NCBI GenBank assembly: GCA_002070905.1
Contig: MWEF01000001.1
Location: 62,001-126,000 of the forward strand
Origin: Tenericutes bacterium ADurb.Bin087
GTDB taxonomy: Bacteria > Bacillota_I > Bacilli_A > RFN20 > CAG-826
Length of the DNA: 64,000 nt
Reading direction: 5' to 3'
The position numbers were made by a program, and so were the translations under genes. The notes beneath the pieces were generated by a model. It was not told the DNA's origin, did not search any database, and saw only the letters and a list, made by a program, of their open reading frames with translations. Shown one piece after another: positions 1-64,000 of the stretch (positions are counted from its first letter, which is position 1; each line of letters begins with the position of its first letter).

Positions 1-1
1 A

Positions 2-1519
2 GTTGAAGACTTATCGATTTCTTTTAGCACTGACCACGGCCGCTTGCACGCTGTGCGGGGTGTGAGTTTTGAACTCTACCGCGGAGAAGTACTAGCGATT
101 GTTGGTGAATCTGGTTCTGGTAAAAGTGTGTCCGCGAAAACAATTATGGGTATTTTAGCGCCTAACGGTCGTGTTGAAGGTGGGCGGATAATGTATGGTG
201 GTGAAGACTTAACAAAAGTTAGTGAAGAAGAATTCCACCGTATTCGTGGTAAAAAAATTGGGATGATTTTCCAAGATCCATTGTCTAGTTTAAACCCAAT
301 TATGCGGATTGGTAAGCAAATTACCGAAGCGATTATTATTAATGGCAATAAACTTAAATTAATGTATGAAGATTTAATTTATGAAGATAATGTCGCCTAC
401 CGTAATGCGCTAACGAAGGCGCGTGGCGAAATTGATACGAGTGCCTTTCAACTTCGTAACTTAAAAATTGAAAACAAATATAAAGCACGCGCAATTCGTG
501 AAGATAAATCATTAACTGGTGCTGATAAACGCGCTAAACTTGATGAATTAATCGAACAAATTAAAGCAGCCGATATGGAACATCGGGCACTGACAAAACG
601 CATTAAAGCTGAATATAAACCCATTTTAGCGGAACTTAAAGCCAAACTTAAAGTTGCGCAAAAAAAGGCTAAAGCGGAAGTTAAAGCTTATCACAATGAG
701 TTGAAAGCCGAATACAAAAAAGAACGTGATGCGTTACGCGCGGAATATAAAGCAACTAAAAACGTTGAACGGCGCAAAGAGTTGCGCGCAAGTTTAAAAA
801 AGGCGCGGCTTGACTATGTTGATAAAACACGGGTCACTAGACAAGTTGCCCATGACATGGCAGTAAAAGTTATGGAAGAAGTCGGCATTCCTAACGCTGC
901 TCGTCGTTTCCGCCAATATCCATTTGAATTTAGTGGTGGGATGCGGCAACGAATTGTTATCGCTATTGCCCTTATTCAAAATCCCGATATTTTAATTTGT
1001 GACGAACCAACAACGGCGCTTGACGTGACAATTCAAGCACAAATCTTAGAATTATTATTACGGCTCAAGCATGAACGGCAATTATCAATTATCTTTATTA
1101 CACACGACCTTGGCGTTGTTGCAAATATGGCTGATCGTGTTGCGGTGATGTACGCAGGACGAATTGTCGAATATGGTAAAGTCGAAGAAATATTCTATAA
1201 CCCCAAACATCCTTATACGTGGGCTTTACTCTCAAGTATTCCTGACGTTGATACAAAAGAGCGGCTTGAAGCAATTCCGGGGACCCCACCAAACATGGTC
1301 TACCCGCCAAAAGGCGACGCTTTTGCGCCGCGGTCAAAATATGCGATGGCCGTTGACTTTATTGAAGAACCACCGTATTTCCAAGTGAGTGAAACTCATT
1401 TTGCCAGAACGTGGTTACTTGATCCACGCGCGCCGAAAGTTGAAATGCCTAAAATTGTTTCGGAACGAATTCGGATTTCACTTGAAAGAGCGGGGAAAGG
1501 AGGCGAGTTTAATGGTTAA
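2..1519 (+). CDS. oppD: Oligopeptide ABC transporter ATP-binding protein OppD (5' end outside window)
   Basis: ATPase subunit of an oligopeptide/dipeptide importer on the inner face of the membrane. The reading frame is open from base 2 (VEDLSISFS precedes the internal TTG at 44), so the true start is upstream of the window. Seen in order: Walker A GESGSGKS (about nt 104-127), Q-loop IFQDP (about nt 270), signature FSGGMRQR (about nt 930), Walker B ILICDEPT and H-loop THDLG. Between Q-loop and signature about 175 Lys/Glu-rich residues (roughly nt 345-850) predict as coiled coil; ordinary OppD proteins have only about 65 residues in that gap. The C-terminal part has the usual oligopeptide-transporter region ([12 protein letters not shown]). 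It overlaps oppF by 8 bp, so the two are translationally coupled. Substrate specificity cannot be read from the ATPase. Confidence 0.93.
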
Positions 1520-3287
1520 AAAACAACAACGGCGCCAAGTAACTTTTAAACAAGAACTTGTCGATCAAGACATTATTCTTAGTGTCCGTCATTTAAAACA
1601 ATTCTTCACTTCAGGGCGCGGCGCAAATAAACTGCGCACAAAAGCGGTCCATGACATATCTTTTGACATTAAAAAAGGTGAAGTCTTTGGCTTAGTCGGT
1701 GAATCAAGCTGTGGTAAAACAACAACGGGCCGCTCAATTATTAAACTATATGATGTAACAAGCGGTAGTGTCTATTTTAAGGGCTATCGTATTAATGCTG
1801 GTTCACGCTGGAATGAAAAAGAAATTAAATGGAAAACAATTCGCACTAATCGGGAAATTAAACGCTTGAAAAAAGTGTTAAAAGCCGATATTAAACAAGA
1901 AAAACTTGCGCTTAAGCAAAAGATTAAAGAAGCTGAACTTGATATTTTAGCCAAAAGCAATCCTGAACTTGCGGCGGCCAAACGTGAACTTGCCGCGCTT
2001 TTAGTCACTGTGCAAGAACGGAAGAATATTTTTACCAAAGACGAATATAGTTTCAAAACAAAAATTCGCGATTTAAAACAAGCCCTCCGCGATGAAATAC
2101 GTGAGCGGAGCGATGATAGTCAAGATGATAATGATATTATCGTCGCCGAAATTAATAAAAAGTACGAAGGTCAAATGACCCGTGAAACGAAAAAGTTTGA
2201 AAAAGCTCGCAAACAATTCGTTAAAGAACAAGATAAAGATAGTAAACGAATTCTTGAATTACAATCAGTTATTAAAACAGGTGAAAAAAATCTGGCCCCA
2301 GCGCTTAAAAATGAATTAGCCGCTGAAAAGTTAGTGATTGCCACTAAAGTAAAAGCAGAATGCGATCACCGCATTGCGGAATTAAAAGAAGCGACAGCAA
2401 AAGTTATTGCTGAACTTAAAGCAAATCTTGCCGAAATTGTCAAAACGCAAAAAGAAAAAATTGCGCAAATTCGCTATGATATGAAACATATTGATATGGA
2501 TATCATGAATAAGATGCAAATGATTTTCCAAGATCCAATTGATAGTTTAAACCCGCGGATGACAGTGGAAGATATTATTCAAGAAGGCCTACAAATCCAA
2601 GGGATGAAAAATCGCGCTGAAAACTCTAAAAAAGTGATTGAGGCTTTAGAAAAAGTTGGGCTAATTAGCGACTATGCTTCGCGTTACCCCCACGAATTTA
2701 GCGGTGGACAACGGCAACGGATTGGGATTGCCCGCGCCTTAATTATGAATCCAGAATTTATTATTGCTGACGAACCTGTTAGTGCATTAGACGTCTCGAT
2801 TCGGGCGCAAATTATTAACTTACTAAACGATTTACGCGATGAATTAGGATTAACAATCCTCTTTATCGCCCACGACTTAAGTGTGGTTAAATATTTCTGT
2901 GACCGTATCGCTGTGATGTATTATGGGAATATTGTCGAATTAACGACAAGTGATGAGTTATTTAGACACCCATTACATCCATATACGAAAGCATTACTTA
3001 GCGCGATTCCAAAACCAGATCCTTATAGTGAGAAAAATCGCGAACGGATTTTATATAACCCATTTACCGCGCATGATTACCGTGAAGAAAAACCAACACT
3101 ACAAGAAATCTTGCCGGGTCACTTTGTGTTAGCAAATAGTGAAGAAATGGATCGCTATCGCCAAGAAATTGCTGAACTAGATAAAAAAGCAGCGGCGGAA
3201 GAAGCAGCAGAAAATGCTCGAGTGGCCGCACAAGAAGTGACGCCAAAAACGGAAGCTAAATCAAAGGCGAAAAAGCCACAGAAATAA
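1512..3287 (+). CDS. oppF: Oligopeptide ABC transporter ATP-binding protein OppF with long coiled-coil insertion
   Basis: Second ATPase of the Opp importer, 591 residues against about 320 usually. The ATG at 1512 is chosen because an AAAGGAGG-type ribosome site lies just upstream and it gives a normal OppF N-terminus; a longer frame from 1389 runs inside oppD. Walker A GESSCGKT is at 63-70, Q-loop IFQDP around 338-342, signature FSGGQRQR at 396-403, Walker B FIIADEP at 416-422 and H-loop His454. About 225 charged residues (roughly 105-330) are inserted between Walker A and the Q-loop, a different place from the insertion in OppD. The C-terminus ends in an Ala/Glu/Lys-rich tail. It is the partner of OppD in a heterodimeric ATPase; the permeases and binding protein are presumably upstream, outside the window. 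Confidence 0.93.
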
Positions 3288-3289
3288 AA

Positions 3290-3673
3290 ATGGAAAAAAA
3301 GAAACGCAATCGCTTAATCTCGTGGCTCGTTTTAAGTGGTGTGACCCTTAGCGCGGCGACTTTAATTCTCGTTTTGCGCAATGACTACACTACGCGCGGA
3401 TTTAGTGATGCAACCTTTATTCCTGGGGTTGTCGTCTTATTCTTATTTCTCTTGCGATTAGTACGAGATGCTGGTGTCTTTGATCTTGTCTCATATAGCT
3501 TCGCGCGCATCTTCCAAGGCACAAAAGAAAAGTCGCTTGAGGGCATGAAAACGGCGAGTGAATATGTCGAAGGCAAAAAAGAAGAACGCTTAAAAAAAGA
3601 TCGTTATTACCTACCATATATTATTATTGCCGCACTCTTTTTAGTCGTTGGGGCAATCTTAGCGTATCTCTAA
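3290..3673 (+). CDS. DUF3899 membrane protein
   Basis: Small membrane protein of 127 residues with three predicted transmembrane segments (about 8-27, 44-60 and 105-126). The central stretch GVFDLVSYSF followed by MKTASEYVE matches my recollection of DUF3899 (Pfam PF13038), a family of unknown function often found next to opp genes in Firmicutes. It begins 2 bp after the oppF stop codon and ends at a strong terminator, so it is the last gene of the opp operon. The context suggests an accessory role in the transporter, but nothing in the sequence proves this. Confidence 0.8.
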   Translation: MEKKKRNRLISWLVLSGVTLSAATLILVLRNDYTTRGFSDATFIPGVVVLFLFLLRLVRDAGVFDLVSYSFARIFQGTKEKSLEGMKTASEYVEGKKEERLKKDRYYLPYIIIAALFLVVGAILAYL

Positions 3674-3684
3674 CACTTATTAAT

Positions 3685-3713
3685 CAAAAAAGCCCGAATA
3701 ATCGGGCTTTTTT
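3685..3713. terminator. Bidirectional rho-independent terminator
   Basis: An AAAAAAGCCCGA / TCGGGCTTTTTT stem with a short ATAA loop lies between the convergent opp operon and the minus-strand pgpA-like gene. A-tract and T-tract on the two sides let it act in both directions. Confidence 0.9.
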
Positions 3714-3728
3714 CGTGTTTAACGCTTA

Positions 3729-4271
3729 TTATTGTTTTTTATATAGTTCGGTATCAAAGTCGGCATCAGCGTATTTATGGGCGATCGAACTAGCGGCGGC
3801 AGCGGCGATTGCGCCAACGATATCATCAAGGAATGTATTAACTACGGTTCCATTTGTTTTATCATCTAATTCACCCATAATGCCAGGTTTTACTTTGTCA
3901 ACATAACCAAAATTCGTCGAGCCAATTGAGCCATAAACATTGACGATCGAGAGTGCTAAAATTTCATCGATGCCATAGAGCCCATAATCGCTAGCAATAA
4001 TCGTTTGTAATGGTTCACTAAGCATTCCCTTCTCCGCAAGAATATCAAGTTCTAAACCGGTTAAAATGGCGTTTTGTACTTCGCGTTTCTTTAGAACACG
4101 TTTAACGTGATCTAGACAAACATCCATTTCTAAATCAGGAATATATTTAATTTGCAAATGATATGTAATATCCGCAATGTCAAGCTCAGTAACACCACGT
4201 CTTTCTAAACGGTCAACGATTACAACATATTTCTTTTCATCATTCATCCGATTTCTTGTTTCATGATCCAT
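3729..4271 (-). CDS. Phosphatidylglycerophosphatase A / YutG-family protein
   Basis: 180 residues, matching the PgpA/YutG family (PF04608). Members dephosphorylate phosphatidylglycerophosphate in phospholipid synthesis, or are of unproven function in Bacilli (YutG). Family blocks visible: RRGVTELDIADI near the N-terminus, LKKREVQNAILTG, a LYGIDEILALSIVNVYGSIG block followed by TNFGYVDK, and TFLDDIVGAIAAAAAS, with Asp/Glu residues that are metal-ligand candidates. The ATG at 4271 is chosen because a GAGGAGG site lies 9 bp upstream; the longer frame would translate that site as MRRKS. Monocistronic, convergent with the opp operon. Confidence 0.82.
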   Translation of the reverse strand: MDHETRNRMNDEKKYVVIVDRLERRGVTELDIADITYHLQIKYIPDLEMDVCLDHVKRVLKKREVQNAILTGLELDILAEKGMLSEPLQTIIASDYGLYGIDEILALSIVNVYGSIGSTNFGYVDKVKPGIMGELDDKTNGTVVNTFLDDIVGAIAAAAASSIAHKYADADFDTELYKKQ

Positions 4272-4399
4272 ATTACTTTTCCTCCTCATAGTTATATATA
4301 AATAAATTGTGTCACACCTAATTAAAAATAAAAATTTAATCAGTGCTAAAGAATACCATAAAGGCGGTAGGAGGCAAAGTGAAATGATAAGTTATTTTT

Positions 4400-6220
4400 T
4401 TATGGCGCTGTTTGTTGTCGTGGTGGGAATTTAGTTGTGCTATAACTATTTTCTTTAACCCCAACAGTACCAGTTAAAGTATTATTAATCACAAAACCAG
4501 CTGGCTCACTATAAAAATATACTTTTCCATCATTATTTGGATAATCAAGCATATTGAAATAGGCATTACCACTATAAACACCATCAAAATCAAGATGGAT
4601 TTTTTTTGGTACATAATCTGCGGGTGTCAAGTCTTCAAGTGTACCCGCATTTGTGTAATACGTAAAATCAACGCCCTTAATTTGCGAATTACCGCCACCA
4701 CCGCCTTCACTTGTCCCACTTAAGGATAAATAGAAGAAGCCTGCACTTGTTGCGGGTAAGTAACTTGATGTGCCAATTAAAAATTCATAGCCCGCTGCCG
4801 CCATCGCTTGCGGAATAATAAAGTCGAAGTAAATGGCTTGGCGATTACCTAACGTTCCTTTAATAATCGCAAACCGTGTTTCGCGTAAGTTAGTGACATT
4901 ACCATTAACACGTAGAAATGACCAAACCGAAATACATTCTTCGTCCCCGCCTTGGTTACTACGGAAGAAAGAGAGTGCCGATTTACCGCCCACAAGTGGT
5001 TTAAACCAAATTGTATTACGGGGTGCATCTTGGCCAAAGGCACCTGCAGGTAAAGCGACAGCGTTATTGAATTGGCCTTGGGCATTAACACTCGGAATTG
5101 GTGTGCCATAGCCAAACATTACACTGCGCGCGCGACCACTATTAAGCACTGTTCTTGTGCGTAACCAATAGTCTTCGGCGACTAAATTTTGATAGTTTGA
5201 TGCTGTAATTGTCGTTAATGGCGCGGCATCAGTACGGATTACTTGGTTGTTATTCGGATCAACTGTCACACTAGCGCCAAACTTTAAGAACGCAGAGTTA
5301 CTTGCATTAATATTCGTGGAAGTCATTGTTAATGTTCCAATGTAATAGGCACGTCCTAATAATGAATCAGGGACTTGGATAACACTTGGATAATTAATTG
5401 TCGTAAAGAGATTAGACGGATTATTTGGGTCAATAATTAAGTTGCCACCAGGATCATCAGCGGGCACATCAACCCATTCGACATTCGGCCCTAATTTGCC
5501 GATTAAAACGTATTCACTCTCGGTTTGATGTGCAGAAGAACCAAGACTTATTTTCGCGTTTTTAACACCAACAGCTTGTAAGAAACCATCGACTAGACCA
5601 CCGACAATCCCAACATGACTATTAGCGACTTTATTTGTTATTTCAATGTTTTCTAAATAGAAATGACTAGCGGATCCAATGACACTTCCATCGGCATTTT
5701 GGCCAATATTCCCAAAGAAACCAATTGAGGCCCCGACATTTAATGATGTAAAGTTCATTGGTTTTTCTTTCCAGTCTAATGGATCACTTGATACCCAGAG
5801 ATTTTTAATTGTTTTGCCGTTACCGTCAAAATTGCCATAAAAAGGATAAGTATCTGTGCCAATCGGTGGGACCGCTCCGCTTGTATTCCCAACAAAGCCA
5901 GTAAGTGTCCCCGCCATATTAATATCATTTTGTAATTTAAAATATGTTTTTGCAGTAGATGGATAAAGCCCACTGTTTTGGAGCCAAGAGAAGTTGTAAA
6001 CATGACGCGGGGTAGCAATTAAATAGGGATCACTTTCTGTGCCTGTGCCGCCTGCATAATAGTTACTAATTGAACTTGCCGCCATACTTGTATTAAAGTT
6101 CAAAATTGTCGTAAACCAAGCAGTCGTTGTTAATGAAAACGCTGAAATAACGAGCGCCATGAAAGAACAAACGGTAACAAAAAAACTAACAATTAATTTA
6201 CGCGCGTCTTTTCCTTTCAT
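4400..6220 (-). CDS. Anchored surface protein (GLUG/AWF type) controlled by a c-di-GMP riboswitch
   Basis: 606-residue putative surface protein. The ATG at 6220 has an AAAGGAG site 8 bp upstream; a GTG three codons earlier is unlikely. An N-terminal hydrophobic segment (about 8-32) ends in TTTAWFTT, a pattern seen in SipW-type or TasA-like signal regions of Firmicute surface proteins. Next comes GGTGTESDPYLI and a repeat region rich in NDINM, FDGNGKTI and FFGNIG, resembling GLUG-type beta-helical adhesin modules, then a Ser/Thr/Gly-rich C-terminal half without an LPxTG motif. Its paralog lies immediately upstream on the same strand (6490-8301). It has its own promoter and c-di-GMP-I riboswitch. 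The adhesin role is inference; residues 50-230 are very similar between the paralogs. Confidence 0.75.
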   Translation of the reverse strand: MKGKDARKLIVSFFVTVCSFMALVISAFSLTTTAWFTTILNFNTSMAASSISNYYAGGTGTESDPYLIATPRHVYNFSWLQNSGLYPSTAKTYFKLQNDINMAGTLTGFVGNTSGAVPPIGTDTYPFYGNFDGNGKTIKNLWVSSDPLDWKEKPMNFTSLNVGASIGFFGNIGQNADGSVIGSASHFYLENIEITNKVANSHVGIVGGLVDGFLQAVGVKNAKISLGSSAHQTESEYVLIGKLGPNVEWVDVPADDPGGNLIIDPNNPSNLFTTINYPSVIQVPDSLLGRAYYIGTLTMTSTNINASNSAFLKFGASVTVDPNNNQVIRTDAAPLTTITASNYQNLVAEDYWLRTRTVLNSGRARSVMFGYGTPIPSVNAQGQFNNAVALPAGAFGQDAPRNTIWFKPLVGGKSALSFFRSNQGGDEECISVWSFLRVNGNVTNLRETRFAIIKGTLGNRQAIYFDFIIPQAMAAAGYEFLIGTSSYLPATSAGFFYLSLSGTSEGGGGGNSQIKGVDFTYYTNAGTLEDLTPADYVPKKIHLDFDGVYSGNAYFNMLDYPNNDGKVYFYSEPAGFVINNTLTGTVGVKENSYSTTKFPPRQQTAP

Positions 6221-6241
6221 AATATACACTCCTTTGGGGCT

Positions 6242-6284
6242 TTATAATAAAAGCCAGTCACCCAAATATTTATAGGTAACTGGC
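6242..6284 (-). terminator. Riboswitch expression-platform terminator
   Basis: On the minus strand a 10-bp stem GCCAGTTACC / GGTGACTGGC (one G-U pair) is followed by TTTTATT. Its 5' arm is the 3' strand of the aptamer, so aptamer folding and termination exclude each other. The predicted logic is an ON switch: c-di-GMP binding gives readthrough into the surface protein gene. Confidence 0.8.
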
Positions 6285-6345
6285 TATCTTCGCATGGTAA
6301 GACCCTTTAGCTTTGCGTCACTAAATTGCTCTAGTTTTGCCTTTA
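6274..6345 (-). promoter_or_regulatory. Cyclic-di-GMP-I (GEMM-I) riboswitch aptamer
   Basis: The minus-strand RNA carries GEMM-I hallmarks in order: GGCAAAACTAGA, a GNRA tetraloop GCAA closed by CTAGA/TTTAG, the core GACGCAAAGCTAAAGGGTCT, then GATAGCCAGTTACC closing the aptamer. It lies between a consensus promoter and the surface protein gene at 4400-6220 and overlaps a terminator. A covariance search with Rfam RF01051 would settle the call. Confidence 0.88.
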
Positions 6346-6354
6346 TCTAGCCAC

Positions 6355-6383
6355 ATTATAAAGAAAAATGTTATCGTTGTCAA
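6355..6383 (-). promoter_or_regulatory. Consensus sigma-A promoter for riboswitch and surface protein
   Basis: On the minus strand a perfect TTGACA is separated by 17 bp from a perfect TATAAT; transcription would begin just upstream of the aptamer. Confidence 0.9.
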
Positions 6384-6489
6384 TAATTCTCGGTAATTTT
6401 TTCTATATTAAATATAGTACTAAACGGTGTTATTTTAAAAGTCATCATTTAAGTTGCTAAAAATTTAAATTGTAAATTTGTTGAAAAAT

Positions 6490-8301
6490 TTAAGTTTCTT
6501 GGCGCGGTGGGAATAATGTTGAACTGTAACTTGTAGCGTGCACCCCAACAGTGCCCGTCAAGTTATTAGTAACAACAAATGTGGATGGGTCAGTGAAGAA
6601 GTAGACCTTCCCATCATAATTTGGATGATCTTTCATATTAAAATAAGCATTTCCATAATAAGAACCATTAAAATCAAAGTGCACTTTTTTCGGGATGTAA
6701 TTTGGATCAGCTAAATTTTCAAGAGTACCAGCGCTTGTATAATAAGTCCAGTCGACACTTTGTACTTGCGCGTTGTTGTCGCCTCCGCTTTCGTCTGTTC
6801 CCGAAAGTGATAAATACATAAAGCCCGCACTAGTTGCTGGTAAGTAACTTGAAATACCGACAACAAATTCATAACCTTCAGCCGCCATCGCTTGCGGAAT
6901 AACAAAGTCAATATAGACACCTTCTCTGTTCCCAAGTGTTCCTTTAATAATGGCGAAGCGTGTTTCTTTTAAGTTGGTGATTTGATTATTGACACGTTTA
7001 TAGTGATAAACCGAAATACATTCTTCATCCCCACCTTGGTTATTACGGAAGAAGGAAAGACCAGAAGTCCCGCCTGTCAGTGGTTTGAACCAAATGGTAT
7101 TACGCGGTGCGTTTGGCGCGAGCGCTTCGGCAGGTAAGTTAACAGGATAATTCCATTGGCCTTGGGCATTAATTGCTGGCGCATACGCTGGATTAACAGT
7201 ACTGCCAAACATCACCGACCGTACGGAGCTACGGGAATAAATATCTTGAATACGTTGCCACTAATGATCAGTAACATATTGCGCATAGTTTGCCGTAGTA
7301 AGTTGAACCATTGGCGCGGCATCAGTGCGCACGACTTGGTTAGCGTTTGGATTAACAGTTACAGTTTGTGTAAACTTTAAAAATTTAGAGTTGCTACGAT
7401 TAATGTTTGTGGATATTAATATCGAATCACCAACATAATAAGCACGCCCAATGATGGAGTCAGGTGCTTGCACAACGTTAGGATAATAAATACTGTTGTA
7501 CACAGTTTGCTCGCGGTTAGGGTCAATAAGTAAATTACCGCCAACGTTATCACCAGGCACATCAAGCCATTCAACATTTGGGCCTAATTTACCAATCAAG
7601 ACATATTCACTAGTAACTTGGTGGGCTGTTGTGCCTAAACTAATCTTGGCATTTTTCACCCCAATTGCATGGACGTTGCCGTTGACAAGGCCGACAACAA
7701 TCCCCGCATGGCTATTAGCAACTTTATCGGTCACTTCAATATTTTCTAAGTAGAAGTTGCTCGCTTCACCAATAATTGCCCCGTCGTTTAATTGACCAAT
7801 ATTACCAAAAAATCCAATTGAGGCACCAACATTAACATATTCGTAGCCCCCTGGTTTTTCTTTCCAATCTAAAGGATCACTTGAGACCCATAAATTTTTG
7901 ATCGTTTTACCATTGCCATCAAACGTTCCATAAAATGGATGTTGGTCTGTGCCGATTGGTGGAACCGCACCGCTTGTATTCCCAACAAAGCCAGTAAGTG
8001 TCCCTGCCATATTAATATCATTTTGTAATTTAAAATATGTTTTGCTAGGATAAACGCCGTTATTTTGCAACCATGCAAAGTTATAGACGTGTCGTGGAGT
8101 AGCAATTAAAAATGGATCAGTTTGTGTGCCTGTGCCGCCTGCATAATAGTTACTGATTGAACTTGCGTCCGTATTAGTGTTAAAACGCAAGATAGTTGTA
8201 AACCACGCCGTAGTAGTAAAGGCCATTGTGGAAATAATAAGTGCCATAAAAGAAGACACGGTAATTAAAGAGGCAAGAATAATTTTCTTGAAGTTACGCA
8301 T
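6490..8301 (-). pseudogene. Second GLUG/AWF surface protein paralog, interrupted by in-frame TAG
   Basis: A paralog of the surface protein at 4400-6220, read in two parts. The N-terminal 346 codons (8301-7264) and the C-terminal 241 codons (7215-6490) are in the same frame. Between them are a single TAG (7261-7263) and 15 further codons reading WQRIQDIYSRSSVRSV, which align with the intact paralog (WLRTRTVLNSGRARSV). The stop sits where the paralog has Tyr, so one TAT/TAC-to-TAG change explains it. The N-terminal anchor again ends in TTTAWFTT. The ATG at 8301 is 2 bp after the stop of the 8304-9032 gene, so both share the upstream riboswitch. The truncated product could still be exported as a 346-residue protein. 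Confidence 0.82.
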
Positions 8302-8303
8302 AA

Positions 8304-9032
8304 TTAAATTGCCGCTCCATCACCAATATAGTAAATAATATCATCAGCGTAAACAACTTCGCGGATTTCAGAAGCACGGGCAGTGTTAATATAATTCATA
8401 ATTGCTTCGTTGTATTCAATGACAAACCATAAGGTTGAACTACCAGCATAAAGTGTAGCAATAGTAGTGCTTGTAGCTTTGACAGGTGTTGGACTTAATG
8501 TGACTAAACACTCTGCATCGGCATTTGTCGTGGAAATAGTTGCACTAGACCATGAATCAGCTAATGTAATACCAGGACTCGGTGTAAATTGGTAAATATT
8601 GCTTGTATAGTTATCATCATAAGGATTACTGCCTGTTGTCCCTGTTGTAAACGTTGCGACCGTTGTTTTAGCACCGAAAACCGTATTACTAGTAGCGCCA
8701 TACTCATAAGTGGCATGTACAACAAGTGCGCGTTGATATTGTGAGTAAGCAATGTCATTTGGATCGTATTTTGGCATTTCTAAGGCTGGGGTATTAGCAA
8801 ATGTAAAAGAAGAAGTGGTCGGGCCTTTTGTCATACTTGTGACAGGATAAACGTTATATTCCGTTATATAAAAATCAGGAGCGGTAACTTCAATTGTCGT
8901 TAGATGGACTTGGGCATTTCTAACATTTGCAAACCAAGCAACAGTAAAACCAGTAAAGGAAACAAGTATCCCTAAAAGAATGAGTAAGTTCATTGTAATC
9001 AGGATTAAAGTTTTCCGCCGTGCTTTATTCAA
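8304..9032 (-). CDS. Small anchored surface protein with AWF motif, first gene after c-di-GMP riboswitch
   Basis: 242 residues from a TTG at 9032, chosen because AGGGG lies about 10 bp upstream and the start then sits just before a typical export signal (KARRK, hydrophobic 8-31, then TVAWFANV). An ATG at 9089 adds 19 residues but has no ribosome site. The AWF motif after the hydrophobic segment is shared with the two neighbouring surface proteins and recalls TasA/SipW-dependent proteins. The rest is Thr/Ser-rich with no motif I can name. It leads a two-gene operon with the interrupted paralog. A fibre subunit or assembly partner for the larger proteins is plausible but only inferred. Confidence 0.68.
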   Translation of the reverse strand: MNKARRKTLILITMNLLILLGILVSFTGFTVAWFANVRNAQVHLTTIEVTAPDFYITEYNVYPVTSMTKGPTTSSFTFANTPALEMPKYDPNDIAYSQYQRALVVHATYEYGATSNTVFGAKTTVATFTTGTTGSNPYDDNYTSNIYQFTPSPGITLADSWSSATISTTNADAECLVTLSPTPVKATSTTIATLYAGSSTLWFVIEYNEAIMNYINTARASEIREVVYADDIIYYIGDGAAI

Positions 9033-9100
9033 TATATTTATGCCCCTTAAGTATTTTCTAATAGAGCAACTATCTTTATTATGACACATTTATTGCGTAT

Positions 9101-9136
9101 AAAAAACAGCCACCTATCTTAAGTTTCGGTAGCTGG
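9101..9136 (-). terminator. Riboswitch expression-platform terminator (second copy)
   Basis: The minus strand shows CAGCTACC / GGTGGCTG (8 bp, one G-U pair) followed by TTTTTT. The 5' arm is part of the aptamer's closing strand, the same ON-switch architecture as the first copy. Confidence 0.8.
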
Positions 9137-9197
9137 CTATCTTACTTGTGAAGACCCTATAGTTTTGCGTCATCAGATTGCTCTAATTTTGCCCTTT
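9127..9197 (-). promoter_or_regulatory. Second cyclic-di-GMP-I (GEMM-I) riboswitch aptamer
   Basis: Minus-strand RNA: GGGCAAAATTAGA, GNRA loop GCAA closed by ATTAGA/TCTGAT, core GACGCAAAACTATAGGGTCT, then GATAGCCAGCTACCG. Same order and spacing as the aptamer at 6274-6345 but with many compensating or loop differences, so it is an independent conserved structure and not a fresh copy. It controls 8304-9032 and the interrupted paralog. Confidence 0.87.
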
Positions 9198-9207
9198 TAC
9201 AATAGTA

Positions 9208-9235
9208 ATTATATAGAAACTATTTAATTTGTCAA
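9208..9235 (-). promoter_or_regulatory. Promoter for second riboswitch operon
   Basis: Minus strand TTGACA, 16-bp spacer, TATAAT, just upstream of the aptamer. Confidence 0.85.
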
Positions 9236-9308
9236 TCAGAATATGAATATTAATGTGTTTCGTTTACTATTATGCAAATGATGGCAAATTATTTATGAAA
9301 TTTATAAG

Positions 9309-9356
9309 AAAAAACTCCCATTTTATGGTACCAGCTATTGGTCCAATTTTAGGGAG
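9309..9356 (-). terminator. Probable terminator of tRNA-Gly
   Basis: On the minus strand CTCCC and GGGAG enclose an inner TGGACC/GGTACCA hairpin and are followed by TTTTTT. It lies just downstream of the tRNA; the AT internal loop weakens the fold, so this is moderate evidence. Confidence 0.55.
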
Positions 9357-9371
9357 CGTGTTCATCATGAA

Positions 9372-9445
9372 TGGAGCAGGTGACGGGAATCGAACCCACG
9401 TATCTACCTTGGCAAGGTAGTGTTCTACCATTGAACTACACCTGC
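9372..9445 (-). tRNA. tRNA-Gly (anticodon GCC)
   Basis: The minus strand shows acceptor arms GCAGGTG/CACCTGC, a D-loop with AATGGTAGA, anticodon loop TTGCCAA (GCC), T-arm GGGTTCGATTCCC, discriminator T and an encoded CCA. Confidence 0.95.
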
Positions 9446-9455
9446 GTGCTTGATT

Positions 9456-9484
9456 ATATTACCACTCTTATAAACATAATTCAA
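9456..9484 (-). promoter_or_regulatory. Promoter for tRNA-Gly
   Basis: Minus strand TTGAAT, 17-bp spacer, TAATAT, ending about 10 bp before the tRNA 5' end. Confidence 0.6.
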
Positions 9485-9563
9485 TTAATGTTCTTATAAT
9501 TTAACAAAATAGATGAAAAATATACATAATATGTTATATTTATATGTGGTAAAAGAGGTGTTT

Positions 9564-11234
9564 ATGAGTAGAGAAAAGTTAGCGAATATTATATTCCCTG
9601 AAATTACAGAAACGATTGCCGATTTAGAAAAAAAATATCCACATCGTAATTTAAAAGCGGGAGCCGAAGTAACGCGTTTTGCTCCGTCCCCAACTGGGTT
9701 TTTACATACGGGCAGTTTATTTGCTGCACTAGTATCACGCACAGTCGCCCACCAAAATGGTGGTGTATTTTTTGTCCGTCTTGAAGATACAGATACAAAA
9801 CGTGAAATTGAAGGCGCGGGGGAGAATTTGCTAAAAGAAATGCAATTATTTAAAGTTTTTCCTGATGAAGGCTATTTAGGTGATAAAGAAGTAGGAAAAT
9901 ATGGTCCTTATAAGCAAAGCGAACGCGCTAATATATATAAGACAGTCATTAAACAAATGATTAAAGATGATTTAGCCTATCCTTGTTTTTGCACGACAGA
10001 AGACTTAGCGTTTTTACGCGCTACACAAGAAGCAAGTAAAGTTGTATCTGGATATTATGGTCATTATGCGACTTGTAGCAAGTTAACCGCTGCTGAAGCA
10101 ATCGCTAAAATTGAAGCGGGGATTCCGTATGTAATTCGGTTTAGAAGTAGAGGTAATCACGATAATCGTGTGACATTTAATGATGAAGTTAAGGGCCCGA
10201 TTGAAATTGCCGAAAACGATCAACATATCGTTATTTTAAAGAGTGATGGGTTACCAACATACCATTTTGCCCACGTCTGTGACGATCACTTTATGCGTAC
10301 TACTGTAGTCTCGCGTGGTGAAGAGTGGATTAGCAGTGTTCCGTTACACTTAGAAATGTTTGCCGCTGTTAAATTTAATACTCCACGCTATGCACATCTC
10401 CCAACAATCGATAAATTAGATGATGGAAATAAACGTAAATTAAGTAAAAGACGTGACCCAGAAGCAGCGGTTACTTACTTCTTGGAATTAGGCTATCCTG
10501 TACAAGCAATTCTGACGTATTTGATGAGTATCGCTAATTCTAACTTTGAAGAGTGGTGGACCGAAAATCGTCAGGCTCCACTAAGCGCTTTTCCTTTTAG
10601 CTTTAGTAAAATGAGTGTTGATGGTGCCCTCTTTGATATTGAAAAAGTTAATTTCTTCGCTCGTGAATATATAGCGTCCTTAACCGCTAAAGAAGTAGTA
10701 GATGAGTATTTAGAATTCGCTAAATATAATAAAAATGAGCAGTTAGTTAGACGTATTAAGGATAATTATGAATTATTCTTGCAGATAATGAACATTGAAA
10801 GAGAAGGCGAAAAACCACGAAAAGACTATAGTTATTATGCGATGGTCTATCCCTCAATTAGGTTTTTCTTTAATGATGAATTTAGTGTAATGCATGATGA
10901 ATTTGATGTAAATGAATTTAAAGAATCATTAACAAAAGAAACGCTTATTGCATTACTTGAATCATTTAAGACAGAACTTACTTATGGCGAAGGTAATAAT
11001 GTGTGGTTTGATTCACTTAAAAATATAGCGGAAAAGCATGGTTTTGCCACGAATAATAAAGCGTATCGTACTAACCCTGAATTGTATAAAGGTAATGTTG
11101 CTGATGCAGCCGAAGCGCTCCGGCTCGCAATCGTGCTTAACAAAAAGAGCCTTAATTTGTATGAAGTACTATCCATTTTAGGCAAAAACGAGATTGAAAA
11201 GCGGCTTACTGCGATGCAAAATAAGTTAAAATAA
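9564..11234 (+). CDS. gltX: Glutamate--tRNA ligase
   Basis: Cytoplasmic class I aminoacyl-tRNA synthetase that charges tRNA-Glu (and tRNA-Gln in bacteria using the transamidation route). 556 residues from the ATG at 9564, preceded by GAGGTG; an upstream in-frame ATG at 9513 has no ribosome site. The ATP-binding signature is FAPSPTGFLHTGS (about 39-51, HTGS replacing HIGH) and the second signature is KRKLSKR (about residue 290). Also seen: FVRLEDTDTKRE and HLPTIDKLD, typical of GluRS. A Cys-containing PCFCTTED segment lies near residue 140. Length is somewhat above the usual 480-500, with a long C-terminal anticodon-binding part. Monocistronic, divergent from tRNA-Gly. Confidence 0.95.
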   Translation: MSREKLANIIFPEITETIADLEKKYPHRNLKAGAEVTRFAPSPTGFLHTGSLFAALVSRTVAHQNGGVFFVRLEDTDTKREIEGAGENLLKEMQLFKVFPDEGYLGDKEVGKYGPYKQSERANIYKTVIKQMIKDDLAYPCFCTTEDLAFLRATQEASKVVSGYYGHYATCSKLTAAEAIAKIEAGIPYVIRFRSRGNHDNRVTFNDEVKGPIEIAENDQHIVILKSDGLPTYHFAHVCDDHFMRTTVVSRGEEWISSVPLHLEMFAAVKFNTPRYAHLPTIDKLDDGNKRKLSKRRDPEAAVTYFLELGYPVQAILTYLMSIANSNFEEWWTENRQAPLSAFPFSFSKMSVDGALFDIEKVNFFAREYIASLTAKEVVDEYLEFAKYNKNEQLVRRIKDNYELFLQIMNIEREGEKPRKDYSYYAMVYPSIRFFFNDEFSVMHDEFDVNEFKESLTKETLIALLESFKTELTYGEGNNVWFDSLKNIAEKHGFATNNKAYRTNPELYKGNVADAAEALRLAIVLNKKSLNLYEVLSILGKNEIEKRLTAMQNKLK

Positions 11235-11275
11235 CTCTAATTTTCACAAAATATACCATTTTTGCATAGTTTCTA

Positions 11276-11304
11276 TTGCAATTTCCGCATGTTTTTATTA
11301 TTAT
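11276..11304 (+). promoter_or_regulatory. Promoter for the proline-rich membrane protein
   Basis: TTGCAA, 17-bp spacer, TATTAT, located 37 bp before the start codon. Confidence 0.6.
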
Positions 11305-11340
11305 AAAATTACTTAGAATAATTGAAAGGACAATTTTATT

Positions 11341-12684
11341 ATGCAGAAAAAACGCACTAGTGCAGTACTTACTCTAATTCTTGCGATTATCATGTTAACC
11401 TTTTTAGGTTTAGCGCACATTGTTTCAACAGTGTACGTTGTTGATGGCGCACCAATCGGTGTCATGGGCATGCTACTTAAATTTAAAGACGTACTGCTAT
11501 CATTATTTATTCCAAACTTTGGGGATGTTATGTCCCTAGCGGGCTTCGTTGCTGCAGTAGTTGTACTTGGTGTGGCCCTTGTTTTAGCGCTTATTTGGGC
11601 CATCAAACTACTTTACCATCGTCGTCGTGGTTGGAATTTATTATCCCCACTTCTCTTCCTTATTGCTATTTTCTTAGGAGTTTTACTAGTGGGTAGCCAC
11701 GCTGATGTTGATCAAGCTTTCCAGCAAGCTAACGCCCAAGTAGCAACAGCTTACTTCTTTGTTGTTGGCGTCTTAATGGTTAGTCTTTCACTTCATTTAG
11801 TCGTCGTCGGACTTAAAACTGCTGGCACAAAGAAAGTTGCTTCACTATTAGAAGAAGACCTAGACGACGAATACGTCGTTATTGATGAAAAAGTTGAAGA
11901 ACCAGCTAAACCACAAAAGGATGAAGAAAAACCAGCTGTTGAAGAAAAAGTTGAAGAAGTTGAAGAGGTCGCCGAAGTTAAGGAAGAACCTACTGAAGAA
12001 GAATTAGTGGTTGAACTTGATTTAGAAGATCCAAAACTTGAAGCTTTAATTCGTAAATTAGCGAATGAAGAAATTGATAAACGTCCAGTTCCTGAAAAAG
12101 TCGTTGTTCGCGAAGTGGAAAAAGTCGTGGAAGTTAAGCCTGAACCAAAACCAGAGCCTAAGCCAGCGCCAAGACCAGAACCAAAACCAGAACCAAAACC
12201 AGAACCAAAACCAGAACCAAAACCAGTTGTGGTCGCTAAACCAATACCAGAACGTAAGGAATCGCCAAAGATTGAACGTGTTTCATTCCCAGACCGGATG
12301 CAAATGGTTGACAAAGATGCGAAAGCAAACTATAACTTACTTAAAGATTATCTCTTAAGTTATGGTCTCAATTCACGTGTTTCTAACGTTGCTGATTCGT
12401 TCCGCTTAGGTCGTGTCTTATATGCACGCTTAACAAACTCTGGTAACAGTGGTTTAAAACTATACTTACCACTTAACTTAGAAGATTATAAGGATAGTAA
12501 GATTCCGCTTAAATCCGCTGAAGGCATTAAACAATATGAAGATGTACCAGTCTTCCTCTATGTCCGCAGTGATTTATCGGTCAAACGTGCTCAAGAATTA
12601 ATTGACGATGTCATGATTAAACACGGTATTGCCCGCAAGCATGACATGCAAGAAATTGATCACGTCAAAGAACTAGTTAAATAA
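11341..12684 (+). CDS. Membrane protein with EPKP-repeat linker and conserved C-terminal domain
   Basis: 447 residues. Four hydrophobic segments (about 8-30, 55-85, 97-117 and 136-158) anchor the N-terminus. A Glu/Lys/Val-rich acidic stretch (about 165-255) and a Pro-rich linker of EPKP repeats (about 267-298) follow. The last 125 residues form a soluble domain with the blocks YNLLKDYLLSYG, FRLGRVLYARL, LKLYLPLNLEDY and DVPVFLYVRSD. I recall similar domains in other Firmicute membrane or zinc-ribbon proteins, without a function I can name. AAAGGA lies 9 bp before the ATG. The layout suggests a rigid spacer holding a cytoplasmic or surface domain off the membrane; the side is not determined. 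Confidence 0.7.
   Translation: MQKKRTSAVLTLILAIIMLTFLGLAHIVSTVYVVDGAPIGVMGMLLKFKDVLLSLFIPNFGDVMSLAGFVAAVVVLGVALVLALIWAIKLLYHRRRGWNLLSPLLFLIAIFLGVLLVGSHADVDQAFQQANAQVATAYFFVVGVLMVSLSLHLVVVGLKTAGTKKVASLLEEDLDDEYVVIDEKVEEPAKPQKDEEKPAVEEKVEEVEEVAEVKEEPTEEELVVELDLEDPKLEALIRKLANEEIDKRPVPEKVVVREVEKVVEVKPEPKPEPKPAPRPEPKPEPKPEPKPEPKPVVVAKPIPERKESPKIERVSFPDRMQMVDKDAKANYNLLKDYLLSYGLNSRVSNVADSFRLGRVLYARLTNSGNSGLKLYLPLNLEDYKDSKIPLKSAEGIKQYEDVPVFLYVRSDLSVKRAQELIDDVMIKHGIARKHDMQEIDHVKELVK
12175..12226 (+). repeat. Tandem 12-bp repeat encoding PEPK units
   Basis: Near-perfect CCAGAACCAAAA units inside the proline-rich linker of the 11341-12684 gene; the copy number is likely to vary by slippage. Confidence 0.85.
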
Positions 12685-12711
12685 CATTAATTAGTTAACG
12701 AATAACAAACT

Positions 12712-12736
12712 AGCCTATGCTTGCATAGGCTTTTTT
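12712..12736 (+). terminator. Rho-independent terminator
   Basis: AGCCTATGC and GCATAGGCT arms followed by TTTTTT, 28 bp after the preceding stop codon. Confidence 0.9.
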
Positions 12737-12777
12737 AATGAAAAAATAGCAAATGTATCCGCTTTCTTTGTCTATTA

Positions 12778-12807
12778 TTGAAACTATTAAATAAAGTATG
12801 ATATTAT
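12778..12807 (+). promoter_or_regulatory. Candidate promoter for lipoprotein gene
   Basis: TTGAAA, 18-bp spacer, TATTAT, about 20 bp before the ATG at 12829. Confidence 0.5.
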
Positions 12808-12828
12808 AACTTGACAACGGAGGTTATT

Positions 12829-13833
12829 ATGAAACTCAAGAAATTCTTATTAGCAATCGGAGTAGTGGGCTTACTATTAACGGGATGCGACACTACTAAA
12901 TCATCGGATACTGAGCCTGAAGATAGTGAAACAAGCGAAATAACTGAGGCTGAACGTTTTAGTGCGATTGGTTATTCAGCACTTAAGGGCTGGCCTACTG
13001 CAGTGATAAAAACACATTATACTCGTGAAGGCGTCGAAACTGACTGGTTTGACGCGAATATTTTAATGCCAGAAGGTGTAAACCAAAATACACAAGTTTA
13101 TGTGCGTAATTATGAAGACGTAATGGGTGCTGATGTATTTTTAAATTATGAAGTTGTGCGTGTCACAGAAGATATAACGACGTTTACTAATTATGCTGCC
13201 CTTTTTAGAGAGAACGCTAATTTCACAAATATTCTTGATGAAGAAGCAGAATATGCTATCACAGCACTTGAAGGTAAAGTACAAATTGCCGTCCGTTTTG
13301 CTGAAGAGAGTGAAGAAGTTCCAAGTGCAACTTATTTCCGCTATACCGTCCAAGAGAAAGAAGAATTCCCAGGAGCGCCAAAAGCAGATCGCAGCGCTAG
13401 TCGCACCGAAATTAAATTTTCTAATGATTTTAAAATAACAACCCGTTCTAAAGAACTCGTTGAATGGTCATTTAGTGATATATATAAATTCTCCGTCGCT
13501 GTTGGTGAATCAACTGTGAAAGTTGGAAATATTCCAAATAATAATGGTATTGGTTACTTAACACCACAACTCCGCGTGTATAAAGATCAAGTTTTAACGC
13601 TCAGAATGGTCCAAGGAACAGTTAAACAAATAATTTTCCATGGTGTTAATTTTACTGAAAATGGTGAAAATGTTAATTCTGTGGATGCTTTCCCCGCTGT
13701 TGAAGGTGCACAACGCTTTAATACCGAAACAAGTGTGTTATACCATATTGACGCTGATGATGCGACAACGCTTTCATTAGTCGTTACCGCGAATGCGCGG
13801 CTATTAGATGTTACCGTTATTTACTTCGTGTAA
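12829..13833 (+). CDS. Lipoprotein of unknown function
   Basis: 334 residues from the ATG at 12829, which has CGGAGG upstream; an in-frame codon at 12811 lies before that site. The signal peptide KLKKFLLAIG... ends in lipobox LLTGC with Cys20, so the mature protein is lipid-anchored outside the cell. An acidic Ser/Glu/Asp linker (about 23-45) follows. The remainder looks beta-rich with no family motif that I recognise. It has its own promoter and is followed by a terminator, so it is monocistronic. Confidence 0.75.
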   Translation: MKLKKFLLAIGVVGLLLTGCDTTKSSDTEPEDSETSEITEAERFSAIGYSALKGWPTAVIKTHYTREGVETDWFDANILMPEGVNQNTQVYVRNYEDVMGADVFLNYEVVRVTEDITTFTNYAALFRENANFTNILDEEAEYAITALEGKVQIAVRFAEESEEVPSATYFRYTVQEKEEFPGAPKADRSASRTEIKFSNDFKITTRSKELVEWSFSDIYKFSVAVGESTVKVGNIPNNNGIGYLTPQLRVYKDQVLTLRMVQGTVKQIIFHGVNFTENGENVNSVDAFPAVEGAQRFNTETSVLYHIDADDATTLSLVVTANARLLDVTVIYFV

Positions 13834-13854
13834 ATATACTAATATTAACTCTAT

Positions 13855-13878
13855 AAAGCCCAATTTAATGGGCTTTTT
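13855..13878 (+). terminator. Rho-independent terminator
   Basis: AAAGCCCA, ATTTAA loop, TGGGCTTT, followed by a T-rich tract. Confidence 0.9.
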
Positions 13879-13887
13879 CTTTTTTTC

Positions 13888-13916
13888 TTGCAACGTTTTT
13901 TGCGTTGCTATACAAT
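13888..13916 (+). promoter_or_regulatory. Promoter with inverted-repeat operator for the TetR/MMPL operon
   Basis: TTGCAA, 17-bp spacer, TACAAT. An inverted repeat GCAACG-N7-CGTTGC (13890-13908) overlies the -35 element and spacer, where a TetR autorepressor would be expected to bind. Binding is inferred. Confidence 0.65.
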
Positions 13917-13939
13917 AATAGTGAACAGGTGTTTACATT

Positions 13940-14500
13940 ATGCAACTTTTAAAACCAGAAATTAATACTTTAATCCAAAAAGAGGCGCTTGATCTCTTTT
14001 ACAACAATGGCTATCAAGCAACTTTAATGCGTGATTTAGCAAGTGCGGTCGGTATGAGTGTTGGCAACACTTATCGTTATTACAAAAGTAAGCATGACTT
14101 ATTTAGAACACTCGTTGCGCCAGTCCACGAACGGTTAACTGAATTGCTTGAAGCGACACATGATAATCCCCAAGCGCACTTAAATGAACTGTATTTAACA
14201 ACGATTATGACACGTTTTACAGCGATATGTTCGAAATATCATAAAGAGTCAGTAATCTTTCTTGAATACTATTTAGCGCAGGATGATGATCCCGTAATTA
14301 AAGATTTTAAAAATCTTATTTTTGAAACAGTGAAAGCGCACATTCCCAAAGTTACACCGCCGATGTTTGAATTGCTCTATCATTTTATTGCAACAGGTAC
14401 TGTCTTTGTATTACGGAAATCAGCCCCTGAAAACATTGTCGCCAATTTAAGGACACTTTATATATTCCTATTTAAAGACATTAATGAAAGGGTCATTTAG
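13940..14500 (+). CDS. TetR/AcrR-family transcriptional regulator
   Basis: 186 residues. The N-terminal helix-turn-helix (about 12-55) has the TetR pattern: ALDLFYNNGYQATLMRDLASA, then VGMSVGNTYRYYKSKHDLF. The C-terminal ligand-binding part is all-helical and divergent, as usual. AGGTG lies 9 bp before the ATG. The stop codon abuts the start of the MMPL exporter gene, so the two form one operon. By analogy with other tetR/MMPL pairs it probably represses its own promoter and is released by a lipid or hydrophobic exporter substrate. Confidence 0.85.
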   Translation: MQLLKPEINTLIQKEALDLFYNNGYQATLMRDLASAVGMSVGNTYRYYKSKHDLFRTLVAPVHERLTELLEATHDNPQAHLNELYLTTIMTRFTAICSKYHKESVIFLEYYLAQDDDPVIKDFKNLIFETVKAHIPKVTPPMFELLYHFIATGTVFVLRKSAPENIVANLRTLYIFLFKDINERVI

Positions 14501-14502
14501 TG

Positions 14503-16806
14503 ATGAAGAAAATCGCTGCTTTTATTGTTAAATTTAAAGTATTCTTCTTTGGGTTATGGATTGCCTTAACCATCGCTAGTATTTTTATGATTCCGCATGT
14601 ACGGATTAACTATGATACGACAAAATACTTGCCAGAAGATACGCGCGTTAAAGAATCCTTGCGTGTGATGGAAGAAGAGTTTGGGATTACTGGACAAGCA
14701 AGTGTGATGATTGAGAAAATTGAAAACCTCAATGAAGTTTTTGTATACAAAGACGAAATAAAAAAAATCCCGACGATTATGGAAGTTGTGTGGCTTGATA
14801 GTTTTGTCGCCCGTGAAGATATTAATCGCATTGAAGAAATCGCGGCAGAAAATGGAATCCCTGGTGTTTTTGATTTTGCAAGCATTCCAGGGCTTAATGC
14901 ATTCTATAAAGATAAAAGTGCGCTATTACAAATCGTCTTTACTGAAGATGATCATAGTCGGGCCGTGGGGCGGGCAATTGAGGAAATACGCGAGTATCTT
15001 GAAACGATTAAAAGACCTTATGCAATGCGCGGAACAGCGATTAATGCTTATTACACGCAGAAGTTAACGGAAGAAGAGGTAATGCGGATTACAATAATTG
15101 TTGTCCCGATTGTTTTATTTATTTTACTTATCTTTACGACAAGTTGGGTTGAACCGCTCATCTTTTTAATTGCCGTTGGGGTTGCTGTGCTTGTCAATAT
15201 GGGGACGAACTTGTTTTTCCCGTCTGTATCATTTTTAACTAATTCTACTGCTTCGCTTTTACAGCTCGCAATATCGATGGATTATTCAATCTTTCTGTTA
15301 CATGCTTACCAAAAAGAGCGTGCGGAAGGTCTTGATAAAAAAGAGGCGATGGTGATGGCGATGCGGAAGTCATTCTTATCGATTAATTCTAGTATGTTTA
15401 CAACCGCTGCGGGATTTTTGGCGCTGATGTTTATGCGCTATACAATTGGGATTGACCTTGCCGCCGTAATGATAAAAGGTATTTTACTTAGCATCATATC
15501 AACCTTTACTTTTATGCCAGGCTTAATCTTATATACGGATAAAATTGTCGAAAAAACAAAACATAAACGCTTCTTCCCACAATTAGGGGGACTAACAAAA
15601 TGGATTGTTAAATTACGTTATGTTGTGCCAGCGATATTATTGCTTGTCATTGTCCCATCTTACTTAGCGCAAAAAAATAACAGTTTTGTTTATGGTGAAG
15701 CGGCAATGAGTGTGAGTGAAGGTACACCAGCGGCGATTGAGAAGAAACGCATTGAAGCTAAATTTGGCAAAGAAAATTTAATGGTTATTCTTGTGCCGCG
15801 TGATGCTGAAGATAAATATATTGAACAAGAAAAAACGATGATTAAACAACTTTATCGGGAATTTGAGCGCGCTAATCAAGATTTTGAAGTGCAAATTACG
15901 AGTCTTTCGAGTCTTAGTGACATTGAAACATATATTCCAAATTATGAAGATTTAGACCAAATGTTTAAAGATTTGTTAGATGATATTTTTGCGGACATGA
16001 TGGATAACTTACTCACTGATGAATACAAAGCACAATTTTTAAGTGACAATTATTCGCGTGTTATCTTACGCATTAATACGGAAACAGAGTCACCACGAGC
16101 GGAGATTGCGGTTGATGTTGTTGAAACCGTTGTTGCCCGCCAACCATTCGCGCGCGGGGCACATATTATTGGTGTTTCCCCATCGGTACGCGAAATTAAA
16201 AACGTTGTTGAAACAGACTACGTGATTGTTGATTTAATTTCAATTGGGTTTGTCTTTGTCATATTACTTGTCAGTTTCCGTAGTCTAATTTTGCCTTTTA
16301 TCTTAGTACTCGTTATTCAAATTTCGATTTGGATTAATATGGCTATTCCTTACTTAGCGGGTCAACCACTGATTTTTATTGGCTATATGATCGTTAGTTC
16401 CGTGCAACTTGGGGCGACGATTGACTATGCAATTCTCTTTACTGGTTTTTACACTGAAGGGCGTAAAACGATGATTAGACGTGAAGCGATTAAATATGCC
16501 CTTGATTCAGGAGGTCATAGTATTTTAACTTCGTCCTTAATCCTCACCGCAGCGGGATATAGTTTAAAGATGTTCTCAAGTATTGAAGGTGTCGCTTCAC
16601 TTGGTGAACTCATTGGCCGCGGCGCAGCGTTAAGTGGACTTTTGGTGTTAGTGTTATTACCACAACTCTTATATCTTTTTGATCGTCTCGTGGAAAAAAC
16701 AACATGGAAGCTTCGCTTTTATAAGGGTGGCACAACAGTTGGTCGTGTGATTATTGATGACGAAATTGATAATGGACATGACCAAGATCCCTCATTACTT
16801 AGTTAA
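14503..16806 (+). CDS. MMPL/RND-family transporter (HAE3-like)
   Basis: 767-residue membrane transporter with two-fold RND topology: a TM helix at about 9-29, a large extracellular loop, five TM helices at about 195-345, then the same pattern repeated from about 370 to 745. Each half carries a Ser/Asp-containing helix of the MMPL type (AISMDYSIFLLHAY near 258; LGATIDYAILFTGFY near 635); the Asp residues are likely proton-relay sites. MMPL proteins export lipids or hydrophobic compounds using proton motive force. The ATG at 14503 follows GAAAGGG; a GTG directly before it is an alternative. It is coupled to the upstream TetR regulator. The substrate is unknown. Confidence 0.88.
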   Translation: MKKIAAFIVKFKVFFFGLWIALTIASIFMIPHVRINYDTTKYLPEDTRVKESLRVMEEEFGITGQASVMIEKIENLNEVFVYKDEIKKIPTIMEVVWLDSFVAREDINRIEEIAAENGIPGVFDFASIPGLNAFYKDKSALLQIVFTEDDHSRAVGRAIEEIREYLETIKRPYAMRGTAINAYYTQKLTEEEVMRITIIVVPIVLFILLIFTTSWVEPLIFLIAVGVAVLVNMGTNLFFPSVSFLTNSTASLLQLAISMDYSIFLLHAYQKERAEGLDKKEAMVMAMRKSFLSINSSMFTTAAGFLALMFMRYTIGIDLAAVMIKGILLSIISTFTFMPGLILYTDKIVEKTKHKRFFPQLGGLTKWIVKLRYVVPAILLLVIVPSYLAQKNNSFVYGEAAMSVSEGTPAAIEKKRIEAKFGKENLMVILVPRDAEDKYIEQEKTMIKQLYREFERANQDFEVQITSLSSLSDIETYIPNYEDLDQMFKDLLDDIFADMMDNLLTDEYKAQFLSDNYSRVILRINTETESPRAEIAVDVVETVVARQPFARGAHIIGVSPSVREIKNVVETDYVIVDLISIGFVFVILLVSFRSLILPFILVLVIQISIWINMAIPYLAGQPLIFIGYMIVSSVQLGATIDYAILFTGFYTEGRKTMIRREAIKYALDSGGHSILTSSLILTAAGYSLKMFSSIEGVASLGELIGRGAALSGLLVLVLLPQLLYLFDRLVEKTTWKLRFYKGGTTVGRVIIDDEIDNGHDQDPSLLS

Positions 16807-16814
16807 CTTTAACG

Positions 16815-16843
16815 TTGCACAAAATGTAGTGCTGTGATAATAT
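16815..16843 (+). promoter_or_regulatory. Promoter for the CNNM/CorC gene pair
   Basis: TTGCAC, 17-bp spacer, TAATAT. A perfect inverted repeat TGCATAT-AA-ATATGCA (16852-16867) lies immediately downstream near the expected start site and may be an operator. Confidence 0.6.
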
Positions 16844-16897
16844 ACTATCGTTGCATATAAATATGCATCTTTGTAAATGAAGGAGTGTGGTTGTTAA

Positions 16898-17914
16898 ATG
16901 ATTGATGACCCTCAGACGTGGGTTCTCTTAATATTATACTTTGTCGCCGGGATGTATTTTAGTTCATCTGAAACGGCATTTATGACTGCGAACCGTTTTA
17001 AAATTAGAGCCAAAGCAGAAGAAGGGAAGGTAAGTGCTAAACTTGCTGCTTGGGTTATAAATAGACTTGAAAATTCAATTATTGCTGTCGTTGTTTTTAA
17101 TAATTTAGCGCACTTACTTTTTACCGCGCTTTTAACTGTTGTCCTTGTTAATCAATATGGCAATGACACTGGTGAATTATTAGCAACACTGATCAGTGTG
17201 CCCTTGATGTTTTTATTTGCCGAAACGATTCCAAAAGTATTAGGGCGGCGTTATTGTGAAGAGTATGCACTTATTAGTGCCTTTCTTTTAGTACCTTTTA
17301 TTATCATAAGCTACCCAATTGCGCTCTTTTTCCGTGGCATTGTGTGGCTTGTGAAAAAACTCTTTAAAACAGGTGAAGATAACATCTTTACCCAAGATGA
17401 TTTTGAACAAGTAATTGAAACGATTGAAGAACACGGCATTATTAATGAAGATGCAAGTGATTTAATTATCTCCTCACTTGAATTTAGTGAAACAGTCGTT
17501 AAAGACGTCATCACCCCGAAAAATGCGATTGTTGCTTATGACATTAGTAGATTTAATAAAGAGACATTTAAAAACTTTGTGTTATCAACGCACTTTTCAC
17601 GCTTGCCACTTTATGATGGCACCATCGATAAAATTGTTGGTGTTATTTTAGTCCGTGAATATATTAAGCATTATCAAAAGAAGCCAAATATTAATCCGCG
17701 CACAATTATGGCGCGGCCCTATTACGTTAATTATAAGATTACGCTGACAAAAATGGTCGAGGGTTTTAAAAAGAACAATACGCATATTGCTTTTGTCGTC
17801 GACGATAAAAAGAAATTGCTCGGCATGGTGACAATGGAAGATGTCCTTGAAGAGTTAGTCGGCCAAATTGCTGAAGTCGGTGGCGGTGTTAAAGGAGACA
17901 TTATCCATGGGTAA
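16898..17914 (+). CDS. CNNM/CorC-family protein (DUF21 + CBS pair), short form
   Basis: 338 residues. The N-terminal DUF21/CNNM membrane domain (about 1-150) shows FSSSETAFMTANRFKIR and AETIPKVLG. It is followed by a CBS-pair region with TQDDFEQVIETIEEHG, VKDVITPKNAIV and TMEDVLEELVGQI. Family members are magnesium/cobalt efflux or homeostasis proteins. It stops soon after the second CBS domain and lacks the C-terminal CorC/HlyC domain that its downstream neighbour has. GGAG precedes the ATG by 11 bp. It overlaps the next gene by 8 bp, suggesting the two paralogs act together. Confidence 0.87.
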   Translation: MIDDPQTWVLLILYFVAGMYFSSSETAFMTANRFKIRAKAEEGKVSAKLAAWVINRLENSIIAVVVFNNLAHLLFTALLTVVLVNQYGNDTGELLATLISVPLMFLFAETIPKVLGRRYCEEYALISAFLLVPFIIISYPIALFFRGIVWLVKKLFKTGEDNIFTQDDFEQVIETIEEHGIINEDASDLIISSLEFSETVVKDVITPKNAIVAYDISRFNKETFKNFVLSTHFSRLPLYDGTIDKIVGVILVREYIKHYQKKPNINPRTIMARPYYVNYKITLTKMVEGFKKNNTHIAFVVDDKKKLLGMVTMEDVLEELVGQIAEVGGGVKGDIIHG

Positions 17915-19178
17915 TATTATTCGCTTCGCCTTAGTGGCGCTTCTTTTAGCGCTTAGTTTCTTTTTCTCGAGTGCCGAGAGTGCTTTTTCGACAATCAATA
18001 AATTACGACTTGAGCGTGATGTGGAAGAAGGGAAGAAACGGAGCAAGACGCTGCATAAAATCGTCACGAACTATGAAAACACCGTCCAAGCGATTTTACT
18101 TGGGAATAACTTTGTTAATATCGCGGTCACGGCCCTCGTAACTGGGATGGCTTTAGCTTATGATAATGCCCATGGTGCAACAGGGCAATATGTGGCCATT
18201 TTCTCTGTTGTCTTATTTGTGGCCCTATTAACGATTGGTGAAATTATCCCCAAAACACTTGCGGTTAAATTAAATTATCAGATGTCATATGCCTATGCGA
18301 ATATTTTTATGTTCTTTTATTATTTATTTACCCCACTATTATTTCCATTCCGCCTTATTAGTAAACATCAAAAAAAGAAAAATGGTCATAAAGAAGAAAG
18401 TAGTGACGAAGTTTACACGGAAGATGAATTACAAATTATCGTGGACGAAATTGAAGAACAAGGCTTAATTGATGAAGAAACGAGTGATTTAGTGCGGAGC
18501 GCCCTTGAATTTACGGAAACAGAAGCTTATGAAATTATGACGCCACGCGTTGATGTCTTTAGTTATGATATTGAAGATGATATTAAAGAATTAATGAAAG
18601 AAGAAGATATTTTTAAATATAGCCGGGTGCCAGTTTATGAAGACACTATTGATAACATCATTGGCATTTTAAGTACGAAAGACTTATTAAAACTATCGCT
18701 TTCCGATAAAAAAATTAATGTTAGAACTATTATTAAACCGCCACTTTTTGTGCATCACACGAAAAATGTTAGTGAAATCTTAACCGAATTTAAACAAACA
18801 AAAAACCATATTGCAATTGTAATTGATGAATATGGTGGGACCGAAGGTATCATTACGATGGAAGATATTCTTGAAGAAATTATCGGCGAAATTTGGGATG
18901 AGGCTGATGAAGTTGATGAACCAATTGTGAAGCTTGCCGACAATCATTACATTATTGATGGTGGGCTTAATATTGAAGACTTCTTTGCACTCTTTGAATT
19001 AAGTGAAGATGAAGATAATGATTACGATACAGTGGCTGGTTGGTGTATTGAAATGCTTGATCGTTTCGCGAAAGTTGGCGACACTTTTACCTATGAATCA
19101 ATTACCGTCACGATTAAGGAAATCGAAGGTTTCGTCGTCGAGAAAATTGAAGTTGTGGCAGAAAGTGAAGAAGATTAA
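17907..19178 (+). CDS. CNNM/CorC-family hemolysin-like transporter, full length
   Basis: 423 residues, beginning at the ATG at 17907 just after AAAGGAG; an in-frame ATG at 17868 lies deep in the upstream gene. Domains in order: DUF21 membrane domain (FFSSAESAFSTINKLRLE, GEIIPKTLAVK, about 1-165), CBS pair (EIMTPRVDVFSYD, SRVPVYEDTIDNIIGIL, VIDEYGGTEGIITMEDILEEIIGEIWDE in separate blocks) and a C-terminal CorC_HlyC domain (YIIDGGLNIEDFF to the end). The likely role is divalent-cation (Mg) homeostasis in the membrane. The downstream SDR gene overlaps the stop codon by one base, so all three may be cotranscribed. Confidence 0.9.
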   Translation: MGNIIRFALVALLLALSFFFSSAESAFSTINKLRLERDVEEGKKRSKTLHKIVTNYENTVQAILLGNNFVNIAVTALVTGMALAYDNAHGATGQYVAIFSVVLFVALLTIGEIIPKTLAVKLNYQMSYAYANIFMFFYYLFTPLLFPFRLISKHQKKKNGHKEESSDEVYTEDELQIIVDEIEEQGLIDEETSDLVRSALEFTETEAYEIMTPRVDVFSYDIEDDIKELMKEEDIFKYSRVPVYEDTIDNIIGILSTKDLLKLSLSDKKINVRTIIKPPLFVHHTKNVSEILTEFKQTKNHIAIVIDEYGGTEGIITMEDILEEIIGEIWDEADEVDEPIVKLADNHYIIDGGLNIEDFFALFELSEDEDNDYDTVAGWCIEMLDRFAKVGDTFTYESITVTIKEIEGFVVEKIEVVAESEED

Positions 19179-20083
19179 TGCGCGTCAAAAAGTTTTTAGC
19201 AAAGATTCCGTCTTTGGAAAATAAAACATATGTGATTACGGGCGCTAATAGTGGCCTAGGTTTTGCCTTAAGTTGTCACCTTGTTAGTAAAGGTGCCCGT
19301 GTCATTATGGCTAACCGCAGTGCGAAGCGCAGTGCAGAAGCGATTGAAAAATTGCTGGCAAAATTTCCATCCGCGAAAGTAAGTGTCTTCCCCTTTGATC
19401 AAAGTAAAAAAGCGACAATAGAGACATTTGTTAATACTTTAATTAGCCATAATATCAAATTAGACGGTGTTGTTTTTAATGCTGGAGTGTATTGGCCGGC
19501 ACTTGATGCAAAGACGGAAAATGGTGTTGCTCTCACTTTTGGTGTCAATTTTGTTGGGAATTATATTCTAACGCAAACTCTCGCAAATCGCGGTTTAATC
19601 ACGGCAAAAACGCGGTTAATTTATATTACAAGCCCAGCGGCTGTGAAAAAATTAAGCCCCAAATTGCTGGCGCGCGTTAAAAGTGGACAAAAGATGACGC
19701 GCCTAAAACAGTACGCTGTTACAAAAGCAGCGCTTAATACATTTGTGCTTGGTTTAATGCATAAAGATAAAACAATCCCGTTTGAAGTTAAAGGGCAAGC
19801 TTATCTTTATCACCCTGGGATAAGCGAAAGTAATATTGCGCGCTTTAAGTGGAAATTTTTTAATAAAATTGCTCATGGCTTTATGCGCACATTTTTCCAT
19901 AGTCCTGAACAAGCTGTCCTTGGTGGCCTTTTAGCGCTTGTGACTGATAAAGATATGAACGGCAAAATGTTTGTCCCAAAAAGTCCGCTTGAAACAAGCG
20001 GGTTCCCGCGTGTTAAAAAAATAGATGAGAAGCTTTTATCTCACCTAAGTCTTTTAATGAATGAAACACAAAAACTCATTTAA
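19178..20083 (+). CDS. Short-chain dehydrogenase/reductase (SDR)
   Basis: 301-residue NAD(P)-dependent oxidoreductase. Rossmann motif TGANSGLG at 21-28, NAG at 101-103, probable catalytic Ser152 in ITSPAAV, and YAVTK with Tyr179 and Lys183, as in classical SDRs. NRS after the second strand suggests NADP preference. The C-terminal region resembles retinol-dehydrogenase/WWOX-like SDRs (HPGISESNIARF). The substrate is unknown. The start overlaps the stop of the CorC gene (TAATG). Convergent with gmk. Confidence 0.87.
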   Translation: MRVKKFLAKIPSLENKTYVITGANSGLGFALSCHLVSKGARVIMANRSAKRSAEAIEKLLAKFPSAKVSVFPFDQSKKATIETFVNTLISHNIKLDGVVFNAGVYWPALDAKTENGVALTFGVNFVGNYILTQTLANRGLITAKTRLIYITSPAAVKKLSPKLLARVKSGQKMTRLKQYAVTKAALNTFVLGLMHKDKTIPFEVKGQAYLYHPGISESNIARFKWKFFNKIAHGFMRTFFHSPEQAVLGGLLALVTDKDMNGKMFVPKSPLETSGFPRVKKIDEKLLSHLSLLMNETQKLI

Positions 20084-20618
20084 AGTTAACGAGTTTTAAT
20101 GCATATTTTTCATAAACTTCAATCGCGATTTCTTTGATGCCTTGATGTTCACTATCAATTGTATAATCAATACCTTCGATATTTTTAGGATTAAATTTAG
20201 CATCATCAATCAAAATGCGTTCGGTGGCAATTTTGGGGTTATCCCCTCGATCAATCATTCGTTTACGACGCACGGCTCTACTTGCTTGCATAAAGAAGAC
20301 GACGATATGTTCACTATTTAACGCTCTAATTGCTTGTAAGCCAGTTGGTTCAACAATTAATACTTTATTCATGGCGATTTCCGCTTTAGAGGTACCATAA
20401 AAATTATCATTATATTCAACAGTTTCCACAAAGTAATCATTGGCCGCTAGTCTTTTAAATTCATCTTTTGATACAAAATGATAATCACGGCCATTAACTT
20501 CGTTAACACGCATTTCGCGTGTTGTGTGTGTCACAACTTTTTGAAAACTAAAAAGTTTGCCAAGCATTTTGGCGACTTCCGTTTTTCCGCTTGCGCTTGC
20601 GCCCATTAGTACAATCAT
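20076..20618 (-). CDS. gmk: Guanylate kinase family protein
   Basis: 180 residues from the ATG at 20618, which puts the Walker A motif GASASGKT at 6-13 as in normal guanylate kinases; a longer frame to 20780 would add 54 unrelated residues. GMP-binding signature: THTTREMR then GRDYHFVSKDEF, and VEYNDNFYGTSK; lid Arg residues in RRKRMIDRGD. The enzyme converts GMP and ATP to GDP and ADP. No clear ribosome site is visible, and the C-terminal half diverges from typical Gmk, so it may be a specialised paralog; the housekeeping copy could lie elsewhere. It overlaps the end of the convergent SDR gene by 8 bp. Confidence 0.8.
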   Translation of the reverse strand: MIVLMGASASGKTEVAKMLGKLFSFQKVVTHTTREMRVNEVNGRDYHFVSKDEFKRLAANDYFVETVEYNDNFYGTSKAEIAMNKVLIVEPTGLQAIRALNSEHIVVFFMQASRAVRRKRMIDRGDNPKIATERILIDDAKFNPKNIEGIDYTIDSEHQGIKEIAIEVYEKYALKLVNFK

Positions 20619-20706
20619 ACATAAATAATAGACTAAAATTTTTCTAATTGCACGAAGAAGGATATTTAAATGTGAAAAAAGTTTAATTCCCTTTTTATTT
20701 ATTAGC

Positions 20707-21687
20707 ATGAGACATCTTAAATTATTATGGTTAGCACTTTTTACTAGTTTGTTTGTACCGCTCGTCCCTGAATATAACAATCAAACGGCGTCCCTTTTAA
20801 GCTATCGCAATGACCCAGCAGATGTCTCGCTTAGTTACCAAGTCGCAATTCCCTTTGTGGCCCCTTACACTACGACATTAACGTATCGCTACAATGTTTA
20901 TAATAGTTCAGATCAACTTATTTATGCGCGTTCATCCACGACAACAACAGCGCTGCGCAATGTGCAAGTGCTAATTACCTACCGCGCTAGTGCGGGTAGT
21001 TTTAGTATAGGGCGCAATCGGATTGTCCTTTATTATAAAACAACAATCGAGGCGGAACGAAGACATTATTCATATTTTTATGGGTTTAATAAAGGTGTGA
21101 ATGTCAATTTAAATAATGGTCCTAGCGCTCGGCAAATATTAGAAAGCGAAATATGTTATTTATATAATGGTGTTAATAATACTGAAACATTTCAAAAAAT
21201 GAGTTTTAGTTACACAAATTTAACGCCCGTTAAGTATTTTAATCATGATTTATATTTTGATTTTAGCGATCTTTTTATATCAGTTGGTGTTCTTTATGAT
21301 AATGCAAACTTTTATAGTAGTGCCATTTTATATTGTGATAATCCGAGTTTATTCCCTTTGCTGTCAAATGTTGGCGGCAGAGCAACGCAACACTTAAACT
21401 TGACGCGTGATTATGCACGGCTTGTCACGAGTGTAAAAGCCCCTTTATATGTGAAAGCGGATACGCTGCAAGTAGCGCGCAGTAAATATAGTGATGCGTT
21501 TATTAACACATCAACCTTCTTTTTCCCGCGTTATCATTTTGATGACTTACAAAACACGAAGTTTACATTAGAAATTAAGGACTTTAGTTATAGTAAATTT
21601 AACTTGAAATATGACTTTACAATTCAAATTGATCACCCCTATCTTGGCACTAGTGGTGAACATGAAGTAATGATTAATAGGTATTAG
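20707..21687 (+). CDS. Putative secreted protein, first gene of Tad-like pilus operon
   Basis: 326 residues with a hydrophobic N-terminal signal (HLKLLWLALFTSLFVPLV) and no other membrane segment. The rest is rich in Tyr, Asn, Ser and Phe and looks like an extracellular beta-sandwich protein; I recognise no family. No strong ribosome site is visible before the ATG. It is 1 bp from the next gene and leads a tight run of seven genes containing CpaF, TadB and TadC homologs, so it is probably a pilus-associated surface protein such as a tip adhesin or assembly factor. That role is inferred only from the position. Confidence 0.6.
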   Translation: MRHLKLLWLALFTSLFVPLVPEYNNQTASLLSYRNDPADVSLSYQVAIPFVAPYTTTLTYRYNVYNSSDQLIYARSSTTTTALRNVQVLITYRASAGSFSIGRNRIVLYYKTTIEAERRHYSYFYGFNKGVNVNLNNGPSARQILESEICYLYNGVNNTETFQKMSFSYTNLTPVKYFNHDLYFDFSDLFISVGVLYDNANFYSSAILYCDNPSLFPLLSNVGGRATQHLNLTRDYARLVTSVKAPLYVKADTLQVARSKYSDAFINTSTFFFPRYHFDDLQNTKFTLEIKDFSYSKFNLKYDFTIQIDHPYLGTSGEHEVMINRY

Positions 21688-21688
21688 T

Positions 21689-22054
21689 GTGACGTGGAGT
21701 AATTTTGCCTTTTTGTTTCTGTTTACGTATAGTACGCTTTTAGCGATTAATATCCGCTATCAGCATGTAAATGAAGTACTCACATCCTTTACGCATGATC
21801 ATGTTTATCACGTGACAACAATTGACATTGTGACCCATGAAATATATTTTGAAAAACCGCTAGTGCGCGCTATCGTTGATAATCATTTTTATCAAAATAT
21901 GAATTATCAAAATTATGGCTATACAATTACGTTTTACACGAATGGTGTTATTAGTGAAGAAAGTGAACGAAGTCGTTATTTTACGATTAATCTTGTGTGT
22001 TCGCTCGGGTTTGGCGTCACTTTTGATAAAACATTTGCCTATTATGTGAGTTAA
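21689..22054 (+). CDS. Putative secreted/anchored small protein of Tad-like operon
   Basis: 121 residues from a GTG. Residues 5-21 form a hydrophobic signal or anchor (FAFLFLFTYSTLLAI), followed by a Tyr/His-rich soluble part. No family recognised. The general shape (one N-terminal hydrophobic helix plus a small globular domain) fits a minor pilin, but no prepilin cleavage motif is evident. It lies between the first operon gene and cpaF with 1-2 bp gaps. Confidence 0.55.
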   Translation: MTWSNFAFLFLFTYSTLLAINIRYQHVNEVLTSFTHDHVYHVTTIDIVTHEIYFEKPLVRAIVDNHFYQNMNYQNYGYTITFYTNGVISEESERSRYFTINLVCSLGFGVTFDKTFAYYVS

Positions 22055-22056
22055 AA

Positions 22057-22983
22057 ATGGAAAAAGTCATTAAAGTAATTGAAGAGAGTTTCCTAGCGCC
22101 GCTATTGGGCGATAAAAGTATTACCGACATTAGTTATAACGGGGCCCATCTTTTTTATTTTTCAAATGATGTTGGCCGCAAGTTATATGGGGCAATTGAT
22201 CATAAAATAGTCGCTTCTTTTTTGCGCAATGTCGCTAATTTTGCGAATGAACGCTTCTCATACGCTGATACGTTCCTTGATATATCAATTGGTAAATATC
22301 GCTTAAGTGCAATGCATTATGCGTGCAGTCGATTTGAGTTTGAAGAGAGTTTAAGTTTTGCCTTACGGATTAATCACAACTTTCTCGCTAGTAATCCGCA
22401 TTATTTAAACGCTGATGTTGTTGAAGTTTTAAAACATGTGATGCGCCAAAATCGTTCCATCATCATCAGTGGGACAACAGGTGTAGGGAAAACGACACTG
22501 CAAAAATATTTATTAATGCTTTTACCCGCTAATACTCGTGTCCTTGTCATTGATAATGTTTTAGAGTTAAGTGAAGTAACATCTTTAAATCGGGAGTTAG
22601 ATTTAACGCTATGGCAATCACTAACGAATAATGAAGACGAGATTAAAGGCTTTGTTCAAAAAGCGCTGCGTTTTCATCCTGATTATCTCATTATTGCCGA
22701 AAGTCGAGGTGGGGAAATGAAAGAGATTTTACAAGGGGCAATAAGTGGTCATCCAAATATTGTTACGCTCCATGCTGATAGCGCTATGTTAGCGTATGAA
22801 CGTGTTATTTACCTAGCAAACCATAAAGATCGTAATAGTCTTTTACAAGCTTTTCCTTACGTTATTCATCTCGCAAAAACGTATAAAAAAGATGGAAAGA
22901 TTTATCGATATATTGAAAAGATTACAGAATATAATAGTGACACTTGTGAAGCCGAAGTGCTCTACCATGAGGTTCTCCCATGA
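22057..22983 (+). CDS. cpaF: CpaF/TadA-type secretion ATPase
   Basis: 308-residue motor ATPase of the type II/IV secretion superfamily. Walker A GTTGVGKT at 139-146; Asp-box region LVIDNVLELSEV; Walker B with DYLIIAESRG near 210; and the His-box TLHADSA. The GxxxxEi-type RGGEMKEILQGAISGH block is the usual CpaF/TadA signature. It is shorter than typical CpaF (about 400-450) because the N-terminal domain is reduced. It powers assembly of a Tad-like pilus with the TadB/TadC proteins encoded next. The stop overlaps the next ATG (ATGA), so translation is coupled. Confidence 0.88.
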   Translation: MEKVIKVIEESFLAPLLGDKSITDISYNGAHLFYFSNDVGRKLYGAIDHKIVASFLRNVANFANERFSYADTFLDISIGKYRLSAMHYACSRFEFEESLSFALRINHNFLASNPHYLNADVVEVLKHVMRQNRSIIISGTTGVGKTTLQKYLLMLLPANTRVLVIDNVLELSEVTSLNRELDLTLWQSLTNNEDEIKGFVQKALRFHPDYLIIAESRGGEMKEILQGAISGHPNIVTLHADSAMLAYERVIYLANHKDRNSLLQAFPYVIHLAKTYKKDGKIYRYIEKITEYNSDTCEAEVLYHEVLP

Positions 22984-23669
22984 TTATTGTTTACACTGGT
23001 GCTTTTGTGTTAGTCCTCGTTATTAGTGTGTTTAGTGCGCTTGTGTTAGGCGGCATAAAAATAACGATTATAAACGCACTTATTACTCTTGTCTTAAGTT
23101 TTTATCTTTTGTATCGTGTGATTAATTATCACAAAGAAATAATTAAACGACGTTTTATGTTTAGCTTTATGGAATATTTTATCCTTAACTTTGACATCCA
23201 AAAAACAGTGGAGGCGACACTTACTACCATCTATCCATTACTTGATCCAAAAGGTGTTAAAGCTTATTTAACAATGACTGAAGATGGTTCGTTGTTACTA
23301 GAAAAATTACGGCTCACATTTGCGCATCAATATTACGAATCATTTTTAGAGATGGTTAATCTTATTAATGATCATGGTGGCGAAATGCTTAAAGTTGCAG
23401 AAGTACTCTTATTTAGTATTTCTAACAGTGAAACACAGCTAATTAAGTTAACGCGGATTGATAATGCTTACTTAATTAAATTTGTCTTTAATTGGTTTTT
23501 TATTATGCTCGTAGCTGTTGTGTTTCGTTTAGCGCTTGATGGGTTTTTAAGTTTTGAAAGTTTGCCGCTGCTCTATATTGCAGGCATGGAATTATTTATG
23601 GCCATTTTTTTAATAAGTATTGTATTAGTACTTGAAAATAGAATAAGGAGAACTCGGCGTGTTAGTTAA
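22980..23669 (+). CDS. TadB-like pilus assembly membrane protein
   Basis: 229 residues. Two hydrophobic segments at the N-terminus (about 3-24 and 27-45), a soluble stretch with weak GspF-like helices (about 60-150), and two further TM segments (about 160-180 and 195-215). Position directly after cpaF and the length fit TadB, the inner-membrane platform protein. Sequence identity to named families is too low to see by eye, so the call rests on topology and operon order. Its C-terminus overlaps the next gene by 11 bp. Confidence 0.7.
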   Translation: MIIVYTGAFVLVLVISVFSALVLGGIKITIINALITLVLSFYLLYRVINYHKEIIKRRFMFSFMEYFILNFDIQKTVEATLTTIYPLLDPKGVKAYLTMTEDGSLLLEKLRLTFAHQYYESFLEMVNLINDHGGEMLKVAEVLLFSISNSETQLIKLTRIDNAYLIKFVFNWFFIMLVAVVFRLALDGFLSFESLPLLYIAGMELFMAIFLISIVLVLENRIRRTRRVS

Positions 23670-24264
23670 GTGGCTTGAGCGGAGTGCAGGCTTGCTATTA
23701 GTTGCGATTGGGGCAATTATTTTCTTATGGAAGAAAAATATGATGTTTGCCCTTATTTTTGCGGGTGTCGGTGTCGTTATTTTGGTGTTGACATTTATTT
23801 CCAAAAAAGAAAAAAGTAATATTACACTTGCCAATTTTATTAATGTTTTTACGCATTTTCGGGTTGCGCTTGATAATAATTTAAATGTTTATCGTGCCTT
23901 AAACATTACTATGACAACGACAAGCGGGGCGATGGCAACGCTTCTAGAATCATTAATAAATGCTCTAGAAAATGATCATAGTGTTACACCCTTTATTAAC
24001 TTTGCACTGCCGTTTAAACATCCGCTTGTGTCGCAAATAATGATTAATGTTTATATGTTAGTGAATCACGGCATTGATCCGAAACGATTATGGCAATTTA
24101 ATTATTTATTTGAAACATTAGTGAAAGAACATAACGATGCAGAAATTGCCTTACATGAGAGTAGTTATGAACGCTTTAATATTAGTTTATTTGTGGGTAC
24201 TGGCGTTATGATTATGACCTTAATGATTAGTATTATGGGGATGATAGGAGCATATATCGCATGA
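23659..24264 (+). CDS. TadC-like pilus assembly membrane protein
   Basis: 201 residues from a GTG with AAGGAG 8 bp upstream. Two N-terminal TM segments (about 9-28 and 30-46), a soluble region with NFINVFTHFRVALDNNLNVYRAL resembling the T2SS protein F domain, and a C-terminal TM helix (about 177-200). With the preceding gene it forms the TadB/TadC platform pair. The stop overlaps the ATG of the next gene (ATGA). Confidence 0.68.
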   Translation: MLVKWLERSAGLLLVAIGAIIFLWKKNMMFALIFAGVGVVILVLTFISKKEKSNITLANFINVFTHFRVALDNNLNVYRALNITMTTTSGAMATLLESLINALENDHSVTPFINFALPFKHPLVSQIMINVYMLVNHGIDPKRLWQFNYLFETLVKEHNDAEIALHESSYERFNISLFVGTGVMIMTLMISIMGMIGAYIA

Positions 24265-24599
24265 GTAACATTATGAGTTTAGTTTATTCTTTTATCTTGA
24301 TCTTTCCGACAATTTTACTTGGTGTTGATTTCTTTATCGTCGGAAAAATAATTGTTGAGTTAGAAACAAGAGCAACAATTGTAAGTTACATCATTAGTGA
24401 AGAAGGAGGGATTCGCCCAAGTTTAGTTGATGAACTTGCGGAAGACGGGATTAGTATCACTTGTGAAGGGGAATGTTCATATATTAGCGTTGGCCAAACA
24501 ATCAAATATCAACTCATTAAAACATACACACCAATTATCATTAAAAATGAGGACATTCATATTTATGTGACAAGAACAACAATTGTTGGTTATTTATAA
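24261..24599 (+). CDS. TadE-like minor pilin candidate
   Basis: 112 residues: a short N-terminus, one hydrophobic helix (about 8-33) followed by ELETRATIVSYIISEEGG, then a small soluble domain containing two Cys residues (TCEGEC). The single N-terminal helix running into a small extracellular domain is the architecture of TadE/pseudopilin proteins, and it follows tadC as tadE commonly does. No clear Gly/Phe prepilin cleavage site is visible. The two Cys residues are only three apart, so a metal or a tight disulfide is possible. Confidence 0.55.
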   Translation: MSNIMSLVYSFILIFPTILLGVDFFIVGKIIVELETRATIVSYIISEEGGIRPSLVDELAEDGISITCEGECSYISVGQTIKYQLIKTYTPIIIKNEDIHIYVTRTTIVGYL

Positions 24600-24614
24600 A
24601 TAGGAGGTACATTT

Positions 24615-24752
24615 ATGTCAGAACTAAAAGGACAAATTTTGGGGTTGTTACTCGTTGTCGTCATTTTTGCCACAGTTGCCGCTGCCTTTAAGGCCTCGGT
24701 CAATAAACAACTTGCTGAAATTGCTAGTCAAGAAAGTGCATTAGTGCTTTAA
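24615..24752 (+). CDS. Tiny Flp-like pilin candidate (45 residues)
   Basis: An ATG with a strong AGGAGG site upstream encodes 45 residues: SELKGQ, a 20-residue hydrophobic helix (about 8-25), then a short helical tail ending in SALVL. Size, charge pattern (Lys-Gly before the helix) and position at the end of a tad operon fit a Flp-type pilin. The canonical Glu at +5 is missing: after a KG/Q cut, +5 is Leu. So processing may differ. The unusually strong ribosome site suits a highly produced structural subunit. Confidence 0.6.
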   Translation: MSELKGQILGLLLVVVIFATVAAAFKASVNKQLAEIASQESALVL

Positions 24753-24793
24753 GCGCCCATTGGGCGGTGAATTGACCTTGAAATCGTTTTTAT

Positions 24794-24822
24794 TTGAAAT
24801 ACTACGTGCTATTTGTTAAAAT
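24794..24822 (+). promoter_or_regulatory. Promoter for acpP
   Basis: TTGAAA, 17-bp spacer, TAAAAT, about 20 bp before the acpP start codon. Confidence 0.65.
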
Positions 24823-24843
24823 TGCATTCTAGGAGAAATTACT

Positions 24844-25068
24844 ATGACAAATTTAGAACGTATTGAAAAAGTATTTACCGAATTACTCAAGGTCGAAAAA
24901 ATTAAACCAGAAATGGAATTAAAGGCATTAGGACTTGATAGTCTTGACTTAGTGGAAGTGATGATGAAACTCGAAGAAGAGTTTGGAATTGAATTTAGTA
25001 ATGATGAAATGCTTGCTTTTACAACGGTCGCGGATGTCATTGCCGAAATTGAGCGTAAAACGAAATAA
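24844..25068 (+). CDS. acpP: Acyl carrier protein
   Basis: 74-residue acidic helical carrier protein. The phosphopantetheine attachment motif is GLDSLDLVEVMMKLEEEFG with Ser33 as the modified residue. It carries acyl chains in fatty-acid and phospholipid synthesis in the cytoplasm. AGGAG precedes the ATG. It stands alone between the pilus operon and a tRNA cluster, not in a fab operon. Confidence 0.95.
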   Translation: MTNLERIEKVFTELLKVEKIKPEMELKALGLDSLDLVEVMMKLEEEFGIEFSNDEMLAFTTVADVIAEIERKTK

Positions 25069-25083
25069 TAATAATGATTATTA

Positions 25084-25112
25084 TTGCCAAGACCTAGAAA
25101 GTGTGTTATTCT
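25084..25112 (+). promoter_or_regulatory. Promoter for the tRNA-Asn/tRNA-Glu unit
   Basis: TTGCCA, 17-bp spacer, TATTCT, about 22 bp before tRNA-Asn. The leader between it and the tRNA repeats the tRNA's first bases (GCATGCCTAG at 25117 and 25131). Confidence 0.55.
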
Positions 25113-25134
25113 GATGCATGCCTAGGTCTAGCAT

Positions 25135-25209
25135 GCCTAGTTAGCTCAGCGGCAGAGCAATCGGCTGTTAACCGATCGGTCGTAGGTTCAAATCCTACAC
25201 TAGGCGCCA
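25135..25209 (+). tRNA. tRNA-Asn (anticodon GTT)
   Basis: Acceptor GCCTAGT/ACTAGGC, D-arm AGCTCAGCGGCAGAGC, anticodon loop CTGTTAA, T-arm GTAGGTTCAAATCCTAC, discriminator G and encoded CCA. Confidence 0.96.
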
Positions 25210-25212
25210 GCT

Positions 25213-25289
25213 GGCCCGTTGGAGAAGCGGTTTAACTCACATGCCTTTCACGCATGCATTCATGGGTTCGAATCCCGTACGGGTCGCCA
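25213..25289 (+). tRNA. tRNA-Glu (anticodon TTC)
   Basis: Acceptor GGCCCGT/ACGGGTC, anticodon stem CATGC/GCATG with loop CTTTCAC (TTC), T-arm GGGTTCGAATCCC, discriminator G, encoded CCA. Three bases after tRNA-Asn, so cotranscribed with it. Confidence 0.95.
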
Positions 25290-25298
25290 TTGTTAATT

Positions 25299-25327
25299 AA
25301 ACGGTACTGCAAAGTGCCGTTTTTTTA
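25299..25327 (+). terminator. Terminator of the tRNA-Asn/Glu unit
   Basis: AAACGGTACT, GCAA-type loop, AGTGCCGTTT followed by T residues. Confidence 0.88.
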
Positions 25328-25383
25328 TTACTTTCTTTGCACATCATTAATCCATAAGTGCTAAAATAAGTAGCGTGATTTAT

Positions 25384-25460
25384 GGCCCGTTGGAGAAGCG
25401 GTTTAACTCTCATGCCTCTCACGCATGCATTCATGGGTTCGAATCCCGTACGGGTCACCA
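25384..25460 (+). tRNA. tRNA-Glu (anticodon CTC)
   Basis: Almost identical to the tRNA-Glu at 25213 but with anticodon loop CTCTCAC (CTC) and discriminator A. CCA is encoded. It lies beyond the terminator of the first unit and probably arose by duplication and anticodon mutation. Confidence 0.93.
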
Positions 25461-25469
25461 CGATAATCT

Positions 25470-25498
25470 GGTGCTGGCAACAGTGCCCTTTTTATTTT
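25470..25498 (+). terminator. Terminator of tRNA-Glu (CTC)
   Basis: GGTGCTG, GCAA loop, CAGTGCC (two G-U pairs), then CTTTTTATTTT. Confidence 0.7.
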
Positions 25499-25540
25499 CC
25501 AGACATCTAAATACTATTTAATAAAACAAGATAATTAATA

Positions 25541-25570
25541 TTGACAATTAATTAATAACTAGGATATACT
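25541..25570 (+). promoter_or_regulatory. Promoter of the PHP/ABC transporter locus
   Basis: TTGACA, 18-bp spacer, TATACT, followed directly by a LacI-type operator. Confidence 0.75.
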
Positions 25571-25574
25571 AAAG

Positions 25575-25594
25575 TTGATAAAACGCTTTACCAA
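25575..25594 (+). promoter_or_regulatory. LacI-family operator
   Basis: TTGATAAAAC / GCTTTACCAA is an even-spaced palindrome with a central CG, matching the symmetric LacI/GalR pattern TTGGTAAAGC-GCTTTACCAA at 18 of 20 positions. It lies just after the -10 box, a classic roadblock or occlusion site. The likely binder is the LacI-family protein encoded at 35283-36296. Confidence 0.7.
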
Positions 25595-25624
25595 ACACAA
25601 ATAATGATAGGCGGAGGAAAGAAC

Positions 25625-27169
25625 ATGCCGCAAAACCAAAAAAAAGTTTTCAAAAATTTGCTCATTTTAGCATTGCTTCTTTTGTCGGGCTGTAATAATG
25701 GCACTGATTCATCAATTACAAATGAAAGTTCGAGCGAAGAAACACCAACGTCAGTTGATCCAAAAACACTAGCGACCGTCCGTGGCAAGGTGTTAACAGA
25801 TGCCGGTGAAATGATTGCTGCCGGAATAATTGTCGAAAATGCAAAGGGTGAAACGTATCGCACGAGTACTAATTTCCAATCAGCGTACAACTTGCGTTTA
25901 GAACCTGGAACTTATAAATTTCATTTTACACGTGGTTTTGAATATTCAACAGTAACTAAAACATTAACTGTTGAAGCTTATAAAACTTATTACGTACAAG
26001 ATGTACGTTTAATTCAATTAGAAGACTCATATGCTAAAGGCTGGATTCGTGGTGATACGCATCAACATACTTATTACAGCGATGGTATTAATTCTGTGCC
26101 AGATGTTTTAGCGAGTAATATAAGTAACGGATTACATTATGGTTTTTTGACTGATCATAATACAGCGTGGGGTTTACCAGAATGGGTGCAAGGCAATCGC
26201 TTGCCTGCGCAAATTGATGCCGAAGGAAATAGCCATATGTTTGGCGCCTACGAAGGGATGGAAGTTACTACTGAATTTGGCCATTATCAATCGTATGGTC
26301 TCGGTTTAGTTTTTGATTTATATGAAGTATCACTACGTGATATTGAACGAACAAAACCACAAGCCGAAAAGGATGAAATAATAAAAGATCGTATAAGGTA
26401 TATTGGTGATACAATTCGCTGGGCAGGTGCTGTAGCGCAAATCAATCACCCTTACTCAACATCAACAATGGGTTTTCGCTATTGGGAGGATGATGTTCTT
26501 AGTTGTTTTGATACGATTGAAATTTGGAATGGATATTTTATTCCAGGGGATGGTCGTTATGAACCAGAAAAAGAAGGTTATCAAGGCCAAAACTATCGCA
26601 GCAAAGTGAAGTGGTTTGAAATATTAAATAATGTTAAAAATGGTGGTCCTTACCTTGCCGCTGTTGCAGGTACTGATAATCATGATGTTTCGGGTAGTTA
26701 TATTCCAAACCCCGACATTGATTTAAGTACTATTGAAGACCTTGAAGACTACAATGAATTATTTTTAAAACACGGAAAATATACTGGTTCGCCAAGCACT
26801 GTCGTTAAAATTGATGGCAAACAAACAGATGCTAAAGTGATGAAAGCATTAAAAGATGGGAATAGTTTCTTAACGAATGGACCGATGATTTATGCAAATA
26901 TTAATGGTAAAACATATGGTGAAGTCGTATCTTTAACGACGAATAGTGCGACACTTAATTTAGAATTATTCGCGCGTGATGGTTATGAAGAAGTGCGGAT
27001 TATTAAAAATGGTGAAGTCATCAAAACATTTGCAAGTAATGCTAGTGAACGCTTTACAACAAATTACACAATTAATAATTTAGAAAATGACGATTGGTTA
27101 GTATTAGAAGTTTATGGAACAGGGGTTCAACACGCAATAAGCAACCCGATTTTTATATCAATAGCGTAA
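25625..27169 (+). CDS. Lipoprotein with PHP metallophosphoesterase domain (CehA/McbA family)
   Basis: 514 residues from the ATG at 25625 (GCGGAGG site upstream). Lipobox LLSGC with Cys23 marks an exported lipoprotein. A small beta domain (about 45-135, carboxypeptidase-regulatory-like) is followed by the PHP fold: DTHQHTYYSDG (HxH metal ligands), FLTDHN, INHPYS and GTDNHD. A C-terminal beta domain covers about 395-510. CehA/McbA members hydrolyse ester or phosphoester bonds. As first gene of a locus with a nucleoside-type importer, an extracellular step that removes phosphate or ester groups before uptake is plausible but inferred. It lies directly behind a promoter and LacI operator. Confidence 0.83.
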   Translation: MPQNQKKVFKNLLILALLLLSGCNNGTDSSITNESSSEETPTSVDPKTLATVRGKVLTDAGEMIAAGIIVENAKGETYRTSTNFQSAYNLRLEPGTYKFHFTRGFEYSTVTKTLTVEAYKTYYVQDVRLIQLEDSYAKGWIRGDTHQHTYYSDGINSVPDVLASNISNGLHYGFLTDHNTAWGLPEWVQGNRLPAQIDAEGNSHMFGAYEGMEVTTEFGHYQSYGLGLVFDLYEVSLRDIERTKPQAEKDEIIKDRIRYIGDTIRWAGAVAQINHPYSTSTMGFRYWEDDVLSCFDTIEIWNGYFIPGDGRYEPEKEGYQGQNYRSKVKWFEILNNVKNGGPYLAAVAGTDNHDVSGSYIPNPDIDLSTIEDLEDYNELFLKHGKYTGSPSTVVKIDGKQTDAKVMKALKDGNSFLTNGPMIYANINGKTYGEVVSLTTNSATLNLELFARDGYEEVRIIKNGEVIKTFASNASERFTTNYTINNLENDDWLVLEVYGTGVQHAISNPIFISIA

Positions 27170-27226
27170 TTTAGGTTGTTCTTAGGCTGTGCCTAAAAAA
27201 TATAAAGAATAACAGGAGGAAGGATT

Positions 27227-28120
27227 ATGAAAAAAGGATTCAGATGGCTATTCATGGGTTTAATGATTATTGGACTCGCCGGCTGTAAAGGCGGTTCAAG
27301 TGAAGCAGTTAGTGAAGGGCCACAAAAACTTGACTGGCAATTTGATGTCGGTGATGATGTTGTAACCGGAGAAACCGAAGGCGCAGGCGAATGGTCTCCA
27401 ACTTACAAAGTTAATCTCAAAATTGTCGGGGGCGGTGATACAGTATTATTTAATGGTACTGTCACCTTAAAATCACCAGCAATGATGGGTAGCGAATTCC
27501 TTAAAGCGGCAGTTACCGAAAAAGGATTAGCGCAAGAAGGAATCGATACTGGTTTTGTCACAACATTAGGCGATTACACAAATAATGCAGAAGACAATAT
27601 ATATTGGACATTTACCGTTAATGGTGCGAGTTCAGACTGGGGCGTTAACCAATATCAAATGCGGAATAATGACTATATGCTCTGGACCTACGCAGTTGTT
27701 GACTGGAGTGCACCACCGGTCGTTCCAGAACGCGAAACTGGTGACTGGTGCTTTGAAGTTGGTGCTGATCGGGTTACCGCAGAAGCAGAAGGAGCAGGTG
27801 AATGGTCACCAACATACAAAGTCAATCTCAAGATTGTCGGTGGTGGCGATGATGTGTTATTCAATGGCATTGTTACATTAAAATCACCAGCAATGATGGG
27901 TAGTGAATTCCTTAAAGCTGCGGTTACCGAAAAAGGACTAGCACAAGAAGGAATCGACACTGGTTTTGTCACAACATTAGGCGATTATACAAATAATGCG
28001 GAAGACAATATTTATTGGAGCTTCACTGTTAACGGTGTTAGCTCAGACTGGGGCGTTAACCAATATCAAATGCGCGAAGGCGATTATATGCTGTGGACCT
28101 ACGCCGAAATGGTTTGGTAA
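27227..28120 (+). CDS. Lipoprotein with two tandem DUF4430-like domains
   Basis: 297 residues; signal peptide ends in lipobox GLAGC with Cys20. Two nearly identical domains of about 125 residues (about 36-160 and 174-297) each contain GAGEWSPTYKVN, KSPAMMGSEFLKAAV and WxFTVNGxSSDWG, then GVNQYQMR and DYMLWTY. The last blocks recall DUF4430, the transcobalamin-like ligand-binding fold. The repeats are about 90% alike in DNA, so the duplication is recent. AGGAGG lies upstream. It may be a surface ligand-capture protein for the adjacent importer, but the ligand is unknown. Confidence 0.75.
   Translation: MKKGFRWLFMGLMIIGLAGCKGGSSEAVSEGPQKLDWQFDVGDDVVTGETEGAGEWSPTYKVNLKIVGGGDTVLFNGTVTLKSPAMMGSEFLKAAVTEKGLAQEGIDTGFVTTLGDYTNNAEDNIYWTFTVNGASSDWGVNQYQMRNNDYMLWTYAVVDWSAPPVVPERETGDWCFEVGADRVTAEAEGAGEWSPTYKVNLKIVGGGDDVLFNGIVTLKSPAMMGSEFLKAAVTEKGLAQEGIDTGFVTTLGDYTNNAEDNIYWSFTVNGVSSDWGVNQYQMREGDYMLWTYAEMVW
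27330..28117 (+). repeat. Intragenic tandem duplication of about 414 bp
   Basis: The two DUF4430-like domains of the 27227-28120 gene repeat with a period of about 414 bp and differ mostly at third codon positions. Confidence 0.85.
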
Positions 28121-28144
28121 TTAATCAATTAATTAATTTACAAA

Positions 28145-28174
28145 GGCACTTGCTGGCAAACACTAGCAAGTGCC
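28145..28174 (+). other. Strong intercistronic hairpin without T-tract
   Basis: GGCACTTGCT / AGCAAGTGCC is a perfect 10-bp stem with a 10-base loop, between the DUF4430 lipoprotein and the BMP lipoprotein. With no T-tract it is more likely an mRNA processing or stability element than a terminator. Confidence 0.6.
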
Positions 28175-28198
28175 ACTTGTCATTAAAGGAGAATGAGC

Positions 28199-29362
28199 AT
28201 GAAAAAGAGCAAGTTATTTAAAATCGGTTTAATTTTGACAAGTATATTGCTTGTCGGTTGTACTGGTAGTAGTGGGGACCAAAGTGATGGTAATGGTAGC
28301 GGCGGTGCAAGTATTGTTGATGATGGCAAAACAAAAATTGCCTTATTAATTAACGGCAACCTTGGTGATATGTCATTCTTCGATAGTGCCGCGGCAGGGA
28401 TGGAAAAATTTAAGGCTGATTATCCAGATGTAACTGTTGACATCGTCGAAATGGGGACGGACAACACACGCTGGGAACCAACATTACGATTAACGGCAAA
28501 CGATGATTATGATTTAATCATTGTTGGCACTACTGATATGCGCGAACCGTTACAACGGCTAGTGAAGAACACCAAATATGCCGACAAACGTTTCATCTTG
28601 TTTGACACTGAAATCGAAGATAATAATTCGAGCAAATATCCAACAGTACGTAGTGTTTTGTTTAAACAAAATGAAGGTGGTTATTTAGCGGGTGTATTAG
28701 CGGCACTGATGACACGGGAAGCTGGTAAAACTAATACTGGTTTTATTGGCGGGATGAAAATCGATATTATAAATGATTTTGGGTACGGCTTTATGCAAGG
28801 GGTGAAGAAAGTAAACGCTGACTTTAGCGCGAATACCCTTGCATATAATAGTTATATCGGCGACTTTTTCAATAGTCCAAAAGGTAAAACATTAGCCGAT
28901 ACGATGTATCGTGAGGGCAATGTTGATGTGTTATTTGCCGCTGCTTCCCAAGCGGGACTAGGTTGTTTAGATTCCGCTAAAAACAATAATAAATACGTAA
29001 TCGGTGTTGATAGTGATCAATATGAATACTTTAAACCAGTTGATAGTGCCAAAGCGGATAAAATTGTTACCTCGGTTTTAAAACGTGTGGACTTAATGCT
29101 CTATGAAGCTTGTGAAAGTTTCCTTGCGGGTGAACTAGAATATGGTGTTTTACAATATGAAGGTTTAGCGGAAGGTAAAGTTGGTATTGTGCAAAATGCG
29201 AACTACGAAAGTATTGTGTCACAAGCCAATCGTGATTATATTGATCAAATAATTGCAGAAGTTATAAGTGGTGATCTCGTTGTTAAGAGTGGGTTACGAC
29301 GCTTTACTTCAACGGAAGAGTTAAATGCTTATTACGATTCACTCGATCCAAATAAACAATAA
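28199..29362 (+). CDS. BMP-family (PnrA/Med-like) ABC transporter substrate-binding lipoprotein
   Basis: 387 residues from the ATG at 28199 with AAAGGAG 7 bp upstream; an ATG two codons earlier is too close to that site. Lipobox LLVGC with Cys21. The periplasmic-binding-like fold carries BMP-family features: ALLINGNLGDMSFFDSAAAG, FKQNEGGYLAGVLAAL, TGFIGGMKI and IGVDSDQYEY. Characterised members (PnrA, BmpDEFG, NupA-type) bind purine or pyrimidine nucleosides. It is followed by the ATPase and two permeases of the same importer. The binding specificity here is inferred to be a nucleoside or related riboside. Confidence 0.9.
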   Translation: MKKSKLFKIGLILTSILLVGCTGSSGDQSDGNGSGGASIVDDGKTKIALLINGNLGDMSFFDSAAAGMEKFKADYPDVTVDIVEMGTDNTRWEPTLRLTANDDYDLIIVGTTDMREPLQRLVKNTKYADKRFILFDTEIEDNNSSKYPTVRSVLFKQNEGGYLAGVLAALMTREAGKTNTGFIGGMKIDIINDFGYGFMQGVKKVNADFSANTLAYNSYIGDFFNSPKGKTLADTMYREGNVDVLFAAASQAGLGCLDSAKNNNKYVIGVDSDQYEYFKPVDSAKADKIVTSVLKRVDLMLYEACESFLAGELEYGVLQYEGLAEGKVGIVQNANYESIVSQANRDYIDQIIAEVISGDLVVKSGLRRFTSTEELNAYYDSLDPNKQ

Positions 29363-29390
29363 TTAACAAAATTTATCGTCGGAGTTTACT

Positions 29391-30917
29391 ATGGACACTG
29401 TGATTAGAATGGAACATATTCGCAAAATTTATGATAATGGTTTTTTGGCGAATGATGATATTAATTTCAGTCTAAAAGCAGGTGAAATTCATGCGATTGC
29501 TGGCGAAAATGGCGCTGGTAAAAGCACATTAATGAAATTATTGTATGGTGTAGAGACACCAACAGCAGGCAAAATATATGTCCGTGGTAGTGAAGTTAAA
29601 ATTAATTCACCTTTGGCATCAATGCAATTAGGAATTGGCATGGTGTTCCAACATTTTATGTTGGTTGATGAATTAACAGTCCTTGAAAACATCTTTTTAG
29701 GGATGGAAAACACGAAATTTAACGTGCTCCAAAAAGATGAAATGCGCCAAAAACTAACGGAACTTTGTGACAAATTTAATATGCATGTCGACTTTGACAC
29801 TAAGTGTGGCGCTCTTTCGGTTAGTCAAAAACAAAAGGTTGAAATTTTAAAAGTATTGGCGAAAGATGCGACCATTTTAATATTTGATGAACCAACCGCT
29901 GTTTTAACCGCCCCTGAAAGTGATGAGCTTTTTGTGCAACTAAAACTCTTACGTGAAGCAGGGCATACTATCGTGTTAATTACTCATAAACTCGGAGAAA
30001 TAAAAGCGCTATGTGATCGTGTCACGGTATTACGTAAAGGGAAATATATTGGTACATACGCTGTAAAAGATATTACAATTGCGGAAATATCACGCCTGAT
30101 GGTTGGTTTTGATGTGTCACTGACACCAACAAAACGTAAACACACTATTCACAAAGAACCACTTTTAGAACTAAAAGATGTAATCTTCGCCAGTGGAAAG
30201 AGTGATCATAAAAAGATAAATTTTGATATTAAGTTAGGCGAGATTGTGTGTTTAACGGGTGTTGAAGGAAGTGGTCAAGAAAAAGTCGTCGCTGCCGTAA
30301 CAAGTAACGATATTAAATACAAAGGTGACATCATTTTCAATGACTACAAAATTAACAATTTGGCCATTGCGGAGCGGCGAAAATTAGGCATCAGTTATAT
30401 TCCTGCCGACCGCATGGGTGAAGGCGCGAATTTAAAAACATCAATCTTAGAAAATATTGGGGCGCATGAAATTAGCAAAGCAAAGCTTAAACATCTAGGC
30501 TTCTTTAATCGCCGTAAATTATATAAAAATAGTGATGTTTTGCGCGCAGATTACCGCATTGCCACGACGGATATGAAAGAAAATATTAATCTTCTATCGG
30601 GCGGTAATATTCAAAAAGTTGTGACTGCGCGTGAAATAGAAACAAATCCGCATCTTTTAGTTGCGGAGCATCCAACGCGTGGTGTTGATGTTGGCACTAT
30701 GGAGCTTATCTTCCAAAAGATGAATGATTTACGTGAGCGTGGAAATTCAATCTTACTTGTGTCCACAGATTGGAATGAGATGCTTGCGCTTGCGGACCGA
30801 ATTATTATCTTTTTTGACGGCGAAATTACAGCCATTATTGATGATCCACATTCGATTGATGAATATGAATTAGGCTACTATATGCTGGGGGTAAAGAAAA
30901 TGGAGGGGCTATTATGA
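29391..30917 (+). CDS. Nucleoside-type ABC importer ATPase (tandem ABC domains)
   Basis: 508 residues with two fused ABC domains, as in YufO/NupA/RbsA. First domain: Walker A GENGAGKST (about 37-45), a degenerate signature LSVSQKQK and Walker B ILIFDEPT. Second domain: degenerate Walker A GVEGSGQEK, good signature LLSGGNIQK and Walker B LLVAEHPTRGVD. One competent and one weak site is typical of this family. CGGAG lies upstream of the ATG. The stop overlaps the first permease start (ATGA-type). It energises uptake of the ligand captured by the BMP lipoprotein. Confidence 0.92.
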   Translation: MDTVIRMEHIRKIYDNGFLANDDINFSLKAGEIHAIAGENGAGKSTLMKLLYGVETPTAGKIYVRGSEVKINSPLASMQLGIGMVFQHFMLVDELTVLENIFLGMENTKFNVLQKDEMRQKLTELCDKFNMHVDFDTKCGALSVSQKQKVEILKVLAKDATILIFDEPTAVLTAPESDELFVQLKLLREAGHTIVLITHKLGEIKALCDRVTVLRKGKYIGTYAVKDITIAEISRLMVGFDVSLTPTKRKHTIHKEPLLELKDVIFASGKSDHKKINFDIKLGEIVCLTGVEGSGQEKVVAAVTSNDIKYKGDIIFNDYKINNLAIAERRKLGISYIPADRMGEGANLKTSILENIGAHEISKAKLKHLGFFNRRKLYKNSDVLRADYRIATTDMKENINLLSGGNIQKVVTAREIETNPHLLVAEHPTRGVDVGTMELIFQKMNDLRERGNSILLVSTDWNEMLALADRIIIFFDGEITAIIDDPHSIDEYELGYYMLGVKKMEGLL

Positions 30918-32038
30918 AAAAAGTTTGGTCCCGACTTAAAGCATATTTTTATAAGCCGCAAGTGCAACAAACATTAGTGGATTTACTGCGGACTATTGTG
31001 TCACTTTTAATTGCGCTTGCAATTGGAATCGTCATTATTTTAATCACAAGTAAAGAACCAGCAAATACGATTAAAACGTTGTTATTTGCGCCGTTACAAG
31101 ATGACTTTACCTTTGGCATGGTGATCACGCAAACGGTCCCGCTTATTTTCACGGGTATTGCGGTAACAATTATGGTGCGCGGCGGACAGTTTAATATGAT
31201 TGGTGAAGGAGCGTTCTTTGCCGGTGCTTTTATTGGTGCGGTCTTAAGTGCTAAACTCAATTGGCCATGGTTTCTTGGTCCGCTTATTGCTATGCTCTTC
31301 GCTAGTCTCGTGATGGGGATAGTGGGATATGTTCCGGCGAAACTCAAAGCATCGCTTGCCGTTGATGAATTTGTTTCGTCACTAATGCTTAATTTTGTTA
31401 TTTTCTGGGTTGTTATGTATTTATTTAATAATGTGTTCTTTGATCCCGACTATTCAAATTTAGCAACACCGTATTTAGAAGATCATCAAAAATTACCATT
31501 CCTTAACGTTGATAATGAAGTAAGTATTGGGATTATTTTAGCCCTTATCTTAACTGTTTTAACGTACCTTTTCCTTTATCACACTAAGTGGGGTTATGCA
31601 GTCCGGATGACTGGAGATAATCCAAAGTATGCTAAATACTTAGGAATGAATGTTAAGCGAATTGTTATTGTCGTGCAAATTTTAGGAGCGATGATTGCCG
31701 CTTTTGGCGGTGCAACATTCCTTTTAGGTAATTCCTATCGCTTTACGTGGAAGGCGCTCCCTAATTACGGATTTGATGGTTTTGTGGTAGCGATTTTAGC
31801 ATTTAATCATCCGCTGCTTGTGCCTTTTGCGGCGTTACTACTTGGTTATTTACGAGTGGGCGCAGCAGAAATGGCGCGACTAAGCGATGTTCCTAATGAA
31901 ATAGTGTATATTATTCAAGCACTCATTATTTTGTTTGTTGGTGGCCAAGCTTTCTTTGTGCGTTTAAAACGGAAACGTTTAGAGAAAGCTTTAGAGTTTT
32001 CATCATGTAAAGAAGCGGAGGAAAAGGGTGATGCTTAA
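30914..32038 (+). CDS. ABC importer permease (YufP/BmpB-like)
   Basis: 374 residues, about ten hydrophobic helices. Belongs to the BPD_transp_2 family (PF02653): GGQFNMIGEGAFFAGAFIG near 95, YVPAKLKA, and GDNPKYAKYLGMN in the EAA-like cytoplasmic loop. First of two permeases of the nucleoside-type importer. GGAGGGG ribosome site. The C-terminus has a charged cytoplasmic tail. Confidence 0.9.
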   Translation: MKKVWSRLKAYFYKPQVQQTLVDLLRTIVSLLIALAIGIVIILITSKEPANTIKTLLFAPLQDDFTFGMVITQTVPLIFTGIAVTIMVRGGQFNMIGEGAFFAGAFIGAVLSAKLNWPWFLGPLIAMLFASLVMGIVGYVPAKLKASLAVDEFVSSLMLNFVIFWVVMYLFNNVFFDPDYSNLATPYLEDHQKLPFLNVDNEVSIGIILALILTVLTYLFLYHTKWGYAVRMTGDNPKYAKYLGMNVKRIVIVVQILGAMIAAFGGATFLLGNSYRFTWKALPNYGFDGFVVAILAFNHPLLVPFAALLLGYLRVGAAEMARLSDVPNEIVYIIQALIILFVGGQAFFVRLKRKRLEKALEFSSCKEAEEKGDA

Positions 32039-32981
32039 ATTTATTTTTAGCGAACAATTTCTCATTTCCACGATTCTTTTTGCGACCCCAATTTTATTTG
32101 CCGCCTTTGCCGCTCTTATTTCGAAAAAGGCTGGTATTTTAAACATTAACGTTGAAGGAACAATGTCCCTTTCCGCTCTAGCGGGCGGCTTGGTGAGTTT
32201 TGCGACAAAAAGTTGGGTGGTTGGTCTACTTGCGGCGCTGCTTGTTGGTGTTATCATGAATTTTGTTTTTGCGGCGTTTAGCATGAAATTGAAGACCGAT
32301 AAAATTTTATCAGGGATTGCCTTAAATACATTAGCGAGCGGATTATCGATTTATCTCTTATATGTGGTTATTGGTGTTAAGGGTGATTCCTCACTCAATC
32401 CAAGTGTTCTAATTCCTGATATAAATATTCCGCTGCTTTCGAAAATACCAATCATTGGTAAAGCAATCTTTGGTCAAAATTTACTCGTCTATATTGCGAT
32501 TATTGCTGTCTTTTTTGTGATGTTCTTACTTAATCGCACAAAGTTAGGGATGCACATTAAAGCAGTAGGTTATAACGAAGATGCCGCTAAGTCTGTCGGC
32601 ATCAAGGTGAATAGGATTAGGATAATCGCCTTAATTATAACTGGTATCTTTGCTGGTTTAGGTGGCGCCTATTTATCAATGGTTTATTTGTCTTACTTTA
32701 GTGCAGGTATGGTCGCGGGGCGTGGGTTTATTGGGATTGCCGCGGAAGCCATGGGGCAAGGTAAACCACTGTTAACGCTCTTATTTGCGCTTTTATTTGG
32801 GGCAGTTGACTATTTTGCTGTTGGCTCCCAGACAGTATTAAGTTTCCCATACGAATTATTAAATACACTCCCATACTTAATGACAATTGTCGCCTTAATA
32901 ATTTTTGCTGTTATTAAGAAATATGGAACACCTAAAATTAAACATAAAAGGAGGAAAGAAGATGAACAAGAAACAGTTTAA
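32031..32981 (+). CDS. ABC importer permease (YufQ/BmpC-like)
   Basis: 316 residues, about eight to nine TM helices, the second BPD_transp_2 permease: KKAGILNINVEGTMSLSA near the N-terminus, GYNEDAAKSVGIKVNRIR in the coupling loop, and GMVAGRGFIGIAAEAMGQGKP. The ATG at 32031 follows GCGGAGG; a GTG just before it is possible. It pairs with the preceding permease to form the pore and overlaps the start of the ADP-ribosylglycohydrolase-family gene by 20 bp. Confidence 0.9.
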   Translation: MLKFIFSEQFLISTILFATPILFAAFAALISKKAGILNINVEGTMSLSALAGGLVSFATKSWVVGLLAALLVGVIMNFVFAAFSMKLKTDKILSGIALNTLASGLSIYLLYVVIGVKGDSSLNPSVLIPDINIPLLSKIPIIGKAIFGQNLLVYIAIIAVFFVMFLLNRTKLGMHIKAVGYNEDAAKSVGIKVNRIRIIALIITGIFAGLGGAYLSMVYLSYFSAGMVAGRGFIGIAAEAMGQGKPLLTLLFALLFGAVDYFAVGSQTVLSFPYELLNTLPYLMTIVALIIFAVIKKYGTPKIKHKRRKEDEQETV

Positions 32982-34359
32982 AGCGTGGATTGCCGAAAAG
33001 GAATTAATGGAAAATGCACGTCCTGTCATTTTAGAAGAAGATGAACAAGGCTGGCTTGCAAACAAAGAAGTGGAAAAAATGGAAGATGCCCTCTTAAAAA
33101 TGAAATGGTCAAGTGCTGTACCTGGTTCTGCTGCGCCAGAGCGTGTCATTTTTGGTGCAGTTCAAGATTTAGAAAATATGGGTTATGATGTTAGCGCTCC
33201 CGAAGCACTTTTAGAAGCAGGACTTGCTGCGCACGATTGCAATGATATGCTAACATTAAATCGCTTAACAATTCGAATTTGGCATTTAATGAATAATGCG
33301 CCAAAAATTGCCTCACATCCATATTGGTCATATAAGCAATACCATACGTTTGAAGATTATTTAGCCGATGTGAAATTTCCAGAGCCGCATAAATATGATA
33401 AAAAGAGTCAAAAGTACGCTGAAGATAATTATGCTGGTTGGTTAGCGCAAATTATCGGGGGTGCCGTTGGTACAGCCGTTGAAGGTTATACTCCTGAGGC
33501 AATTTTAGAAAAGTTTGGGGTAATTCGAGATTATGTCCGGAAACCAAATACGTATAATGATGATATAACTTATGAAATTGCCTTTTTAATGGCACTTGAG
33601 CGCTATGGCAAAGATTTAACCTCCGCTGGAATTGCGGAAGAATGGGTGGCGCTAATCCCTTTTGGTTGGTCGGCGGAAGAATGGGCGCTTAAGAATTTAA
33701 AACTTGGTATTTATCCACCTGAATCTGGCTATCTCCATAATCCTTATCGGGAATGGATAGGAGCACAAATGCGGGGTGCGGTGTGCGGAATGATTGCCCC
33801 TGGTGACTATAAAAAAGCCGCCTACTACGCTTTTATGGATGGCGTTGTTAGCCATCATAATAATGGTGTTATCGGTGAAGTTTTTAATGCGATGCTTGTG
33901 GCGGGAAGCTATGTCGAAAAAGACAATAAAAAGTTACTAGAAACGATTATTAATCTTATACCAAAGAAGAGCGAATATTATTCTGTCGTAAAATTTGCGC
34001 TTGATCAATGTAAAGCCCATAAAAAATGGGAAGATGCGTGGACAAAGTGTCGGAAAAAGTTTGAACGTTATAACTGGATTCACGCTTATCCTAACGCTGC
34101 CGCCGAAGTAGTGGCGCTTTGGTATGGAAATAATGATTTTACCGAAACGATTTCAATTTGCTGTCATTGCGGTTATGATGTTGATTGCAATGTAGCGCAA
34201 ATTGCCACGGCTTTAGGTATTCAAGCTGGTGTTGAAGCCATTGCTCCACATTGGAAAGAACCGATTGGTGACTTATTAATCACATACTTACGGAAATATG
34301 AAAAATTGAGCATCCGTGAGCTTGCTGATTTTACAACGAGGTTAGCAAGAAAAGTATAG
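32962..34359 (+). CDS. ADP-ribosylglycohydrolase-family protein
   Basis: 465 residues from the ATG at 32962, preceded by AAAAGGAGG; longer frames run inside the permease. Family PF03747 hydrolyses N- or O-glycosidic bonds of ADP-ribose or related ribosides with a di-Mg centre. Visible motifs: GGAVGTAVEG, YNDDITYE (first metal-binding acidic pair), a VVSHHNNGV helix and GYDVDCNVAQIATALG (second acidic pair). An N-terminal extension of about 160 residues has no recognised motif. Placed between a nucleoside-type importer and ribokinase, it most likely releases free ribose from an imported riboside inside the cell. That pathway role is inferred. Confidence 0.82.
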   Translation: MNKKQFKAWIAEKELMENARPVILEEDEQGWLANKEVEKMEDALLKMKWSSAVPGSAAPERVIFGAVQDLENMGYDVSAPEALLEAGLAAHDCNDMLTLNRLTIRIWHLMNNAPKIASHPYWSYKQYHTFEDYLADVKFPEPHKYDKKSQKYAEDNYAGWLAQIIGGAVGTAVEGYTPEAILEKFGVIRDYVRKPNTYNDDITYEIAFLMALERYGKDLTSAGIAEEWVALIPFGWSAEEWALKNLKLGIYPPESGYLHNPYREWIGAQMRGAVCGMIAPGDYKKAAYYAFMDGVVSHHNNGVIGEVFNAMLVAGSYVEKDNKKLLETIINLIPKKSEYYSVVKFALDQCKAHKKWEDAWTKCRKKFERYNWIHAYPNAAAEVVALWYGNNDFTETISICCHCGYDVDCNVAQIATALGIQAGVEAIAPHWKEPIGDLLITYLRKYEKLSIRELADFTTRLARKV

Positions 34360-34370
34360 AGGAAAAGATT

Positions 34371-35276
34371 ATGAAAAAAGTGATTGTACTTGGTAGCATC
34401 AATATGGACCTTGTCACCGAAACAAAACGGTTTCCGCTTGAAGGAGAAACAGTAATCGGCGAAAACTTTTTTACAAATTCGGGTGGTAAGGGCGCTAATC
34501 AAGCGGTCGCAAGTGCAAAGCAAGGGGCAAAAACAGTAATGCTCGGCGCTGTTGGGAATGACTTATATGGTAAAGAGAGTTTGCAAAACTTACAAAATTA
34601 TGGTGTCGAGACGAAGGCACTTAAAATTAAAGAAGGGCAAACCGGTGTCGCCGTTATTATCCTGCATCGTGGTGATAATCGCATTATTGTTAATGCTGGC
34701 GCCAATAAGAAATATACAACTCAAGAAGCAATGACTGATTTAGCCAAAATTAGTAACAAAGGTGATATTTTAGTACTACAACTCGAAATGAGTCTTGATG
34801 TTATTACGCACATTATTCCGTTTGCGAAAAAACGTGGTCTGTTTATCATTTTTAATCCTGCGCCGATGAGCATGGATTTGGATACGAAAGTATTACACGA
34901 TGTTGATTTGCTCATTGTTAATGAAATTGAAGCGAAGATGCTGGCCAGTAATAACTCTGCTACTAAAGTTGCCTTAATCAATAAATTACAAAAACTTGGG
35001 GCTGAAAATGTTATTATAACTTTAGGAGCAGAGGGCGGAACATATACATATGAACACGAAGTACACCGCTATCAAGCTTATAAAACAGTGGCGAAAGATA
35101 CAACTGGAGCAGGTGATGCCTTTGTTGGCACGATTGCCGCGAGTTTAACAAGGGGTGAAAGCCTTCCAGAAGCAATAGTTCGCGCAAGTTATGTCTCAGG
35201 TATTACCGTTTCACGCCTTGGTGCGCAACAAGCAATTCCGACGAAAGAAGAAATTGATAGCCTTCTAAATAAGTAG
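34371..35276 (+). CDS. rbsK: Ribokinase (PfkB family)
   Basis: 301 residues. Phosphorylates ribose with ATP to ribose 5-phosphate. PfkB signatures: GSINMDLV near the N-terminus, SGGKGANQAVA (sugar-binding Gly pair, about 38-48), GAVGNDLYG, LGAEGGTY and DTTGAGDAFVG, which contains the catalytic Asp (near 250) and anion hole. These match ribokinases better than other PfkB kinases. GAGGA precedes the ATG. It is 12 bp after the glycohydrolase gene and 6 bp before the lacI gene, all in one operon. Confidence 0.93.
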   Translation: MKKVIVLGSINMDLVTETKRFPLEGETVIGENFFTNSGGKGANQAVASAKQGAKTVMLGAVGNDLYGKESLQNLQNYGVETKALKIKEGQTGVAVIILHRGDNRIIVNAGANKKYTTQEAMTDLAKISNKGDILVLQLEMSLDVITHIIPFAKKRGLFIIFNPAPMSMDLDTKVLHDVDLLIVNEIEAKMLASNNSATKVALINKLQKLGAENVIITLGAEGGTYTYEHEVHRYQAYKTVAKDTTGAGDAFVGTIAASLTRGESLPEAIVRASYVSGITVSRLGAQQAIPTKEEIDSLLNK

Positions 35277-35282
35277 ATTAGT

Positions 35283-36296
35283 ATGCGAGTGAATCTAAAA
35301 TATATTGCCGAAAAAGCTAATTTGTCACCAACAACGGTGTCGCTTATTTTAAATGACAAAAATGTTCGTGTTTCGCCAGAAAAACGTGAATTAGTAATTA
35401 AACTCGCTGCCAAATATAATTATCAACCAAATTCACTAGCGCGAGCCCTCGCAACGAAAAAAACAAACATTATTGGTTTAGTAATTCCCGATATAACAAA
35501 CTATTTCTTTGCTGAAACAGCGCTTATTATTGAAACAACGTTACGTAAATATGGGTATAGTTTAATTTTATGCAATACCGCTGATCAAAGTAGTGAAGAA
35601 GAAAGATACATTGACCTCTTATTAAGTTATGGTGTTGATGGTTTAATTATATGTATCTCACATGATTCACTCTTTAATGATGATTTATTGGATAAATTAA
35701 ATAAACTTGATATTGCGTGTGTAGCTTTTGATCGTTTTATCGAAAATTTACCGTTTCCGTACGTGTCAATTGACAATGAATATGGTGCGAGCATTGCCAC
35801 AGATTACTTAATAAATAATGGGCATCAACAAATTGGTTTTATTGGCGGAGCATCAAATGTATTATCGGCCACACAAAGATTAGATGGTTATAAGCAAAGT
35901 TTAGCAAAAGCAGGATTACCATTTCGTGAAGCGTATGTTAAACACGGTAATTATCAATTTGAAAGTGGTTATCTTGCGGGGAAAGAATTACTACAAACAA
36001 CGGATATCACAGCGGTCTTTGTCGCTAATGATATGATGGCATATGGGTTTTATAGAGCCGCGCGTGAAGTTGGTAAAAAAATTCCAAATGATATTTCAAT
36101 CATCGGCTTTGACGACTTACTATTTTCTTCCACATTAGATGTGCCATTGACAACAATTAAACAATCGACTAATGAATTAGCGAAAAATGTTTGTAGTGTG
36201 TTACTTAAGAAAATCAAAGGTGAACAAGTGCCACGTAAAATCATCTTAAATCCATCATTAACAATTCGCGAGAGTGTTAAAAGTCGCACAAAATAA
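35283..36296 (+). CDS. LacI/GalR-family repressor (RbsR-like)
   Basis: 337 residues. DNA-binding domain at 1-60 with YIAEKANLSPTTVSLILN as the helix-turn-helix, and YNYQPNSLARALATKKT as hinge region. The sugar-binding domain has IGLVIPDITNYFFAE, GVDGLIIC, VFVANDMMAYGF and IIGFDDLLFSSTLDVPLTTIKQ in separate blocks, as in RbsR/CcpA relatives. Last gene of the ribose-linked operon. Its likely target is the palindrome at 25575-25594 upstream of the PHP gene; the effector is probably ribose or a ribose derivative (inferred). Confidence 0.92.
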   Translation: MRVNLKYIAEKANLSPTTVSLILNDKNVRVSPEKRELVIKLAAKYNYQPNSLARALATKKTNIIGLVIPDITNYFFAETALIIETTLRKYGYSLILCNTADQSSEEERYIDLLLSYGVDGLIICISHDSLFNDDLLDKLNKLDIACVAFDRFIENLPFPYVSIDNEYGASIATDYLINNGHQQIGFIGGASNVLSATQRLDGYKQSLAKAGLPFREAYVKHGNYQFESGYLAGKELLQTTDITAVFVANDMMAYGFYRAAREVGKKIPNDISIIGFDDLLFSSTLDVPLTTIKQSTNELAKNVCSVLLKKIKGEQVPRKIILNPSLTIRESVKSRTK

Positions 36297-36478
36297 GCAA
36301 AAAAGGAATAAATACTAAAGAGTAATTAAGAAAGCAATTAATAAATTTGTCAGCATGGCGCTATTCGTAAATGTAAATTTTGATAATCGCAACATAAACT
36401 TATGGAATTTTAGGGGAAAAAGTGTCATAATTATTTACGTATAAATAAACTGATCTTAATTTTGAGGTAAATTTAATC

Positions 36479-37456
36479 GTGAAGTGGGTAGAAGAATTAC
36501 AATCGAAATATGATGTAAACATATTATATGATGTCTTTTTACGTGAAAATGATTCACTTTATTTTCTTGTTGAAGAAGGACATAAAATATGCGATAAACC
36601 ACTGCTTAAATTATTTGGCTCGTGCGCTAATGTTGGGTTACCACATTGTGTTAAAACACTAGACGAATTATTTAGTTATATTGATGTTAAGAGCCAAATA
36701 TGTGATATTCGTGGTGTTAAAGAATATATTACTGAATTACATCGTGAAATCGATAGTGATCAAACACGCGTTGTACTCTATCTGCCACTAGATTTTTGTG
36801 GTAATAAAAAGTATTTAGAACTTGTAATTATTAAAATGTTTAAACGTAATGTCTCAATCGTTGTCCTTAATCAAATTGATATGAAGAAAGTTAATGTTGA
36901 ATCACTTTATTTTGAATCTTATAAAGATAGTTTGACTGGGCTTTTCAATTTTAGCACCTTAATGTTCCACATAAACAAGACGACGAACAATCATTATTTT
37001 GGTTTTATTGATTTAGATTATTTTAAAATTGTTAATGATACCTTCGGCCATAAAGTTGGTGATGATGTACTCGCAAGAGTTGGCCGCGTTTTAATTGAAA
37101 TCGCTGATGATACAGTTATTATGTATCGCAAAAGTGGGGACGAATTCATCTTCATGACACTCGGGCTTAATTTTGAAGAAACAAAAAAACTCGTGAAGCG
37201 GATTCAAAACGCAATTCGCTCCGTTGAATTACCAAACATTAAGGTTAATTGTTCCATTGGTGTCGCTGAATATCGTCATAATAATGGGCATTATAGCGCG
37301 CACGATGCTGTTAATATTGCGGACGTGGCGATGTATGTTTCTAAATCAACAGGGCGGGGGTCAGTTACTTATTTTAAAGAAGCAGAAGCTAAAAAAATAA
37401 TTGATTCTGGACCGCTTGAAAAGACATTAGAATTACTTGAAGCAAGGGCGCGCTAA
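36479..37456 (+). CDS. GGDEF-domain protein, probable diguanylate cyclase
   Basis: 325 residues from a GTG with GAGGT 10 bp upstream. The N-terminal 145 residues form a sensor-like domain I cannot name, with no membrane helix. The GGDEF domain starts at DSLTGLFNF (about 150) and includes FIDLDYFKIVNDTFGH and the active site SGDEF (about 219), one of the forms found in active cyclases. The RxxD inhibitory site is absent: a Val occupies the Asp position. It would make c-di-GMP, the ligand of the two riboswitches elsewhere in the window. It is monocistronic between the lacI gene and a terminator. Confidence 0.87.
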   Translation: MKWVEELQSKYDVNILYDVFLRENDSLYFLVEEGHKICDKPLLKLFGSCANVGLPHCVKTLDELFSYIDVKSQICDIRGVKEYITELHREIDSDQTRVVLYLPLDFCGNKKYLELVIIKMFKRNVSIVVLNQIDMKKVNVESLYFESYKDSLTGLFNFSTLMFHINKTTNNHYFGFIDLDYFKIVNDTFGHKVGDDVLARVGRVLIEIADDTVIMYRKSGDEFIFMTLGLNFEETKKLVKRIQNAIRSVELPNIKVNCSIGVAEYRHNNGHYSAHDAVNIADVAMYVSKSTGRGSVTYFKEAEAKKIIDSGPLEKTLELLEARAR

Positions 37457-37477
37457 AAAGATTATTAGCGAACTTAT

Positions 37478-37505
37478 AAAGACACGATGATGTGTCTTTT
37501 TTATT
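37478..37505 (+). terminator. Rho-independent terminator
   Basis: AAAGACAC, GATGAT loop, GTGTCTTT, followed by T residues; ends the GGDEF transcript. Confidence 0.88.
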
Positions 37506-37607
37506 TTGTTGACTAAAAGTCAAAAAGGATGCAAAATTAAAATAGATAGTAATTCGTTTTAAACGTGAGTTAAGTGTTTAGCCACTTAATTGCTGAAAGG
37601 AAACATT

Positions 37608-39539
37608 ATGCAAAGGTCATCCACTATTAAAAAAATTTCGCGCTTTTTAGTATCACTATTCTTTTTAGGGATGTTGACAACATTAGTTAGTTGCAAAAAC
37701 AATACTAATTTAGTGACTAAAACTAAAATGCAACAAGTTAAATCAAAACTAAAATTTGTGCAATTAGCAAAGGAGGGGCGCCGCAGTCAAGGTAGTTATT
37801 TTGATACGGCCACTGATGCAGTCCCAGAAACTGGTAGTAGTAATGACGCAAAAGGGCGCGACTTTACTGGCACAAATGAACAAGTGGAAGGCGTCAGCGA
37901 AGCCGATTTAATTAAAACCGATGGTTATCAAGTTTATTATTTAGCGAGAGAACGCGGGACGCTCCAAGTTTTTGATGTCGCCGATGATAAAAGTATTACT
38001 TTAAGTGATTCATTATCATTAGAAAATTCTTATGGTCTTGGTCTTTACTTATTGCCAGAATACGTTGTTGTGATCAGTGAAAAATATGAATACGAAAGTA
38101 TGCCTGGCTATGATGAATTTTGGATGCCAGGATGGTATGGATATGCAACAACCGCCATTACCGTCATTGAACGCACTAATCATGAAGTCGTCTATGAGTT
38201 AAATATCAAAGAAAACATTATTATTGATCACCGTGTGATTGACGATAATTTATTCCTTGTTGGCTATGATTACATAAATATCAATGAGAAAGACCCACGA
38301 CCCGTTATCACACTTTTAGATGGTAGCGTGTCATACATTGATTACAATGATATTTATTATTTCGATAATACACCAGCTTATGGGATGACAAAGATTGTTG
38401 GGCTCAAATTAAATAGTAATCCTAAGGCGATTAGCTTTAACGCTAAAGGGTTTTTAGGCGCTGATTATGGGTATAAACAAGTTTATGTTTCACAAACCGA
38501 CTTATATCTTTGTGATTCAAACTTTCTCTATGATGAAACTAGTTATAATTCAAGCTTAACAATTAGTCAGTTTGCCCTTGATTTAGTTGAGGCGGACGTT
38601 AATTATGTCGCCGCGGCCATTGTGGATGGGTGGATGCTTAATCAATTCTCCATGGACTATTACGCGGGACACCTACGTGTAGCGACGACAAATGTTAGTG
38701 TGCGCTGGACATTGGATGATGAAGATTATATTTCTAGTTGGACACAAACGATTATTAATCACTTATTTATCTTAAAAGTTAATAAACGGACGCAAACTTT
38801 TGCACTAGTGGGCCATTTAAGCGAGGGCTTAGGTAAACCAAATGAATCAATTAAATCGGTACGCTTCCTTGGTAATAAAGCATACATTGTTACTTTTGAG
38901 ACACGTGACCCGCTTTATATTATTGATTTAAGTGATCCCGCAAAACCAGTGATTACAGGTGATATAGAACTACCAGGGTATGATGTTTATCAACATCCAT
39001 TTGGCGAGAGTTTTGTGTTAGGCTTAGGCTATACAGCAGATGATAGCGGCTTTACGAACGGTATTAAACTTACCGCATATGAAACAACACTTGGTAATGA
39101 ACGCGAAATTCAAACATACGTTATTTACGAATATGTGTCCGAGAATATTGAAAACGGGTGGTATTATTCATATGGCTATACGGAAGCGTTATGGGATCAT
39201 AAAGCACTGCTTGTTTCGGTGAAAGATGGAATACTTGGCGTACCATTCTTTGAATACTCATATTCGTGGGAATACAAAATTGATGAAAATGGCGATGCAA
39301 CGGATTATGAATGGAATAGCGAATGGAGTTTCAACTATCAAATATTTGATATTGACTTTGCCTGCGAAAACCCCATTGCGACACCAGTCAAAGTAATGCA
39401 CCCCGCGGTTGGTGATTATATTTACCCCATAAATCGCTCAGTGTTAATTGAAGGAGTGCTTTATATTTTCTCCACTTATTACGTCAGTACTTACGATTTA
39501 GCAACAAAAGTAACTAGCGAACCAATCTATCTGGCATAA
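37608..39539 (+). CDS. Beta-propeller lipoprotein (Beta_propel family)
   Basis: 643 residues from the ATG at 37608 (AAAGG upstream; in-frame codon at 37590 rejected). Lipobox TLVSC with Cys29. The family hallmark TNEQVEGVSEADLIKTDG (about 92-110) identifies the secreted C-terminal beta-propeller family (PF09826). Repeated blade strands continue to the end (for example VYYLARERGTLQVFDV and AYIVTFETRDPLYIIDL). Function of the family is unknown; the proteins are exported and thought to bind ligands or peptides. It has terminators or gaps on both sides and stands alone. Confidence 0.85.
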   Translation: MQRSSTIKKISRFLVSLFFLGMLTTLVSCKNNTNLVTKTKMQQVKSKLKFVQLAKEGRRSQGSYFDTATDAVPETGSSNDAKGRDFTGTNEQVEGVSEADLIKTDGYQVYYLARERGTLQVFDVADDKSITLSDSLSLENSYGLGLYLLPEYVVVISEKYEYESMPGYDEFWMPGWYGYATTAITVIERTNHEVVYELNIKENIIIDHRVIDDNLFLVGYDYININEKDPRPVITLLDGSVSYIDYNDIYYFDNTPAYGMTKIVGLKLNSNPKAISFNAKGFLGADYGYKQVYVSQTDLYLCDSNFLYDETSYNSSLTISQFALDLVEADVNYVAAAIVDGWMLNQFSMDYYAGHLRVATTNVSVRWTLDDEDYISSWTQTIINHLFILKVNKRTQTFALVGHLSEGLGKPNESIKSVRFLGNKAYIVTFETRDPLYIIDLSDPAKPVITGDIELPGYDVYQHPFGESFVLGLGYTADDSGFTNGIKLTAYETTLGNEREIQTYVIYEYVSENIENGWYYSYGYTEALWDHKALLVSVKDGILGVPFFEYSYSWEYKIDENGDATDYEWNSEWSFNYQIFDIDFACENPIATPVKVMHPAVGDYIYPINRSVLIEGVLYIFSTYYVSTYDLATKVTSEPIYLA

Positions 39540-39655
39540 GGCAATTTATTAGCATTATTTGCTGACATATTCACACAGTAAATAGTGCTTTTTACATCAA
39601 ATTTAACGACAAAAGGGCATTATTTTCAATAAAATGTGAAAATTTTACCAAGTCG

Positions 39656-39686
39656 TTGACTAATGACCACTTATCAGTGCTATAAT
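39656..39686 (+). promoter_or_regulatory. Extended -10 promoter
   Basis: TTGACT, 19-bp spacer and TATAAT preceded by TGC, giving the extended TGnTATAAT form; 21 bp before the next start codon. Confidence 0.65.
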
Positions 39687-39707
39687 AATAACAAAGGGGA
39701 AAACAAC

Positions 39708-41492
39708 ATGAAAATTGAAACAAGATTAGATTTCATCTTAATTGATGGAACCGAGCTCGTTATTAATGATGCTCTCAAAACACTGGCAAAATTACCAGTA
39801 AGCGACCTAGTCGAATTTTTAAAGGGCCCTAAACTATATTCACGTCGTGACCATGCAAACATTTTAAAGAATGTGATGCGTGATGAAGTTTGGAAATTTA
39901 AATTAGTTTCGCGCGTTGCTGAAAAAGGACTTTCGAATGACTTCTTTAGCCGCCTTGATTATTTTGAAGATAGCCCTGTAACCGTTCTTGAAAATCTATT
40001 TGAACGGATGGTCAAGATACAACCAGAATTAATGGACTACTATCTTGAAGACTTATGGCTTTTCGCCATCCAAGTCACAAACAAAGACAAAGAATTAGCG
40101 AGACTTTATAAAAAAGCGAAGAAAAACGACACAAGTAAGATAGTTTTGCGCGAACTCTTCCCATCGCTTGAGGTTCTCTTTGGTGATGAAGAGGGCGATA
40201 TTGATGGCGTTTTAGCCCGTTCTTTCACTGAAAAAGGACTTCACAGTGCCACAATTAAAGAATTACGGGAAATTGCGGAGAAAAATGAAGTCTTATTGCC
40301 AACAAATATCACGAAACAGGACATAGTGGACGGAATTATTGCTGTTTTACCAAAAGTGGCGAAAGCTAAAGATGTCCCACATCTCACTGAAGACGTGAAG
40401 GATATGACGATTGCGCAATTAAAAGAATTTGTCACAAAATATAAAATCGATGTGCCAACTGAACTTAAGAAGCAAGACGTTGGTGAATTACTTGTGAAAA
40501 ATTATGTGAACAAAAATGCCGCAAACGTCGTAACCGATCTAAAATATGTCTTACCCGAAAGGGTTGAAGAAAGAGTTGACTTCAGTGATGAAAATCCGAA
40601 AGTTGTTCGCCTCCGCGAAAGGGTGAAAGAACTTGAAAAAGAATTAGAAGATCGGCCAGTGGTTGACGAAGCAAAGGTCGATGAAAGTAAACTCATGAAG
40701 GAACAGGAAAAAGTTGAAGCGCTTTCGCAAGAATTACAACAAGCAAAGGCTGAACTTGCGGAAAAACCAAAAGAAGTACGCGTCGAAGTGCCAGGACCAA
40801 CGGTGATTCGGACAGTCATTAGCAAAAAAGAATTACAAAAACAAAAAGAGCATTACGAGGCAATTATTGCTGAACAAGAAAAAGAACGTTCAATGCTTAT
40901 TGCCCGTCGTGAATATGATGAAGTTTTAGCGGAGTATGGCCGTGTTAAAGCCTTGCTTGATGAAAAAGAAGCAGAAAAAGTTGAAGAAAAACCAGTTGAA
41001 CCTCAACCCGCTCCTCAATATGAAGAACCTTATTACGGCTCATTACATGCGAAGGTTGATCGACTCACTGATCGCGTTCATGAATTACAACTTGAAATCT
41101 TACGCAAAGAACTTGCTGATAAAAAAGCGGCACCAGTTAGCACTGAAGAGCAACCAGATACTGAAGTAAATATTTATTTCGATAGTAATCTTGCCAAACG
41201 GATCGCTGATAATAAGAATGATGTCGTGCTTGATGGCAAAACTAAGAAACGTAAAAAGAAAAGAGGGGTAGGCTGCAAATTGTTCTGGGCTATCTTTATT
41301 ATCTTACTTTTAGTCGTTGTCGTGTTTATGGCCGCATGGACATTAGAACACTTCAATATCACTCCACTTGCGGGACCACCGTGGCTTGCTGATCGCTTTA
41401 ACGCTGCGGTTTTATGGCTCCATAATATAGTACAACTTGTATTTGATACAGTACGCGGATGGTTTGGTCTTGTCCGGGTAGTAGGTCGATAG
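39708..41492 (+). CDS. Coiled-coil, tail-anchored protein with SAP-like repeats and VNIYFDSN motif
   Basis: 594 residues from the ATG at 39708 (AAAGGGG upstream); the frame from 39663 begins inside the promoter. The N-terminal 170 residues are alpha-helical and unrecognised. Two SAP/Rho-N-like helix-extended-helix repeats (about 188-225, ATIKELREIAEKNEV; and about 236-270, MTIAQLKEFVTKYKI) follow. A Glu/Lys coiled coil spans about 295-470. Then come EVNIYFDSNLAKRI (about 485), a basic KKRKKKR stretch and one TM helix (about 525-545) with a short exported tail. SAP-like repeats suggest nucleic-acid contact at the membrane. The motif and layout are shared with the next gene. No function is known. 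Confidence 0.7.
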   Translation: MKIETRLDFILIDGTELVINDALKTLAKLPVSDLVEFLKGPKLYSRRDHANILKNVMRDEVWKFKLVSRVAEKGLSNDFFSRLDYFEDSPVTVLENLFERMVKIQPELMDYYLEDLWLFAIQVTNKDKELARLYKKAKKNDTSKIVLRELFPSLEVLFGDEEGDIDGVLARSFTEKGLHSATIKELREIAEKNEVLLPTNITKQDIVDGIIAVLPKVAKAKDVPHLTEDVKDMTIAQLKEFVTKYKIDVPTELKKQDVGELLVKNYVNKNAANVVTDLKYVLPERVEERVDFSDENPKVVRLRERVKELEKELEDRPVVDEAKVDESKLMKEQEKVEALSQELQQAKAELAEKPKEVRVEVPGPTVIRTVISKKELQKQKEHYEAIIAEQEKERSMLIARREYDEVLAEYGRVKALLDEKEAEKVEEKPVEPQPAPQYEEPYYGSLHAKVDRLTDRVHELQLEILRKELADKKAAPVSTEEQPDTEVNIYFDSNLAKRIADNKNDVVLDGKTKKRKKKRGVGCKLFWAIFIILLLVVVVFMAAWTLEHFNITPLAGPPWLADRFNAAVLWLHNIVQLVFDTVRGWFGLVRVVGR

Positions 41493-41508
41493 GAAGGGGA
41501 TTTAAGTT

Positions 41509-41964
41509 ATGAGTAAAAAACGTCGAATTAAACAATTAGAAGCTCAAGTTGCTGAACTTGAAGCAAAGCTTGATGGTAAAGCAGAACAAAAAGCACCAAA
41601 GAAAGCGGCGAAAAACTCCGTGAACGTTTATTTTGATAGCAACTTTGTTAATAGTTTAGTCGCTAATCAAATGAAATATGGTCGTCGCTCACGGCTTGAT
41701 GATCTTAATATCGATCCAAACGATAAAAAAGCAGTGCGCAGAGCACGCGCTCGCCGTTTCTTCCGCTTTTTATGGAAATTCATTGTTGTCCTTGTCATTG
41801 CTGCCATTGTGGCCGCTGTTGCAGCCGCGATCTTAATGGTTATTGTTTGGGCGCTTGTTAATTTCCAAATTATGACCCCAACCTCCAATCCATTTATTGG
41901 CATGGTGTGGGGATGGATTGAATGGTTCTTTGCCCTCTTTGGCATGGATGTACCAGTCTTCTAA
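41509..41964 (+). CDS. Small coiled-coil, tail-anchored paralog with VNVYFDSN motif
   Basis: 151 residues: a short coiled coil (about 6-25, RIKQLEAQVAELEAKL), SVNVYFDSNFVNSLVANQ (about 37-54), a basic Arg-rich region (about 58-87) and one strong TM helix (about 90-122). This is the C-terminal plan of the preceding protein in miniature. It starts 16 bp after that gene and ends at a terminator, so the two form an operon and may assemble through the shared motif. No family recognised. Confidence 0.68.
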   Translation: MSKKRRIKQLEAQVAELEAKLDGKAEQKAPKKAAKNSVNVYFDSNFVNSLVANQMKYGRRSRLDDLNIDPNDKKAVRRARARRFFRFLWKFIVVLVIAAIVAAVAAAILMVIVWALVNFQIMTPTSNPFIGMVWGWIEWFFALFGMDVPVF

Positions 41965-41992
41965 CTCCACTTAATTTACGATTAAGCATTTT

Positions 41993-42017
41993 AAAGGGGC
42001 CGCTACGCCCCTTTTTT
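41993..42017 (+). terminator. Rho-independent terminator
   Basis: AAGGGGC, CGCTAC loop, GCCCCTT, followed by TTTT. Confidence 0.9.
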
Positions 42018-42151
42018 GTTATAATTAAAATAGATATTAAAAAGAAAAGCATATATTCATAAATACACTCATAAGGTCATTATAATTGAACACGAAAATT
42101 AAATAGAAATCATCTCTCAAGTCATCAATAATAATGAAAGGAGCGGAGCTA

Positions 42152-43348
42152 ATGTTAAAAATATTCGATCGTTTATATCAAGGTTTGTTATACCTTGGGC
42201 GCCCATTTTTAAGATGGCGAGAACCAGTGATTGTAGAGTCATATAGTGAATTAGTGAATATCCTCATTGCGCAGAACAAAAAGAAGGTACTCATTGTGCT
42301 TGATGAAGGTTTGACCCAATTACATTTACATAATGTACTCATTGATACACTTAAAAATAAACACTTTAATTACCATATTTTTAGTGATGTTACGGCAAAT
42401 CCGACGATTAATCAAGTCGAAGCTGGTTTATTTGCCTATATTGCTTTTGGCTGCGATGCTATTATTGGCTTTGGGGGCGGCAGTCCAATGGATGTGGCTA
42501 AAGCCATTGCCGCCCGCGTTGCACGGCCAAACAAAAACTTAGTGCAACTCGGCGGAACGCTTAAAGTATTAAAAAAGACTCCGCTTTTAATCGCTATTCC
42601 CACAACGTCAGGCACGGGGAGCGAAGCAACAGTGGCGGCGATTGTCGTTGATGAAAGAACAAGGCGAAAATATGCGATTAATGATCCTGTTTTGATTCCT
42701 AGCTATGCGCTCCTTGTTCCTGAGTTAACGTTTAAATTACCACCATTTATAACGGCGACGACAGGAATGGATGCTTTAACGCACGCTGTTGAAGCTTACA
42801 TTAATAATGGTGGCACTAAATTTACTAACGCTAAAGCGATTAATGCAGTGAAATTAGTGTTTGAATATTTAAAGAAAGCTTATGATAATCCAAATGATTT
42901 AACAGCGCGGCGTAATATGCAAATAGCGGCCTATGACGCTGGGGTTGCTTTTACCCGTAATTATGTTGGGTACGTCCATGCCTTAAGTCATCCACTGAGT
43001 GCCTTTTACGGATTAGCGCATGGTTATGTTAATGCGTTAATTTTGCCTTTCATGTTAGACAAATATGGTCGCAAAATTTATCGCAAATTAGCAGATTTAG
43101 CGCGTAAGAGTGGAGTAATAAAAAAAGGTCTTAAAAACGCCGAAACCGCTAAACTTTTCATTAGTGAAATTCGTGCATTAAATGACCATTTTGGTATCCC
43201 TACAACGATACCGCAGATTAAAGAAGAAGACATCCCACAATTAGCGGCATTCGCCAATAAAGAAGCGCGCCCTCTTTACCCGACACCGCGCATTTATGAA
43301 ACAAATGAATTAGAAGATTTTTATCGTCAATTAAAAGGAGAAAATTAA
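42152..43348 (+). CDS. Iron-containing alcohol dehydrogenase
   Basis: 398 residues from the ATG at 42152 (AAAGGAGCGG site; in-frame 42134 precedes it). Group III Fe-ADH: NAD-binding GFGGGSPMDVAKA (about 106-118), PTTSGTGSE (about 150-158), and metal ligands in DALTHAVEAY (about 207), HALSHPLSAF (about 272) and GLAHGYVN (about 285). Oxidises or reduces alcohols/aldehydes with NAD(P). It is immediately followed by an aldehyde dehydrogenase gene, suggesting a shared alcohol-aldehyde-acid route. The substrate is not determinable. Confidence 0.92.
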   Translation: MLKIFDRLYQGLLYLGRPFLRWREPVIVESYSELVNILIAQNKKKVLIVLDEGLTQLHLHNVLIDTLKNKHFNYHIFSDVTANPTINQVEAGLFAYIAFGCDAIIGFGGGSPMDVAKAIAARVARPNKNLVQLGGTLKVLKKTPLLIAIPTTSGTGSEATVAAIVVDERTRRKYAINDPVLIPSYALLVPELTFKLPPFITATTGMDALTHAVEAYINNGGTKFTNAKAINAVKLVFEYLKKAYDNPNDLTARRNMQIAAYDAGVAFTRNYVGYVHALSHPLSAFYGLAHGYVNALILPFMLDKYGRKIYRKLADLARKSGVIKKGLKNAETAKLFISEIRALNDHFGIPTTIPQIKEEDIPQLAAFANKEARPLYPTPRIYETNELEDFYRQLKGEN

Positions 43349-44692
43349 ATGTTAAAACAAATTGAAGCCCAAAGAGCAGCAATGCAAAAAACGTTTCCGT
43401 TAAGCTATGAAACAAGGAGAGAGTTGCTCTTAAACCTGCAAAAAGCAATTAAACACCATGAAACAGCGATTTACGATGCCCTTTACGCTGATTTGCGAAA
43501 AGACGTTTGGGAAGTGTTTGTGACGGAACTTGGTATCGTTTATGAAGAACTGCATTTCGCCCTTAAAAACCTTAAAAAATGGATGCGAAAGAAATACATT
43601 AAAACATCACTCGTACAATTTCCGGCACGGAATTTTATCTTGCCAGAACCATATGGTCAAGTCTTAATTATGAGTCCGTGGAATTATCCGCTACAGCTCA
43701 CAATCTTACCACTAATTGGCGCAATTGCCGCTGGTAATTACGCGGTTGTAAAACCAAGTGCATATGCCCCTGAAATTGCGAAAGTGATGCAACAAATTGT
43801 CGAAAAAGCTTTCCCCAATAAAGAAGCGATTTTATTCCTTGGTGGTCGCAAAGTTAATGAAGAAATATTACAAGGTGTCTATGATTTTATTTTCTTTACG
43901 GGTAGTCCAGGGGTTGGTAAAATTGTAATGCGCCAAGCAAGTGAACATTTGACACCAGTTGTGCTTGAATTAGGCGGTAAGTCGCCACTTATTATTACTG
44001 AAGATGCAGATATTCCCTTAACAATTAGACGTCTTAAATTTGCTAAACTCATAAATTTGGGTCAAACATGTGTCGCCCCTGACTATGTATTACTTGATAA
44101 GAAACTTATTGATAAAGTTGACGATATTCGCAAGGCATTTACCGTTGAAGGTGATGAGGCGGCAAGACTACCAAAAATCGTTAATGAAAAACATTATTTG
44201 CGCCTTAAAGCTGTGTTAGAGGAAGTTGGTAGTAATAACTTTGATGAAAAAACACAAACAATTAAACCAACAATCGTGCTTAATCCACCGCTTGATAGTG
44301 AGCTGATGCGCGAAGAAATATTTGGTCCAATTTTACCAATAATTACCTATGAAACGCTTGATGAAGCAATTGATTTTATTAATGCGCGGCCAAAACCTTT
44401 AGCGTTATATCTCTTTACCAAATCAAAAGCAATAATAAAAAAAGTATTGTCGAAAACAACAAGTGGATCAGCGGCGATTAATGATGCGGTTGTGCAACTT
44501 GCAAATCCCCACTTCCCATTTGGTGGTGTTGGCAATAGTGGGATGGGTAGTTATCATGGGTATCATACGTTTAAAACATTTAGCCATATGAAGGCTGTTT
44601 TACATAAATCGCGTGCTTTTGATTTTCGCTTCCGCTATAAACCTGGCCCCAAAACAGTTGGGATCTTTAAGAAATTAACACGAAATAAATAA
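43349..44692 (+). CDS. Aldehyde dehydrogenase (class 3 / fatty-aldehyde type)
   Basis: 447 residues. Active-site Glu in VVLELGGKSP (about 208), catalytic Cys in GQTCVAPDY (about 241), NAD-binding FTGSPGVGK (about 185) and MSPWNYPLQLT (about 107). The short N-terminus and an HTFKTFSHMKAV C-terminal block fit the ALDH3-like group that oxidises medium or long aldehydes. AAAGGAG lies in the end of the preceding ADH gene and the two genes are adjacent, so they are one operon. Confidence 0.92.
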   Translation: MLKQIEAQRAAMQKTFPLSYETRRELLLNLQKAIKHHETAIYDALYADLRKDVWEVFVTELGIVYEELHFALKNLKKWMRKKYIKTSLVQFPARNFILPEPYGQVLIMSPWNYPLQLTILPLIGAIAAGNYAVVKPSAYAPEIAKVMQQIVEKAFPNKEAILFLGGRKVNEEILQGVYDFIFFTGSPGVGKIVMRQASEHLTPVVLELGGKSPLIITEDADIPLTIRRLKFAKLINLGQTCVAPDYVLLDKKLIDKVDDIRKAFTVEGDEAARLPKIVNEKHYLRLKAVLEEVGSNNFDEKTQTIKPTIVLNPPLDSELMREEIFGPILPIITYETLDEAIDFINARPKPLALYLFTKSKAIIKKVLSKTTSGSAAINDAVVQLANPHFPFGGVGNSGMGSYHGYHTFKTFSHMKAVLHKSRAFDFRFRYKPGPKTVGIFKKLTRNK

Positions 44693-44717
44693 ACGTACAT
44701 TCATTATTTACAGACTT

Positions 44718-44780
44718 TTCACTTTATAGTGAATATAATTACAAGTTCACTTTACTTTTGGCTCTTTACGCGTGTATAAT
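44718..44780 (+). promoter_or_regulatory. rnf operon promoter with upstream inverted repeat
   Basis: TTTACT (44751) and TATAAT (44775) are 18 bp apart, 22 bp before the rnfC start. A perfect inverted repeat TTCACT-TTAT-AGTGAA (44718-44733) lies upstream and its left arm recurs once as TTCACTTT at 44746; it could bind an activator or redox regulator (inferred). Confidence 0.6.
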
Positions 44781-44802
44781 ATGCGCGATGGAGGGAAAAG
44801 TG

Positions 44803-46104
44803 ATGAAGTTATTCTCAACAAAAGGTCATCGGAAAATTCCTGGCAATAAACATATTAGTCTCGAACGTGACGTGACGACTATTGATCCTAAAAAAGTTGA
44901 ACGGGTTTATTTTCCACTAGTGGCCGGAAATAATGCGCCTCATGAAGTTTTAGTCAAAGAAGGCGACAAAGTTAAAGTTGGAACGAAAATTGCGGTTAAA
45001 CCACAATTTACTGTTCCGTTTTTTAGTAGTGTTTCGGGTACAGTCTTAGCGATTGAAAAACGCTACAATCCTATGACGGGACGGGTTTGTGATCATTTAG
45101 TGATCGAAAACGATTTCAAAATGACCAAAGAAAAACCATTAAAAACCGTTAAATTAGATGCGCCAAAAGAAGAGATTGTCGCCGCAATTAAAGAAGCGGG
45201 TATTATTGGCTTAGGTGGCGCTGGTTTTCCAACGTGGGTTAAATATAATAACGTCAAAGACATTCACACTATTTTAATTAACGCTGTTGAATGTGAACCA
45301 TATTTGACAACCGACTATTTAGAAGCAAAAATGAATGCGGCAAAAATTGTTGGTGGCGCGCGCTACTTACAAAAAGCCGCAGGTGCGAGCAAGATTATTA
45401 TCGCCCTTAAAGTTCATAAGGAGGATGCTTGTAATTGTCTGCGCGACGCTGCAAGTGCATATAGTGATATCGAAGTCCGTGAAGTCCCTGACTATTATCC
45501 AATGGGTTGGGAAAAAACACTCATTTATCACATTTTTAAAAAACGCTACGATAAATTACCAAGTGAAATTGGTGTTATTGTGAATAATAGTTCGACCGCA
45601 ATGGTAGTTTATGATGCCCTTGTTGACGGAAAAGTTGTAACTGAACGCTTAGTAACTGTGAGTGGCAATGTCGTGAAAGATGCGCGCAACATTATTGTGC
45701 CAGTTGGTATTCTTGCCGAAACAATCCTTAAAGAATTTGATATTGAAGATAAAGAATTTGTGCTCTTACCAGGTGGTCCAATGACAAGTAACCCCGCTAA
45801 AGACGCTAGTTATGCGTTAATTAGTTGTATGGGTTCATTAACACTATTAGAAAAAGTAGTGTATCGCCCAGTTGCGTGTTTACGCTGCGGTGCATGTAGT
45901 GCACATTGTCCAGCAGGATTACAACCAGTGGAAATTTTACGTGCTTTTGATGGGCGGGATTATGATAGACTGGAAAAACTTGAAACAATGCGCTGTGTTG
46001 ACTGCGGACTTTGTAGTTATGTCTGTCCAAGTAAAATCGAAGTAACCGATATGATGAAGAAGGCGAAAACGATTCTCCGTGTTCATCAATCGCAGAAGAA
46101 ATAG
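44803..46104 (+). CDS. rnfC: Rnf complex subunit RnfC
   Basis: 433 residues from the ATG at 44803 (GGAGGGA site; in-frame 44758 rejected because it precedes the promoter -10). RnfC carries the NADH-side site of the ferredoxin:NAD oxidoreductase at the cytoplasmic membrane face. Seen: GIIGLGGAGFPTWVK (nucleotide/flavin Gly-rich loop, about 130-144), NAVECEPYLTTD, and two [4Fe-4S] motifs CLRCGACSAHCP (about 362) and CVDCGLCSYVCP (about 401). It leads a ten-gene operon. Confidence 0.95.
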   Translation: MKLFSTKGHRKIPGNKHISLERDVTTIDPKKVERVYFPLVAGNNAPHEVLVKEGDKVKVGTKIAVKPQFTVPFFSSVSGTVLAIEKRYNPMTGRVCDHLVIENDFKMTKEKPLKTVKLDAPKEEIVAAIKEAGIIGLGGAGFPTWVKYNNVKDIHTILINAVECEPYLTTDYLEAKMNAAKIVGGARYLQKAAGASKIIIALKVHKEDACNCLRDAASAYSDIEVREVPDYYPMGWEKTLIYHIFKKRYDKLPSEIGVIVNNSSTAMVVYDALVDGKVVTERLVTVSGNVVKDARNIIVPVGILAETILKEFDIEDKEFVLLPGGPMTSNPAKDASYALISCMGSLTLLEKVVYRPVACLRCGACSAHCPAGLQPVEILRAFDGRDYDRLEKLETMRCVDCGLCSYVCPSKIEVTDMMKKAKTILRVHQSQKK

Positions 46105-46115
46105 AGGTGCATGAT

Positions 46116-47945
46116 ATGAAAATTGTAAGTGGAAATGCCCCGTTCTTACGTAGTAAACGCACTACCAGTCAAATAATGATGGAACTATTAATTGGGTTAG
46201 CGGTTATTTTTGTAGCCGCGGTTGTGTATAACTTTACCCTTGGTGTCCGTTATGGTCTTAAAACAATTTGTATTATGACCGTCGCTATTTTATTCACACT
46301 CATTAGTGACATTATTGCTGGTAGTTTACGTTATAACAAAGAAAAAGACGGGAAGTTTGATGAATATCTATGGCATTTCATCAAATCAAACTTTAGTGTG
46401 GTAACGGCGGTTATCCTAGCGTTAACTGTTCCTGTTGGCACACCAGTTTATGTTGTCATTATTGGCAGTATGTTTGCGACACTGATTGTTAAACATACAT
46501 TTGGTGGCTTTGGTAGTAATGTGTTTAACCCTGCCGCGTTGGGACGAATCTTTTTAGCGCTTGCCTTTGGCAGCCAACTTAAACCTTACCTTGCGGGTGG
46601 GGAAACTCTTGGCGGACTAAAAGCAGGGGCGACTGTTACTTCGCAATTTGTCGCTGATGGGGCGAAGTTTTTAACGGGCAGTTTAGCAAATACGAATGTA
46701 TCGTTTCTTAACTTATATTTAGGTAATTATAGTGCCGCCCTTGGTGAAACGTTTACGTTACTTATTTTAGTCGTCGGTGTTGTGTTAGCGGCGCGCGAAG
46801 TCATTAACTGGCGCACACCAGTCTTCTTATTTTTGACCGTTGCGCTTAGCAGTGTCTTTGTTAGCCTTGTCGCTAAAGTCAATATGCTTGAATACTTATT
46901 AGTCCAATTTGGCTTAGGTGGGATGGTCTTTGGCGCCATCTTTATGTTTACCGATCCAGTTACATCCCCTACGAGTAATTATGGGAAAGCCTTAATTGGA
47001 ATTATTGGCGGTTTACTTAACGTCCTTATTCGTGTTGCGGGTAATTATCCAGAAGGGACGGCCTTTAGTATTGCGCTTGTTAACGTCGTGTCACCGATGA
47101 TTGATCGCTTAATTAGTGGGCGCACATTTACTAAATTGTGGGTACCTGCGACTGTGAGTTCGGTGATGGTCTTATGTAGTGTGGGCTTATTAACTGGTGT
47201 CAGTGCTGCTAAAATGCCCAAAGAAGGACCAGAACCACCAATTGTTATTGAACCATTTGTGGCTTATAACGGGACTTACACAAGTCCAGCGCCAAGTGAT
47301 TATGCGGAAGGGTTTACCACAAATGTACAAGTTGGCTTAAGTGATGCTTATCATATTGTTAAAATTGAATATGATGTGCTCGCTAATCCCGCAACATACG
47401 TTGCCCAAGATAAAATTGATGCGCTGATTAATTACTACACTTCCATTAGTGTGGCGGAATTTAAAACACTCGTCGCACCTGCAATTGATGGGGTGACTGG
47501 TACAACGGTAGATGGTCAAACAGGTGACCATATTATGCCAGGGGCCATTTATTCTTCTAAAGCATTATATGAAGCGCTTAATGATGCCTTTAGTGATTTA
47601 GAAGTTTATAGTGCATCACTTGAAGATTACCCCTATGATAGCGGTGGTTATAGTGATGAAAAAATGTTGATGGTTGTTGATGTCTATGTTGATGGTGTTA
47701 ACGACTTAATTAAAGTTGTCGACGTGAAAGAAGGGGCCAGTACCGAAAGTTTTGCCCCACGGTGGGAAACAGTACGCGAAGCTGTCCTAGGCAAATATCA
47801 TGATTTAGATGTTGCGACATTCTTGAGTTACACAAATGTTGCGGAACTATATGGTGAAGATGCGGCACTTTATGCCGGAATTACCTTTACGCCGACACGA
47901 ATCTTTAATGTCGTGCAAAAAGCACTTGAAGGGTATGGTGGCTAA
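46116..47945 (+). CDS. rnfD: RnfD with long C-terminal extension
   Basis: 609 residues; normal RnfD proteins have about 300-350. The first 360 residues are the polytopic RnfD membrane domain (about ten helices) with ADPF-like VFNPAALGR, AGATVTSQ as a likely FMN-attachment stretch, and FMFTDPVTSP. The remaining 250 residues (from about 365) are exported and hydrophilic, with a weak FMN-binding-domain pattern (DHIMPGAIYSSKALYEAL) in which the attachment Thr is replaced by Ile. The ATG at 46116 follows AGAGGTG; a GTG at 46107 is an alternative. The extension may be a decayed or specialised RnfG-like domain. One base separates it from rnfG. Confidence 0.88.
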   Translation: MKIVSGNAPFLRSKRTTSQIMMELLIGLAVIFVAAVVYNFTLGVRYGLKTICIMTVAILFTLISDIIAGSLRYNKEKDGKFDEYLWHFIKSNFSVVTAVILALTVPVGTPVYVVIIGSMFATLIVKHTFGGFGSNVFNPAALGRIFLALAFGSQLKPYLAGGETLGGLKAGATVTSQFVADGAKFLTGSLANTNVSFLNLYLGNYSAALGETFTLLILVVGVVLAAREVINWRTPVFLFLTVALSSVFVSLVAKVNMLEYLLVQFGLGGMVFGAIFMFTDPVTSPTSNYGKALIGIIGGLLNVLIRVAGNYPEGTAFSIALVNVVSPMIDRLISGRTFTKLWVPATVSSVMVLCSVGLLTGVSAAKMPKEGPEPPIVIEPFVAYNGTYTSPAPSDYAEGFTTNVQVGLSDAYHIVKIEYDVLANPATYVAQDKIDALINYYTSISVAEFKTLVAPAIDGVTGTTVDGQTGDHIMPGAIYSSKALYEALNDAFSDLEVYSASLEDYPYDSGGYSDEKMLMVVDVYVDGVNDLIKVVDVKEGASTESFAPRWETVREAVLGKYHDLDVATFLSYTNVAELYGEDAALYAGITFTPTRIFNVVQKALEGYGG

Positions 47946-47946
47946 T

Positions 47947-48504
47947 ATGAGTAAGAAAAAATTAAATAATTTTATTTTATTACCGCTCTTTTTAGGAGTA
48001 GTAACCTTAGTGGCCGCTGGTGCCTTAACAGGTGTCCACTTATTAACAAAACCAAAAATTGAAGAAAATGTTAAACAAAAACAACTTGCCGGTTATAAAC
48101 AAATTCTTGATTTAGAGCCAAGTGATGTGATTGATTTAAAAGAAAAAGTCGTTAGCAGTGAACTTTCTAACATTGGGGTCACAAATAAATATAGTATTAC
48201 GATTGAAGAAGTTGAAGTCGGTGTCGTTTATGATGCCGAAATTACTGGTTACAACTCAGGCTTAATTTTCCAAGTTGGGTTTAAAGGAACAAAGTATGCG
48301 GGCTTTAACGTTATTTCTTCAAACGAAACACCAGGCTTCGGCGCTGATTATTTAGAAACAGTGCATGAGCAAATTAAAGGTGTCGAAATTGGTAATCCAA
48401 TCTTGCAAGATCCAAGTAAAACAGGTAAAACATTGACGGCCAATGCGCTTCGCAAAGCGCTTGAAGCGTGTGCCGAAGATTACCTAGAAGGGAGAGCGGG
48501 TTAA
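47947..48504 (+). CDS. rnfG: Rnf complex subunit RnfG (FMN-binding)
   Basis: 185 residues from the ATG at 47947; a frame from 47836 lies inside rnfD. One N-terminal TM helix (about 8-28) and an extracellular FMN-binding domain: IFQVGFKGTKYAGFNVIS, SNETPGFGAD and SKTGKTLTANALRKAL, where TGKTLT carries the Thr that is flavinylated by ApbE. GGTGG serves as ribosome site. RnfG passes electrons in the membrane part of the complex. Flavinylation is likely done by the ApbE encoded at the end of the operon. Confidence 0.93.
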   Translation: MSKKKLNNFILLPLFLGVVTLVAAGALTGVHLLTKPKIEENVKQKQLAGYKQILDLEPSDVIDLKEKVVSSELSNIGVTNKYSITIEEVEVGVVYDAEITGYNSGLIFQVGFKGTKYAGFNVISSNETPGFGADYLETVHEQIKGVEIGNPILQDPSKTGKTLTANALRKALEACAEDYLEGRAG

Positions 48505-48506
48505 TT

Positions 48507-49193
48507 ATGAAAAAACGGAAAATAATTGTTGATGGTATTTTTGCCAATAATGCGGCCTTTATGTTGTTTTTAGGCATGTGTCCAAGTTTAGCCACAACGA
48601 ACTCATTTATGAGTGCACTTGGAATGGGAATTGCGGTTTTAGCGACATTAATTTTAACAAACGTGGCGATTTCCGCGCTTAGACGTTTTGTGCCTAACGA
48701 AATTCGGATTCCAGTCCTAATTGTTATTATTGCGACCACAGTAACGATTATTGAAATGCTGATGCAAGCATATATGTTTGATCTCTCACAAACACTAGGT
48801 GTGTATTTATCACTAATCGTTGTTAACTGTATTATTTTAGGAAGAGCAGAAGCTTTTGCGATGAAAAACACTGTCCTTGATAGTTTTCTTGATGCAGTAG
48901 GGACAGGAATTGGCTTCTTGCTTGGCTTACTCGCACTGGCGTTTGCCCGCGAATTTTTAGGAACAGGGGGCATCGCCTTTAGTTCACTTTTAACGGGGCA
49001 ACATATTTGGAGCTTCCAACTTATTCCTGATGGCTATACGATTACTTTGTTCCAAGAATCTTCAGGCGCCTTCATTATGTTTGGGCTGATCGTCGCTTTA
49101 ATTAATGCTGTCGTGGCAAAGATTAATGACAATAAGAAAAAGAAAGCCGCAGCCGCTAGAGCTGCGAAGCTTGCGACAGAAGGGGGTAAATAA
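48507..49193 (+). CDS. rnfE: Rnf complex subunit RnfE
   Basis: 228 residues from the ATG at 48507, 2 bp after the rnfG stop. Six TM helices of the RnfA/E (NqrD/E) family with NNAAFMLFLGMCPSLATT near the N-terminus and VNCIILGRAEAFAMKN around 110, including the conserved Cys residues that bind a [2Fe-2S] cluster between RnfA and RnfE. C-terminal cytoplasmic Lys/Ala tail. Part of the sodium- or proton-pumping core. Confidence 0.94.
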   Translation: MKKRKIIVDGIFANNAAFMLFLGMCPSLATTNSFMSALGMGIAVLATLILTNVAISALRRFVPNEIRIPVLIVIIATTVTIIEMLMQAYMFDLSQTLGVYLSLIVVNCIILGRAEAFAMKNTVLDSFLDAVGTGIGFLLGLLALAFAREFLGTGGIAFSSLLTGQHIWSFQLIPDGYTITLFQESSGAFIMFGLIVALINAVVAKINDNKKKKAAAARAAKLATEGGK

Positions 49194-49195
49194 TT

Positions 49196-49786
49196 ATGCA
49201 ATTTATTTTAATGGGCATTGGCGCGATTTTAATTAATAACATTATCTTAACGCGCTTTTTAGGGATTTGTCCGCTGCTTGGTGTTTCAAAAAGCAATAGT
49301 AGTGCGATTGGAATGAGTTTAGCGGTCATCTTTGTTGTCACGATGAGTGCGATTTTAAGTTACTCACTATATATGTACGTATTAGTGCCGCTCAAAATTG
49401 AGTATTTGCGTCTCGTTTCCTTTATTTTAATCATTGCTTCCTTCGTCCAATTCGTTGAGATGTTCTTAAAACGTTTTATCCCTGCTTTGTATAAGAGCCT
49501 CGGAATATATTTACCGCTGATTACGACAAACTGTGTTGTTTTAGCGGTTAGTCTTGACGTTGTCGCGACAAATGGCGGCGTTCCTGTGTATAATTTCTTA
49601 AACATGGTTGGCTACGCTTTCTTTAGTGGTGTCGGCTATGCGGTCATCTTAATTGTGTTTAGTTTTATTCAAGAACGGTTAATTAATAATAAAAATATGC
49701 CAAAGAGCTTCCACGGAAGTGGGATTGCTCTGATTACAATTGGCTTACTCGTCATGGCATTTCTTGGCTTTTCAGGGATGATTTAA
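49196..49786 (+). CDS. rnfA: Rnf complex subunit RnfA
   Basis: 196 residues, six TM helices, partner of RnfE. Family blocks: NNIILTRFLGICPLLGVS at the N-terminus and LITTNCVVLAVSLD near 105, each with the conserved Cys. It starts 2 bp after rnfE. Confidence 0.95.
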   Translation: MQFILMGIGAILINNIILTRFLGICPLLGVSKSNSSAIGMSLAVIFVVTMSAILSYSLYMYVLVPLKIEYLRLVSFILIIASFVQFVEMFLKRFIPALYKSLGIYLPLITTNCVVLAVSLDVVATNGGVPVYNFLNMVGYAFFSGVGYAVILIVFSFIQERLINNKNMPKSFHGSGIALITIGLLVMAFLGFSGMI

Positions 49787-49787
49787 G

Positions 49788-49970
49788 ATGAGTGATGTGG
49801 CACGTATTTTCATTGCTATTGGTATTATGGTGGTCTTAATCGCGCTCTATATTGGTAGTTACGTGTTAAATAAACGCACCAAAAAACCAGACGGGTGCAC
49901 AGAAATCGCTAGTAGTTGTACAGGGTGTGCTGTGACTACTTGTAGTCACAATCCCGCAAAGGAGGAATAA
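49788..49970 (+). CDS. Small Cys-rich single-TM protein of the rnf operon
   Basis: 60 residues: an N-terminal TM helix (about 7-28), a basic KRTKK loop, then a Cys-rich tail with CTE, SCTGCAV and TTC, giving four Cys. It lies between rnfA and rnfB with 1-3 bp gaps. The layout resembles FeoB-associated Cys-rich membrane proteins and may hold a metal or cluster. An accessory electron-carrier role next to the short RnfB is an inference. Confidence 0.65.
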   Translation: MSDVARIFIAIGIMVVLIALYIGSYVLNKRTKKPDGCTEIASSCTGCAVTTCSHNPAKEE

Positions 49971-49973
49971 AGA

Positions 49974-50288
49974 ATGGAATATTTATGGGGAGTCGTTATC
50001 CTTTTAGTTATCGGTGCCTTATTAGGCCTTTTGCTTGCGGTGGCAAGTAAGGCTTTTGCGGTTAAAGAAGACAAGCGGCTTGAGCCAGTGACGGCGATGA
50101 TGCCGGGCATTAATTGCGGGACATGTGGCTATCCTGGTTGTAAAGAACTAGTCGCCGCTATTTTAAAAGGCGAAGTAAAGAATTTAGGCCAATGCCGTCC
50201 ACTACGGCCAGATGCAAAAGCTAAAATTAAAGAATATTTAGCAGATAATCCTGATGAAGATGGTAATGTCCTAACACTTCAAGGATAA
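49974..50288 (+). CDS. rnfB: Short RnfB (TM helix plus single 4Fe-4S domain)
   Basis: 104 residues; standard RnfB has about 190-330 or more because of C-terminal ferredoxin domains. Seen: N-terminal TM helix (about 4-27) and the Fes cluster motif PGINCGTCGYPGC with a further Cys in GQCRP (about 49-82), then a short tail ending normally in TAA. No CxxCxxCxxxC ferredoxin repeat follows, and the next frame is unrelated, so this is not a simple frameshift. The electron entry point from ferredoxin may therefore be reduced or supplied by another protein. Confidence 0.87.
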   Translation: MEYLWGVVILLVIGALLGLLLAVASKAFAVKEDKRLEPVTAMMPGINCGTCGYPGCKELVAAILKGEVKNLGQCRPLRPDAKAKIKEYLADNPDEDGNVLTLQG

Positions 50289-50311
50289 ATAGTTAGGTTA
50301 TTGATATTTAA

Positions 50312-50725
50312 ATGAAGGCGCGTAAAGTTAAGTTAAACAAAACCCTTTTTGACACCATTATCTTTAGTCTTATTTTGGTGCTGACAAGTGCGACGACGTT
50401 AATCTTAAAACGCGCCTTTGTTACTGATGAAGCGCTCTATGTCTATGTTTATGTGACTGACCGCCTCATCGATAAACAACCGCTCGCGGTTGATAATACT
50501 TTTGTGTATAACGAACCCGAATTTCTAGCGCCGATTATCTTAGAAATTTTAGATAAGAAGGTTCGTGTCGAAAAGGAAGAAAGCCCCCTTAATTTATGTT
50601 CAATTAAAGGATTCACGGATAAAGTTGGTGATCCCGTGCTTTGTCTGCCGAATTCTTTTTATTTTGTAATTATGGGTTTTAGTTATAAGGAGGCACCAGC
50701 ACCATATGTCCCAAGTGGGGAATAA
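50312..50725 (+). CDS. NusG domain II-containing protein
   Basis: 137 residues with an N-terminal TM helix (about 11-30) and a NusG_II-type exported domain ending in SPLNLCSIKG, GDPVLCLPNSFYFVI. This domain (PF07009-type) commonly occurs beside Gx transporter and apbE genes in Firmicutes; its two Cys may be redox-active. It lies between rnfB and the Gx transporter gene. No strong ribosome site is visible. Confidence 0.78.
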   Translation: MKARKVKLNKTLFDTIIFSLILVLTSATTLILKRAFVTDEALYVYVYVTDRLIDKQPLAVDNTFVYNEPEFLAPIILEILDKKVRVEKEESPLNLCSIKGFTDKVGDPVLCLPNSFYFVIMGFSYKEAPAPYVPSGE

Positions 50726-50726
50726 C

Positions 50727-51263
50727 ATGAAGAAGGATCGAAAATTTACAACGCGAAAGCTCGTGCACCTTGCGGTCTTTTTAGCGCTTGGTGTCGTCTT
50801 TAATATTGTCGAAAATTATATCGTGTTTATTCCAGCCTTGCCTGGTGTAAAACTTGGGCTTGCTAATAGCATTGGGCTAATTCTTTTAGCGCTTTATGGC
50901 CCTGCTGAATTTGTGGCGATTGGGTTACTGCGTGTGTTACTTAGCGGTACTTTTAGCGGGTTTGGCACAAGTTTTATGTTATCGCTCAGCGGCTTTTTAG
51001 TTTCAAGTGCGATTGTATTAATTAGTTATGTATTTAATAAATTATCAATCTATGGACTCTCACTTTTAAGTGCGGTGACTCACGGAGTGGGCCAAGTTGT
51101 CGTTATTGCTTTAATGTATGAAAATGTGTTAATGCTTAATTACTTAATTGTGATGATGATAAGCGGGATTATTACGGGGTTATTAATTGCCGCGCTTGCT
51201 AAAATTGTCATTTTACGCCTGAAAATGTTTAAAGAGGAAGAGTGTAATTATGAAGTTAATTAA
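50727..51263 (+). CDS. Gx transporter family membrane protein (HepT_CompI-like)
   Basis: 178 residues, about five TM helices. PGVKLGLANSIGLI, then FVAIGLLRVLLSGTFSGFGTSFMLSLSG in pieces, match the Gx transporter/heptaprenyl diphosphate synthase component I family (PF07456). The ATG at 50727 directly follows the upstream stop; an ATG at 50706 with AAGGAGG 12 bp upstream is an alternative. Such proteins accompany flavin-transferase and electron-transfer genes and may carry quinone or flavin precursors; the substrate is unproven. Confidence 0.82.
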   Translation: MKKDRKFTTRKLVHLAVFLALGVVFNIVENYIVFIPALPGVKLGLANSIGLILLALYGPAEFVAIGLLRVLLSGTFSGFGTSFMLSLSGFLVSSAIVLISYVFNKLSIYGLSLLSAVTHGVGQVVVIALMYENVLMLNYLIVMMISGIITGLLIAALAKIVILRLKMFKEEECNYEVN

Positions 51264-52560
51264 GAAACTCCTTGCCCTTTTCTCGCCGCTTGAAATGATT
51301 ATTTTAATGGTCGCGATCACTGTTTCCACGCTTTTAGTCGTGCCTACATTTTCAAGCAAAAAACCACAAAAAGTACCCGTTCTTTTATTTCCAACCGAAA
51401 AAGTATATAGCGTCAATGGTGGTTATCCAGTAGATGTCTTTGACACTAGTTTTTTTATTGTTTATGAACCCGTTAAAGAAGAAACACAAGCGGAGATTAA
51501 AGCAATATTAAATGAATATCTAGTTGGTTATCATAAACTTTTTGATCGTCATCATGATTATTATGCTGAAGCTCCACTTGATCCAGTACGACCCACTGCT
51601 GAAGAAAAAGCAACATTACCGCGCATTAAAAACTTAAAATATATTAATGATCATAAAGGTGAAGAAGTAGAGATTGAAAAAGCACTTTATGATTTGTTAA
51701 TGGCGGCCAAACAATATTCAATTAATACCCCCCATAATGCTTTTAGTATGTTTATTGGTGCTCTCTATGATTACTGGAAACCTTATACACGTTTAGCCGC
51801 TGATCCAACTGAAGATCCAATCCGTGATCCAGAAAAACAAGCGGAAATTGCGCGGTTAACGAGTTACATTCCAAAAACCGCTGCTGACATAAACGCTACT
51901 TTAGAACTTCGTAGTGAAGCTAATAAATATTATGTTCGCTTTAATGAATTTAATGGTAGTGGTGAAGATTTATCGATTTCAGTGGGCGCCGTCGCTAAAG
52001 GAATGATGACGGATATTTTAGGGGAAGTACTACGCAGCCGCGGCTTAACAAAAGGACTCGTCTTTGGTGGGCAATCGTCATTTTTATTTTTAGAAGACGG
52101 ATTTTTAGATAAAGCTTATAACATTACGATGGAACCAATTGGACCAGGGGAGCAAACATTTACGATGAGTCGCGCTGATCAGTATCAAATGTCTACAAGC
52201 GGGATTTATTCAGGCTTTAAGTTTAATCATGCCGGTGAAGAGATTATTCGTTCCCATATTATTGACCCAGTAACTGGTTATCCTGCGCACAAGGCACATC
52301 ATATGGTCAATATTACAAGTGATACGTTAAGCGGATTAGAGTTAGATTATTTAACAACCTCATTAATCGTGTTAGATGTCAATGATGGGTTAACGTTTAT
52401 TAATGATATTTACGCTCTTGATGATGTAAATGTGATTTATGGTGGACTAAAAGACGGAGAGTGGTTTATTAGCCGTACAATCGGTTACCCTGGCGGGAAG
52501 AACCCAATGTTTGTAAATGATTCCGAATATAGCGAAATTAATCTCGAATTATTACAATAA
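51250..52560 (+). CDS. apbE: FAD:protein FMN transferase (ApbE family)
   Basis: 436 residues, membrane-anchored by a TM helix at about 15-36, active domain outside. ApbE motifs: FDTSFFIVYE, ISVGAVAKGMMTD (about 236), GLVFGGQSS and HIIDPVTGYPAHKAHH with the metal-binding Asp. It would attach FMN to Thr residues of RnfG and RnfD. An inserted acidic region (about 110-200) makes it longer than typical ApbE (about 340). Last gene of the rnf operon, overlapping the Gx transporter gene by 14 bp. Confidence 0.88.
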   Translation: MKLIKKLLALFSPLEMIILMVAITVSTLLVVPTFSSKKPQKVPVLLFPTEKVYSVNGGYPVDVFDTSFFIVYEPVKEETQAEIKAILNEYLVGYHKLFDRHHDYYAEAPLDPVRPTAEEKATLPRIKNLKYINDHKGEEVEIEKALYDLLMAAKQYSINTPHNAFSMFIGALYDYWKPYTRLAADPTEDPIRDPEKQAEIARLTSYIPKTAADINATLELRSEANKYYVRFNEFNGSGEDLSISVGAVAKGMMTDILGEVLRSRGLTKGLVFGGQSSFLFLEDGFLDKAYNITMEPIGPGEQTFTMSRADQYQMSTSGIYSGFKFNHAGEEIIRSHIIDPVTGYPAHKAHHMVNITSDTLSGLELDYLTTSLIVLDVNDGLTFINDIYALDDVNVIYGGLKDGEWFISRTIGYPGGKNPMFVNDSEYSEINLELLQ

Positions 52561-52627
52561 AGGTTGCTTTTCTTAATAAAACTTATTAAGATTATATACG
52601 CAGTAAAAGAAAAAGAGGAGATAATAT

Positions 52628-53617
52628 ATGAAAAAAAGAAACTTATTACTAGCATTAGCCGGCACAGCGCTACTTTTAAGTGGTTGTACCGTCGGTGGTA
52701 AACAGTATTTTGGCTTTGGTAGTGTAGCAACTTATGGTGATGCTGCTGCATATACTGGCTATCACGTTGAAACAACCGTTGACTATGTCGCTGTTGTTTT
52801 ACAAAAAGATGTCATTAAAAACTTACGTCTTGACACCGTTCAACTTTATTCCAAGTTAACGGAAGGCGCCGTTGTGCTTAAAACCGAAGAAAATGGTGAT
52901 GTTAAATCAAAATGGGAACTTTTAGATGACTATGCAATGAAAGTTGCAAGCCCAATCGGTAAAGAATGGTACGAACAAGCCGAAGCCTTTGAAAACTGGG
53001 CTGTTGGTAAAACTGTCGAACAAGTTAAAGCCGGCATGACTGGCACTAAATTAACTGATGGCGCAACAATTGGGAACACCATTAATGTTAATGGCTGGGT
53101 TGCCGCGCTTGAAAGTGCTGTTGCTGCCAAAGTTGAATTTAAAGGTAAAGTCGCAGCCTTAGGTGTTGGCGGACTTAATACTGTTAGTTTAAAACGTAAC
53201 ACAACTGATGTCGAAGGCCAAGATTACACAATTGGTGGCGCTGTTTTTGATGAAGCAAAAAAAGTCTTAGCCGCCCGTGTTGATACTTTCCAACCACGTT
53301 ATGTGGCAAATGAAGCAGGCGATCGTCTTGTGATGGACGGAAGCAAAGTGCAAGTTGATGCCACCGCAAAACGCGTGAAGAGCAAACAAGAACTTAAAGA
53401 TGACTATGGAATGAAAGTTGCAAGCCCAATTGGCAAAGAATGGTACGAACAAGCCGCAAGCTTAGTCGATTACATTAAAGGTAAAACCGTTAGTGAAGCC
53501 TTAGGTACTGATGCTAAATTAGCAAATGGTGCCGAAGTTGGTTGCACAATGAATATCGGTGGCTACCGCAGTGCTTTACTTGAAGCTGAACATACTGCCT
53601 TCAACAGCCGTAAATAA
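52628..53617 (+). CDS. Lipoprotein with repeated SPIGKEWYEQ modules
   Basis: 329 residues; AGAGGAG site; lipobox LLSGC with Cys20. The motif KxxxELxDDYxMKVASPIGKEWYEQA occurs twice (about 96-122 and 262-288; each copy is followed by a GKTVxE segment). Similar modules occur in Firmicute surface lipoproteins linked to FMN-binding or pheromone-type proteins, as I recall, but no FMN-attachment motif is certain here. It follows the rnf/apbE operon by 67 bp and has its own terminator, so a role in extracellular electron transfer is possible but unproven. Confidence 0.65.
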   Translation: MKKRNLLLALAGTALLLSGCTVGGKQYFGFGSVATYGDAAAYTGYHVETTVDYVAVVLQKDVIKNLRLDTVQLYSKLTEGAVVLKTEENGDVKSKWELLDDYAMKVASPIGKEWYEQAEAFENWAVGKTVEQVKAGMTGTKLTDGATIGNTINVNGWVAALESAVAAKVEFKGKVAALGVGGLNTVSLKRNTTDVEGQDYTIGGAVFDEAKKVLAARVDTFQPRYVANEAGDRLVMDGSKVQVDATAKRVKSKQELKDDYGMKVASPIGKEWYEQAASLVDYIKGKTVSEALGTDAKLANGAEVGCTMNIGGYRSALLEAEHTAFNSRK

Positions 53618-53648
53618 TTAAACGCTAGTTAATTATAAAAAGACAGTA

Positions 53649-53678
53649 AAGGGACTACTTAAAAGTAGTTCCTTTTTT
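53649..53678 (+). terminator. Rho-independent terminator
   Basis: AAGGGACTACTT, AA loop, AAGTAGTTCCTT (one G-U pair), followed by TTTTTT. Confidence 0.9.
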
Positions 53679-53700
53679 GTTAATATGCGATAATAGTGTT

Positions 53701-54789
53701 ATGGGAAAAAGAAAAAAGAAAACATTTAAAAAATTAGGGACAACGCTCCTGACAATACTGACAGTACTTTTAGTCGTAATGTACGTCCCCCGTACTGCGC
53801 GCATTGGCTATAAAAATGATCGTTACGCTAACATTTTAAAAGACGCGAATATTGCCGCTGATACGCGTGTTGTTGATATTGCGATGCTTGGTGCCCACGA
53901 TGCTTTTAGTAGCAAGATTAACTTACTTAGCGCTCCTGATCCAGCTGAATCAGGAATTGTGAAAAACAAGACAGTTAATGCTGTTTTTAAAGGTGGCCTT
54001 GTCCGTGTCTTAAAAGCACAGCAAGATGGCGCTAAAGTGCTTTTAAATCGTGGTGTGCGTTATTTTGATGTCCGGATTAGTTATTTTGATGGCGAGTGGT
54101 ATACAAAGCATGGCTTACTTGACACGAATCTTTTTTATTACTTAAAAGATATTTATGACTTTTTAAAAGATCGACCCCAAGAATTTGTTATTTTAGATAT
54201 CCAACATATTTATACGGGTGAAAGTAATATTAATGAATTTCTTAATTATTTACTTGACATTCAGTTTGTCGGGAACCCGCTTACTCTTCAAGATTTTATT
54301 CATCACACTAGTGCAATCACGCTTAATGATTTACTTTATTTTGATGTTTTAGGCCCAAATCATGGTGGCATTATCTTACTTTTAAATGATGATGGGACGG
54401 CGGAGGCTAGCCAAAAGACACTCTTTTATAATCGTAATGACGCGATTCGCTCAAAGTGGCACAACAAGCGTTATGTAAAAGATATTGTGCCGCTTATTAA
54501 TGCCGAAGCAGACTATCTTAAAACTCAAGAAAGCCTTGATTATTTTAGAGTAAATCAAGCGCAACTTACCCCAGATTACTTAAAAGATCCACTGGGGACA
54601 TTAGGCAGATGGTCACTCATTAATATTGCGGCGACGAGTAACGCTAAACTCGTTAGTAACGCTCATTTTGCGGAGTGGCTAGGTGTTATGCCCATCTTTA
54701 TGGTTGATTTCGCGAATAGTCGCTATGCACGCTTTAATGTACGCGCTAATGAGAAGATTATTGAATATAATCGTAATTTAGGCACGTAA
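53701..54789 (+). CDS. PI-PLC X-domain-like phosphodiesterase, membrane-anchored
   Basis: 362 residues from the ATG at 53701; an earlier in-frame codon at 53677 falls in the terminator T-tract. One TM helix (about 12-33), then a TIM-barrel-like domain with PI-PLC X features: MLGAHDAFSS (first catalytic His, about 66), GVRYFDVRISYFDG, TKHGLL (second His, about 136) and FVILDIQHI. It probably cleaves a phospholipid or glycolipid phosphodiester outside the cell. No ribosome site is visible, and a -10-like GATAAT at 53689 would start transcription at or near the ATG, so translation may be leaderless. Confidence 0.75.
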   Translation: MGKRKKKTFKKLGTTLLTILTVLLVVMYVPRTARIGYKNDRYANILKDANIAADTRVVDIAMLGAHDAFSSKINLLSAPDPAESGIVKNKTVNAVFKGGLVRVLKAQQDGAKVLLNRGVRYFDVRISYFDGEWYTKHGLLDTNLFYYLKDIYDFLKDRPQEFVILDIQHIYTGESNINEFLNYLLDIQFVGNPLTLQDFIHHTSAITLNDLLYFDVLGPNHGGIILLLNDDGTAEASQKTLFYNRNDAIRSKWHNKRYVKDIVPLINAEADYLKTQESLDYFRVNQAQLTPDYLKDPLGTLGRWSLINIAATSNAKLVSNAHFAEWLGVMPIFMVDFANSRYARFNVRANEKIIEYNRNLGT

Positions 54790-54793
54790 ACTA

Positions 54794-55270
54794 ATGTTAA
54801 AAAAATATAAATTTAATCTTGAATTATGGGCAATTGTCCTTTTTGCTATGATTTTAATTCCTAATCTAATATGGATAATTGTTCCGCCCGCTATTGATCC
54901 TTTGCGTGTTGAATCAATTACCAAAGGTGTTGATATTGCAACAATTATTGTGCAAGTTTTAATGATTGCAAGTTTAACATTATTGGCAAATGAAGAGGTG
55001 GAGAAAGTTAAGCTTAATCCGCTCCTTACAACAACAATTGTAATGGTTTTGTTATATGTAGTTAGTTGGGTAATGTATTACATAAATTTATTTAATATTG
55101 TGATTCTTTTAGGTCTAACTCTTTGTCCATGTGTGGCAATTATTTTATATGCAATTGATCGTAAAAATATCTTTGGTTTAGTGTTTGCTGCGCTTTTTAC
55201 TATTGGTCATTTTATCTTTGCATTCGCTAATTTTTTGTGTATCGTTATCCCCGGTGCGTGTGTTTATTGA
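54794..55270 (+). CDS. Small membrane protein, four to five TM helices
   Basis: 158 residues with hydrophobic segments at about 12-32, 46-66, 77-100, 103-122 and 131-152 and little polar sequence. No family recognised. It starts 4 bp after the PI-PLC-like gene, so it is probably cotranscribed. No ribosome site is obvious. Function unknown. Confidence 0.55.
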   Translation: MLKKYKFNLELWAIVLFAMILIPNLIWIIVPPAIDPLRVESITKGVDIATIIVQVLMIASLTLLANEEVEKVKLNPLLTTTIVMVLLYVVSWVMYYINLFNIVILLGLTLCPCVAIILYAIDRKNIFGLVFAALFTIGHFIFAFANFLCIVIPGACVY

Positions 55271-55309
55271 TATAAAAGATATATTTAATCGCCTTATTCT
55301 TTAATCCGT

Positions 55310-55338
55310 TTGTAATTTAAAATGACTTTTGGTATTAT
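55310..55338 (+). promoter_or_regulatory. Promoter for tRNA-Trp
   Basis: TTGTAA, 17-bp spacer, TATTAT, about 10 bp before the tRNA. Confidence 0.6.
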
Positions 55339-55348
55339 ATCAAGTGCT

Positions 55349-55422
55349 AGGGATGTAGTTAAATGGTATAACTCCGGTCTCCAAAACCGTTGTTGCGGGT
55401 TCGATTCCTGCCATCCCTGCCA
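55349..55422 (+). tRNA. tRNA-Trp (anticodon CCA)
   Basis: Acceptor AGGGATG/CATCCCT, D-loop AAATGGTATAA, anticodon loop CTCCAAA, T-arm CGGGTTCGATTCCTG, discriminator G, encoded CCA. The CCA anticodon, with no UCA-anticodon tRNA, agrees with TGA being a stop codon. It marks the left edge of the restriction/defence island. Confidence 0.95.
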
Positions 55423-55433
55423 TCTTACTAGGT

Positions 55434-55466
55434 ATGCTTTGATACAATTATCGAGGCATTTTTTAT
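55434..55466 (+). terminator. Terminator of tRNA-Trp
   Basis: ATGCTTTGATA, CAAT loop, TATCGAGGCAT (G-U pairs only as exceptions), followed by TTTTTATT. Confidence 0.85.
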
Positions 55467-55694
55467 TATAAAAACACTTAAAATAAGGCTTTTTTAGCGA
55501 AAATAGGGCTAAAATTACCATTTTATAAGTTGCTAAACGGGGTAGAATCACTAATTTAAAAATTATCCCAAATCCTATTGTCTGAACGATTAGGGGTGGG
55601 GGTTGCACGGTTGAACGATTATAAGGGTAGGGGGTTGCAAATAGAAATAGCGGGAGTTTAAACTTTTCTTGCGCCAGTTAGAATATATACATAA
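55467..55694. other. Noncoding junction between tRNA-Trp and the restriction island
   Basis: No supported gene. It holds two imperfect G-rich direct repeats, TGAACGATTA(TAA)GGGT(A)GGGGGTTGCA, at 55583-55607 and 55612-55639. A minus-strand frame here crosses the tRNA and is not credible. No integrase or clear attachment site was seen. Confidence 0.6.
55583..55639 (+). repeat. Two G-rich direct repeats downstream of tRNA-Trp
   Basis: 25- and 28-bp copies that both begin TGAACGATTA and end GGGGGTTGCA, 4 bp apart; they differ by a TAA insertion and single bases. Confidence 0.75.
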
Positions 55695-55723
55695 TTGATA
55701 TTATAAGTGTGATAAACTAAATA
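55695..55723 (+). promoter_or_regulatory. Candidate promoter at start of restriction island
   Basis: TTGATA, 17-bp spacer, TAAATA, about 44 bp before the small gene at 55767. Confidence 0.45.
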
Positions 55724-55766
55724 TGTGTGAGTTTAAAGAAAAACTTTAACCTAGATTGGATGGCTT

Positions 55767-56030
55767 ATGACTGCAAATAATAAAGAAGACACTTCATATA
55801 ATTTTACGGAAGAGGGATATTCTTATCGTTTAGACCGTTTAGTTGGGGTTTATCGTTATGATACGAAGGTGTTTGAAGAGTTCGATTTTAAGACGAGGCA
55901 GTGGAAACAGACAGTTGCGGCATTCGATGCGTTTTACGAAGGTGGGACATCGTATCTAGCCACAAGAGAAGAAGTCGAAGTTTATATTATTCGCGCGTTT
56001 GAAAGACTTGGCAACAGAGACGATTTGTAA
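55767..56030 (+). CDS. Small protein of unknown function
   Basis: 87 residues, acidic and aromatic-rich (YRLDRLVGVYRYDTKVFEEFDF), no signal or TM segment. The ribosome site is weak (TTGGATGG). Not recognised. A promoter-like sequence precedes it and codon usage is plausible, so it may be real. Its place at the edge of the island would fit a small regulator or anti-restriction factor, which is a guess. Confidence 0.45.
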   Translation: MTANNKEDTSYNFTEEGYSYRLDRLVGVYRYDTKVFEEFDFKTRQWKQTVAAFDAFYEGGTSYLATREEVEVYIIRAFERLGNRDDL

Positions 56031-56255
56031 TTGTTAGATTGTTAGGCTTGAAATCCTAAAAGCGTCTAATGGGCTAAACTTTTCAGTGTGGCGGTAGAAA
56101 ACACAAATTAAAATTGTTATAATTTTAAAGTATTAAAAACTGCATGCTAATGAATCTACTACAGTTATATACAATAATTTGTTATTCCCCTTAAAGTTTA
56201 GTGAGAGTAAATAAATATTGTAACAGTATCAATTCATTGCAGAGGAGGAAAGTAA

Positions 56256-56933
56256 ATGTCTTTTTTCTTTAATCAAAAAAATGCCGACACCACAAAAGTT
56301 ATATTTGAAACGATAATGAACGACCTTCCAAAAGTATGGGATGCAAAAGAAGCCATTTTATTTATGAAAAATAATGGCTCTAGAAATTGGAAACAAATGG
56401 AGTGGCAGGGTTGGTATTTTGAATTCATGTGTGAAACTATTTTGAGGAAAAACTCTTTCTTTGAGATTCCTGGGAAAAAATATGGGAATGTTTCTTTTGA
56501 TGGGTTTAACGAGATAAATTATGATTTTAAAGCCCATTCTGAATTTAAAGGTTCTACCCCAAAAGTCCCAACAAATGGATATCTAGAGGTAGAGCAGGCA
56601 ATTGCAGATTATGGGAAAGTCTGTTTTATAGTTGCATGTGGTTCTGTCGAATTTGATGATGACGAACAAACTTTTAAAAAATGGCACGATAATTTAAAAG
56701 GAAAAAAGAGTAAATATGTTTTGGCCGGAGAAAAAAGTGGTAGGCGGTCTCGTCGAAGAAAAACAAAGTTTAACTTAAATAAGATAATTTTTCTTTATGT
56801 TGATAAAAGTACATTACCCTTTGTAGGGTCATTCCAAAAAGGGATGATAAATTCAGATGGAACTCCTAGAAATTCAAAAGTCATGATTGATTTGGAAGAT
56901 ACTAGATTCGAAAAATATGCATATGAGGTTTAA
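56256..56933 (+). CDS. Putative restriction endonuclease
   Basis: 225 residues with GGAGG upstream of the ATG. A PD-(D/E)XK-type catalytic pattern is visible: Asp82 in SFDGFNE and DFK at 90-92 (NYDFKAHS), with an acidic helix EWQGWYFEFMCE at 49-60 before it. The C-terminal half has a basic RRSRRRK patch suited to DNA contact. It is 2 bp upstream of a nuclease-helicase gene and in the same run as a cytosine-5 methyltransferase, so it is probably the cutting enzyme of that system. The recognition site is unknown. Confidence 0.6.
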   Translation: MSFFFNQKNADTTKVIFETIMNDLPKVWDAKEAILFMKNNGSRNWKQMEWQGWYFEFMCETILRKNSFFEIPGKKYGNVSFDGFNEINYDFKAHSEFKGSTPKVPTNGYLEVEQAIADYGKVCFIVACGSVEFDDDEQTFKKWHDNLKGKKSKYVLAGEKSGRRSRRRKTKFNLNKIIFLYVDKSTLPFVGSFQKGMINSDGTPRNSKVMIDLEDTRFEKYAYEV

Positions 56934-56935
56934 AA

Positions 56936-58744
56936 ATGGCAAGTTATATAAAAACTATCAGTGAATTTTTACTGGAAGATTCACAAAGTATTATTGGTTT
57001 ATTGTTTAAAGATTCGACAGCAAGCGTCTCGCAAATTAAATCATGGGAAGTTTTAATTGATGACCTAAAACGTTCTAATTTAAATTTTTTAGACTCAAGC
57101 ATCAATGTTGCAATCGAGTATTCTTTGCCGATAGACGGCATGGGAATAGACTTGTTAATTGCTGGGGTAAATAAAGGTGGACAAAAAAGGGTGTACATAA
57201 TTGAGGCAAAGCAATGGGTTGATTCTAATATATATGAATACACATTTGGGGAAGGACGGGGTGACGACGTCGAATTGCATCCTCAAATTCAGGTTTGGCG
57301 ACACGCTGTTGCATTTAAAGATTATTTAGATATAGGTGAAGAATATACTGTTTTTCCTTTTGTGTATACAAAGAATTTATCAAATAAAGCATTAAATATA
57401 TTGATTGATAAAAATCCCCTACCAAGCACTTCAAAAATTCCTATTAAACAATCACTGAATGAGATAATTACGATAATTAAGAGTGATTTAGAATCATCAA
57501 CGCCAGATATTTTAAATGATTTACAAAATGCGAAATATAAACCTTCAAAGTCGATAACTAAAGCAATGAACTCAATTGTTACCAGAAATGACCCATTTAT
57601 TTTAACAAAGGAGCAAGAAGATGTTGTCAAACAGGTTTTATCCGCCTTTTCTAATGGTAAAAAAATTGTAAGAATCACGGGCGCAGCAGGGTCAGGTAAA
57701 ACGGCTATATTGCTACATTTATATGTTAGATTTTTGAATGAATCTAATGATGAAAAAAGGCCAATTTTTGTATCAGGCGCCCAGAATACTAAATTATATC
57801 AAAGCCTATTTAGAGAAGTAGAGAGATCTTTCACTTTCTCTTTTTCTTTGAATAAGATGGTTTCAAAAAGTTTAGGAAGCAAATACTATATTTTTATGGA
57901 TGAGGCTCAACATAATAAAGAAGGTATAATAACTGACATGATCAATCGCGGAGCGCATTTGGTCTTGTGTTATGACCCTTCACAAACTATTAATGCTAAT
58001 AACTCTTTACAAGAATTAGAAATGCTTCAAAACCGTAATGATTTTATTTCAATAGAGTTAAAAAATAGTGTGAGGTTCTCTGGTTCCCAAGTTTTTGAAA
58101 TCAACGCTAAAAAAGTTTTAAATGGTGATAACAATCTGCTAGAAGATGATAAATTTGATTTTATGATTTTTGATACGATTGAAGAATTAGAGAAGCACAC
58201 GATTAGTGTAATACAAAATAACCCTAACTCAACTGTTGCAATTACTGGACTACTATCAAATGATGCTTCTGAAATAGCGAATAGAACAGACTCTCAAATA
58301 TTTATAAATTGGGGGTATTTAGGGGAGACTAGATGGTATCCTTATATAGAAAACAAGGACTATTTAAATCAGTATAATGGTAAGTTATGGGTCGGGACTT
58401 GGTGGTTACCTGGTTTAGATGTCGACTATGTCTCTGTTATAGTTGGCGGAGATGCAAAAATGACAAATGACGGATTAATAGCGATTCCAGAAGGCGCCAA
58501 ACATTATCAAATGATGATAAGTATAGCAGAGGAATTAAATTACCCTAAAACAGTTTATGTTATGAGAAATGATGGAAAAATAAATACAGTAAAAACCGCA
58601 CTAAAAATACTTGAATATATCGAAGAAGATGCAAAGAGAAAAATGGTTTTTATAAATAGATTTAGTGAATTATTAAAAAACAATTATTATATACTTCTTA
58701 CAAGGGGTAGAAAAGGATGCTATGTATGCTTTTTAAACAAATAG
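56936..58744 (+). CDS. Nuclease-DUF2075 helicase fusion (Schlafen group 3-like)
   Basis: 602 residues. N-terminal PD-(D/E)XK-like domain: GMGIDLLIAG (Asp72) and YIIEAKQW (Glu90-Lys92). The DUF2075/SLFN3-type helicase domain follows: Walker A GAAGSGKT (249-256), Walker B YYIFMDEAQ (317-325), an SVRFSG block (about 381), and C-terminal ILLTRGRKGCYV. This architecture is typical of defence-related DNA/RNA helicases of islands. It sits 2 bp after the candidate endonuclease and 58 bp before the methyltransferase. A role as an ATP-dependent restriction or abortive-infection component is inferred. Confidence 0.8.
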   Translation: MASYIKTISEFLLEDSQSIIGLLFKDSTASVSQIKSWEVLIDDLKRSNLNFLDSSINVAIEYSLPIDGMGIDLLIAGVNKGGQKRVYIIEAKQWVDSNIYEYTFGEGRGDDVELHPQIQVWRHAVAFKDYLDIGEEYTVFPFVYTKNLSNKALNILIDKNPLPSTSKIPIKQSLNEIITIIKSDLESSTPDILNDLQNAKYKPSKSITKAMNSIVTRNDPFILTKEQEDVVKQVLSAFSNGKKIVRITGAAGSGKTAILLHLYVRFLNESNDEKRPIFVSGAQNTKLYQSLFREVERSFTFSFSLNKMVSKSLGSKYYIFMDEAQHNKEGIITDMINRGAHLVLCYDPSQTINANNSLQELEMLQNRNDFISIELKNSVRFSGSQVFEINAKKVLNGDNNLLEDDKFDFMIFDTIEELEKHTISVIQNNPNSTVAITGLLSNDASEIANRTDSQIFINWGYLGETRWYPYIENKDYLNQYNGKLWVGTWWLPGLDVDYVSVIVGGDAKMTNDGLIAIPEGAKHYQMMISIAEELNYPKTVYVMRNDGKINTVKTALKILEYIEEDAKRKMVFINRFSELLKNNYYILLTRGRKGCYVCFLNK

Positions 58745-58756
58745 TTTACATGAATC

Positions 58757-58784
58757 TTTACTTTATCTCTTTATGCGGTAATAT
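58757..58784 (+). promoter_or_regulatory. Candidate promoter for the methyltransferase gene
   Basis: TTTACT, 16-bp spacer, TAATAT, about 19 bp before the GTG start; it would let the methyltransferase be expressed separately from the nucleases. Confidence 0.55.
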
Positions 58785-58802
58785 CTGTGTGGAGGTGTTT
58801 AA

Positions 58803-60038
58803 GTGAAATCGGAAAAATTTAAATTTATAGATTTATTTTCAGGGATTGGTGGTTTTCATATTGCTATGACAAATCTCGGCGGAGAATGTGTATTGGCTTC
58901 TGAAATAGATGAATATGCAATACAAAGTTATATGGAAAATTATGGAATTGATTCAGCAAATGATGTTACAAAAATAGATCCAAATAAGATTGAGCCCTAT
59001 GATGTCTTATGTGCGGGGTTTCCGTGTCAAACTTTTTCAAAAGCTGGAGGTCAACAGGGTTTTGAGGATAAAACTAGGGGGACATTGTTCTTTGAAATAG
59101 CAAGAATATTAAAAGTAAATCAACCAAAATTCATAATATTAGAAAATGTAAGAAATTTAGTTGGTCACGATAAGGGGAATACATATAGAATTATTTCTGA
59201 AACATTAGATGAACTAGGATATTTAATTAATGAAAAGCCGTTAATCGTCAGTCCGCATCAATTTGGAATCCCTCAATTAAGGGAAAGGGTTTATATTATG
59301 GGGGTGCGCAAAGACCTAGAAGTAAAAAAACTTAAGTTCAAAGTCCCTGATATAAAGAAAAGTGAACTATCTATATATGATTCGGGAATATTAGAAAATG
59401 GGAAGGTCGATAAAAAGTATTCTATTAGTGAATATGAAGAAATGGTGCTCACCGCTTGGGATGAGTTTTATCAAGGTTTAAATCAAAAAATAATTGGTTT
59501 TCCGATTTGGTCTTTTGAATTTAAGGAAACGTACGATTTAAGTGAGTTCCCAAAGTGGAAGCAAGATTTTTGTAATAAAAATAGACAATTATATTTAGAA
59601 AATAAGGAACATATAGATAAATGGTTAGATAAATACAACGATTTAGAAAGTTTTACTCCTACTGACCGGAAATTTGAGTGGCAAGCAGGAAAATCTATAA
59701 GTACTATCTGGGATGGGATAATTCAATTTAGGCCTTCTGGAATTAGAGTTAAAAGACCAGATACATTTCCGGCGTTAGTTGCGATGGTACAAATTCCGAT
59801 TATTGGAAGACTAAAAAGAAGACTAACACCTAGAGAGGCGGCTAGACTTCAAAGTTTCCCTGATAGTTTTAAGCCTAATAGTAATGATCACCAAGCATAT
59901 AAACAATTTGGTAATGCAGTTAATGTCAATGTTGTAGAACACCTAGCAAAGCAATTATTCGATTTAGAAAAACAAAGAAAAAATTCGATAAGTGTGAAAA
60001 AGGCAGAACAGATTACTTTATTTGATTTTCAAGAGTAA
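58803..60038 (+). CDS. DNA (cytosine-5)-methyltransferase
   Basis: 411 residues from a GTG with GGAGGTG upstream. All key C5 motifs are present: I FIDLFSGIGG (8-17), IV AGFPCQTFS with catalytic Cys75, VI LENVRNL (113-119), VIII PQLRERVY (157-164), IX RRLTPREAARLQSFP and X QFGNAVNVNVV. The target-recognition region lies at about 190-330. The last residues QITLFDF match a sliding-clamp binding motif. It protects host DNA from the neighbouring nucleases. Arg is encoded almost only by AGA/AGG, unlike genes before 55 kb. Confidence 0.95.
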   Translation: MKSEKFKFIDLFSGIGGFHIAMTNLGGECVLASEIDEYAIQSYMENYGIDSANDVTKIDPNKIEPYDVLCAGFPCQTFSKAGGQQGFEDKTRGTLFFEIARILKVNQPKFIILENVRNLVGHDKGNTYRIISETLDELGYLINEKPLIVSPHQFGIPQLRERVYIMGVRKDLEVKKLKFKVPDIKKSELSIYDSGILENGKVDKKYSISEYEEMVLTAWDEFYQGLNQKIIGFPIWSFEFKETYDLSEFPKWKQDFCNKNRQLYLENKEHIDKWLDKYNDLESFTPTDRKFEWQAGKSISTIWDGIIQFRPSGIRVKRPDTFPALVAMVQIPIIGRLKRRLTPREAARLQSFPDSFKPNSNDHQAYKQFGNAVNVNVVEHLAKQLFDLEKQRKNSISVKKAEQITLFDFQE

Positions 60039-60062
60039 ATCGACAAAGTATAGATAGATTTC

Positions 60063-62000
60063 TTAATCTTCAACAAATAACTCTGGCACATTGTAATAAA
60101 TATCATTAATTTCATCTCTAACTGATTGTTTACTACAATTAAGTAGAGATTTTTTTAATTTGTGCTCGTTGTTTCTAAAATCAATATATTCTTGGTGATT
60201 ACGAATATAATCAGCAGTTTCTCTATTTAGACCATTCCTCTGAAAAAATATTGTGAGACTATTGGTAGATCCGTATTCAACATACTCGTACCAATCATTA
60301 TCAAAAGGTTGATTATCTGTTATAAGTTTCTTGTACTCTGTTGAAAATTTAAGGAAGTAATTGGCGATACTAAATAAAATAATATTATCAATAATTTGAA
60401 GGGTCTCGCCTATTACTATATTTTTATGTTCTTGTGTTCCTTCATATTTTATTTTCTCGAAATTTTTATAAATAATACGGTTATTTTCAGCTGTATAATC
60501 GATGGTATCTTTCAAGAGCAAACTCAAACCGTAACCATTCATCCATCTTGCCAAAATTACAGCGTAGTATTTAAGTCTATTCCCATTGCCAAGCGTATCT
60601 GACTCGTAAATATCCCACTTAAATAGGTGTCTTAATTTATTTAAAAAATCTAGCAAATCTTTATATTGAACCCTACCTTCTACTAATTTTGGATATTTTA
60701 GACCATTACTAATTTCAGTAAACAAATTATCGGTTTGGTCCAATGAGATGTTAATATCATCATCTGGTTGTGGTTTATTGCTGTCATCCCTTTTAAACTT
60801 TTGTTTTATGGTTGAAATAGTTCTGTCATTTAATAAATGATTAAATTGTCTTCTAACAACGCTATCTCTATCATTTATAATATCTTTAAGTAATATTAGC
60901 CCTGTTTTCCTCATCAAATCGTACTCTTCTACCTTTTGTCCTTCATGCTGATTTAATTCTGAGCATCCTTTCATAAATTGTTGAATAATGTATTCCTTGG
61001 CATCGTCTTTTAATTGGCTGGTGAGAGCAAGCTCTTGTTTTTGAACATCGTTCTTAAGTAGGTCCTCAATAGTCTTTTTTGACATTTGTTTATCCCGAAT
61101 AATGAAAACATTTCCATAAAGGTTGTATTCAATTCTACCAACACGACCCAATAAGTTTTTAAATTCAACCGAGTTCATATTACCTTTACGACCTATTCTA
61201 CAGCTTATAACTATAAGGTTATCCGCGGGTAGGTTCACACCTTCCATAAGTGTGGATGTACTGAATAAAGTTTTAATTTCCTTTTCTCTGTATAGGGTTT
61301 CGATTCTTGTTCTAATATGCGCAGGTAGATAGCCTACATGATAAGAAACACCTTTTTTAATTATGTCCGCTAAGTAATAGTCGGCGTGTATTTCTTCTTT
61401 AATTTCTTTCGATACTTCATTTAGAACTTCATTTTCTAGGTAAGGGAGCTTAGCGGCATGATTAATAGCCAAACTAACTGCTTTATCGCGGCCAGAACAA
61501 TAGATTAAGTTCGATTTCTCATCATTTCTACTTATTATCTTTTCTATTATTGTTTCTGTTGTATCATTCAGACTTAAGCTATCTAGTTTTTTGAAAGGAT
61601 TCTTGTTTTTCGAATGTTCATTAAATACAATGAATTCTTTTTCGACATTATCTAACAAGTATTTCATTTGGCTGACAGGGCTAAAAGATGTTTTGAAATA
61701 ATTATTTTTATCTATTTGATTATTAGGTAGAGCTTCGAAATATACTTCGGGATTAGGTATGTTAGGTGAAGCCAGAATAATGTTGGGCGTCCTTGGTCTA
61801 TCTACTAGCATGTCAATAACTTTGAAATAAAAAGCAGCCCTACCATCAGCTTCAGACATTCTGTGAGCTTCATCGATAAACAAATAATCAATTGATATAT
61901 TAGGATATGAAATTAATGTATACAATAACCTTTCTGGTGTCATAACCAAAATATAATTAAGATTGTCTTGTTTGAAGAACAACGAGTTTCCTGATGTCAC
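60063..62000 (-). CDS. DEAH-box helicase lacking the N-terminal ATP-binding motif
   Basis: 645 residues from a GTG at 62000. It begins shortly before motif II: IDYLFIDEAHRMSE has DEAH at 43-46. It continues through motif III-like ILASPN, motif V STSTLMEGVNLPA and motif VI NLLGRVGRIEY. No Walker A (motif I) or Q motif precedes it. In-frame coding continues only eight codons further upstream (ELGIKKYKV) before a TAA, so the first 150-200 residues of an SF2 helicase are missing. The C-terminal 250 residues are island-specific and unrecognised. Likely a decayed defence helicase; ATPase activity is doubtful. Convergent with the methyltransferase gene. Confidence 0.75.
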   Translation of the reverse strand: MTSGNSLFFKQDNLNYILVMTPERLLYTLISYPNISIDYLFIDEAHRMSEADGRAAFYFKVIDMLVDRPRTPNIILASPNIPNPEVYFEALPNNQIDKNNYFKTSFSPVSQMKYLLDNVEKEFIVFNEHSKNKNPFKKLDSLSLNDTTETIIEKIISRNDEKSNLIYCSGRDKAVSLAINHAAKLPYLENEVLNEVSKEIKEEIHADYYLADIIKKGVSYHVGYLPAHIRTRIETLYREKEIKTLFSTSTLMEGVNLPADNLIVISCRIGRKGNMNSVEFKNLLGRVGRIEYNLYGNVFIIRDKQMSKKTIEDLLKNDVQKQELALTSQLKDDAKEYIIQQFMKGCSELNQHEGQKVEEYDLMRKTGLILLKDIINDRDSVVRRQFNHLLNDRTISTIKQKFKRDDSNKPQPDDDINISLDQTDNLFTEISNGLKYPKLVEGRVQYKDLLDFLNKLRHLFKWDIYESDTLGNGNRLKYYAVILARWMNGYGLSLLLKDTIDYTAENNRIIYKNFEKIKYEGTQEHKNIVIGETLQIIDNIILFSIANYFLKFSTEYKKLITDNQPFDNDWYEYVEYGSTNSLTIFFQRNGLNRETADYIRNHQEYIDFRNNEHKLKKSLLNCSKQSVRDEINDIYYNVPELFVED

Positions 62001-62319
62001 AACTTTGTATTTTTTAATTCCTAATTCATATTAGCACAACAGTGTTGATACAATAGTATTGAACCTATAGAATATGAAAATAGGGAGAATATCCCTTTTT
62101 TCTTTCGTATACATATGTTTTTTTCATCATGTTCCTTTATTGAAGAAATATTTAATCAAATTAGTTTATGTAAAAACACGAAAGGTCAATAAAAACACGA
62201 AAGACTTTTTATAGTACATCATATCTAAAAATAAAATTATTTTCTGATTTTGATTGTGAAATTTGGCGAAAAATGATAGAACTAATTAGATATAGTAATT
62301 AATTAGTGGGGTGAAAAAT
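62001..62319. other. Noncoding region between truncated helicase and second restriction unit
   Basis: Very AT-rich with no supported gene. It contains a terminator-like hairpin AGGGA-GAATA-TCCCT plus T-tract (62082-62102, plus strand) and two direct repeats (62171 and 62190). The missing helicase 5' end is not found here. Confidence 0.6.
62171..62203 (+). repeat. Pair of 14-bp direct repeats upstream of restriction unit
   Basis: TAAAAACACGAAAG occurs at 62171-62184 and 62190-62203, 19 bp apart start to start, about 120 bp before the next gene; operator-like. Confidence 0.6.
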
Positions 62320-63435
62320 ATGATGGATGAAGCTACATTACATAAGATTATCAAGGAAAATAAAGAAGTTCAAAACAGATTATTAGAGTTACTAGAAATT
62401 AATGAAAATGGCATTGTATTTAATTCGGAAGACCAATATCCAAATGGGTTATTTGCAGACTTTTCTATTATTGAAAATACTAATAAAGTTAGAGCTATAA
62501 TTGAATTAAAAGGATCAAACATAGGTGCTAACGAATATGTAAGAGGTACTGGTCAACTATTACAATATCAACATTTTATTGACAATAATTTGTCAACAAA
62601 AAATTACGACTTCTCACAAGCTATCGCTGTATTATGTTTTCCATCTACATTAATAAGCGATCAAAATTATAATATTGGTTTATTTGGTTATCCAGATAAG
62701 AGTTTATTAGTTGAGTTTAATGAAGAAAATTATACTTTTAGGAAAATCACTAAAAAAGATTTAAATGTGTTTGCAGGCTCAAGGGGAAAAGATATGGTTA
62801 CTATTAGCCCTTATTATATTCGTGATACCAGAGTCTTTGAAATTTATATTGCACTAAAATTTTTCCAAATTCTTAAGTTGGCAGGTTATCAAGTGATAAA
62901 TAGAAAGCAAGCAGAGGCTTTTTTAAGACAACTAGATACTCCAGACAATGGAAATTGGCGAAATGTTTTTATAACACTATCATCATTAGGTTTAACCGAT
63001 CACTTAAATATACCAACTAGAATTGGTGCGAAATATGCCGATATGAGTTTTGAAGAGTTTGCATATGAGATTTACAATTCTTATATTAAGAATTATTTCT
63101 CATTATTATTATCTTCAGTCTTGACTTTTTCAAATACTAATTGCAATATATCACTGGATCAGTTAAGAAATGCTGTAAACAATTTTTATGCTGGAAAAGA
63201 TGTCTTATTCATGACTGATTCAGGAACAAGATATTTATCTAGTTGGTTGAATATTATGCAGGATGATTATGGATGCATAAGTTTCCCAGCAAAGAAAAAT
63301 ATAAGAGAATACAAAATTATATATCCGATAGACAAGTATAATAAGAAAGCTATTATGGAGGAAATAAAGAAGAATACAACTTTACCATATTTCTTCATTA
63401 ATAAGTTTAATTCTCTTATAAGTACTAAAATTTAG
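62320..63435 (+). CDS. Putative restriction endonuclease of second methyltransferase unit
   Basis: 371 residues from the ATG at 62320 (GGGGTG 7 bp upstream; GTG at 62311 is the alternative). PD-(D/E)XK pattern near the N-terminus: GLFADFSII with Asp and RAIIELKGSN with Glu-Leu-Lys (about 46-72), the usual nuclease core spacing. The rest is alpha-helical (FEIYIALKFFQILKLAGY) and may recognise DNA. It is 17 bp upstream of a second cytosine-5 methyltransferase, so together they form a probable type II restriction-modification pair. Specificity unknown. Confidence 0.68.
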   Translation: MMDEATLHKIIKENKEVQNRLLELLEINENGIVFNSEDQYPNGLFADFSIIENTNKVRAIIELKGSNIGANEYVRGTGQLLQYQHFIDNNLSTKNYDFSQAIAVLCFPSTLISDQNYNIGLFGYPDKSLLVEFNEENYTFRKITKKDLNVFAGSRGKDMVTISPYYIRDTRVFEIYIALKFFQILKLAGYQVINRKQAEAFLRQLDTPDNGNWRNVFITLSSLGLTDHLNIPTRIGAKYADMSFEEFAYEIYNSYIKNYFSLLLSSVLTFSNTNCNISLDQLRNAVNNFYAGKDVLFMTDSGTRYLSSWLNIMQDDYGCISFPAKKNIREYKIIYPIDKYNKKAIMEEIKKNTTLPYFFINKFNSLISTKI

Positions 63436-63452
63436 AAAGTGTGGTAATTAAA

Positions 63453-64000
63453 ATGAAAGATTATACTATTTTTGAAACATTTGTCGGTGTGGGAGGATCA
63501 CATTTAGGATTTAAATTTAATGGTTTTAAAACTGTTTATGTGAATGATATCTCACCTTTATGCATAAAAACTCTAATACATAATAACCCTGAAATAAAAG
63601 ATACAGCAGTAATAAGCACAGAAGATATTACAAAAATTAATCCTAAGGAAGTTATTAAGCAATTAAATATGAAACCAGGGGAACTAGACGTAATGTTTGG
63701 TGGTATAGTTTGCAAAGGATTTAGTTTAGCTGGTGAAAAGTCACCCAGCGATGAACGAAATAATTATTATCACTACCAATTAAATTTAGTTAAAGAGTTA
63801 AAACCTAAAATAAGTATTATCGAAAATGTCCCTGGAATTTTAAGTGCAATGATTTTATCATCTGAATGTCCAGAAGGTATTAGGAATGAAGTTGACACGT
63901 TATGGAAAGAAATTGAAAAATTTAAAGGGTTTAAAGCAAAAGCAAGAAAAGTAAATGAAGTTACTAAAGAAATTGAATTAAAGGGTATCGAATTAAGAGA
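63453..64000 (+). CDS. DNA (cytosine-5)-methyltransferase with atypical motif IV (3' end outside window)
   Basis: The first 182 codons are present. Motif I FETFVGVGGSHLGF (7-20) and motif VI IIENVPGIL (123-130) are normal. Motif IV reads GGIVCKGFSLAG with Cys87: the catalytic Cys is kept but the usual Pro-Cys-Gln is Val-Cys-Lys. The ATG at 63453 is 17 bp after the nuclease gene; the ribosome site is weak. Probably the protecting methylase of the preceding endonuclease, from a divergent C5 subfamily. The motifs VIII-X that would confirm it lie beyond the window. Confidence 0.8.
   Translation, partial: MKDYTIFETFVGVGGSHLGFKFNGFKTVYVNDISPLCIKTLIHNNPEIKDTAVISTEDITKINPKEVIKQLNMKPGELDVMFGGIVCKGFSLAGEKSPSDERNNYYHYQLNLVKELKPKISIIENVPGILSAMILSSECPEGIRNEVDTLWKEIEKFKGFKAKARKVNEVTKEIELKGIELR

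Follow-up and report, generated by a model that had tools for sequence, protein, structure and literature searches.

Known riboswitches upstream of surface protein genes

The Bc2 riboswitch of Bacillus thuringiensis/cereus, found upstream of cap/cbpA, is a reported ON switch (PMC4933901, PMC7423583) that combines a c-di-GMP-I aptamer with an intrinsic terminator and controls a collagen-binding, cell-wall-anchored surface protein. In the pilM riboswitch of Geobacter metallireducens, also an ON switch, the 3' strand of the aptamer forms the terminator (A pairs with H) and the C that pairs with the ligand is captured in it (PMC9262584). Riboswitches of class II located upstream of CD630_28310 and CD630_32460 in Clostridioides difficile allow c-di-GMP to raise the expression of predicted surface adhesins (PMC6366702).

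We examined a stretch of 64,000 nucleotides (the window) in contig MWEF01000001.1 of Tenericutes bacterium ADurb.Bin087. The genome (G000) is a MAG of 1.09 Mb in 50 contigs that is 88% complete and represents an uncultured species of small-genome Bacilli. It was compared with the genomes of its taxonomic family, 196 in all, from which 69 loci matching the Rfam model RF01051 were collected; no cultured representative of the family was found. The two riboswitches in the window share with Bc2 the aptamer class, the intrinsic terminator and a surface protein target. They differ from it in that their targets, AWF proteins that have no annotation, carry a domain like that of PDB 3n6z, and in that the position equivalent to G20 is A in Bc2 and G in the window aptamers. 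They share with pilM the use of the aptamer 3' strand in the terminator, whereas pilM has cGAMP as its ligand, a pilus operon as its target and a Gram-negative host (PMC9262584). The C. difficile examples differ in aptamer class and in having sortase-anchored products (PMC6366702). With good confidence, we interpret the two window riboswitches as transcriptional c-di-GMP ON switches for exported AWF surface proteins, which are likely to serve an attachment or aggregation layer.

Aptamers, promoters and terminators

The RF01051 covariance model, run over the entire window, detected two aptamers on the minus strand, RS1 at positions 6272–6351 (61.5 bits, E 1.4e-9) and RS2 at positions 9125–9203 (60.0 bits, E 3.1e-9), each matching model positions 1–87. 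The Rfam gathering score is 35 bits and is exceeded by about 25 bits in both cases, confirming the c-di-GMP-I identity proposed for both leaders in the preliminary description. A third copy, RS3, was found on a separate contig of the same genome (G000:C20:5007–5083, 66.9 bits). The equivalents of G20 and A47 are kept in RS1, RS2 and RS3, and near the 3' end of each is an ACC that contains what we take to be the equivalent of C92, the Vc2 numbering being our own presumed mapping. Judged by sequence, both window copies are genuine c-di-GMP-I riboswitches and ordinary representatives of the known class.

Both aptamers start about 4 bases downstream of a promoter on the same strand. The promoters, TTGACA-17-TATAAT at 6355–6383 for RS1 and TTGACA-16-TATAAT at 9208–9235 for RS2, had been described as near-perfect and each matches the consensus at 12/12 positions; they are the sole 12/12 matches between positions 3600 and 9500. 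The intrinsic terminator of RS1 (6252–6285, minus strand) has 13 pairs, a loop of 8 and a T-run; the aptamer 3' strand serves as its 5' arm, AGCCAGTTACC. In RS2 the terminator (9105–9141, minus strand) has the 5' arm GATAGCCAGCTA, which is again the aptamer 3' strand, and the same overlap is seen in RS3, so that the sharing of the aptamer closing strand that had been noted for the two window leaders extends to all three copies in this genome. The isolated terminator segments fold at −22.8 (RS1), −18.4 (RS2) and −18.2 kcal/mol (RS3, where the segment also includes further pairing). No separate antiterminator was visible in these three leaders.

The terminator and the folded aptamer are mutually exclusive and, because ligand binding should block termination, the riboswitches are predicted to be ON switches, in agreement with the direction of response that had been suggested. 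Transcription would start just 5' of the aptamer. When c-di-GMP is low, the downstream complement would capture the aptamer 3' strand (AGCCAG..ACC), including the C92 equivalent that is the presumed ligand contact, and the intrinsic terminator would form. When it is high, the strand would be held by the aptamer, the terminator could not form and the genes for the exported AWF surface proteins would be transcribed. In the simplest reading, the bound ligand retains the strand in the aptamer so that transcription can read through, which is what the pilM report describes (PMC9262584) and which matches the report on Bc2 in outcome (PMC4933901).

The same architecture is widespread in the family. 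Using one scoring rule, a terminator overlapping the aptamer with a score of 16 or more was found at 53 of 68 family sites, compared with 3.5% of block shuffles. At these 53 sites the fit was 22.1 with the site's own aptamer and 18.4 with the aptamers of other sites (permutation z 10.8), a contrast that kinship between the sites should weaken rather than create.

Genes downstream of the riboswitches

RS1 leads a single large gene (4400–6220, minus strand), with an ATG at 6220 behind AAAGGAG, that encodes a 606-aa protein with an N-terminal helix, an AWF motif and, spanning about residues 50–230, a beta-rich domain that is 3n6z/GLUG-like. RS2 leads two genes on the minus strand. The first (8304–9032) encodes a 242-aa AWF protein, and its start is most likely the TTG at 9032, which was chosen because it has AAGGGG upstream and corresponds to the start of an 82%-identical relative. 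The second (6490–8301) encodes a paralogue of the 606-aa protein, with 71% and 69% identity to it over two parts, and includes an in-frame TAG at 7261–7263. Paralogues had been thought to be the first genes of both riboswitches, which is incorrect as the 242-aa protein is unrelated to the RS1 target. RS3 leads genes for proteins of 249, 241 and 1073 aa, which are of the same two types as the window targets. Every target of RS1, RS2 and RS3 opens with a hydrophobic helix that terminates in AWF or in a variant of this motif, consistent with their earlier description as AWF proteins with an export signal, export being predicted from sequence.

A relative in the same genus, G029 (DBRT01000024.1, Bacillales bacterium UBA1361; NCBI name Caryophanales bacterium UBA1361, Bacilli), includes an orthologue of the second large gene. 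The RS2-controlled copy is 88% identical to it, and the RS1-controlled copy is about equally distant from both. The position of the window TAG is Tyr in the G029 orthologue, and that gene has a different stop, a TAA (L075, about 5410), at a position read as Gln in the window copies. Each of the two orthologous large genes thus includes one, different, premature stop in a frame that is otherwise well conserved. The dN/dS between the two window copies is about 0.14, a rough ratio because dS is near saturation, and is similar before and after the stop, which indicates that the stop is either recent or an error. Stop-codon recoding of TAG was considered and is unlikely because all three stops, TAA, TAG and TGA, terminate ORFs in the window, and the broken genes are confined to surface or signalling functions.

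Riboswitch operons in the family

Among the 196 family genomes, RF01051 matches were found in 92 and GGDEF domains in 102. Both were present in 87 genomes and neither in 89, with 5 containing only the riboswitch and 15 only GGDEF, an association that is strong when phylogeny is ignored (Fisher p 5e-33). Four of the five riboswitch genomes without GGDEF (G040, G062, G079 and G091) belong to one genus and have weak matches. The fifth (G013) gave the highest c-di-GMP-I score of all, 81.5 bits; its contig is short, the target differs in kind and the match is perhaps contamination. A motif scan identified an AW/Y-motif protein in 64 of 67 family riboswitch operons, using a permissive rule that 1 of 46 other window ORFs also fits. 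The layout seen in the window (class A) was found in 40 of the 67 operons, and in three the riboswitch directly leads a GGDEF gene. This recurrence across the family, together with the co-occurrence with GGDEF, gives the surface-protein switch architecture stronger support than the preliminary description could have had.

A second class of operon was found in relatives. Its genes encode a small membrane protein with a basic start, one to three AWF/AWY proteins, a membrane protein that has an AAA+ P-loop, a companion protein and a SipW-like signal peptidase; in at least two genomes an EAL-type protein is also encoded. This operon recurs (L073, L082, L087, L107 and L111) and is possibly an undescribed surface-assembly system. 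In riboswitch genomes, 27 of 49 SipW-like matches lie on the same strand within 8 kb downstream of a riboswitch, mostly at 4.5–6.7 kb. The presence of SipW was rejected as a marker of co-occurrence, since it is common both in genomes that have riboswitches and in those that lack them; only its position in a riboswitch operon is informative. The second-class operon was not found in the ADurb.Bin087 assembly, where at 88% completeness its absence is not proven. Searches of the same 88%-complete genome gave no match for the class-B ATPase or for another AWF protein from the same genus, and only a match below cut-off that resembles a general signal peptidase I. Elsewhere in this genome (L125, 3384–9022, on contig C6), two long proteins with GLUG-like repeats, of 1200 and 656 aa, are encoded without a riboswitch or an AWF signal; their neighbours are a further pair of exported proteins and a regulator of the AraC type.

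We see about an even chance that, in this family, a c-di-GMP riboswitch regulon is dedicated to a surface-assembly system not described before, and that the module is gained and lost with the GGDEF genes. This regulon would comprise pairs of a small AWF protein and a large beta-rich protein and, in many members, the second riboswitch operon with its AWF proteins, membrane AAA+ ATPase, companion, SipW-like peptidase and EAL protein. A limited search of the open-access literature found no description of a clade-wide regulon of this kind.

Nature of the exported proteins

The full target proteins did not match any Pfam or NCBIfam family. The alignment consensus of the large proteins, PIGTEDYPFxGxFxGNGxxIxNLxV...IGxFG, is GLUG-like by eye, but none of 19 large-protein members matched Pfam GLUG (PF07581) at E 0.01. 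A profile of these 19 proteins matched PDB 3n6z, a putative IgA1 protease domain from Bacteroides ovatus (E 5.9e-10), and 3n6z was also the top Foldseek match to the AlphaFold model of the large protein (E 3e-4, prob 1.00), with a TM over the target of only 0.32. The models of the large and small target proteins both have low overall confidence, and that of the large protein is trustworthy only around residues 50–230. The profile and fold likeness to 3n6z thus concerns the N-terminal domain of the large proteins, and the window protein differs in having no visible protease signature and a different export signal. Of the GLUG-like repeats described previously, a beta-rich 3n6z-like domain in the large proteins remains, while membership of the Pfam GLUG family does not. 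The large proteins are probably exported, with a domain that we read as beta-rich and probably a solenoid. That they are anchored, as had been stated, is in doubt because the SipW-like peptidases of relatives could release such proteins.

From the c-di-GMP induction and the domain type we infer adhesion, and the products would most likely form a cell-surface or matrix layer that c-di-GMP induces and that serves in attachment or aggregation. The switch could also operate as described with products that are not adhesins, such as matrix fibres, proteins that bind or degrade glycans, or shed antigens, which we regard as a less likely yet serious alternative. Neither a sortase motif nor a known adhesin family was found in the target proteins, and the AWF motif together with the adjoining SipW-like peptidases in relatives resembles TasA/SipW matrix export, though neither class-A nor class-B AWF proteins matched the NCBIfam SipW-cognate or TasA/camelysin families. 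UBA1361 populations, which have been reported from biogas digesters, were also termed hydrolytic in these studies (PMC10356833, PMC11915838). On the other hand, beta-rich solenoid-like domains are typical of surface attachment, as is induction by c-di-GMP; the protease motif HExxH is absent from the 606-aa sequence on direct reading, and a second, weak Foldseek match was to the binding region of a Lactobacillus SRRP (E 0.11). An attachment or aggregation layer is the role that we consider most likely.

c-di-GMP enzymes and history of the locus

A candidate diguanylate cyclase gene is located at 36479–37456 on the plus strand (PF00990, 92.6 bits). The GGDEF protein placed about 30 kb away in the preliminary description is thus present, at 27.8 kb from the riboswitches, with a motif that reads SGDEF rather than GGDEF. 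SGDEF enzymes can be active, as for MbaA (PMC8079147), and the protein has Asp at the base-recognition position. It was one of four GGDEF loci found in this genome. A link between this cyclase and the switch was rejected: there is no proximity, the active site is SGDEF and three other GGDEF loci are available, so its inclusion in the switch could not be upheld. In relatives, 15 of the 116 GGDEF matches listed lie within 5 kb of a riboswitch where about 2 are expected, making riboswitch–GGDEF proximity meaningful there, and it is absent at 36479.

A PAS-GGEEF cyclase on contig C8 is intact and has the base-recognition Asp. A 7TM-GGDEF gene (C1:22385) is frameshifted, and 560 bp of it are identical in G029. 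Over this stretch the frameshifted gene (L012 7385–7792, L115) is 100% identical between the two genomes, yet the large surface protein is only 88% identical; recent exchange, a shared mobile stretch or cross-contamination of the MAGs are possible reasons. A GGDEF-EAL gene (C1:2653–4979), with a degenerate GGDEF, is also frameshifted. It is the only clear EAL phosphodiesterase of the genome, a second EAL match scoring below cut-off, and the circuit can no longer be called complete in this assembly. The two frameshifted genes may mean that the circuit is in decay in this lineage, or that the assembly is imperfect. The 88%-complete genome gave no PilZ match and, for this reason, the riboswitches may be the main c-di-GMP receptors.

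The island in the window is located between a PgpA-like gene (3729–4289) and a tRNA-gltX block. At this site G029 has one riboswitch with a small and a large gene. In a further genome of the genus (G073), all that is left of the large gene beside the same PgpA, tRNA and gltX genes is a remnant of 264 aa, indicating that the site is variable within the genus. This remnant, the in-frame TAG in the second large gene and the frameshifts in the 7TM-GGDEF and GGDEF-EAL genes would fit real riboswitches in a module that is decaying in this species, with a pseudogene target, partly broken enzymes and little present regulatory effect. We consider decay improbable, as the aptamers, promoters and terminators are all intact, as is the C8 cyclase, the dN/dS of about 0.14 on both sides of the TAG points to a recent stop or an error, and the breaks may be assembly errors in a MAG of 50 contigs. 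Working ON switches are the reading that we prefer.

Identity of the ligand

A was found at the G20 position in 36 of the 69 family aptamers, including the G029 aptamer at the site orthologous to RS2. A20 is the signature of the Geobacter cGAMP riboswitches. GEMM-Ib aptamers of Geobacter sense cGAMP (PMC8835794, PMC6456294). Hypr GGDEF enzymes, which synthesize cGAMP, are recognized by a change from Asp to Ser at the base-recognition position, where the window and C8 cyclases have Asp. Another cyclic dinucleotide such as 3',3'-cGAMP as ligand, at least for the A20 aptamers of relatives, is very improbable, since RS1, RS2 and RS3 are all G20, 35 of the 36 matched family GGDEF domains have the canonical Asp and not the Ser of Hypr enzymes (the remaining one has Asn), and Bc2 of B. 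thuringiensis, with an A predicted to contact one guanine, still responds to c-di-GMP (PMC4933901). Signalling by cGAMP, considered on account of the A20 aptamers, was rejected as it has no backing from Hypr-type enzymes and does not apply to aptamers with G20 such as those of the window. Given the canonical GGDEF domains and the Bc2 precedent, c-di-GMP is likely to be the ligand throughout the family, and the G20 aptamers in the window would be expected to bind it.

Implications for the family

The switch mechanism is already known from Bc2/cbpA and pilM, and what is new is the clade-wide regulon, including the SipW-like peptidase in relatives. Across the family, a single set of exported proteins without annotation appears to be under the control of nearly all the c-di-GMP-I riboswitches that were detected. 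The arrangement is repeated so consistently in relatives that it suggests a shared, dedicated surface programme assembled from known parts. A c-di-GMP-induced surface programme would also provide a functional handle on large protein families that have no Pfam or NCBIfam name.
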